From Planctomycetota bacterium (lineage in GTDB: Bacteria > Planctomycetota > UBA8742 > UBA2392), in contig JADLBZ010000061.1 in NCBI GenBank assembly GCA_020847415.1, positions 1 through 37,324 of the forward strand: a DNA stretch of 37,324 nucleotides. The letters are read 5' to 3'. Below, piece after piece: positions 1 through 37,324 of the stretch. The position numbers were made by a program, and so were the translations under genes. Position 1 is the first letter of the stretch; each line of letters begins with the position of its first letter. A model generated the notes under the pieces. It was not told the DNA's origin. It worked only from the letters and a program-made list of their open reading frames with translations, and made no database searches.

Positions 1-3000
1 CCCAAGCCGGCCGGCTCGGCGGACAAGGCGGTAAGCTGGCCGCGCAACCAGTCCGTCACGTCGCAGACCAAGGAAGCTGACGCCAACTGGGTTGACCTGG
101 ACGGCGACGGTGTCCGCGGCGGCAACGAGAGCGCGTTTGGCGCCGACAGGTTCCCTTCGGCGGTTGCCCTGGGTGCTCCCGGCCCGCTGGCGGGCGTGAC
201 GGGCTTCAAGGGCGACGGCCTGAATGCCGGCCAGGTTCGTACCCGCGATGTGGCGTTCCTGGAAGGGCAGGAGTACGGCGCGGCGGGCACCTATCGTGAA
301 CTGGGCGACTACTTCCGCGTGCGCGTAATGGACGCCGCCAGCCTGCTGAACCTGAACAGCTTCAAGGGTGACGGCCTCAAGCGGGTGCTGCGCGTGCTGG
401 GCGCCGCCATTGACGACTGGGTTACCAACGGCAACCCCAAGGGGCGTTACGACCCCTTCCCGGCCCAGGTGGTGGACGAGATTGCCATCGTGCAGGAGAA
501 CATCGGCATCCTCAGCAGCAAGGAGCAGTTGCGTGCCGTGTGGCTGGGCATCCCGGAAGGCGAGCGCCTTTTCAACCTGGCCATGATGTTCGTGACGGTG
601 AACAGCTACGTTGACACCAGCTACCGCGACTGGTGCGAGGCCAACACCAAGGTCCAGAACGACACGAACCTGAACCCGCTTGGCCTGACGGACTTGGAGC
701 TGTGGCGCGAGGGCTATACGCGCGATTCGCAGAAGGGCCGTGACGGTTGGCCCGCGTGGCAGCCGGAAAGCGCCTCGTGCTATGGCAAGGCGCCGGTGAA
801 CGTGAACACCGCCCCCAAGCCCGTGCTGGTCTGCCTGTTCGCGAACCTGGCGGCCCGCTCGCGGTTGCTGTATTTCCAGAAGCAGGACCAGATCACCGAG
901 GCAGACAAGCTGTACAAGGACAAATTCGGCGCCGCCACGGCGCCCCGTCGCCAGAACTCGGGCACGACTGACCTGGGTCGCCAGAACAACCGCCAGGCTG
1001 GTCCCGGCACGAACAAGGAAGATGCCTGGTTCCCCGGCGGCGAGGACAACAAGGCCATTTTCCAGCTTGTGCCCATCGGCCCGATCACGACGCCCCTGGG
1101 CGGCGGGAACACCACCGCGGGCGGACGCGGCGGCACGGACTACGCTTCGGCTCTGGCAGAGGAGATCATCAAGCTGCGCCAGGCGCACCCGTTCACGAGC
1201 TGGCAGGATTTTGACGAGCGCTTCTGCCGGCGCCTGCTGCTGGGCCTGCCGGACGAACGCAAGAACATGAACATTCCCGACCTGGTCGGGGTGGCCCGCG
1301 GCAGCCTGACAGCCGTGGACGTGACGGGCGCCTTCCCCGCCAAATTGCTGCCCGATGCCGGCAACTGCGAGCACGCCGCCAACCCCATCACCGGCAGCGA
1401 CGCCGCCATGAGCCAGTCGGCCTTCCGCGCCTGGTACTGGAAGAGCATGGTGTACATGATCCGCGCTGCGCTGAACCCCAACAACGTCACCAACCGCTAC
1501 AACCCGGATTACCCGTACTACCAGAACGTTGACCGCATGGACCTGACGTCCGCCTCCTGCCCGGTGTGCTTCAGCAGCATGGGCATCTATGAGGTCACCA
1601 GCCAGGGCGAGTTGCTGGACAAGGAAGATGCGGAATCCGAGCAGACCACCAGCACCGGCAACGGCACCGAGCGTGCCCCGGTGGCGCGCCGCCAGGTGCG
1701 CTCGGTCGTGCAGATCTATGAGCTCCTGCGCCACAGCAGCCAGCAGGACTTCATGAGCCCGCTGGACGCCACCGACCTGATGAAGAAGAACCGCACATCC
1801 AGCCAGCCGCAGGCGGCAGTGACCGGCGTGGCCCACACCCGCTACGGCACCAAGTCCTACCCGTTCAGCGTGGACGAGATGTCCAACGGAAGCTGGGAAC
1901 ACGGCGGCGTCCTTCCCTACGAGGATGCCGAGGACGCCCGGGGCATTGCCTACAGCAAGAACACCCAGACCGACCCGGCTGTAGACAAGTGGAAGGGGCA
2001 CAACGATTACATGTCAGCCAGCGGCGAGTTCGGCTATGTCGCCCTGGATCCCAAGGACCGCACGCCAGTGAAGGAGACCGACGGCAAGACCTATCCGCTG
2101 GCCTTCCATGCCCGCTTCAACGAGGCTCTCAGGGCCCGTACCCGCGTGATGGATGGCGGCACGGTCAAGTCCAACATTGAGGGCGTCAACAGCGAACAGC
2201 AGGGCCTGGACGATGCATGGGGTCACTTCCCCTGGGAATCGGGCGCCATGTTCGAAGACTTCATCTCCAGCGCCACGCCCCGCAGCAAGGAGCACCCCCT
2301 GGCCAACCCGGGCGGCCGGCAGAACGAGTTCGATAACGCGTCGGCCGGCAAGGAGGCAACCGTCTATTCCAGCCTGCAGCCGGACGGCGTGGTGCTGCGC
2401 GGCGGCGACCTGCGCCCGGCCGCTGAAAAATCCACGATCGGCACCTACAACACCCGCGGCATTGGCCGCTGGCCGCGCCTGAAGCTGCTGCGTTATCCCT
2501 GCGGCGCCCGCAGCGCAGGCAATCCCTTTGAACCGATCCGCACCTACACCATGATTGGCGATTCTGACCAGCAGGACGGCGTGAACGACGGCAAGCAAAT
2601 GGGCGCCGTGGTTCCGCCGCCGCCCCCCGGAGCGCCGACGCCGAACATTGTCGAGACGCGCAAACGCCTGGAGGGTGTCGCCCTGCCCTACCGCGGCACA
2701 GACAACCACAACACTGATGCCGAGGCCTGGCGCCAGCACCGCAGCAACATGCCCTACTACGAAGGCACCGTGGACTTCTGGATCAAGTGGGACCTGCCGC
2801 CCCAGGGCAACGAGCCCAATCACGACGTGGTGGCCATGGGCGAAATCGACCCGGCCAGCCACAACTTCTCGGGCCTGTTCGGTGCCACTGCCTACGGTCG
2901 TTTCCATGACAGTGCCAAGTACACCGACCCGGCGGGCACCAACCGCAACAGTGACGCCGACTTCGAGGGCGTGCAGTTCTTCGTCTACAAGGAGCCGGGC

Positions 3001-4323
3001 GGCCTGCTGCGCTTCTCGCGCCTCTACTTCTCGGAGGCGTTCGGCATGGACGTGCAGACCGGCGCGACCGGAAGCGGCAGTTCCACAGTGGTGCAGTTCG
3101 GCACCGCCATGCGCCGCATTTTTGACCAGGTGACGCCCTTTGGCGGCTTCAGCGCCACCAACGACATCTGCAACGATGTCGGTGTGGGTGGCAGCAACAA
3201 GGGCTTCCTGTATGCGCGCACCGACGCCTGGGTGGACCTGGCCACGGCGACCGCCATGGACTCGAACAACAAGTCGGCGCCGCTGCGCCTGCGCGTGCAC
3301 GACTGGCACCGCTTCACGCTGTCGTACAAGTCCAACGAGAGCAAGACGCCCTACTACCTGTGGATCAACGGCCGCATGGTAAACGGCATCACGTTCCTGG
3401 AAGACCCGAACGGCGACTTCGGTTTCCGCAACGACGGCGCCCACGTCAGCCCCGCCGGCGCGCGCGACCAGCCCGTTCCCGCCGACTCCGGCGCCGCATC
3501 CGACGTGAGTTATCTCTTCTTCCGCAGCACCTCGAAGCTGCTGGAGATCAACCCGGAAGACCGCCTGACGGTTGGCTGTGTGTTCCGCCGCCAGCGCGAC
3601 ATTGCCTCGGACCAGACCGACTACGACAAGTGGTTCGGCGAGGCCGATGACCAGTCGGACCTGGCCAAGCCGTCACGCCCGCTGTTCAAGTTCGACTCCA
3701 ACCTTGTGGCGGTGGCCAACGCCACCGTGGACGACTTCCGTATCTCGGCCGAACCCGCGCCGGGAGGCACCGGCACCATCCCCGTAGCCACCATGGAGGT
3801 GAACAGCCGCTATATGGCTGCCAACGATGCGGAAGCTGACCGTACCTACTACGAGAACGGGTTCCTTCCGGTTCGCAGCGAAGACGGTGAGTTGCATGCC
3901 CTGCCGGTGCGCCTGGGAACGATCTCGTGGACTGAACTGCGGCCGGACTGGGACCCCTACGCCGACAAGGGCATGAACCCCTGGGACTCCAGCCGCATCC
4001 AGATGGAGTGGGCCGTGTTTGACGACGCGGCGACTCTTGCCACGGGCGGTGCCGAGCATGATTTCAAGACGGCGGCGGCAAGCGGCTATGCGGAGGACCC
4101 GGTGGGCAAGGACGTGGCTTCGAAGGGGTACTGGGCAGCGGGCGGCATGAGCCTGAATCGCACCGTGCTGAAGAGCGGGTCGTCTGTGGGCGTGCTGGTG
4201 TACCGTGCCCGCTTCCGCGTTGGCGACAACCTGAAGGTGAACAACGTGACGCCCATCCTGGATGATGTGACCGTCACGGTATTGACGCCGCCCCGCAAGC
4301 TGTCGTTCGTAATTGATTTCTAG
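1..4323 (+). CDS. GspK-like (type II secretion minor pseudopilin-like) protein with C-terminal LamG/concanavalin-like region; 5' end truncated by the window
   Basis: Frame 1 is open from base 1 (PKPAGSADKAVSWPRNQ...) to the TAG at 4321-4323. GspK-like signatures: 'YFRVRVMDAASLLNLNS', 'VNVNTAPKPVLVCLFANLA', 'IIKLRQAHPFTSWQDFDERF'. C-terminal LamG-like signatures: 'GTVDFWIKWDLP', 'HRFTLSYKSN...YYLWINGRMVNG', 'ATVDDFRIS'. Confidence 0.75.
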   Translation, partial: PKPAGSADKAVSWPRNQSVTSQTKEADANWVDLDGDGVRGGNESAFGADRFPSAVALGAPGPLAGVTGFKGDGLNAGQVRTRDVAFLEGQEYGAAGTYRELGDYFRVRVMDAASLLNLNSFKGDGLKRVLRVLGAAIDDWVTNGNPKGRYDPFPAQVVDEIAIVQENIGILSSKEQLRAVWLGIPEGERLFNLAMMFVTVNSYVDTSYRDWCEANTKVQNDTNLNPLGLTDLELWREGYTRDSQKGRDGWPAWQPESASCYGKAPVNVNTAPKPVLVCLFANLAARSRLLYFQKQDQITEADKLYKDKFGAATAPRRQNSGTTDLGRQNNRQAGPGTNKEDAWFPGGEDNKAIFQLVPIGPITTPLGGGNTTAGGRGGTDYASALAEEIIKLRQAHPFTSWQDFDERFCRRLLLGLPDERKNMNIPDLVGVARGSLTAVDVTGAFPAKLLPDAGNCEHAANPITGSDAAMSQSAFRAWYWKSMVYMIRAALNPNNVTNRYNPDYPYYQNVDRMDLTSASCPVCFSSMGIYEVTSQGELLDKEDAESEQTTSTGNGTERAPVARRQVRSVVQIYELLRHSSQQDFMSPLDATDLMKKNRTSSQPQAAVTGVAHTRYGTKSYPFSVDEMSNGSWEHGGVLPYEDAEDARGIAYSKNTQTDPAVDKWKGHNDYMSASGEFGYVALDPKDRTPVKETDGKTYPLAFHARFNEALRARTRVMDGGTVKSNIEGVNSEQQGLDDAWGHFPWESGAMFEDFISSATPRSKEHPLANPGGRQNEFDNASAGKEATVYSSLQPDGVVLRGGDLRPAAEKSTIGTYNTRGIGRWPRLKLLRYPCGARSAGNPFEPIRTYTMIGDSDQQDGVNDGKQMGAVVPPPPPGAPTPNIVETRKRLEGVALPYRGTDNHNTDAEAWRQHRSNMPYYEGTVDFWIKWDLPPQGNEPNHDVVAMGEIDPASHNFSGLFGATAYGRFHDSAKYTDPAGTNRNSDADFEGVQFFVYKEPGGLLRFSRLYFSEAFGMDVQTGATGSGSSTVVQFGTAMRRIFDQVTPFGGFSATNDICNDVGVGGSNKGFLYARTDAWVDLATATAMDSNNKSAPLRLRVHDWHRFTLSYKSNESKTPYYLWINGRMVNGITFLEDPNGDFGFRNDGAHVSPAGARDQPVPADSGAASDVSYLFFRSTSKLLEINPEDRLTVGCVFRRQRDIASDQTDYDKWFGEADDQSDLAKPSRPLFKFDSNLVAVANATVDDFRISAEPAPGGTGTIPVATMEVNSRYMAANDAEADRTYYENGFLPVRSEDGELHALPVRLGTISWTELRPDWDPYADKGMNPWDSSRIQMEWAVFDDAATLATGGAEHDFKTAAASGYAEDPVGKDVASKGYWAAGGMSLNRTVLKSGSSVGVLVYRARFRVGDNLKVNNVTPILDDVTVTVLTPPRKLSFVIDF

Positions 4324-4346
4324 GGTGCTGGTGTTTGGTGCCCGTG

Positions 4347-4374
4347 GTTGCAGGTGACAAGTTGCAGGTGATAA
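4347..4374. repeat. 14-bp tandem duplication GTTGCAGGTGAYAA x2
   Basis: gttgcaggtgacaa (4347-4360) followed directly by gttgcaggtgataa (4361-4374); one mismatch. Confidence 0.8.
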
Positions 4375-4386
4375 AGTGAGGCAAGT

Positions 4387-4423
4387 ACGATCCCGGCCCC
4401 CCTTACGGGAAAGCCGGGATCGT
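4387..4423 (+). terminator. Hairpin, candidate terminator after the GspK-like gene
   Basis: Perfect 11-bp arms acgatcccggc (4387-4397) and gccgggatcgt (4413-4423), 15-nt loop. No clear U-tract, so factor-independent termination is uncertain. Confidence 0.5.
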
Positions 4424-4463
4424 CGTTTGGGGGCCTGTTTCTGCTGCACGAGGAGGAGGAGCC

Positions 4464-6380
4464 ATGAGGACAGTTTCAGGAATCGCCCTTTGCGGCCTGG
4501 CGGGGCTGCTGCTGGCGGGCCAGGCGGTCGCGCAGGAGGGCGGCATCCCGCCCAATCGCGTGCGCCAGGTGCGCGGCAACACAGTGACGACGGATACCCT
4601 GTATCTTCAAAACCGGGTTGTCTTTCGGCGCATTGACGTGACCAGCGACGGCTATGGCATGCAGTTGGCGGGCGAGCTGTTCACGGATTTCGAATGCGAC
4701 AAGCCGGCGCCGGACAGCGGCCTGCGCCCCGGCCAGATGATGGGCGTGCGGGTGGACATCAAGCTGTACCAGGAGAACGTGACGCTGAAGCGGCACAACA
4801 ACGCCATCAAGGAGCCCAAGCTTGAGCCCGGTCGCTACGGGCCGCAGGTGGACACCCAGGCCATCTCGGCGACTGCCGAGGTTGTGGAAGAGGGGCTGGG
4901 GCTGGCGCGCTTCCAGATGCCCGCGCTCACCAAGCCTTTGGCTCCGGGCGTTTACCGCATGGTGGCCAGCGTCACCTTCAAGGCTCAACCCGCCCCCGTG
5001 GTGAAGGGCCTCAAATGGTGCTCGGCGTGGTACGGCGAGCTGGACGAAGGACTCGACCCGGTTACGAACGAGCGCCTCCTGCGGCCGGTCTGGGGCGACC
5101 CTGAGTTGCACGAGAAGACCTACAAGGAACTGCTGGACAACTTCCAGCGGGTGCAAACCGAGGCTGTCATCTACGTGGCAGACACACTTCGCGGCGACAA
5201 GCCCGAGAACATGAAGACCCTGCTGCGCGCGCCCGCACAGGCCAAAGGCAACGCAAAGGCCAACATCCTGGTCTGGGACACCTGGATGGAGACCATTGGC
5301 TGGGTGCAGCTTTACGAGAACCAGCTCGCCCAGATCCCGGTGGACCTGAAGAAAGACCTGGACAACCCGGATCTGCCCGCAGATGTGAAGAAGCGCCGCA
5401 AGAAAGAGGCCGAGCAGGACGAAATCAATGTGAAGGACCTGATCCAGTTGCATGGCGGCAAGTGCAGCAAGGAGGAAACCCGGCTGTACATGCAGGCCAC
5501 CGCGGCCCGCACGGACATTCTGGAGCAGATCAAGCTGTTCCAGGAGTACTTGCAGCAGCGCTACTGGTGCCTGGTGGACGGCTGGCTGCTCTACGGCGGC
5601 TTTCACAGCATTAACCACCCCGGCTACAACGCCTGGGAAGCGGTGCAGAGCCAGAACAAGAACACCTCGCGGGAGAAGCGCGAGGAGAAGCTGAGGAAGG
5701 CCAACGACGAGGGCGGTGAGGCAGCCTTTACCGCCAAGCTGGAGGAGACCTGGAAATTCGACCCGGCCGAGGCGCGCAACGTGGCCAAGAAGTACCTCAC
5801 CGACAAGGTCTTCAAGGACCGGTGGGACGGCAACAAGTTCGTGGCCACACGCGAGAAACTGGTGGTGCTGGACCTGGTGGACGACAGCGGACAGCCGGGC
5901 AAGTGGGCAGCCTACCGCAACAATTTCATTTCCGAGTTCCGCAAGGAAACGGACCGCGTGCTGGGCGAGATTGACACCGGTGTCCTGTACGCGACCCAGG
6001 TGTGGCCGGAAGTGGTGGCGGAAGCCCGGAGTGCCCGCGACGATGTGATTGCCCTGGCGCTGTCGTGGGAGTTCCAGATCCGCACCGCGGCCGGCAAGCG
6101 CAACGAGGCCACCGAGCCGCTGATTGAGGACCCCAAGGCCGTGATGCAGAGCTGGCAGGACGAAGACCTCAACCGTCCGGCGGAAGACAAGCTGGCGGCG
6201 TACTTCCAGCGGGCGCAGATTCAGCCGGGGGCACTCAAGACGCAGTTCGATGCGCACATGGTGTTCATCAAGGACAAGATTGACCTGGTAGAGTTCACCT
6301 CCGCGTATCGGCGTGCCATTGAAGGCGGCGCGCAGGGGGCCATCTTGCCGGGCAGCAAGCCCAAGTGGCGCGATAACTAG
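4464..6380 (+). CDS. Secreted protein of unknown function
   Basis: 638-aa ORF with signal peptide MRTVSGIALCGLAGLLLAGQAVAQ and strong SD (gaggaggaggagcc) before ATG at 4464; no family recognised. Confidence 0.8.
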   Translation: MRTVSGIALCGLAGLLLAGQAVAQEGGIPPNRVRQVRGNTVTTDTLYLQNRVVFRRIDVTSDGYGMQLAGELFTDFECDKPAPDSGLRPGQMMGVRVDIKLYQENVTLKRHNNAIKEPKLEPGRYGPQVDTQAISATAEVVEEGLGLARFQMPALTKPLAPGVYRMVASVTFKAQPAPVVKGLKWCSAWYGELDEGLDPVTNERLLRPVWGDPELHEKTYKELLDNFQRVQTEAVIYVADTLRGDKPENMKTLLRAPAQAKGNAKANILVWDTWMETIGWVQLYENQLAQIPVDLKKDLDNPDLPADVKKRRKKEAEQDEINVKDLIQLHGGKCSKEETRLYMQATAARTDILEQIKLFQEYLQQRYWCLVDGWLLYGGFHSINHPGYNAWEAVQSQNKNTSREKREEKLRKANDEGGEAAFTAKLEETWKFDPAEARNVAKKYLTDKVFKDRWDGNKFVATREKLVVLDLVDDSGQPGKWAAYRNNFISEFRKETDRVLGEIDTGVLYATQVWPEVVAEARSARDDVIALALSWEFQIRTAAGKRNEATEPLIEDPKAVMQSWQDEDLNRPAEDKLAAYFQRAQIQPGALKTQFDAHMVFIKDKIDLVEFTSAYRRAIEGGAQGAILPGSKPKWRDN

Positions 6381-6398
6381 ATGGCAGCCGGACACGGC

Positions 6399-6425
6399 AA
6401 GCGGGGGCCCTGAGGGCCCCCGCTT
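6399..6425. terminator. Intrinsic terminator between the 638-aa gene and dinG-like gene
   Basis: Perfect 12-bp arms aagcgggggccc / gggcccccgctt, 3-nt loop (tga), followed by tcgtt. Confidence 0.75.
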
Positions 6426-6616
6426 TCGTTGGAGGCGAAACCGGTGGCTACTGGTTCATCGCGATTGAATTCAGGGGTGGCTCCATCCATCGCGTGCGGG
6501 TTTTTCCGCGACAGCGAGGGACAGAAGCCCGGAGGGCGCGTGTCGCGAGCGCCGGTCGCGGCCTGATGCGGAAGCGGGAGGGAACCGACACCCCCAATTT
6601 CAATGTGGGTGCAACA

Positions 6617-8635
6617 CTACATTGGTTTGCCGGCGGGTTTCTTCTCGCGGGGATCGTTGCCCCTGCCGTCGTCCACGGGGCAATCCGGCAGGGCGCGCAG
6701 GATGCGCTTGCCGTAGCCCTTGCGCACGATGCGCGAATCCAGAATCACCACGGTGCCGAAGTCGTCCTTGCGCCGGATCAGCCGCCCGAAGCCCTGGCGC
6801 AGCTTGATGGTGGCCTCGGGAACCATGTAATCAGCGAAGTCGCTGCCGCCGGCGGCGCGCACTTCGTCCATGCGGGCGGCCACCAGGGGGTCGCTGGGCA
6901 CCGGAAAAGGCAGGCGCACCAGCACCACGGTGGTCAGCGCCTCGCCCGGAACGTCCACGCCCTGCCAGAAGGTGTCCAGCCCGAACAGCACCATCTGCTT
7001 GCCCTGCTTGAAGCGCTCCAGCATGCGGTTGCGCGACTGGCCATCGCCCTGCTTGAGGGGCGTGAAGCCCAGGAACTCCAGTTGCGCGTGCACGCCGTCC
7101 CACACCCGGCGCATCTGCTGCGCGCTGGTGAACAGCACAAACACGCCGCCCCGGCTGCGCTTGCAGGCGGCCAGTACTTCTTCGTTGACGCGGGCGTCGT
7201 AGGCGGGGTCCTGCCCGCCGCGGCCGGGGGGCTCAGGCAGGTCAGGGATCAGGATCTTGGCGCGCTCGCGATAGTTGAAGGGGCTGCCCAGTTGCAGCTG
7301 GTCGGCCCGGTCGTCGGGCACGCCCAGCCGCCCGCGCACAAAGTCAAAATCATTGGGGCCGGTGGCCAGGGTGGCGCTGGTCAGCACCACGGCCTTGCAG
7401 CGCTCAAACAGCAGCTCGGCCAGTTGCGGGCCAACGTGCACGGGGGCCGCGCGAAGCTCGACGTTGCGCTCGCGCGACGAAGCCGGAATCTCGACCCAGT
7501 AGACCTGCCCTTCCAGCAACTGGCGGTTGTAGTTGTCCAGCGAGAGCGCGTACTCCTCCACGCGCCGGGCGTGGGACTCAACCTCCAGCCGGTCTTCCTC
7601 GTTGGTGGTGCGCAGCATGCCCTCGCGCAGCACCAGTCCCAGCCGGCGCATGGCCTGGCCCGCGCCGTCAGGGAATTGGCCGGGCTCAAAGACCCGGGCG
7701 GGCAGCTCACGGCTGGCGGCCCAGTTCTCGACAGCAAGGAAAAAGCGCTCGCCTTCGTCGCGGGCGCCGCGCAGGGCCTCGTGGGCGCCGTTCAGGAAAT
7801 CGAACTTCACCAGCAGGCCCTTGTTGCGGCGCGCGTTGTAGAGCTGCGACAGCGTGTACATCAGGCCCGCCCGGGTCACCCGCATGCCCAGGTGCTCGCC
7901 GGCGTAGCGCTCAAGCTCGTGGGCTTCGTCCACGATCACGTAACGGTAGTCGGGCAGGTAGTTCACGCCCGCGGCCTTCAGGGCCAGGTCGGCGCACAGC
8001 AGGGCGTGGTTCACGACCAGAATGTGGCAGTTGTAGATGCGCCGCCGGGCGCGCTGGAAGAAGCAGCGCGACTCGTAGTTGGGGCACTGGCGGCCCATGC
8101 AGTTGTTGCGGTCGCTGACCACCTGCTGCCACACGTCCTGCGACGGGGCAAAATCCATGGAGGCCAGGGTGCCGTCGGCAGTCTGCTCGGACCACGTCTT
8201 GATCCGCAGCAGCTCGCGCCGCTCGTCGCCCGCGATTACCGGGCCGGATTCCTGCCGCAGGGCGTTCTCCAGCCGCCGCAGGCTCACGTAGTTGCTGCGC
8301 CCCTTGGCCAGCACAGCCGTGAACTCGGCGTCCCAGACGCTGCGCAGAAAGGGCAGGTCCTTGCCAAAGAGCTGCTCCTGCAGGGCGATGGTGCCGGTGC
8401 TGATGACCACCGGGCGCTCGTCGCCCTTACCCTCCACGGCGCGGCGGATGGCAGGCACGAGGTAGCCGAAGCTCTTGCCCACGCCCGTGCCGGCCTCGAC
8501 CAGCAGGTGGCGGTCCTGTTCAAAGGCCGATTCCACGGCGCGGGCCATGGCCAGTTGCTGCGGCCGCTCTTCGTAGCCGCCCAGCTTCTGGGCTATCAGG
8601 CCGCCCGGCCCCAGGATGGAATCCACGAAACCCAT
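6617..8635 (-). CDS. dinG: DinG/YoaA-family ATP-dependent helicase
   Basis: Walker A 'LLVEAGTGVGKSFGYLVPA', Fe-S cysteines 'CMGRQCPNYESRCFFQRAR', DEAH box 'VIVDEAHELE', 'GSDFADYMVPEATIKLRQGFGRLIRRKDDFGTVVILDSR'. Confidence 0.93.
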   Translation of the reverse strand: MGFVDSILGPGGLIAQKLGGYEERPQQLAMARAVESAFEQDRHLLVEAGTGVGKSFGYLVPAIRRAVEGKGDERPVVISTGTIALQEQLFGKDLPFLRSVWDAEFTAVLAKGRSNYVSLRRLENALRQESGPVIAGDERRELLRIKTWSEQTADGTLASMDFAPSQDVWQQVVSDRNNCMGRQCPNYESRCFFQRARRRIYNCHILVVNHALLCADLALKAAGVNYLPDYRYVIVDEAHELERYAGEHLGMRVTRAGLMYTLSQLYNARRNKGLLVKFDFLNGAHEALRGARDEGERFFLAVENWAASRELPARVFEPGQFPDGAGQAMRRLGLVLREGMLRTTNEEDRLEVESHARRVEEYALSLDNYNRQLLEGQVYWVEIPASSRERNVELRAAPVHVGPQLAELLFERCKAVVLTSATLATGPNDFDFVRGRLGVPDDRADQLQLGSPFNYRERAKILIPDLPEPPGRGGQDPAYDARVNEEVLAACKRSRGGVFVLFTSAQQMRRVWDGVHAQLEFLGFTPLKQGDGQSRNRMLERFKQGKQMVLFGLDTFWQGVDVPGEALTTVVLVRLPFPVPSDPLVAARMDEVRAAGGSDFADYMVPEATIKLRQGFGRLIRRKDDFGTVVILDSRIVRKGYGKRILRALPDCPVDDGRGNDPREKKPAGKPM

Positions 8636-8748
8636 GGCGCGGAGTCTAGCAACGCTCGCGACAGCCGCGCGGTCCTGCTGCTTGCCCCGGACACTTCCTT
8701 CGGGCGCGGCTCAAACTAGGCTTGCGGGGCCTTTTGCGGGAGCCCTGC

Positions 8749-10056
8749 ATGAAGATCTCTGTGATTGGCGCCGGACACGTAGGCCTGGTGACCGGCGTCT
8801 GCTTTGCCGAGAAGGGCCACGAGATTCTGTGCGTGGACCACGACACCGAGAAGCTGGCCCGCCTGAGAAAGGGCGACGCGCCCTTCTACGAGCCCGGCAT
8901 GCCCGAGCTGCTGCAGCGCCACCAGGCCAGCAAGCGCCTGCAGTTCTCCGGCCGCACGGAAGACGCCGTGGACTTCGGCCAGGCCATCTTCATCTGTGTG
9001 GGCACGCCCAGCACCGAGCGCGGCAAGGCCGACATGACCTATGTGGAGAAGGTGGCCCAGACCATTGCCGAAAACCTGCGCGAGTACCGCCTGGTGATCG
9101 AGAAAAGCACCGTGCCCATCAAGACCGGCGAACGCATCCGTCGCACCATTTCGCGCTACGTGCGCGGAGACGTGCAGTTCGACGTCGCCAGCAACCCCGA
9201 GTTCCTGCGCGAGGGAAGCGCCATTGAAGACACCCTGAAGCCCGATCGCGTGGTGGTGGGCGTGGACTCGGCCAAGGCCGAAAGCCTCCTGCGCGAGATC
9301 TACGGCGGCTTCAACTGCCCCTTTGTGGTCACCAGCGTGGGCAGCGCCGAGTTGATCAAGCACGCCAGCAACAGCTTCCTGGCCCTGAAGATCACCTACG
9401 CCAACTGGCTTTCGCGGCTGTGCGAGACCAGCGGTGCCGACGTGGACGAAGTGGTCAACGGCATGGGGCTGGACCACCGTATCGGCTCGCACTTTTTGCG
9501 CGCGGGCATCGGCTACGGCGGCAGTTGCTTTCCCAAGGATGTGGACGCACTGGCCCACATCAGCGAGGAACTGAACGTGCCGGCCCCCATGATCCGGCTG
9601 ATCAGCGACACCAACAAGGACCAGTTACAGCGCTTCTACGAGCGCATCGAGCACGAGCTGTGGGTGCTGCAGGACAAGACCATCGCCATCTGGGGGCTGG
9701 CCTTCAAGCCCAACACCGACGACCTGCGCGAGGCGCCGGCCTTGCGGCTGATCGAGAAACTGAAAGCCGCCGGCGCCAAACTGCGTGTTCACGACCCGGT
9801 GGCCATGGCCAACACGCGCAAGCGTTACCCGGACCTGTACTACGCCAAGGACCCCATTGATGCTGCCGCCGGCGCTGACGCGCTGGCAGTGTGCACCGAG
9901 TGGCCGGCATACCGCGAGGCGGACCTGGCCAAGGTGAAGGCCAGCCTGCGCGTGCCGCTGGTGTTTGACGGGCGCAACTGCCTGGACCGCAAGCGGGCGC
10001 AGGAACTGGGGCTTACGTTATTCGGCATCGGCAAGGCGCCGATCAAGCCGCGATAG
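8749..10056 (+). CDS. ugd: UDP-glucose 6-dehydrogenase
   Basis: 'MKISVIGAGHVGLVTGVCFAEKGHEI', 'FICVGTPS', 'SNPEFLREGSAIED', 'GYGGSCFPKDVDAL', 'AIWGLAFKPNTDDLREAPAL'. Start assigned to the internal ATG at 8749. Confidence 0.95.
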   Translation: MKISVIGAGHVGLVTGVCFAEKGHEILCVDHDTEKLARLRKGDAPFYEPGMPELLQRHQASKRLQFSGRTEDAVDFGQAIFICVGTPSTERGKADMTYVEKVAQTIAENLREYRLVIEKSTVPIKTGERIRRTISRYVRGDVQFDVASNPEFLREGSAIEDTLKPDRVVVGVDSAKAESLLREIYGGFNCPFVVTSVGSAELIKHASNSFLALKITYANWLSRLCETSGADVDEVVNGMGLDHRIGSHFLRAGIGYGGSCFPKDVDALAHISEELNVPAPMIRLISDTNKDQLQRFYERIEHELWVLQDKTIAIWGLAFKPNTDDLREAPALRLIEKLKAAGAKLRVHDPVAMANTRKRYPDLYYAKDPIDAAAGADALAVCTEWPAYREADLAKVKASLRVPLVFDGRNCLDRKRAQELGLTLFGIGKAPIKPR

Positions 10057-10066
10057 GCAGGAAGGC

Positions 10067-11167
10067 ATGCTGATCCTGGGCATCGAGACCTCGTGCGACG
10101 ACACCGCGGTGGCGCTGGTGGAGAACGGCTACTCCATCAAGGCGGCGGCGCGCAGCTCGCAGGAGAAGCTGCACGCCAAGTACGGCGGCATCGTGCCCGA
10201 GGTTGCCTGCCGCGCCCACTACGAGACCCTGATGCCGCTGCTGGACACGGTGCTGGGGCAGGCGGGCGTGCCCCTTTCCGCCGTGGACGCCATTGCCGTG
10301 ACCAACCAGCCGGGGCTCGTGGGCAGCCTTTACGTGGGCCTGGCCGCCGCCAAGGGCCTGGCGTGGGCGCTGCCCAAGCCGCTGGTCACCGTGGACCATG
10401 TGGAGGCTCACATCTATGCGGCACACATGGCTGAGCCCGAGCTGGAGTATCCGCACGTGTCGGTGGTGGTCTCCGGCGGCCACACGGACATTTTCCTGTC
10501 GCGGGGGCCCCTGGACCACGAACTGCTGACCCGCACCCTGGACGACGCCGCCGGCGAGTGCTTCGACAAGGTGGCGGCCCTGCTGGGCCTTGGCTACCCG
10601 GGCGGGCCCGCCATCCAGATGACCAGCCTGGGCGGCAACCCTGCCGCTGTGGAGTTTCCCCGTGGCGATGCCGGCCCGGAGGGGTTGCAGATCAGCTTTT
10701 CGGGCCTGAAGACGGCTGTGCTGAACGAGCTGCGCCGGCGCGGCTTCGTCGTCGAGGCGGCCCGCAACTCGGGTCGCGTGATCGCCACGCCGGAGGCGCC
10801 CGTCAAGAACAGCGAAACGCGCACGCTGTCGGTGCGGCTCCCGTTGGCCGACATTGCCGCCAGCTTCCAGGAAGCCGCCGTGGACATCCTGGTGCGGGCC
10901 ACCTTGTCGGCCACGCGGCACTCGCGTTGCAAGAGCGTGGTGCTGGCCGGTGGCGTCGCGGCCAACAAGCGGTTGCGCGAGAAGATGGCTGCCGCCTGCA
11001 AGGCCCAGAAGAACACCCACTTTGTGGCGCCGCCCCTTGGCCTGTGCACCGACAATGCCGAGATGGTGGCCGGCCTTGGCTCTCACAAGGTGGCGGCGGG
11101 CCAGCTTGCGCCGTTGACCGCGGACGTATTGCCCAACAAAGACGAGAAACGCGCCCGCTTGGCGTAG
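10067..11167 (+). CDS. tsaD: tRNA N6-adenosine threonylcarbamoyltransferase
   Basis: 'MLILGIETSCDDTAVALV', 'GIVPEVACRAHYE', 'VDHVEAHIYAA', 'VSGGHTDIF'; SD ggaagg before ATG 10067. Confidence 0.95.
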   Translation: MLILGIETSCDDTAVALVENGYSIKAAARSSQEKLHAKYGGIVPEVACRAHYETLMPLLDTVLGQAGVPLSAVDAIAVTNQPGLVGSLYVGLAAAKGLAWALPKPLVTVDHVEAHIYAAHMAEPELEYPHVSVVVSGGHTDIFLSRGPLDHELLTRTLDDAAGECFDKVAALLGLGYPGGPAIQMTSLGGNPAAVEFPRGDAGPEGLQISFSGLKTAVLNELRRRGFVVEAARNSGRVIATPEAPVKNSETRTLSVRLPLADIAASFQEAAVDILVRATLSATRHSRCKSVVLAGGVAANKRLREKMAAACKAQKNTHFVAPPLGLCTDNAEMVAGLGSHKVAAGQLAPLTADVLPNKDEKRARLA

Positions 11168-11329
11168 AGCTTGTTCAGAAACTCTGAGCGGTGGCGATTT
11201 CAGAGCGCCGAACGAGCGGGACAAGGCAGCCAAACCGTGGTGTGGCTGAAGCCACATGCGGTGAGGCTGCCGTGGTAACGCGAAGTTCGCCGCCCGAAAG
11301 CGCCCGCGAACGGGTTTCTGAACAGGCTC
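11167..11329. mobile_element. MITE-like palindromic element with 16-bp terminal inverted repeats
   Basis: Left end gagcttgttcagaaac (11167-11182) and right end gtttctgaacaggctc (11314-11329) are inverted repeats with one mismatch. Interior is largely self-complementary, with ggcagcc...ggctgcc and tgtggct-ga-agccaca stems near the centre. Confidence 0.7.
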
Positions 11330-12301
11330 ATGGACATGGGCAAGCTGATCCAGCTCAAGCGCTACAACCCCGGCCACTGGCCGCCAGCCACTGTTGCCGT
11401 GGTGGGCACGCTGGTCGCCATCTCGGTCGTGGACCTTGCCTTGGACGGCCTGTTGGAGCGCGCCCTCTGCGGCCGCGGGCTGGAGTTGTATCACGGCCAG
11501 TGGTGGCGGGTGCTGACCGCCAACCTGGTGCACGCCGACCTGTTGCACATCCTGTTCAACGCCTGGGGCATCTCGATTCTGGGCAGCACGCTGGAGCGCC
11601 TGCACGGGTGGCGCCCCCTGCTGGCCGTTGTGGTCGCCGGTGCCCTGGGCGGCTCGGGGCTGGCCTTGGCCATGATGGACCCCGCGGTGCGGCTGGTGGG
11701 CTCGTCCACGTCTTCGTATGCACTGCTGGGTGCCGTGTTGGGCTACTTCTACGTGAAGACCGGCAGCCTGGCTGCGCTGTGGCAGGTGCCGCACAGCCGC
11801 CAACTGCTGATCTGGTTTGCCTTTGGCGTGTACATGAGCCTGCAGCCGGGCGTGAGCCTGCTTGGCCATCTGGGCGGGTTTGTGCCGGGTGTGGTGCTGG
11901 GCATCTACTTTGAGCTGCACTACCAGCGCCGTGCCGACCTGTGGGCGCGGCTGGGCGTGGCGGTGGTCGCCTTCTCGTGCGCGGCGGTGTGCGTTTACGC
12001 TTGCCTGCCCTGGCACCGCCCGGCTTTTGTGGGCGTGCGCGCCATGCAGGCCTGGGAAGCCGGGGAGATGGCCGAGGGCGACGCCCTGTTGCAGCGGGCC
12101 CGCAAAGTGGACTCCGGCCGCCACCCGGGCGCGTCAGAGTTTCTGGATTTTCTTCGCTTGTGGCGCGAGACGGTGCCCGGCCTGCCCACAGAGGAAGACC
12201 TGGCCCTGCTTCGCGTGCCCCTGCTGCGGGTACAACACGAGGCCGAGGCCGGCTACGACCCCCTGCTGCCGGGCAACGCGGGCGGCGCCCCCCAGCCCTG
12301 A
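11330..12301 (+). CDS. Rhomboid-family intramembrane serine protease
   Basis: 'NLVHADLLHILFNAWGISILGSTLE', 'VGSSTSSYALLGAVLGYF' (GxS region), 'LLGHLGGFVPGVVLG' (catalytic-His region); multiple hydrophobic segments. Confidence 0.85.
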   Translation: MDMGKLIQLKRYNPGHWPPATVAVVGTLVAISVVDLALDGLLERALCGRGLELYHGQWWRVLTANLVHADLLHILFNAWGISILGSTLERLHGWRPLLAVVVAGALGGSGLALAMMDPAVRLVGSSTSSYALLGAVLGYFYVKTGSLAALWQVPHSRQLLIWFAFGVYMSLQPGVSLLGHLGGFVPGVVLGIYFELHYQRRADLWARLGVAVVAFSCAAVCVYACLPWHRPAFVGVRAMQAWEAGEMAEGDALLQRARKVDSGRHPGASEFLDFLRLWRETVPGLPTEEDLALLRVPLLRVQHEAEAGYDPLLPGNAGGAPQP

Positions 12302-12354
12302 ACAGCCGCCGGTGGAGTGTTTCCTGCAGGCGCGCGGGCTGCTAGATTCCGGCC

Positions 12355-13632
12355 ATGGCCACCAACCGGGAAGCATTTGAAGAGGCGCGCAGCTTCATCG
12401 CCGGCGGCGTAAACAGCCCCGTGCGAGCCTTCAAGGCGGTGGGGGACACGCCTGTGTTCTTTGCGGCGGGCTACGGCAGCCGCGTCACCGACATTGAAGG
12501 TCGCGAATACGTGGACTACGTGGGCTCCTGGGGCCCGCACATCCTGGGCCACGCGGCTGAGCCCATTGTCAACGCCATCGTGCGCGCGGCACGCAGCTCG
12601 ACCAGTTTCGGCGCGCCCACGGTCACGGAGACCGCCCTGGCGCGCATTCTTTGCGACGCCCTGCCCGGCTGCGAGCGCGTGCGCCTGACCAGTTCGGGCA
12701 CCGAGGCGGTGATGAGCGCGCTGCGCGTGGCGCGCGGCTTTACCGGCCGCGAGCTGGTGGTGAAATTTGCCGGCTGTTACCACGGGCACGTGGACAGCCT
12801 GCTGGTCAGTGCGGGCTCGGGTGCGCTGACGCTGGGCAACCCGGACAGCGGCGGCGTCAGCTCGGTCGTGGCCGCCCAGACCATTGTGTTGCCCTACAAC
12901 GACGTGGACGCAGTGGAGCGCGCCTTTGCCGCCCACGGCGACCGCATTGCCGCCACCATCATTGAGCCCGTGGCCGGCAACATGGGCGTGGTCATGCCCG
13001 CGCGCGGCTACCTGGAGAGCGTGGCCGCCATTACCCGCGAGGCCGGCGCTCTGTTCATCATGGACGAGGTGATGACCGGCTTCCGCGTGGCCTGGGGCGG
13101 CGCGCAGCGGCTGTTCGGCATTCAGCCGGACCTTACCGTGCTGGGCAAGGTGATTGGCGGCGGCTTGCCCCTGGCGGCCTTTGGCGGCCGGGCCGAGATC
13201 ATGTCGCGCCTGGCGCCTGACGGCCCCGTGTACCAGGCGGGGACGTTGTCCGGCAACCCGGTGGCGGTCTCAGCGGGCATTGCCGCGCTGACGCAGCTCA
13301 AGAACAACCCGGCGCTGTACCGGCGGCTGGAAGTGCTCTCGGCGCGACTGGCGGCCGGCCTGCAGGAAGCGGCCCGGAAGGCGAAGGTGCCGCTTTATGT
13401 GGCGCGCTGCGGCAGCATGATCACGCCCTTCTTCCAGCCGGGGCCGGTGCGCAACCTGGACGACGCCAAACGCAGCGACACCAAGGCCTTTGCGCGCTTC
13501 CACGGTTTGATGCGCGCCCAGGGGCACTACCTGCCGCCCAGCCAGTTTGAGGCCCTGTTTGTGAGCAGCGCCCATACCTTCAAGGACATTGACGCCACGG
13601 TGGCCGCGGCGGAAGCGGCGCTGGATCAGTAG
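12355..13632 (+). CDS. hemL: Glutamate-1-semialdehyde 2,1-aminomutase
   Basis: 'FIAGGVNSPVRAFKAVG', 'SSGTEAVMSALRVARGFTGR', 'FIMDEVMTGFRVA', 'LGKVIGGGLPLAAFGG' (PLP lysine). Confidence 0.95.
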   Translation: MATNREAFEEARSFIAGGVNSPVRAFKAVGDTPVFFAAGYGSRVTDIEGREYVDYVGSWGPHILGHAAEPIVNAIVRAARSSTSFGAPTVTETALARILCDALPGCERVRLTSSGTEAVMSALRVARGFTGRELVVKFAGCYHGHVDSLLVSAGSGALTLGNPDSGGVSSVVAAQTIVLPYNDVDAVERAFAAHGDRIAATIIEPVAGNMGVVMPARGYLESVAAITREAGALFIMDEVMTGFRVAWGGAQRLFGIQPDLTVLGKVIGGGLPLAAFGGRAEIMSRLAPDGPVYQAGTLSGNPVAVSAGIAALTQLKNNPALYRRLEVLSARLAAGLQEAARKAKVPLYVARCGSMITPFFQPGPVRNLDDAKRSDTKAFARFHGLMRAQGHYLPPSQFEALFVSSAHTFKDIDATVAAAEAALDQ

Positions 13633-13661
13633 CGGAGTGCTCTCGTCAGGCAGCGCGCCCG

Positions 13662-15536
13662 CTATGCCGGCGAAAGGCCGCGGTTGGACTTGCCGTCGGC
13701 CTGGTGCAGCACCTGCAGCACGAAGTGCGTCCAGAGGGCGGCTTCTTTCATGGCCTGCCAGGGCGCCAGCAGGGGGTTGGCCCGCCACCAGCGCAGGCGC
13801 CGCAGGCCGCGCCAGAAATCACTCAGCTCGCGGCGCGTGGTACGCCAGCGGTTCACGCGGGCAGCCAGGTTCTGCAGAAGCGCACGCGGCTTGGCCTTCA
13901 GCGCCGAGATCACGATGGACTTGATACGACCCTCGCTGGGGTCGGGCTGCCGCGTGGCCAGCCACAGCTCCTGCATCTCGGGCAGCAGCGTCCGCCAGGC
14001 GCGCAGTTGCGCCCACAGGTCTTTGGCGCGCCGCACCCGGTGGCCCCACCAGCCGGCGCGGGGCAGCCCCGGCCGGCGTTCGGCGCGGTCCTTCAGGCGC
14101 CACAGGCCGGACATCATGGGGTGCTCGCCCAGCAGGCTGGAGTTGCGGTACCAGAGATAGGAGTTGAACAGCGTCCAGTATGCGGAGCCCTTGGTCTGCG
14201 AGAGGCAGCGCTTCATGTGCTGGGGCGTGTAGAACTGCCCCCAGGCGTCGCGCCAGGCCTGCTCCAGCTCGGCGCGGGTCATCTGCGGGTGATCTTGCAC
14301 GGCATGCGCGCTGTCGTAGCGGTTCAGGTCCGGGTCCAGGCTGGCACCTGCGCGCACGGCCTGGGCGTGATCCGCCGAGCCCGGCAGGGGTGTCAGTACG
14401 AAGAAGGTCGCCATGTCAATGCCGACTTCGTCGCGCAGGCGCCGCACGTCGTCGGCAATGGACTGCGGCGTGTCGTGCGGAAAGCCCAGGATGTAGCCGC
14501 ATTGCGTGATCACGCCGTGCGAGCGCCAGGCCTGCACCATGCCGGCAAAGTCCTGCACGCGGTTCTGGCGCTTGCCCGCGGATTCCAGGTTGGCCGGGTT
14601 GATGGACTCGAGGCCGATGAACACCTCGACACAGCCGGCCAGCGCCGACTTCTCGACAAAGCCCGGCGTGCGCACAGCCTGCGTGTCCACCTGCATCATG
14701 AACGTGAAGCGGCTGCCCTGGGCGCGCAGGGCGGCCATGCCGTCCAGGATAGCCTCCCAGCGCGGGTGGCGGGCGAAGTTGTCGTCGGTGAAGAAGAAGT
14801 GCCTTACGCCCAGCTTCAACTGGGCTTCAATGCCGCGCAGGATGCTCTCGGGGCTGCGCGCGCGCATCATGCGCCCCTGCACGTTGATGATGGTGCAGAA
14901 GCTGCATGAGAACGGACAACCGCGGCTGCCGTCTATGGTGCACATGTCGGGCAGCACAAAGCGCTGCATGTGACGGCGATCCACGCTGGGCAGCGGGCAA
15001 TCGGCCAGATCCGGCCGGGCCGTCATCAGGTCGGTAACCGGGGGCAGAGTGCCCTCCAGCGCCTGGCGCAGCAAGCCGGCCCAGTTGGCGTCCACCTCGC
15101 CCCGGACAACATGCACGCCGTCGTCCGCCAGCGCGGCCACTTCGGGCGCGAAGCCCGGCAGCAGCGCGTTGACGCCCGAGACGTGAAACCCGCCCACCAT
15201 CACGGTGGCGCCCGCCGTGCGCAGGCGGCGGGCCAGGTCGGCGGCGCGGGCAAACTGGTTGCTCTGCACGCCGCACAGGGCGGCGATGACTCGCGTGCCG
15301 GGGCGACGAACCTCGCGCCGGATGCGCGCCATGGGCACGCGCTGCACGCACTCATCCACCAGCACGGTTTCCAGCTTCACGTCGCCAAGCTGCCCGGCGT
15401 CGGCGGCGTGCCGGGAAAGCCCATTCAAGGTGGCCAGGGTGTTGCTGGGGATCACGCCGCGCCAGTGGCGAACCGGGAAACCTTCTTCGTCGTAGCGGGA
15501 GGGGCGAATCAGGTACAGGCGCAACGTGGTGGTCAT
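13662..15536 (-). CDS. B12-binding-domain-type radical SAM protein
   Basis: 'GCPFSCSFCTI' (CxxxCxxC), N-terminal Rossmann/cobalamin-like 'GATVMVGGFHVSG', 'GLESINPANLESAGKRQN', 'GYILGFPHDT'. Start assigned to MTTTLRLYLIRP. Confidence 0.85.
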   Translation of the reverse strand: MTTTLRLYLIRPSRYDEEGFPVRHWRGVIPSNTLATLNGLSRHAADAGQLGDVKLETVLVDECVQRVPMARIRREVRRPGTRVIAALCGVQSNQFARAADLARRLRTAGATVMVGGFHVSGVNALLPGFAPEVAALADDGVHVVRGEVDANWAGLLRQALEGTLPPVTDLMTARPDLADCPLPSVDRRHMQRFVLPDMCTIDGSRGCPFSCSFCTIINVQGRMMRARSPESILRGIEAQLKLGVRHFFFTDDNFARHPRWEAILDGMAALRAQGSRFTFMMQVDTQAVRTPGFVEKSALAGCVEVFIGLESINPANLESAGKRQNRVQDFAGMVQAWRSHGVITQCGYILGFPHDTPQSIADDVRRLRDEVGIDMATFFVLTPLPGSADHAQAVRAGASLDPDLNRYDSAHAVQDHPQMTRAELEQAWRDAWGQFYTPQHMKRCLSQTKGSAYWTLFNSYLWYRNSSLLGEHPMMSGLWRLKDRAERRPGLPRAGWWGHRVRRAKDLWAQLRAWRTLLPEMQELWLATRQPDPSEGRIKSIVISALKAKPRALLQNLAARVNRWRTTRRELSDFWRGLRRLRWWRANPLLAPWQAMKEAALWTHFVLQVLHQADGKSNRGLSPA

Positions 15537-15663
15537 GAGCGAGCCCGGGTGAGAGACCGCCATGTTAACACGGTAAATGGACCTGCGTGTCCTGAAATCC
15601 CCCGAGCCGTCGCCGCCGGGGCAGCACCTTGACGGCTTTGCTCCGCCGCCCCACAACGGCGCC

Positions 15664-16662
15664 ATGGGCGATCGTGTCCTGGTTTTGGGTGCGGCTGGTA
15701 CGGTGGGCAGCCGGGTGGCACTGGCCCTGCGCGAGGCAGGGTTCGAGGTGCGCTGCCTGGCGCGCTCGCGGGGCCACCGCAACCTGGCCTGTGCCTCCGA
15801 GGCAGGGGCAGAGATCGTCTGGGGCGACATGAACGACGATGCCGCGCTGGCCGGGGCGCTGGCCGGCTGCCGGTACTTCGTGCATTGCGCGGCACCCTAC
15901 CCGTGGAGCGGCCTGCACTTCCGGCTGGCGGGCTATCGCAACCAGTGGGTGCCGCAGGTGCGGCAGCACTTCGCGGCGGCACGGCGGGCCGGCATTGAGC
16001 GCGCCGTGTTCACCAGCAGCCTGAGCACCATGGGTCTGGCTGGACGGGGCAAGCAGGCCGACGAGGCGCTGGCCTATGACCCGGCAAGACAGGGCGGCGG
16101 CAACTACTATCCCGTCAAGGCGGCCCTGGAGGCAGCGGTGCTGGCGGAGACCGCCCAGGGGCCGGCCACGGTGATTGTGAACCCTACCGGCCTGGTGGGG
16201 GAGGGCAGCCGCAACGCGCGGCTCTCGGCAGCCTGCGTGTTCTTTCAAGGCCTGACACCGTTCATGGTGGACGCCCCCATGAACTTCGTGGACTGCCGCG
16301 ACGTTGCACGCGGGCACCTGTTCGCTCTACAGAAGGGCCGGGCCGGCGAGCGCTACATTCTGGGCGGCGTGAACACGACCCTGCGCGAGTTCGCCGCACT
16401 GGCGGCGGGGCAGGCGGGCATTCACCGGCCGCTGGTGGTGCCCCGCGCCCTGGCCAAACTGGGGGCACTGGCCGCCGAGTGCGCGGCGCTGCTGACCGGC
16501 CGCCTGGGTGCCTTGAGCCGGACCAGCTACTACCACCTGCGCTATGGCCAGCATTACTCCAGCGCCAAGGCCGCCGCCGAGCTGGGCTATCAGCCGACGC
16601 AGGACCTGTTGCCTGCCCTGCGGCGAGAGCTGCAATGGCACGCTGCCGTGCCCGCGACATGA
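15664..16662 (+). CDS. NAD-dependent epimerase/dehydratase (extended SDR)
   Basis: 'VLVLGAAGTVGSRVALALREAGFEVRCLARS', 'YYPVKAALE' (YxxxK), 'NPTGLVGEG'. Start assigned to the internal ATG at 15664. Confidence 0.85.
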   Translation: MGDRVLVLGAAGTVGSRVALALREAGFEVRCLARSRGHRNLACASEAGAEIVWGDMNDDAALAGALAGCRYFVHCAAPYPWSGLHFRLAGYRNQWVPQVRQHFAAARRAGIERAVFTSSLSTMGLAGRGKQADEALAYDPARQGGGNYYPVKAALEAAVLAETAQGPATVIVNPTGLVGEGSRNARLSAACVFFQGLTPFMVDAPMNFVDCRDVARGHLFALQKGRAGERYILGGVNTTLREFAALAAGQAGIHRPLVVPRALAKLGALAAECAALLTGRLGALSRTSYYHLRYGQHYSSAKAAAELGYQPTQDLLPALRRELQWHAAVPAT

Positions 16663-17231
16663 ACTACCTGGCCCATCTGTATCTGGCCGACGACCACCCG
16701 CACTCGCTGCTGGGCAACCTGGCCGGCGATTTCCTGCGCGGGGCCGCAGTTGTTGCCCCCGAACTGAGGGAGGGCATTGCCCGCCACCGCGCGGTGGATG
16801 CCTTTACCGACGCCCACCCGGCTGTGGCCCGCAGCCGCGCGCGCCTGTCGCCCCGGTGGGGGCTGTATGCGCGCGTCCTGGTGGACGTGTTTTATGACCA
16901 CGTGCTGGCCGGCCAGTGGAAGCAGCACCACCCGGAACCCCTGGAGCACTTTGCCATGCGCGTGTACCGCACCCTGGGCGCGCACGCGCACCTGCTGCCG
17001 CCCCGGCTGGCAGAGGCGGCGCCGCGCATGATCCAGCACAACTGGCTGCTGGCCTACGCAACGGTGGAAGGAGTGGGAGAGATCCTGCGTCGCATGTCGG
17101 GGCGCTCGCGCCGCGGCATGGACCTGGCGCCCGCAGCCGCGGACCTTTCCCGTGAGCTTGCGGCCCTGCAGGCCGACTTCGCCGAGTTCTTTCCGCAGTT
17201 GCGCGCCCATGTGGGGTTTGCCAAACCATAG
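16659..17231 (+). CDS. acpH: Acyl carrier protein phosphodiesterase (AcpH family)
   Basis: 'MNYLAHLYLADDHPHSLLGNLAGDFLRG', 'GIARHRAVDAFTDAHP', 'DVFYDHVLA'. Overlaps the upstream stop by ATGA. Confidence 0.85.
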   Translation: MNYLAHLYLADDHPHSLLGNLAGDFLRGAAVVAPELREGIARHRAVDAFTDAHPAVARSRARLSPRWGLYARVLVDVFYDHVLAGQWKQHHPEPLEHFAMRVYRTLGAHAHLLPPRLAEAAPRMIQHNWLLAYATVEGVGEILRRMSGRSRRGMDLAPAAADLSRELAALQADFAEFFPQLRAHVGFAKP

Positions 17232-17238
17232 GGCGAGC

Positions 17239-17267
17239 TTGCGCAATACATAACGGCGTTATATAGT
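17239..17267 (+). promoter_or_regulatory. Predicted promoter TTGCGC-N17-TATAGT with embedded palindrome ATAACGGCGTTAT (17250-17262)
   Basis: Hexamers at 17239-17244 and 17262-17267; 13-bp perfect palindrome in the spacer; ATG at 17275 follows the -10 by 7 nt. Confidence 0.5.
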
Positions 17268-17274
17268 AGCCTCC

Positions 17275-19479
17275 ATGGAGGTTTTCCTGTTGCTGCGTTT
17301 GTTCATGCGCCTGCTGCTCTGGCCGTTCTACCGCCTGCGCGTGGTGCGGCCTGAGCACGTGCCGGCAACGGGCGGGGCGCTGCTGGTGGGCAACCATGTC
17401 AGCTTCCTGGACGGCCTGTTCGTCAACGCCGCTGTGCGCCGCCGGGTGCGCTTCATCGTGGCGGAGAGCTACTACCGGCACCCGCTGCTCAAACCTTTCA
17501 TGAAGTGGCTGGGCTGCATCCCCATCCGCAGCACGGGCGGGCCGCGTTCGATTCTGCGCAGCCTGCAGCAGGCCGGAGAGGCGCTGGACCGGGGCGAGGT
17601 AGTCTGCATCTTCGCCGAGGGCGAGATCACCCGTACCGGCAGCCTGCTGCCCTTCAGGCGCGGCATCGAGCGCATTGCCCGCGACCGCAAAACCCCCATC
17701 ATCCCGCTGCAGATTGACGGCGCCTGGGGCAGCATCTTCAGCTACGCGGGCGGGCGCGTGCTGGGCCACCTGCCGCGCCGCCTGCCGCGGCCGGTGACCA
17801 TTCTGTTCGGCGCGCCCCTGCCCGCGGAAACGCCCATTGCCCAGATTCGCGACGCGGTGGCCGGCCTTGGCACCGAGGCCTGGCTGTTGCGCCAGCACGG
17901 CATGCAGCCGCTGGATTACAGCGTGCTGAAGGGGTGCCGGCGTCATCGCTTCCGGCTGGCCATGGCAGACCCCGTGCGCGGGGAGATTTCGTGGCTGAAG
18001 GCCCTGACCGGCACGATTGCGCTGGCGCGGGTGCTGCGGGGCGTGTGGGGCGACCAGCGCGCTGTGGGCTTCCTGCTGCCGCCCAGCATCGGCGGGGCAT
18101 TGGCCAACTTGGCGGCCATGCTGACCAGCCGCGTGGTCTGCAACCTCAACTACACCACCGGCAAGGCGGGCATGGAGATTGCCTGCCGCCAGGCGGGCCT
18201 GAAGACGGTGCTGACCAGCAGCCAGTTCCTGCAGAAGGCAAACCTGCAAGCGCCGGAGGGCGTGGAAGTGGTGATGCTGGACGACATCGCCAAACGCGTG
18301 ACCTCGGGCGGGCGCATCTTTGCCCTGCTGCTGGCGTTGTTCGCGCCGTTGTGGCTGGTGCGCAGCCTGACCGGTGCCCTGCGCCGCCCAACGGTGGACG
18401 ACACGGCCTTCCTGATCTTCAGCAGCGGCAGCACGGGCGAACCCAAGGGTGTTGAGCTGTCCCACGCCAACGTGCTGTCCAACGTGGAGGGGGCCTGCCA
18501 GGTCCTGGACTTCGGGCCCCACGACCGCGTGCTGCACATGCTGCCCTTCTTTCATGCCTTCGGGAACCTGCTGCTGTGGGCGGGCGTGCATCTGGGTGCG
18601 TCGCTGGTGTTCCTGCCCAACCCGCTGGATGCCGAGGCCGTGGGTGATATGGCCGAGGGATACTCGGCGACCATCCTGGTGGGCACACCCACCTTCCTGC
18701 AGCTCTACATGAAACGCTGCCAGCCCGGGCAGTTCGGCAGCCTGCGCATGGTGGTGGCGGGAGCCGAGAAGTTGCCGCAGGCCTTCGCCCGGGCGTTTGA
18801 GGCGCACTTCGGCATCGCGATCCTGGAGGGTTACGGCTGTACGGAGTGCTCGCCGGTGGTGGCGGTGAATACCCCCGATTTTCGCGGCCCCGGCATCTTC
18901 CAGAAGGGCAACCGGCCGGGCAGCGTGGGGCGGCCCTTTCCTGTCGTCAGCGTGCGCGTGATTCACCCGGACACCGGCGAGCCCTTGCCCATGGGAGAAG
19001 CCGGCATGCTGCTGGTGCGCGGGCCCAACGTGATGAAGGGCTACCTGGGCCGCGCCGACCTGACCGCCAGGGTGATCGCGGACGGCTGGTACACCACGGG
19101 CGACATCGCGCGCCTGGATGAGGACGGCTTCATCACCATCACCGACAGGCTCTCGCGCTTCTCCAAGATCGGCGGCGAAATGGTGCCCCACGGCAAGGTG
19201 GAAGATGCCCTGCACGCCGTGCTTGAAGCAACCGAGCAGGTGTTTGCCGTGACTGCGGTGCCCGACGACGCCAAGGGCGAGCGGCTGGTGGTGGTGCACT
19301 GCCACCGTGAGGCAGCCGTGGAGGTGTGGGTGAAAGAGCTGCAGGCCCGCGGGCTGCCCAACCTGTTCATTCCCAAGCCGCGCGACTTTGTCTGCGTGGA
19401 AGCCCTGCCCGTGCTGGGCAGCGGCAAGCTGGACCTGCGCGCCCTGAAGCAGCTTGCCTTGCAGAGCGTTGCCCGCTGA
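17275..19479 (+). CDS. Aas-like fusion: PlsC-type acyltransferase plus AMP-dependent acyl-CoA/acyl-ACP synthetase
   Basis: N-terminal PlsC motifs 'GNHVSFLDGLFV' and 'FAEGEITRTG'; C-terminal AMP-binding 'LIFSSGSTGEPKGVELSHANVLSN', 'EGYGCTECSPVVAVN', 'DGWYTTGDIARLDEDGFITITDRLSRFSKIGGEMV'. Confidence 0.92.
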   Translation: MEVFLLLRLFMRLLLWPFYRLRVVRPEHVPATGGALLVGNHVSFLDGLFVNAAVRRRVRFIVAESYYRHPLLKPFMKWLGCIPIRSTGGPRSILRSLQQAGEALDRGEVVCIFAEGEITRTGSLLPFRRGIERIARDRKTPIIPLQIDGAWGSIFSYAGGRVLGHLPRRLPRPVTILFGAPLPAETPIAQIRDAVAGLGTEAWLLRQHGMQPLDYSVLKGCRRHRFRLAMADPVRGEISWLKALTGTIALARVLRGVWGDQRAVGFLLPPSIGGALANLAAMLTSRVVCNLNYTTGKAGMEIACRQAGLKTVLTSSQFLQKANLQAPEGVEVVMLDDIAKRVTSGGRIFALLLALFAPLWLVRSLTGALRRPTVDDTAFLIFSSGSTGEPKGVELSHANVLSNVEGACQVLDFGPHDRVLHMLPFFHAFGNLLLWAGVHLGASLVFLPNPLDAEAVGDMAEGYSATILVGTPTFLQLYMKRCQPGQFGSLRMVVAGAEKLPQAFARAFEAHFGIAILEGYGCTECSPVVAVNTPDFRGPGIFQKGNRPGSVGRPFPVVSVRVIHPDTGEPLPMGEAGMLLVRGPNVMKGYLGRADLTARVIADGWYTTGDIARLDEDGFITITDRLSRFSKIGGEMVPHGKVEDALHAVLEATEQVFAVTAVPDDAKGERLVVVHCHREAAVEVWVKELQARGLPNLFIPKPRDFVCVEALPVLGSGKLDLRALKQLALQSVAR

Positions 19480-19532
19480 TCGCGCCGGGTGGCAGGTGCA
19501 TGCGGGACCCGATCGTGTCAGAATGCGCGCCA

Positions 19533-21200
19533 ATGAAGATCTCGCTCAAGCCGCAGCACCTGAAGCGATACAAGCAGATCGCCTCGATCATGCTGCGCTT
19601 CGGCTTTTCCGAGCTGGTGCGCAGCAGCGGCCTGGAAGAGCTGCTGGGCGACGAGCTGGGCCGCTTCACCCAGCGCGCGCACCCCAAGCCCGCCGAGTTC
19701 GTTCGCGAGCTCGAGGAAATGGGCCCCACCTTCGTGAAGCTGGGCCAGACGCTGAGCACCCGCGGCGACCTGCTGCCGCCTGAGTACATCGCGGCGCTGG
19801 CCACCCTGCAGGACCGCGTTGGGCCGGTGCCCTACGAGCAGATCGAGCAGGTGCTTCACGAGGAATTCGGCCGCGAGGTTTCGCGCGTCTTCCTTACCTT
19901 TGAACCGGCCCCCCTGGCTTCCGCCTCCTTGGGCCAGGTCCATGCCGCCACCCTGCCCGACGGCCGCAAGGTGGCAGTCAAGGTGCAGCGCCCCGGCATT
20001 CGGGCGCGGCTGGCCGACGACCTGGATGTGCTGGACGAGGTTGCCGGGGTACTGGAGTCGCTGACCGAGTTTGCTGAGCGCTATCGCTTCCGGGGCATCG
20101 TGGAGGAGTTCCGGCGCACCCTGATGCGCGAGTTGAACTACACGACAGAGGCCGCCAACCTGCGCGCCCTGGGCGTGAACCTGCGCGAATTTGCCGACAT
20201 CTTTGTGCCGCAGCCCGTGGACGAGTTCTGCACGCCGCGCGTGCTGACCATGAACTTCGTGGACGGCCGCAAGATCACCACACTGACCGACGCCGACCGT
20301 GCCGGGCTGGACGGGATGAAGCTGGCCGACGAGTTGCAGAAGGCCTACATGAAGCAGATCTGCATTGACGGCTTCTTTCATGCCGACCCGCACCCCGGCA
20401 ACGTGATGCTGATGCCCGACGGGCGCCTGGCCCTGCTGGACCTGGGCATGGTGGGTCGCCTGACGCCCGAGATGCGCGAGCGGCTGTTGCGGCTGTTGAT
20501 TGCCCTTGGAGAAGGGCGTCCTGAGACTGCGGCGGACCTGGCGGTCAAGATCGGCCATCCCGGCCGCGGCTTTGACGAGACGACCTTTCGCAGCCGCCTG
20601 AAAACTCTGGTCAGCGCCAACCAGGGCGAGGCCATCGGCCAGATTCACCTGGGGCGCGTGATCATTGAGCTGGCCCGCATGGCCGGCGATTGCGGCATGC
20701 ACCCGCCCGGCGAGCTGACCATGCTGGGCAAGGCGCTGATGAGCCTGGACGAACTGGGCCGTTGCCTCGCCCCGACCTTTGACCCCTACGAAAGCGTGCG
20801 CAAGGGGGCCATCCCGCTGGTGCTGCAAACCCTGAAGCAGGGCGTGACCGCCACGGGTGCCGTGGCGCGCATGCTGGAAGTGAACGAGTTTGCCCGCGAG
20901 CTGCCGGCCCGCGTGAACAAGATTCTCGACCGCGTAGCGGACAACCGCCTGGAGCTGCGCGTGCGCAGCTTTGACGAGCAGGAACTGATCGGCGGCCTGC
21001 AGAAGGTGGCCAACCGCATTGCCCAGGGGCTGGTGATTGCCGCCATGATTGTGGGGGCTGCCAGCCTGATGGGCGTGAAGACCGAGTTCACGATCTTTGG
21101 CTACCCGGGATTCGCGATCCTGCTGTTCCTGGGCGCCATGGGCGGGGGCATTGCCCTGGTGTGGGACATCATGCGCCACGACCGCCGCAAGCGCCGGTGA
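19533..21200 (+). CDS. ubiB: UbiB/ABC1-family protein kinase-like protein
   Basis: 'GPTFVKLGQTLSTRGDLLPPEYIAALATLQDRV', 'ASASLGQVHAATLPDGRKVAVKVQRPGI', 'DGFFHADPHPGNVM', 'ALLDLGMVGRL'; C-terminal TM pair. Confidence 0.92.
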   Translation: MKISLKPQHLKRYKQIASIMLRFGFSELVRSSGLEELLGDELGRFTQRAHPKPAEFVRELEEMGPTFVKLGQTLSTRGDLLPPEYIAALATLQDRVGPVPYEQIEQVLHEEFGREVSRVFLTFEPAPLASASLGQVHAATLPDGRKVAVKVQRPGIRARLADDLDVLDEVAGVLESLTEFAERYRFRGIVEEFRRTLMRELNYTTEAANLRALGVNLREFADIFVPQPVDEFCTPRVLTMNFVDGRKITTLTDADRAGLDGMKLADELQKAYMKQICIDGFFHADPHPGNVMLMPDGRLALLDLGMVGRLTPEMRERLLRLLIALGEGRPETAADLAVKIGHPGRGFDETTFRSRLKTLVSANQGEAIGQIHLGRVIIELARMAGDCGMHPPGELTMLGKALMSLDELGRCLAPTFDPYESVRKGAIPLVLQTLKQGVTATGAVARMLEVNEFARELPARVNKILDRVADNRLELRVRSFDEQELIGGLQKVANRIAQGLVIAAMIVGAASLMGVKTEFTIFGYPGFAILLFLGAMGGGIALVWDIMRHDRRKRR

Positions 21201-21286
21201 TTGGCCGCGCGCTGCCCGGCCCTGCCGCCGGCGTCCGTCGCGTTACTTCGCCGACTTCGCGTCAACGCTGTGGCTGTTGCCGGTTG

Positions 21287-21661
21287 CTATTCCGGCTCCG
21301 GCACAACGCGCAGGACCAGCTCCGAGACTTCCGTGTCGCCGTCGTGCAGGCTGGCGCGCACCCGCGTGCGGCCGGGCTCGGGGGCGTCCACCACAAGCTG
21401 CAAGGCCAGCTCAACGCCCGGGCCGGTGGGGCTCTGGAACTTCGCCCGTGTCACCTCGGCCAGCCGCTGCGGGCCGCCCAGCAGCAGGCCGGCAAAGTGT
21501 ACCGCGGCTGCCACCTGCACCACGGCGGGCAGCACGGGCCGCTCCGGAAAGTGGCCCTGGAAGAAGAACTCGCGGCCGCTGAAGCACAGCCGAGCGCGCA
21601 AGCTGTTGCCCTCCGGCTGAACAGCAAGCGTGGCATGCTGCAGCTCTGCGCCCACGTTCAC
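21287..21661 (-). CDS. Hotdog-fold 3-hydroxyacyl-ACP dehydratase-like protein (ApeI/FabZ-like)
   Basis: 'FFFQGHFPERPVLPAVVQVAAAVHFAG' resembles the HFP..P.LPGV hotdog motif. GTG start at 21661 overlaps the upstream TGA (21658-21660). Confidence 0.7.
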   Translation of the reverse strand: MNVGAELQHATLAVQPEGNSLRARLCFSGREFFFQGHFPERPVLPAVVQVAAAVHFAGLLLGGPQRLAEVTRAKFQSPTGPGVELALQLVVDAPEPGRTRVRASLHDGDTEVSELVLRVVPEPE

Positions 21662-22374
21662 GGCTTCTCCCTGTGCGCAAAGACCTTGACCGGCCATGGG
21701 GTGGGGCGCTCGGTGAACTCGGTGATGCGGATGGTCAGCTTGTAGGGAGGGCCTTTGCTTTCGCGGCCGGTCTCGCGCAGCACGATCACCTCGGGCCGGT
21801 TGCGTTTCCACTCGTACTGGTTTACGCGATAGGCGCGCCTGCCGCCCAGGAAGAGCTCGTACTCGTCCACGGCGGGCGGTTGTCCGACCATGGTGATGCG
21901 CTGGGTGGAGCCGGTCGTGCGCAGTTGCAGCCTCGCGCCGCACTCGCCGGCCTCGAACTCGGCCGTGGCGGCAGGAGTTGCCGCGGCCAGGAACACGCGG
22001 CGGATGTCGCGGGCGATGTTCTGCAGCACGGCGTCCTGCATGTCGTCGGCGGCAAAGATGGTTCGCGTGGCGTCGCCGTCGCCCACCAGCTCAAACACCT
22101 TCAGGCCCTGCTCGGTCATGCCCTGCAGGCGGAAGCGGCCGGGACGTTGCACGACCAGATAGCCCACCAGGGTGCGCGTCACCGGCCCGAAGTCCAGGGT
22201 CACCGTCTGCACGCACTTGAACTGGGCGGGCCAGCGGTCATTGAAGGCCGCGGTTGCGGCCTCTGCCGTCAGGCCGGGGGCCGGCGCCTCGGGCGCGCGG
22301 CGATAGGGGTCCACCTCGGCACAGCCGCATAGCAGCGCCAACAACGCCAGGCAGAGCCAAGTTGTCCTAGCCAT
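21658..22374 (-). CDS. Lipoprotein, LolA-like/DUF3261-like
   Basis: Lipobox signal 'MARTTWLCLALLALLCGCAEV'; 'VTRTLVGYLVVQRPGRFRLQGMTEQGLKVFELVGDGD' resembles LolA-type lipoprotein carriers. Confidence 0.7.
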   Translation of the reverse strand: MARTTWLCLALLALLCGCAEVDPYRRAPEAPAPGLTAEAATAAFNDRWPAQFKCVQTVTLDFGPVTRTLVGYLVVQRPGRFRLQGMTEQGLKVFELVGDGDATRTIFAADDMQDAVLQNIARDIRRVFLAAATPAATAEFEAGECGARLQLRTTGSTQRITMVGQPPAVDEYELFLGGRRAYRVNQYEWKRNRPEVIVLRETGRESKGPPYKLTIRITEFTERPTPWPVKVFAHREKP

Positions 22375-24832
22375 GCCTGGTCTCCGGTCCGGCTGTCCAC
22401 TCCAGCAGGGTGGGCACGACGAACAACGTCAGCAGCAGGGCTGTGGTCACGCCGATGCCGGTCGTCACGCCCACGCTGAACAGCGCCGGGTGTCCGGCCA
22501 TGGCCAGTGTGCCAAAGCCGAACAACGTGGTCAGTGCCGCCAGCAGCACGCCGGCACCCGCGTCGCGCAGCCGTCTCGCGGCTTCTACCGCGCCGCCCGC
22601 GCCGCGCCATGTCTGCACATAGAAGATGCCGTAGTCAATGCCAAGCCCGGCAATGAACACCGTGAGCAGCGTGTTGATGATGTTGAAGGGAATGCCCAGC
22701 AACCCCATCAGCCCCAGCGTGCAGACCATGCCGCCGGCCACGGGCACCAGCGCGATCAGCATGTCGGCCAGGCGCGCAAACGTGAACCACAGGATGACTA
22801 CCACCAGCAGCAGCGAGAGCCCGCCCATCAGCAGCAGGTCGCGCCGGATCAGTTGCACGATGCGCCCCACGAACGAGGCCTTGTTCAGCACCAGCGCCGC
22901 GGGCACGCGCGCGTGCAGCTCGCCGATCTGGCGCTCGTCCATGACAGCCACGGCGCCGCTGAACACCCGCCCGTCGCGCTCCGAGATGAAGTTGCCCAGC
23001 AGCGTCCACACCGGCCGCTTGCGGATCTGCTCGGGTTGCAGCAGGGCGGGGTCGTGCCCCGGCGACACCGTCTGCCACAGCGAAGCAAAACCCTTCTCCA
23101 CCTGCGCGGCCTTGAACGAAAACGACGCGCCGGTGTCGGGGCGCCGGGCACAAGCCGCGGTCATGGCGGTCTTGAGGTCGGCAAGGCGCGCCTGTGTCCA
23201 GAAGCCGCGCCAGCGCAGCAGGTTCTCTTGTTGCGTCAGCGTGCTGGGCAGGACCCAGGCCGCGGACTCGAACTTGACGCCCATGGCGTGCAACTCGCGG
23301 GCCGCCAGGTCGCCCTCGCGCAGCGCCCCTTCCAGCGTGTCGGCCCCGCTGATTGCCAGGGTGCGGCGCAGCGTCTCCTGCCCGAAGGCGGTCTGGATGG
23401 CGGCTTCGGCGGCGCGGGTGCGGGCGCTCTTGCCGTCCAGGTTGGTCACGTCGCCATCAAAGCCGACGGCGGGCAAGAACGCCGCGCACAACACGGTGCC
23501 CAGCGCAAACACTGCCAGCAATGGCATCCGCGCCTTGCCCCGCGCGGCATTCAGGCCGCCCGCCAGGGCCGCGAACGGGTTGCTTGGCCGCGGGCGCGGT
23601 CCCCACTTGGCCAGCAGCTGTGGCCCGGCCAGCAGGGCAAACAGCAGCGCCCCGAACACGCCGACAGCGGCCATCTCGGCAAGCTGGTGCAAGCCGTCAA
23701 AACGCGACAGCCGCAGCATCAGGATTGCTGCCACGGTGGTCAGCATGGCCAGGAAACTCGGCACGCCCGTGTGCCCGACGGCAGCTCGCGCGCGCGGGGT
23801 GCGTTCGCCGTCCTGCCCGGCGAAGGCCGCCAGCAGGTGAATGGCGTAATCCACGGCTATGCCCAGCAGCACGGCAGAGAACCCGGCGGTGATGGCGGAC
23901 AGCCCGCCCCGCGCCCAGCCCTGGGCGCCCAGCGCCATGGCAAACCCGAACGAAACCGAAAGCAGGGGCAGCAGCACCGGCAGCAGCGAACGAAAACCCA
24001 GCACAAACAGCAGCGCAATGCCGATCACCGACGTCGCGATGGTCAGGTGCATGTCCGTGCGCAGAACCTCGGCGTTGTCCACGCTGCTGCGGTGAGCCCC
24101 GATCACGTGGGCGGACGCACCCTCGGGCAGGTCAGCCAGAAGTCCATCCACCTGGGCCATGAACTCGCGCCCGCGGCCCGTGTTGCCGGGCGGGAAGTCG
24201 GGCTCCACAAAGAGCACTGCCAGGCGGCCGTCAGGGCTCAGGATGCGACCCTGGGCGTCGGTGCGGCCGGCAAAGCCCGAGTTCAGCTTCTCGAATCGCC
24301 GCAGGGCCAGCTCATCAAAGCCGAAGGGGTCGCTGCGGAAAGTGTCCACGATCTTGATGCCCTCTTTGCCGGCCTGGGCATCCACGTACTGCTGCAGCCG
24401 CTGTTCAAACCACGGGCGGTTCAGCCGCGCGGAAAGCGCTTCTTCCATGGACTGGTCGAACAGCAACGGCAGCTTTCCTTGATAGAGCGCAAAAATCTCG
24501 TCCTGGGCCTGCTGGTCTATACGTGAAATGACCTGCTTCACCCCGGGCAGGGGTCGCAGCTTCGCGTCAAGATCGTCCACGGCCCGCGCCAGTGTGCGCG
24601 AGTCGTCGGACTCCAGCGCGATCACCATGCGGTCCAGGGTGCTGAAGCGGCTCAGGCTCAGGCGGGCCTGCGCCACCGCGGGCTCGTCGTCGGGCAGCAG
24701 GGCAAAGATGTCCTCGCTGAACTGCAGCCGTGACGCCCCAGCTGCGGCTACCAGCAGCAGCAGCGCCACGGCGGCAGCCAAGGCGAAGCGCTTGCGCGAA
24801 AGGGTGTCGAACAGCCGCAGGAAGAACTCCAT
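22367..24832 (-). CDS. RND/MMPL-superfamily predicted exporter
   Basis: N-terminal TM after 'MEFFLRLFDTLSRKR'; 'EDIFALLPDDEPAVAQARLSLSRF'; two repeated TM blocks ('ITAGFSAVLLGIAVDYAIHLLAAF', 'TVFIAGLGIDYGIFYVQTW'). Confidence 0.88.
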   Translation of the reverse strand: MEFFLRLFDTLSRKRFALAAAVALLLLVAAAGASRLQFSEDIFALLPDDEPAVAQARLSLSRFSTLDRMVIALESDDSRTLARAVDDLDAKLRPLPGVKQVISRIDQQAQDEIFALYQGKLPLLFDQSMEEALSARLNRPWFEQRLQQYVDAQAGKEGIKIVDTFRSDPFGFDELALRRFEKLNSGFAGRTDAQGRILSPDGRLAVLFVEPDFPPGNTGRGREFMAQVDGLLADLPEGASAHVIGAHRSSVDNAEVLRTDMHLTIATSVIGIALLFVLGFRSLLPVLLPLLSVSFGFAMALGAQGWARGGLSAITAGFSAVLLGIAVDYAIHLLAAFAGQDGERTPRARAAVGHTGVPSFLAMLTTVAAILMLRLSRFDGLHQLAEMAAVGVFGALLFALLAGPQLLAKWGPRPRPSNPFAALAGGLNAARGKARMPLLAVFALGTVLCAAFLPAVGFDGDVTNLDGKSARTRAAEAAIQTAFGQETLRRTLAISGADTLEGALREGDLAARELHAMGVKFESAAWVLPSTLTQQENLLRWRGFWTQARLADLKTAMTAACARRPDTGASFSFKAAQVEKGFASLWQTVSPGHDPALLQPEQIRKRPVWTLLGNFISERDGRVFSGAVAVMDERQIGELHARVPAALVLNKASFVGRIVQLIRRDLLLMGGLSLLLVVVILWFTFARLADMLIALVPVAGGMVCTLGLMGLLGIPFNIINTLLTVFIAGLGIDYGIFYVQTWRGAGGAVEAARRLRDAGAGVLLAALTTLFGFGTLAMAGHPALFSVGVTTGIGVTTALLLTLFVVPTLLEWTAGPETRHG

Positions 24833-24890
24833 CGGCGCGATTGTGGTTTTGCGGTCGTGGGGGCGAAAGGCACCCCTTGTTGGCTGTCAG

Positions 24891-24904
24891 TTAGTGTCCA
24901 CTAA
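24891..24904. promoter_or_regulatory. Palindrome TTAGTG-TC-CACTAA in the divergent promoter region
   Basis: Perfect 6-bp arms with 2-bp centre; the half TTAGTGTC recurs at 24946-24953, next to the predicted -35. Confidence 0.4.
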
Positions 24905-24953
24905 GGAATAGTACACTGGGTGCGATTTTTTCATTTGGCGGCGTTTTAGTGTC

Positions 24954-24982
24954 TTGCCCCGTAGATGTTGCACCCCTATGAT
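24954..24982 (+). promoter_or_regulatory. Predicted promoter TTGCCC-N17-TATGAT for the small lipoprotein gene
   Basis: Hexamers 24954-24959 and 24977-24982 with 17-bp spacing, upstream of ATG 25053. Confidence 0.45.
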
Positions 24983-25052
24983 CCCCGTCCCACACAGGTG
25001 AGCGTACAGGGGTCGCTCGAATACAGATCCATTACCCAACAGGAGTGTTGAA

Positions 25053-25790
25053 ATGAAGAAGCTTCTCGGTTTGTGCGCCTTTGCCCTGACCTTCTCGATG
25101 GTTGCCTGCGGCAGCACCGGTGGCGGCGGCGGCGGCGACAACGGCGGCGGTTGCAACGGCGGCGGTTGCAACGGCGGCGGTTGCAACGGCGGCGGCAGCA
25201 GCAAGATGGACGGCAGCCAGTCGACCATCGACATGTACGTCAATGGCACCATGAAGGCTCCGCACACCGTGATGGTTCACGCTGATCCCAAGGCCGGCCA
25301 GTACTGGGAGCACAGCATGGACACCGCCGGCACCAAGATGACCATGCGTTGGCAGGTCGCCAAGGTGGACGGCACCACGGCTGTGATCGAGTACCAGAGC
25401 AAGATGGACAGCCAGTACATGGTCAGCGACTACGTGGTCGCCTACCAGGTTGACCTGTCGGTCAAGATGGGCGACGCGGCCAACGTGACCAAGGCTTGGG
25501 TTGCCAAGCCCGGTGAGGCCGGCAAGGAAATCCAGATCACCCCGTTCGAGAAGGTTGCGGGCGGCACCGAGGGCGAGAAGCCCAAGGAAGAGGCCTTCAC
25601 GGACCTCGAGATGGCCGGCAAGAAGTTCAGCGGCAAGATCTACATCATGACCGTGGCCGGCACTGAGTCCAAGAGCTGGATGGCCGACAACGGCTACTTC
25701 GGCGGCCTGCTGAAGACCGAGTCGGGCGGCACTGTGGGCATGAGCCTCAGCGCCTGCGGCGAAGACGCCACCGCCCTGCTGAAGTGGTAA
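25053..25790 (+). CDS. Small lipoprotein with (NGGGC)n Cys/Gly-rich linker
   Basis: 'MKKLLGLCAFALTFSMVACGS' lipobox; linker 'TGGGGGGDNGGGCNGGGCNGGGCNGGGSS'; SD aggagtg before ATG 25053. Confidence 0.85.
   Translation: MKKLLGLCAFALTFSMVACGSTGGGGGGDNGGGCNGGGCNGGGCNGGGSSKMDGSQSTIDMYVNGTMKAPHTVMVHADPKAGQYWEHSMDTAGTKMTMRWQVAKVDGTTAVIEYQSKMDSQYMVSDYVVAYQVDLSVKMGDAANVTKAWVAKPGEAGKEIQITPFEKVAGGTEGEKPKEEAFTDLEMAGKKFSGKIYIMTVAGTESKSWMADNGYFGGLLKTESGGTVGMSLSACGEDATALLKW
25140..25196 (+). repeat. 15-bp in-frame tandem repeat AACGGCGGCGGTTGC, 3 full copies plus a partial fourth
   Basis: Copies at 25140-25154, 25155-25169, 25170-25184, partial 25185-25196. Confidence 0.95.
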
Positions 25791-25812
25791 GCAGCAGTTG
25801 ACGGCAGCAAAC

Positions 25813-25845
25813 AACCGGCGCGGGTAACCGCGCCGGTTTTCTTTT
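25813..25845 (+). terminator. Intrinsic terminator of the small lipoprotein gene
   Basis: Perfect 11-bp arms aaccggcgcgg (25813-25823) and ccgcgccggtt (25828-25838), 4-nt loop, then ttcttttg. Confidence 0.85.
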
Positions 25846-25851
25846 GCACCG
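25830..25851 (+). repeat. 22-bp direct repeat, copy 1 (gcgccggttttcttttgcaccg)
   Basis: Identical to 29139-29160. Confidence 0.9.
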
Positions 25852-26061
25852 ATGCAGGTGCCGCGCGGTGCGGTTCACGCCGCGCGTCCGATCGCGGCAA
25901 GGGGGAGCTCCGGCCGCACCTTGTGCAAGGCCGGTGTGAATGCCATTAGGGGGTCGGTTCTGCACAGGCTCCTGTGCTTGCGACCGGGCTCGAGCCGGAG
26001 GGCGGTAGGGGGCGCGCATTGCCCGGCCGGTTGTGTGGCTTGCAGGATTCCCAGAGGGCGG

Positions 26062-29025
26062 TTACTCAGGCAGCAGCACCAGTTTCGGATACTGCGGTGC
26101 GGTTGTTTCCGGATCCTCCTCGTAGCGCTCTTCACTTACTGCAATGACCACGGGTTTTGCGCCGGCGAAGGAGACGCGAATGGCGGCACCGCGCGGGTCG
26201 CGCACCTGAAACTCGAGGCGCGCCATGCCTCCGTACTTTTCCAGTTGCACCACGGGCAGCCACGACTGGCTGAAGAAGTCCTGAGTTGCAATAACAGAGC
26301 CCTTGGCGTCCAGCAGTTCAACGGTGCCCTCATGCAGTGTCGCGTAGAGTGACGGAGCCACCTCATCCTCGTGCAGCACGCGGACCATGTACCTTGAGTC
26401 CTTCAGCGTGGTTTCGCACAGGGCGGTCTTGCCCGCCTCGACTCTGACCCCGGGAATGACGCACTCTTCTGTGTACGGACCGCGCAGGATCACATCGAAG
26501 GTCCCAACCGGAATGCCGTCCTGCAGCGACGCGCCGCAATTCTCAACCCACATCACGGCAGATTCTGCAGACGCGCAGAACTCGGCGCCATCCTGGCCGC
26601 GGAACGACACCAGCACTCTGTGGAAATCAAAGTTGCGCACTGTTCGCAGGGCCACGGCCACCGCCCCGGTCTGGCCGCGCAGATCAATCCGGATGCCTTG
26701 TATGGGCTTGTCGCCGGTCAACCGCACACTTCGGGAAACGCCGTTGGCGGTTGCTTCCAGCAGGTAGTCCCCGAGGGGCGGGCAATCCAGTCGAAACGTG
26801 CCATCGTCTGCGACATCCGGACCACCCAGCAAAGCTCCAGTCTTTTCCGGGTGCAGCCACACGATCCGCAGGCTTGCTATCGCGCCGTTGTCGGTCACCA
26901 CAGAGCCCGTTACTGCCCGCGATTTCGGCTTGACCACCAGATCCCCGTGCGTGCCGGGCGCAATCGCGATGTCATGGGTGTACAGAGGCGCGCCCAAGGA
27001 CGATTCCTGCGTGTACGCCAGCAGGCGATAGCGCCCCGGGGTCAGCACTTGAGGGCCGGTGCAGCCGTCCTGCAAGTCCTGGATTGCATCTATCGGGAAG
27101 TACTCGCGATAGGCAACCCAGTCCTGAGGCTGGGAAAGCCATACACTGGTTGGCGCGGGGCCGCCATCAGGCTCCAGGTGCAGGTTGACCTTGGAGTAGA
27201 AGGTAAGGGTGAGGTCCAGTGTCATCTCTTCCGGCAGCGGTTGTGAAAGCGAGAAGCGGCGCGACCGCCAATCCTGGTAGCCCGGCTGGCCTTCTTCGGC
27301 GGGCGCCGGCTCCCAGCCTGCATCTGTGGCGGGAATGATCTGAAACTCGCCACAGCCCGCAGGCTCCCACACCATCCAGCCATCGGCGTCCGTTTCGCCG
27401 AACTCGCCGGCCCGGGCAGCGTAGGCCTCCTCGTCCAAGGGGCGAAGCTGAACCGTTGTGTTTGCCACTGGAGCGCCATTGCTTGTCATGCGCAGGCGCA
27501 TGCGGGGCATGAATTCCTTCAGTGTGATCTCGGTGAGTTCGCCCTCGACCAGGTCAACCTCCTGGTCGGCTGCGCTCTCCGGATCATCGAACAGGGCCAC
27601 AACCACGTACCTGCCGGGCTCAAGTGCCCCGGTCTCATCTGCCCGCAACCACCGAACCTGTTCCCTCGAGTCAGAATCCCATGCCCCGGCGCGCGTGAGT
27701 GCATCGCGCCCCTCTTTGCGATAGGCGGCGGCAACTTCGGAGCCTGCGGGCACAATGTACAAGTTGGGGTAGTAGGTGCCCGAGCGGCAATCTACGTGAA
27801 CCAGCAGTCGTGCAGGACTGCGCAAGTTGACGGAAATGCTGGTGGCGTCGTCTGGTATGGTTACATCCACGTTCTCCACCGGAAGCACGCCCTCCATGTA
27901 CCGCATGCTTAGTTTCCAGTCGCGGTAGCCCGTGGGAACCGGCGTGAATTCCCACTCGCCGTTCTCGTTCTGCTGGGCTTGCACGTAGGCGTTGGCTGAT
28001 TGGGATTCGATCGTGGCAGTCATGCTACCAAGGCGCGCACCTGCGGGAGCTTTGATCACCAGCTTCAGTGTCCGCGGTACGGGGATCTTCAACGTAGCAA
28101 GATCAATCGTCTTGCCGGCCTCCAACTCAAACTCGAATTGGCTGTACGCCTCACCCTCAATGGCCAGAAGCCACTTCCCGGCGGCTACCACCAAGTGGCA
28201 CTCTCGGTTGAAGTCCTGCCGGTAGTAACGTCCCGTCACATCGTCTGCTGTCCGCAAGGTACCCAGCGCCTTGCCAAAGCGGTCAGGCTTCAGGTCCGGT
28301 AACTTGCCGCTTACGGTACCGGTGGGAAGGAACGCCATGGTGCCCAGGTTGTCCTGGTGGTTGTGCGCTGCCATGTAGTAGCCCGAGTACTGTCTGCCGC
28401 CATACTCGCGGCGGGAGATGTTGCCGGAGACGCGCAAGTCAAACTCATGTCCGCTTGGCACCTGGATCTTGTACTCGCCATTCGCGTCGGTCTTGGCTGT
28501 GAGCTGCGAAACGCACATCCCTCCAGCCTGGCTCTCCAGCCACAGGGTGACATCGCAGTTGGCCAAAGGCCTTTTGTTGCTGTCCAAGGCGCGCCCGGTG
28601 GCGGAGGAGGCGCTGACTTCAAGAACTTGCGCCTGTGAGGCTCCAGCAAGTGCCGCTATCGCAAAAAGCCCGCAATGCTCCGCAGTTCGTGCCAGTACGA
28701 GGAGACGAGCAGAGTCGCCCTTTGCCATGGCGTCGGCAAGCCGGGTCCCCGCAGTTGGATCGAGTGTAAGCACGAGCGAGAACCGTCCCTGCGTGTCGGA
28801 CCGGGCCGAACCCGTGACATTGGCGGGCAGAACATCAGTGGTGCCGGTACTATCCGTCACTTCCACCATGGGCAAGGCCACGAGCTCCACGTCGCCCAGC
28901 GGTTGGCTGAAGCTGAGACTTCCACATCTCTCGCTCGTAGTAGTGATGCCGGTGACGGTGGTCTTGATCTGCTCTGCAGCAAGAGACGATGCAAATACCG
29001 CCAGCAGGGCCAACAAGGCGCGCAT
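26062..29025 (-). CDS. Large secreted protein with carboxypeptidase-regulatory-like (Ig-like) domains
   Basis: Start assigned to MRALLALLAVFASSLAAEQ (signal peptide) with SD ctgaggag. CarboxypepD_reg-like segments 'SGRALDSNKRPLANCDVTLWLES...AKTDANGEYKIQV'-type pattern and 'TSNGAPVANTTVQLRP...ETDADGWMVWEP'. Confidence 0.75.
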   Translation of the reverse strand: MRALLALLAVFASSLAAEQIKTTVTGITTTSERCGSLSFSQPLGDVELVALPMVEVTDSTGTTDVLPANVTGSARSDTQGRFSLVLTLDPTAGTRLADAMAKGDSARLLVLARTAEHCGLFAIAALAGASQAQVLEVSASSATGRALDSNKRPLANCDVTLWLESQAGGMCVSQLTAKTDANGEYKIQVPSGHEFDLRVSGNISRREYGGRQYSGYYMAAHNHQDNLGTMAFLPTGTVSGKLPDLKPDRFGKALGTLRTADDVTGRYYRQDFNRECHLVVAAGKWLLAIEGEAYSQFEFELEAGKTIDLATLKIPVPRTLKLVIKAPAGARLGSMTATIESQSANAYVQAQQNENGEWEFTPVPTGYRDWKLSMRYMEGVLPVENVDVTIPDDATSISVNLRSPARLLVHVDCRSGTYYPNLYIVPAGSEVAAAYRKEGRDALTRAGAWDSDSREQVRWLRADETGALEPGRYVVVALFDDPESAADQEVDLVEGELTEITLKEFMPRMRLRMTSNGAPVANTTVQLRPLDEEAYAARAGEFGETDADGWMVWEPAGCGEFQIIPATDAGWEPAPAEEGQPGYQDWRSRRFSLSQPLPEEMTLDLTLTFYSKVNLHLEPDGGPAPTSVWLSQPQDWVAYREYFPIDAIQDLQDGCTGPQVLTPGRYRLLAYTQESSLGAPLYTHDIAIAPGTHGDLVVKPKSRAVTGSVVTDNGAIASLRIVWLHPEKTGALLGGPDVADDGTFRLDCPPLGDYLLEATANGVSRSVRLTGDKPIQGIRIDLRGQTGAVAVALRTVRNFDFHRVLVSFRGQDGAEFCASAESAVMWVENCGASLQDGIPVGTFDVILRGPYTEECVIPGVRVEAGKTALCETTLKDSRYMVRVLHEDEVAPSLYATLHEGTVELLDAKGSVIATQDFFSQSWLPVVQLEKYGGMARLEFQVRDPRGAAIRVSFAGAKPVVIAVSEERYEEDPETTAPQYPKLVLLPE

Positions 29026-29117
29026 GAGAAGTCTCCTCAGGAAGCAGCAGGTTAGCTCCACGTTGTGCCTAAGGCCACACGAGCGTCAAACTGGCGGCAG
29101 AGTGCTGACTGCGTTTT

Positions 29118-29154
29118 CCGGCGCGCTTGTACGTTCCGGCGCCGGTTTTCTTTT
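29118..29154 (+). terminator. Terminator-like hairpin sharing its 3' half with the terminator at 25813
   Basis: Arms ccggcgc (29118-29124) and gcgccgg (29139-29145), followed by ttttctttt. Confidence 0.5.
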
Positions 29155-29160
29155 GCACCG
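29139..29160 (+). repeat. 22-bp direct repeat, copy 2 (gcgccggttttcttttgcaccg)
   Basis: Identical to 25830-25851. Confidence 0.9.
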
Positions 29161-29182
29161 GCAAGCCTATACTCCGCCGCCC

Positions 29183-29710
29183 ATGGCCGACCTTGACGCT
29201 TGCGATGCTTGCGGCAACCACGTGCTTGAAGCCCGCCGCGTGCTGGACGCCACCGTGCACGAGTGCGAGCTGTGCGGCCACCTGCACGGCCCCGCCGAGG
29301 TGCTGGAGCTGCTTGAGCTGCAGCGCGAGGCTGAGGCGTTGGGCTGTTCCGAGTTCAGCTTCCCCTTGGCGCGCTTTTTGGACCGCCTGCCCGGCGTGAA
29401 GCTGCTGGGCGATTCCGGCGGCAACGAGAAGCTGGGCACCATGCCCTATCTGGCGTTTGAGCTTTCGGACCATCGCACCTGGCAGCTTGAGAACCTGGGA
29501 CAGGCTCTGCGCCTGATGCGCGGCGAGCTCGAACGCGACTGGATGATCGAGTTTTCCTTCGAGTACCAGCTTGGCTTTGAGCTGCGCACCCGAGGCGACG
29601 GCAAGGCCGGCCACACCCAGGTCGAAATCGACGCTGCCCGGCGCGACCTGCTGCGCCTCTGGCGCCGCCTGCAAGGCTACCAGACCCTCTCCTGGTGGAA
29701 GCGAGCCTGA
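29183..29710 (+). CDS. Small protein with N-terminal zinc-ribbon-like CxxC...CxxC motif
   Basis: 'MADLDACDACGNHVLEARRVLDATVHECELCGHLHG'. Start assigned to ATG 29183 within the longer in-frame ORF 28418..29710, whose upstream part is antisense to the 1000-aa gene. Confidence 0.7.
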   Translation: MADLDACDACGNHVLEARRVLDATVHECELCGHLHGPAEVLELLELQREAEALGCSEFSFPLARFLDRLPGVKLLGDSGGNEKLGTMPYLAFELSDHRTWQLENLGQALRLMRGELERDWMIEFSFEYQLGFELRTRGDGKAGHTQVEIDAARRDLLRLWRRLQGYQTLSWWKRA

Positions 29711-29723
29711 CCCGTTTCACGCA

Positions 29724-30152
29724 CTACCGCCTGCCTGCCAGCGCCTGGAACGCCAGCGCATACAGCCGGATCTGCTTCACCATGGCTGCCAGGCCGTTGG
29801 CGCGCGTCTGGCTGAGGTGGCTGGCCAGGCCCGTGGCGTTGATGAAGTCCGGCGGTGTAGCCAGCACGTCGGCGGGCGTCGCGCCGGAGTACACCTTCAG
29901 TAGCAGGGCAATCAGCCCGCGCACGATCATGGCATCGCTGTCACCGCTGTAGACCACCGCGCCGTCCTTCAGCTCGGCATGCAGCCACACCACGCTCTGG
30001 CAGCCCTTCACCTGGTTCTTGTCGGTTTTGTGGGCCGGGTCCATGGCGGGCAGGTCGCGACCGTACTCGATGATGCGGCGGTAGCGGTCCTCCCATTCGG
30101 ACAGGGCCGCGAATTCGGCGATGATGGCCTGCTGGCGCTCGGTGATGTTCAT
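29724..30152 (-). CDS. sufE: SufE-type sulfur acceptor
   Basis: 'WEDRYRRIIEYGRDLPAMDPAHKTDKNQVKGCQSVVWLHAEL'; SufE-characteristic GCQS(x)VW. Confidence 0.93.
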   Translation of the reverse strand: MNITERQQAIIAEFAALSEWEDRYRRIIEYGRDLPAMDPAHKTDKNQVKGCQSVVWLHAELKDGAVVYSGDSDAMIVRGLIALLLKVYSGATPADVLATPPDFINATGLASHLSQTRANGLAAMVKQIRLYALAFQALAGRR

Positions 30153-30237
30153 GGGTGCTCCGGCGATTTCCGGCGCTCTTCTACGCCGACCCGCCTGCCC
30201 CTGCTACCATACGGGCAAACACGCCTTTGCGGAATAA

Positions 30238-30254
30238 TGGACTATCTTGGTCCA
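30238..30254. promoter_or_regulatory. Operator-like palindrome 1, TGGAC-N7-GTCCA
   Basis: tggac tatcttg gtcca; extends to AATGGAC/GTCCATT at 30236-30256. Confidence 0.6.
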
Positions 30255-30262
30255 TTTCTACC

Positions 30263-30290
30263 TTGCCACCGCCACAACCGGGGCTAAATA
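30263..30290 (+). promoter_or_regulatory. Predicted sufB promoter TTGCCA-N16-TAAATA
   Basis: -35 at 30263-30268, -10 at 30285-30290, lying between the two palindromes. Confidence 0.5.
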
Positions 30291-30291
30291 C

Positions 30292-30308
30292 TGGACTTTT
30301 GCAGTCCA
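30292..30308. promoter_or_regulatory. Operator-like palindrome 2, TGGAC-N7-GTCCA (TGGACT-N5-AGTCCA)
   Basis: tggac ttttgca gtcca, overlapping the predicted transcription start. Confidence 0.6.
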
Positions 30309-30321
30309 ATTCGGAAGGACG

Positions 30322-31767
<1,446 letters not shown>

Positions 31768-31795
31768 GTGGGCTTCTCGGTTTGAGAAACTGCTT

Positions 31796-31830
31796 AAGTC
31801 CACAGATGAACACGGATGGACACGGATTTA
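31796..31830 (-). repeat. ATCYGTG-type repeat R1 (minus orientation)
   Basis: Reverse complement: taaatccgtgtccatccgtgttcatctgtggactt. Confidence 0.85.
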
Positions 31831-32724
31831 CGGCAACAGCGGGCAGAACACACCAAGCACATTTGTGTGCTGTGCGCCCGTTGGATTGCGGAGCGGAAGG
31901 GGGTCAGTGCGACTAGTTACAACTTTCCTGATGAAGTCGTGCGATCGCGCCCCGCAGTTGATTTCGAGTTCTCGGCCGGTGATGCTCAGCACGTTCTTGA
32001 GCACACCGTGCTTGAGCCATTCGACGGGTACATTGAGTTGAAGCGAGCCCTCGCCGCAGACTTCTCTGCATGGGCAAGCGCCATGGAGCCGAAGTTGCCC
32101 AAAGGGCTTTGCTGCAAACTGCAGTTACCGGCACGGCTGCAGGGGTGGGGTGGCGCCAGTGCGCGGGAGGCGCTTGAGGCGTGGATTCTGGAAGTCGCAC
32201 CCGAAATGGGTAGAGACCTGGAAAGCGAGACTTCCCGTCAACGCGTGACAAGAGTTCGGGCCGCCGATTGCGGTGTGCCATTCAATGTAGAACTCAGCGG
32301 CGAGCTCAATCCCCGGGGCTCGGATTGGAAATTCTGGTTTCGAGTAACCGCGAGGCAATCCTGTGAAGACAAGAGTTGCTTTGAGCGGCGGATTCAGCGC
32401 GCCTTGGAGAGGAAGCTGCCGAAACTGAAGTCATGGCGCGGAACCTGCAAAACTTCCGTGCTGCTGCTTGAGGTGCCGGATCACACGTTGGACATTGGGC
32501 CGGGCCGCATGTTGCCCTCTAGTGACATTGCTACGAACTTGTTGCCGCCTTTGTGCACGGAACGCCGGGATGCACCGGACATCATCGTTCTTGTGGATAC
32601 GCAGGATGACGGGAATGGGTATTGGCTGTGGTGGTGCTTGAAGTGGGACGAGCAGTGGTATGAAGACCTTGAACCTGGGGAGCGCTTGGGTGAATGGTGG
32701 CACGAGCGGGGTTGCCGTGGGTAG
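31816..32724 (+). CDS. Protein of unknown function inserted between sufB and sufC
   Basis: 302-aa ORF beginning inside R1; 'RPAVDFEFSAGDAQHVLEHTVLEPFDGYIELKR'. Annotated start uncertain. Confidence 0.65.
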   Translation: MDTDLRQQRAEHTKHICVLCARWIAERKGVSATSYNFPDEVVRSRPAVDFEFSAGDAQHVLEHTVLEPFDGYIELKRALAADFSAWASAMEPKLPKGLCCKLQLPARLQGWGGASAREALEAWILEVAPEMGRDLESETSRQRVTRVRAADCGVPFNVELSGELNPRGSDWKFWFRVTARQSCEDKSCFERRIQRALERKLPKLKSWRGTCKTSVLLLEVPDHTLDIGPGRMLPSSDIATNLLPPLCTERRDAPDIIVLVDTQDDGNGYWLWWCLKWDEQWYEDLEPGERLGEWWHERGCRG

Positions 32725-32726
32725 CT

Positions 32727-32762
32727 TTATCTGTGTGAATCTGTGTTCATCTGTGGACCAAA
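32727..32762 (+). repeat. ATCYGTG-type repeat R2
   Basis: ttatctgtgtgaatctgtgttcatctgtggaccaaa, starting 2 nt after the stop of the 302-aa ORF. Confidence 0.85.
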
Positions 32763-32807
32763 CCGTAGTTTGAGTGAAAAGACCAGCATCAAACAGGATA
32801 CCAGAAG

Positions 32808-33191
32808 ATGAAGGACAGCAAGGACAAGTCAGACATTGATCGGGTCACCGAGCGGATCCTGGGGTGCGCGTTCAAGGTCTCCAATACCCACGGCTGTGGT
32901 TTCAACGAGAAGGTGTATGAGAACTCGCTGGTCATTGAGTTGGGCGTCGAGGGCCTGCGGGTTGAGCAACAGAAGCCATTCGATGTTCTGTATCGTGGGC
33001 AAGTAGTTGGCCATTACATTGCCGACCTTGTCGTAGAGGGTTGTGTGCTGGTTGAGCTGAAAGCCCTAGAAGCGCTTTCCTCCGTGCATGTCGCTCAATG
33101 CCTGAACTACCTAAAGGCGTCAGGGCTTAAGTTGTGTCTGCTCCTGAACTTTGGGCGCGCAAAAGTGGAAGTGAAACGCATCATTCTTTGA
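32808..33191 (+). CDS. GxxExxY protein
   Basis: '[20 protein letters not shown]...[33 protein letters not shown]...[20 protein letters not shown]' matches the GxxExxY family. Confidence 0.92.
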
Positions 33192-33227
33192 CCATCCGTG
33201 CTTATCCGTGTCCATCTGTGGACCAAA
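33191..33227 (+). repeat. ATCYGTG-type repeat R3
   Basis: accatccgtgcttatccgtgtccatctgtggaccaaa, starting at the last base of the GxxExxY stop codon and ending just before sufC. Confidence 0.85.
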
Positions 33228-33231
33228 TTGC

Positions 33232-33996
<765 letters not shown>

Positions 33997-33998
33997 CC

Positions 33999-35303
33999 AT
34001 GACCGCCACCGAACTTGCCGGCTTTGCAGGCCTGTATGAAGCCAGCGCGGCTGCGCGGGCCACGGAGCCCCGCTGGCTGCGCGAGTTGCGCGACGGCGCG
34101 TTTTCGAGCCTGAATGAGCTGGGTCTTCCCACGGCGCGCGACGAGGACTGGCGTTTCACCCCGCTGAAGCCGGTCACCTCGCAGGCCTGGGTGTTGCCCG
34201 GCAAGGCAGACGTTTCCTCCGCCGAAATCGCCCCATTCCTCTTTGGCGTGGCTGGGCCGCTGCTGGTGCTGGTGGACGGCCGGTTTGAGCCGCGGCTGTC
34301 ACGGCTGGGGGGGCTGCCGGCGGGCGTGAGGGTCGAGCCGTTGTCGGCGGTTATCGCGGGCGATCCGGCGGCCCACGAGCATGTGGGCCGCTACGCCGAC
34401 CATCACTCGCGCGCGTTTCTGGCCCTTAATGCAGCGCTCTTTGCCGATGGCGCGCTGGTGCGTCTTGAGCCCGGCGCGCGTCTTGCCGAGCCCCTGCACG
34501 TGCTGCATGTCTCCACGGGCGGGGGGGCGCTGTGCTGCCCGCGCCTGACGATCGAACTGGGCGAGCAGGCCGAGCTGTCACTGCTGGAGAGCTACGCCGG
34601 CGTAGGCGCAGGCGCGCGGCTGGTGAACGCCGTGACCGAGCAGGTTCTGGCGCGCGGTGCGCAACTGCGGCACATTCGCCTGCTGCGCGAAACCGAGCAA
34701 GGCGTGTTTCTCGGCTGGCAGGAAGTGCGCATCGAGCGCGACGCCATGCTGGCCAGCCACAGCCTTGCCCTGGGGGCGCATTTCGCGCGGGCGGAGACCA
34801 GCGCCATGCTGCGCGGCGAGGGCGCCAGTTGTGACCTGAAGGGCCTGGTGCTGGCCCGCGGCCGCCAGCACATGGACCACCAGTTGCTTGTGGACCACGT
34901 GCGCCCGCGCTGCACCAGCCGCCAGTTGTACCGCAGCGTGGTGGACGAGCGCGCCCGCAGTGTGTTTGCAGGCCGCATTGTGGTCCGGCCCGGCGCTATC
35001 GGCACCGATGCCAGCCAGCAGAACAACAACCTGTTGCTCTCCGACGACGCGCGCGTGGACACCAAGCCGCAACTGGAGATCTACGCCGACGACGTGAAGT
35101 GCAGCCACGGCGCCACCAGCGGGCGGCTGGACCCCGCCGCGCTCTTTTTCTTGCGCTCGCGCGGGCTGGACGTGCCGTCGGCGCGCAGCCTGCTGACCTA
35201 CGCATTTGCCAATGATGTGGTGGAAAGCGCGCCGGTGCCGCAGGTGCGGGCAGCGCTTGAGCAACTGGTGCGCGCCCATTTTGCCGGGGTGCTGGGGGAG
35301 TAA
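33999..35303 (+). CDS. sufD: Fe-S cluster assembly protein SufD
   Basis: 'EDWRFTPLKPV', 'AGRIVVRPGAIGTDASQQNNNLLLSDDARVDTKPQLEIYADDVKCSHGATSGRLDPAALFFLRSRGL'. Confidence 0.95.
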   Translation: MTATELAGFAGLYEASAAARATEPRWLRELRDGAFSSLNELGLPTARDEDWRFTPLKPVTSQAWVLPGKADVSSAEIAPFLFGVAGPLLVLVDGRFEPRLSRLGGLPAGVRVEPLSAVIAGDPAAHEHVGRYADHHSRAFLALNAALFADGALVRLEPGARLAEPLHVLHVSTGGGALCCPRLTIELGEQAELSLLESYAGVGAGARLVNAVTEQVLARGAQLRHIRLLRETEQGVFLGWQEVRIERDAMLASHSLALGAHFARAETSAMLRGEGASCDLKGLVLARGRQHMDHQLLVDHVRPRCTSRQLYRSVVDERARSVFAGRIVVRPGAIGTDASQQNNNLLLSDDARVDTKPQLEIYADDVKCSHGATSGRLDPAALFFLRSRGLDVPSARSLLTYAFANDVVESAPVPQVRAALEQLVRAHFAGVLGE

Positions 35304-35309
35304 AGGGCC

Positions 35310-36566
35310 GTGCGGCAACCAGCGCAGACAGCCGGTTCCACCCCAGACGCGCTTGATGTGCAGAGCGTGCGGGCGGACTTTCCCATCCTGTCGCGCACCG
35401 TGCACGGCAAGCCCCTGGTCTACCTCGACAACGGGGCCAGCACCCAGAAGCCGCAGGCCGTGATTGATGCCGTGAGGCGCTTCTACGAGCACGACTACGC
35501 CAACATCCACCGTGCCGTGCACGAGCTGAGCCAGGCCGCGACCGAGGCCTACGAGAACGCCCGCCGCACGGTGCAGCGCTTCCTCAGGGCAGAGTCCGAG
35601 CAAGAGATCGTATTCGTGCGCGGCACGACAGAGGGCATCAACCTGGTTGCCGGCAGCTGGGGGCGCGCCAACCTGGGCCCCGGCGACGAAGTGCTGATCA
35701 CTGCCATGGAGCACCACAGCAACATCGTGCCCTGGCAGATGCTGTGCGCCGAGAGGGGTGCGCGGCTGGTCGTGGCGCCCATGGACCAGACCGGCGCGCT
35801 GATCTGGCCCGAGTTCGAGAAGCGCCTGAACAGCCGCACGAAGTTGCTCGGTGTTGTGCACGTCTCGAACGCGCTGGGCACGGTGAACCCGGTGCGACGC
35901 ATGGCCGATGCCGCCCATGCGGTGGGCGCGCGCGTGCTGGTGGACGGCGCCCAGGCGGTTGCCCATGCGCAGGTGGACGTGAACGCCCTGGGGGCGGATT
36001 TCTACGTCTTCAGCGGCCATAAGATCTTCGGGCCCACCGGCGTTGGCGTCCTTTGGGGCAAGGCCGATCTGCTGGAAGCCATGCCCCCCTGGCAGGGCGG
36101 CGGCGACATGATCCGCAGCGTGAGCTTCGAGAAGACCGAGTACGCTCCGGCGCCCGCCAAGTTCGAGGCCGGCACTCCCCACATTGCGGGCGGCATCGGC
36201 CTGGCTGCTGCCCTGGACTACGTGACAGCCTTGGGCCTGCCCGCCATTGCGGCGTGGGAACACGAGCTGGTGCGTTACGCCCACGAGCGCCTGGCGGAGA
36301 TTCCCGGCCTGCGCTTCATTGGCACGGCGCCCCGGAAGGCCGCGGTCGTGAGCTTTGTGCTGGACGGGATTCACGCCACGGACGCGGGCATGATCCTGGA
36401 CCAGGAGGGCATTGCCGTGCGCGCGGGCCACCACTGCGCCGAGCCGGTGATGCGCTTCTTTGGCGTGCCGGGAACGATCCGGGCCAGCTTCGCGTTCTAC
36501 AACACCCGTGACGAGGTGGACGCCCTTGTTGCCGGCGTGCGCAAAGTGCAGAAGCTCTTCGCCTGA
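35310..36566 (+). CDS. sufS: Cysteine desulfurase SufS (GTG start)
   Basis: 'VYLDNGASTQKPQAVIDAV', 'YYANIHRAVHELS'-type segment, 'EHHSNIVPWQ', 'FSGHKIFGPTGVGVLWGK', 'RAGHHCAEPVMRFFGV'. Confidence 0.95.
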   Translation: MRQPAQTAGSTPDALDVQSVRADFPILSRTVHGKPLVYLDNGASTQKPQAVIDAVRRFYEHDYANIHRAVHELSQAATEAYENARRTVQRFLRAESEQEIVFVRGTTEGINLVAGSWGRANLGPGDEVLITAMEHHSNIVPWQMLCAERGARLVVAPMDQTGALIWPEFEKRLNSRTKLLGVVHVSNALGTVNPVRRMADAAHAVGARVLVDGAQAVAHAQVDVNALGADFYVFSGHKIFGPTGVGVLWGKADLLEAMPPWQGGGDMIRSVSFEKTEYAPAPAKFEAGTPHIAGGIGLAAALDYVTALGLPAIAAWEHELVRYAHERLAEIPGLRFIGTAPRKAAVVSFVLDGIHATDAGMILDQEGIAVRAGHHCAEPVMRFFGVPGTIRASFAFYNTRDEVDALVAGVRKVQKLFA

Positions 36567-36568
36567 CC

Positions 36569-37096
36569 ATGACCGAACAGACCCGCCAACCGGAAGGCGC
36601 AGCCAAGCTGGTGGACCCCGGCAAGCTGACCGGCGTGCAAGCGCCCGAGGTGGACCCCTCGCTGCTGGCGCGCGGCGGTCCCGGACAGCCGCGGCCCGCT
36701 GCCCCGGCCCCCTCGCAGCGCCCGCCCCGCGACGACGGCAAGCTGCCCCGCGACGCCGCGGGCGCGCCCCGCGACCTGACCTTCGCCGAGATGAAGAAGC
36801 TGAAGGACGCGGTGACCGAGACCCTGCGCACGGTCTTTGATCCCGAGATCCCCGTCAACATCTACGAGCTGGGGCTGGTCTACAACGTCAGCGTCACGCC
36901 GCGTGGGCTGGTGGAAGTGCGCATGACCCTGACTTCGCCCGCCTGCCCTGTGGCGGGGACCCTGCCCGGCGACGTGGAACGCAAGCTGCGCGGGGTGGAG
37001 TGGGTGGCCGAGGCCGTCGTGATCCTGGTCTGGGAGCCGCCTTGGACCAAGAGCATGATGTCGGAAGCGGCCAAGCTGGAGCTGAACATCCAGTAA
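36569..37096 (+). CDS. sufT: SufT/MIP18-family (DUF59) protein with Pro-rich N-terminal extension
   Basis: 'LKDAVTETLRTVFDPEIPVNIYELGLVYNVSV...VRMTLTSPACPVAGTLPGDVERKLRGVEWV'; N-terminal 'GGPGQPRPAAPAPSQRPPRDDGKLPRD'. Confidence 0.9.
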   Translation: MTEQTRQPEGAAKLVDPGKLTGVQAPEVDPSLLARGGPGQPRPAAPAPSQRPPRDDGKLPRDAAGAPRDLTFAEMKKLKDAVTETLRTVFDPEIPVNIYELGLVYNVSVTPRGLVEVRMTLTSPACPVAGTLPGDVERKLRGVEWVAEAVVILVWEPPWTKSMMSEAAKLELNIQ

Positions 37097-37148
37097 GTAC
37101 TGCCCCCGGCGCCTGCCGTGCGGCTCGTCGCTGGTCCGTTCCATGCAT

Positions 37149-37174
37149 GAGGGGCGGCTTGGCAGCCGCCCCTC
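37149..37174. terminator. Hairpin, candidate terminator of the suf operon
   Basis: Perfect 11-bp arms gaggggcggct / agccgcccctc with 4-nt loop; no U-tract. Confidence 0.5.
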
Positions 37175-37217
37175 GCTACGATTACAGCCAGTCTTTGGCC
37201 TGCCCGTGCTAGTTCAT

Positions 37218-37324
37218 CTACTTGCTGCCGGTTTCCGGGTTGGGGCCGGCCTCGGGCATAGCCTTGCGACCGGCAAAGAGCCACACGTTGCCACGGCGCA
37301 CGGCCACCGGCTGGTAGGGCCGCA
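37218..37324 (-). CDS. C-terminal fragment of an unidentified CDS running off the window
   Basis: Minus-strand frame open from the window end to TAG at 37218-37220: RPYQPVAVRRGNVWLFAGRKAMPEAGPNPETGSK*. Confidence 0.35.
   Translation of the reverse strand, partial: RPYQPVAVRRGNVWLFAGRKAMPEAGPNPETGSK

What the first reader, a model, noticed from the sequence alone, without database searches (positions are those of the whole stretch)
31796..33227. Two-gene cassette bracketed by a 10-bp-periodic repeat inserted inside the suf operon (sufB | 302-aa ORF | GxxExxY | sufC)
Three copies of a ~35-bp repeat occur here and each boundary of the two non-Suf ORFs coincides with one. R1 (31796-31830, inverted), R2 (32727-32762) and R3 (33191-33227) all read as three phased units of ATCYGTGnnn: 'atccgtgtcc atccgtgttc atctgtggac'. 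R1 and R3 share 20 bp with one mismatch in inverted orientation. R1 and R2 share a perfect 16-bp inverted match (31798-31813 / 32743-32758). R2 and R3 share 15 bp directly (catctgtggaccaaa). R2 begins 2 nt after the 302-aa stop, R3 begins on the last base of the GxxExxY stop and ends just before sufC. Both ORFs look less GC-rich than the suf genes. This looks like a modular, repeat-bounded mobile cassette in an otherwise conserved operon, with each ORF carrying a repeat at its 3' end. GxxExxY proteins are a known family of unknown function; the link to this repeat as a mobilisation or recognition unit is inference.
Basis: partly seen in the sequence, partly recalled or inferred. Interest (0 to 1): 0.8.

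Follow-up and report, generated by a model that had tools for sequence, protein, structure and literature searches.

The report
Hairpin-bracketed nuclease gene in operon junctions
A small nuclease gene, framed by short rhythmic inverted repeats, has inserted between two genes of the iron-sulfur (suf) operon, and the same gene-plus-repeats unit recurs between host genes in bacteria and archaea of about 20 phyla, which looks like a widespread and, as far as I could find, undescribed kind of miniature mobile element.

Summary
The repeats are real. R1, R2 and R3 match the ATCYGTGN3 x3 pattern exactly (chance expectation 0.00), and R1 is inverted relative to R2 and R3. The cassette reading is largely right and understated. 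Of 14 same-family relatives whose sufB|sufC junction was examined, three other genera carry R–ORF–R–GxxExxY–R arrays or their remains; the rest lack them.

In 78 GxxExxY loci across about 20 phyla, inverted phased repeats bracket the gene far more strongly than 422 neighbouring control genes (median score 24 vs 11, p=2e-30). Repeat "flavour" varies but tracks the nuclease clade: 2 changes on the tree against 25.9 in shuffles, while host phylum needs 33.

Mobility is supported by:
- occupied/empty sites in one genus;
- 27–54 bp target duplications that keep both neighbouring genes intact;
- gene tree and site disagreeing;
- 35 of 35 sense orientation inside operons;
- gene-less hairpin derivatives.

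GxxExxY is predicted with high confidence as a Cas4/RecB-like PD-(D/E)XK nuclease with invariant catalytic residues. That it mobilises the element is inference (about 0.5). No prior description was found in the open-access library.

The parts
31796..31830 (-). R1, left outer arm: three phased ATCYGTGNNN units, inverted relative to R2/R3; holds the start codon of the 302-aa ORF
   Evidence: predicted RNA duplex with R2 -47.7 and with R3 -47.3 kcal/mol
31816..32724 (+). 302-aa ORF, first-slot cargo; family of unknown function with conserved VDxEF...LEHT(E)LEPF, possibly a diverged PD-(D/E)XK-like nuclease (inference)
   Evidence: no family match; relatives in G005 (elsewhere, no arms) and G010 (same junction, 5' part only) at 36-38% identity
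32727..32762 (+). R2, internal arm between the two ORFs
32808..33191 (+). GxxExxY protein, 127 aa, Cas4/RecB-like PD-(D/E)XK nuclease fold with invariant D73, E83, K85, Q97
   Evidence: TIGR04256 E=1e-41, PF13366 E=1e-39, alignment of 33, AlphaFold2 pLDDT 96.2, Foldseek to Cas4 SSO0001, lambda exonuclease, AddAB
33191..33227 (+). R3, right outer arm, ends just before the sufC start codon
30322..31767 (+). sufB, host gene upstream of the insertion
33232..33996 (+). sufC, host gene downstream of the insertion
33999..35303 (+). sufD (rest of host operon)
35310..36566 (+). sufS; in relative G004 a GxxExxY element is inserted at the end of this gene with a 27-bp duplication

Best explanation
The window carries one copy of a widespread, roughly 0.5-kb, apparently promoterless mobile element. 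Its body is left arm (about three phased 7-bp units) - start codon - GxxExxY nuclease gene - stop codon - right arm (the same units inverted). It inserts into the short junctions between genes, sense to the upstream host gene, so host read-through can express it. Inserting often duplicates about 27-54 bp spanning the stop/start junction, so both neighbours stay intact. Most likely mechanism: GxxExxY, a Cas4/RecB-type nuclease, recognises the unit sequence of its own arms, as duplex or as the hairpin the arms form, cuts it, and repair or replication copies the element to new sites. Gene-less 85-140 bp hairpins with the same arms are non-autonomous derivatives. Homologous arms let a second gene be captured or exchanged, giving the R-302 ORF-R-GxxExxY-R array here. 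Shown: anatomy, bracketing, flavour-clade coupling, occupied/empty sites, duplications, sense orientation. Inferred: promoterlessness, that GxxExxY is the mobilising enzyme, and the copying step.
For: Bracketing: inverted-repeat score median 24 vs 11 for 422 control genes in the same loci, p=2e-30. Phased units enriched 17-fold within 200 bp, in the expected orientation 447 vs 89. Compactness: left arm ends a median 5 bp from ATG, right arm starts a median 4 bp after the stop; median element 495 bp. Coupling: unit type (T- or G-ending) changes twice on the nuclease tree versus 25.9 in shuffles (2 vs 9.4 in the independent 53-locus set), host phylum 33-34 changes. Mobility: G004 versus G008 sufS junction occupied/empty with a perfect 27-bp duplication; trpE|trpG (~31 bp) and hsdM|hsdS (54 bp) duplications; gene-less hairpin present/absent; the window's GxxExxY groups with G004's sufS|sufT copy, not with the sufB|sufC copies of G001/G002/G010; decayed copies in congeners. 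Orientation 35 of 35 sense between co-directional genes. Catalytic residues invariant in 33 proteins; Cas4/exonuclease fold.
Against: No transposition was observed, only inferred from comparison. Duplication lengths vary (27, ~31, 54 bp) and most loci show none that I can still read, so no fixed target rule was established. About 15% of sampled GxxExxY genes show no bracketing, and some (for example between groES and groEL, L031) have lost arms but kept the gene, hinting at another role. Flavour-clade coupling could reflect co-inheritance of arm and gene as one unit, without recognition. Sense bias could be purifying selection. The gene-less insertion in L393 has no clear long duplication.
Confidence: 0.62

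Rival explanations
1. The arms and GxxExxY are co-mobilised passengers of another enzyme acting in trans (for example a Y1/RAYT transposase or an IS transposase), i.e. a REPIN/MITE-like element whose cargo happens to be GxxExxY.
For: Gene-less hairpins of 85-140 bp resemble REPINs and MITEs; the genome has four weak Y1_Tnp matches; four-helix-bundle genes sit in similar hairpins, so cargo is not only GxxExxY.
Against: None of the Y1_Tnp loci carries the phased repeat; arms are direct phased units without a REP-type small palindrome; arm type follows the GxxExxY clade, which a third-party enzyme would not predict.
Confidence: 0.18
2. IVS-like RNA parasite: the arms act as RNA. The dsRNA stem in the polycistronic mRNA is cut by RNase III, as in 23S rRNA intervening sequences, freeing the host cistrons; the element spreads through RNA or is retained because it is silent.
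For: Strict sense orientation; strong predicted stems; Coxiella 23S IVS has a 28-bp stem, heptamer repeats GACAGAT and a four-helix-bundle ORF, excised by RNase III (PMC4990558); the four-helix-bundle family occurs here in phased hairpins inside operons.
Against: GxxExxY has a DNA-exonuclease-like fold; no reverse transcriptase is part of the element; the target duplication is a DNA-level signature. This model is not exclusive of the DNA model: RNA processing could explain tolerance rather than movement.
Confidence: 0.12
3. Integron-like gene cassettes with R as an attC-like site.
For: Array layout R-ORF-R-ORF-R with a repeat after each ORF; first-slot ORF differs between genera at the same junction.
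Against: No integron integrase above cut-off in the genome; first repeat is inverted; units scattered singly over the genome.
Confidence: 0.03
4. Host-regulatory hairpins (mRNA stability or attenuation) with GxxExxY as a vertically inherited operon gene, not mobile.
For: Some GxxExxY copies are shared by several genera at one site (groES|groEL) or by congeners.
Against: Occupied/empty sites, target duplications, gene-tree/site conflict, pseudogene relics and cross-phylum spread.
Confidence: 0.05

Closest known systems
23S rRNA intervening sequences (IVS) with S23/four-helix-bundle ORF (TIGR02436), e.g. Coxiella burnetii (PMC4990558)
   Same: Small element, ORF of about 120 codons inside a long inverted-repeat stem, heptamer repeats next to the start codon, selfish character
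   Different: IVS sit in rRNA genes and carry a four-helix-bundle protein; here the ORF is a Cas4-like nuclease, sites are protein-gene junctions, and units are mostly 8-10 bp apart
REP/REPIN elements with RAYT (Y1 HUH) transposases
   Same: Short inverted pairs about 100 bp long, gene-less copies plus a few copies flanking a nuclease gene, intergenic
   Different: HUH tyrosine enzyme versus PD-(D/E)XK nuclease; REP palindromes versus three direct phased units per arm; long target duplications here
MITEs / insertion sequences
   Same: Terminal inverted repeats, target duplication, gene-less derivatives
   Different: No transposase gene inside; duplications of variable 27-54 bp; sense-only orientation in operons; apparently promoterless (inferred)
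TAACTGA heptamer direct repeats of marine Beggiatoaceae (PMC4679880)
   Same: Short phased intergenic heptamers spread over unrelated bacteria near start codons
   Different: Direct arrays; no nuclease gene is mentioned in its abstract (the full paper was not read); proposed as translational control
Cas4 / RecB-family (QxxxY) nucleases
   Same: Fold and D, ExK, QxxxY residues of GxxExxY
   Different: Stand-alone 127-aa domain outside CRISPR, linked to phased hairpin arms

Membership tests
TIGR04256 GxxExxY / PF13366 PDDEXK_3 | Profile score above curated cut-off | tested here: met
   141.9 bits vs 35; 135.9 vs 22
TIGR04256 GxxExxY / PF13366 PDDEXK_3 | PD-(D/E)XK catalytic residues present | tested here: met
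   D73, E83, K85 invariant in 33 sequences; nuclease activity itself not tested
REPIN/RAYT system | Y1 HUH transposase (PF01797) next to or inside the repeats | tested here: not met
   Four weak Y1_Tnp matches, none with the phased repeat in its locus
Integron cassette array | intI integrase above cut-off in the genome | tested here: not met
   Only tyrosine-recombinase matches below cut-off, 80.5 vs 265 bits; genome is 85% complete
23S rRNA IVS | Location in 23S rRNA gene | tested here: not met
   Between sufB and sufC; the only Rfam matches in the scanned set were two tRNAs
23S rRNA IVS | Four-helix-bundle ORF | tested here: not met
   ORFs here are GxxExxY and the 302-aa family; four-helix-bundle genes occur in comparable elements elsewhere
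23S rRNA IVS | RNase III cleavage of the stem | not testable with these tools
   Needs RNA mapping; stems predicted at -47 kcal/mol
Insertion sequence / MITE | Terminal inverted repeats | tested here: met
Insertion sequence / MITE | Target site duplication of fixed length | tested here: inconclusive
   27, ~31 and 54 bp in three loci; excess of outside direct repeats 15% vs 0.7% at score 14 or more, partly due to repeated arms
Insertion sequence / MITE | Cognate DDE/DEDD transposase | not tested
   None inside the element; genome-wide link to an IS not examined

The most novel reading that the evidence does not exclude
A categorically new class of prokaryotic mobile element: a miniature hairpin-ended unit mobilised by its own Cas4-like PD-(D/E)XK nuclease, whose arm sequence and nuclease have co-diversified into matched specificities across bacteria and archaea, and which inserts at gene junctions by a process that duplicates the stop/start junction and so leaves operons working. 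A parallel class would use four-helix-bundle proteins and differently spaced arms, making 23S rRNA IVS one special case of it.
Probability: 0.4. Interest if true: 0.93.

Novelty: new variant of a known kind. Interest (0 to 1): 0.82.

Why it matters
GxxExxY is annotated widely (112 of 246 genomes sampled in this phylum) with no function. Coupling it to a defined, readable repeat code gives a directly testable substrate and function, explains a class of rhythmic intergenic repeats (CACAGATGAACACAGAT, ACAGGATTAACAGGAT, CACAGAGGACACAGAG and the like) found next to it in many genomes, and offers a natural set of matched nuclease/target pairs. It also shows how selfish DNA can enter operons without breaking them, and links to the old unresolved origin of 23S rRNA intervening sequences.

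Tried and rejected
Pfam, NCBIfam, PADLOC, PHROGs and PDB-sequence search for the 302-aa ORF: nothing. Its AlphaFold model from a single sequence was useless (pLDDT 37.8), so no fold claim is made. Rfam: no RNA family at the repeats. Integron and RAYT models tested and set aside. Viral origin: only one relative found in the viral contig collection. First congener comparison (G135/G223/G066/G164) gave only occupied sites. A genome-wide de novo hairpin census of 1.6 Mb of G008 was insensitive (6 found vs 2 in a resampled control) and is not used. The four-helix-bundle arm-period difference (mostly 7 vs 8-10) rests on five loci and is only suggestive. Literature: no paper in the open-access library links GxxExxY to repeats; subscription papers and preprints are not covered.

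Full report
OBSERVATION. R1 is inverted. R1 can pair with R2 or with R3 equally well as RNA (-47.7 and -47.3 kcal/mol). The 302-aa ORF starts inside R1; GxxExxY ends on the first base of R3. Both ORFs have lower GC3 (66%) than sufB/sufC (86-89%). The window lies on contig 61 of a 3.58-Mb draft genome. The phylum is probably Planctomycetota: locus L127 of same-phylum genome G194 lies on a contig of the same length, 177,470 bases, as L142, 'Phycisphaera sp. RI_382' (inference).

SAME GENOME. The repeat pattern (up to 3 mismatches) occurs 37 times in the genome, against 0 for the reversed-pattern control. Many copies are inverted pairs with a short spacer, that is, gene-less hairpins of roughly 100-110 bp. 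Five GxxExxY genes occur; one lies between groES and groEL (read from the flanking translations).

SAME JUNCTION IN RELATIVES. At sufB|sufC, G004-G009 and G011-G014 have junctions of roughly 50-160 bp without the cassette. G001 has R(-)-Mrr-like ORF-R-GxxExxY-R (the Mrr match is below cut-off, E=0.044); G002 has R(-)-tiny ORF-R-GxxExxY-R; G010 has R(-)-5' part of the 302 family fused to the 3' part of GxxExxY-R, a simple deletion product. Several cassette-less junctions carry other phased hairpins (GGTTTTGGGG, CAGGTTTCAGG, GGGTATCAGG types). The window's GxxExxY groups with the copy at the sufS|sufT junction of G004 (99/95), not with the sufB|sufC copies of G001, G002 and G010 (95/89): gene tree and site disagree, as expected of an element that moves or is exchanged.

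BEYOND THE FAMILY. In 246 genomes of the phylum, repeat-bearing genomes carry GxxExxY more often (32/41 vs 80/205, OR 5.6, p=5e-6). The larger point is that ATCTGTG is one flavour only. Reading the flanks of 30 further GxxExxY genes and of 80 from archaea and bacteria of about 20 phyla shows one grammar: left arm such as CCAC-AGAT-nnn-CAC-AGAT-nnn-CAC-AGAT, gene, right arm as its reverse complement, with unit variants CACAGAG, CACGAAG, CGCAAAG, CGCCAAG, CATGAAG, CACGAAT, ACAGGATT and CACGAAA. Inverted-repeat score across the gene: median 24 versus 11 in 422 control genes from the same loci; 16 or more in 85% versus 11%; p=2e-30. Phased units: 9.63 per kb within 200 bp, 0.55 per kb at 1-6 kb; expected orientation 447, opposite 89. 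The left arm ends a median 5 bp before the ATG, the right arm begins a median 4 bp after the stop; elements have a median length of 495 bp.

ARM-NUCLEASE COUPLING. On a tree of 85 GxxExxY proteins, T-ending versus G-ending units need 2 changes (shuffled mean 25.9, 0 of 500 as low); in the independently sampled genome contigs set (53 rows) also 2 (shuffled 9.4). Host phylum needs 33-34 changes on the same trees. By motif, proteins with EKxY have NGAT/NAAT versus NGAG/NAAG arms 25:0, those with ESxY 4:32 (p=3e-13). There are exceptions within the own family (L267, EKVY with CGCCAAG arms). Two readings fit: arm and gene travel as one unit, or the nuclease reads the arm. Because the proteins are only about 40-50% identical across phyla while the short arms keep their type, selection on the arm sequence is likely; that step is inference.

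MOVEMENT. G004 and G008 are congeners. G004 has an element at the sufS stop; G008 has the empty site; a perfect 27-bp stretch (CAGGAAAGTGCAGGAGCTGTTTCGGTA) is duplicated around it. In Ramlibacter sp. Leaf400 (L195) about 31 bp of an overlapping trpE|trpG junction is duplicated, and in a Taibaiella MAG (L171) 54 bp of an hsdM|hsdS junction (gene names from my reading of the translations). In all three the duplication carries stop and/or start so both genes stay whole. Overall, 15% of loci have an outside direct repeat scoring 14 or more against 0.7% of mismatched pairs; some of this excess comes from neighbouring phased repeats. A gene-less 139-bp hairpin in G004 is absent at the matching G008 site. 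One hairpin kept in both congeners shows a matching change in both arms (by eye). Congeners in another family hold many decayed GxxExxY copies. Of 35 loci lying between co-directional genes, the nuclease gene is sense in all 35, and the upstream gene is on the same strand in 45 of 48 (genes called simply as longest ORFs), which points to dependence on host transcription.

ENZYME. AlphaFold2 models GxxExxY at pLDDT 96. Best solved folds are LHK-Exo, Cas4 SSO0001, AddAB, lambda exonuclease and MGME1, with modest scores (best E 4e-3, TM up to 0.57). D73, E83, K85 and Q97 are invariant in 33 sequences, so an active nuclease is expected; activity was not tested.

OTHER CARGO. Four-helix-bundle genes (TIGR02436) also sit in phased hairpins inside operons: between sufC and sufD in G001 (GATTTTT units), and in G004 with an empty G008 site (GGGTTTT units). 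The Coxiella 23S IVS, with its 28-bp stem, heptamers GACAGAT and S23/four-helix-bundle ORF (PMC4990558), fits the same plan. A DUF4112 gene and a HEPN/AbiU2-like ORF (weak match) also lie between such arms.

VERDICT. The finding is a member of a broad family of mobile, hairpin-ended, nuclease-coding mini-elements. The anatomy, spread and mobility are well supported; the mobilising role of GxxExxY and the copying route are inferred.

Noticed in passing
G001 suf operon, L040 and L283: Four-helix-bundle gene (TIGR02436) between sufC and sufD flanked by GATTTTT-type phased arms, in the same operon as a GxxExxY cassette.
   Followed up: partly
G004 L392:6554-7049 vs G008 C2:281577-281580: Four-helix-bundle gene with GGGTTTT-type arms inserted between two genes, absent from the congener.
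   Followed up: yes
L031 (own genome C31), L254 (G006), L256 (G010): GxxExxY gene between groES and groEL in several genera, with weak or lost arms; possibly retained for another role.
   Followed up: no
window 31816-32724; L037; L038: 302-aa family with conserved D49, E51 and E62-H-T and an N-terminal CxxC; perhaps a diverged PD-(D/E)XK nuclease. In G005 it sits between other genes without arms.
   Followed up: partly
G004 L395, L397 and contig ends: Tandem arrays of right arms only (ATCTGTG x3 plus about 100-160 bp spacers), often at contig ends, probably collapsed repeats.
   Followed up: no
L006-L014, L025, L027 (own genome): Other phased repeats (CTCTGCGTCTTTGCG, CTTCGCG types) and a GCAGTTGCC motif recur beside the hairpins.
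   Followed up: no
G006, G007, G011, G013 sufB|sufC junctions (L045-L048): A different small repeat, GAGCCCGSAGCGCAAGCGACGGG, sits in the same junction.
   Followed up: no
L432, IMGVR_UViG_3300037657_000197: The only GxxExxY relative found in the viral contig collection; its flanks also carry CACGGAT/ATCCGTG units.
   Followed up: no
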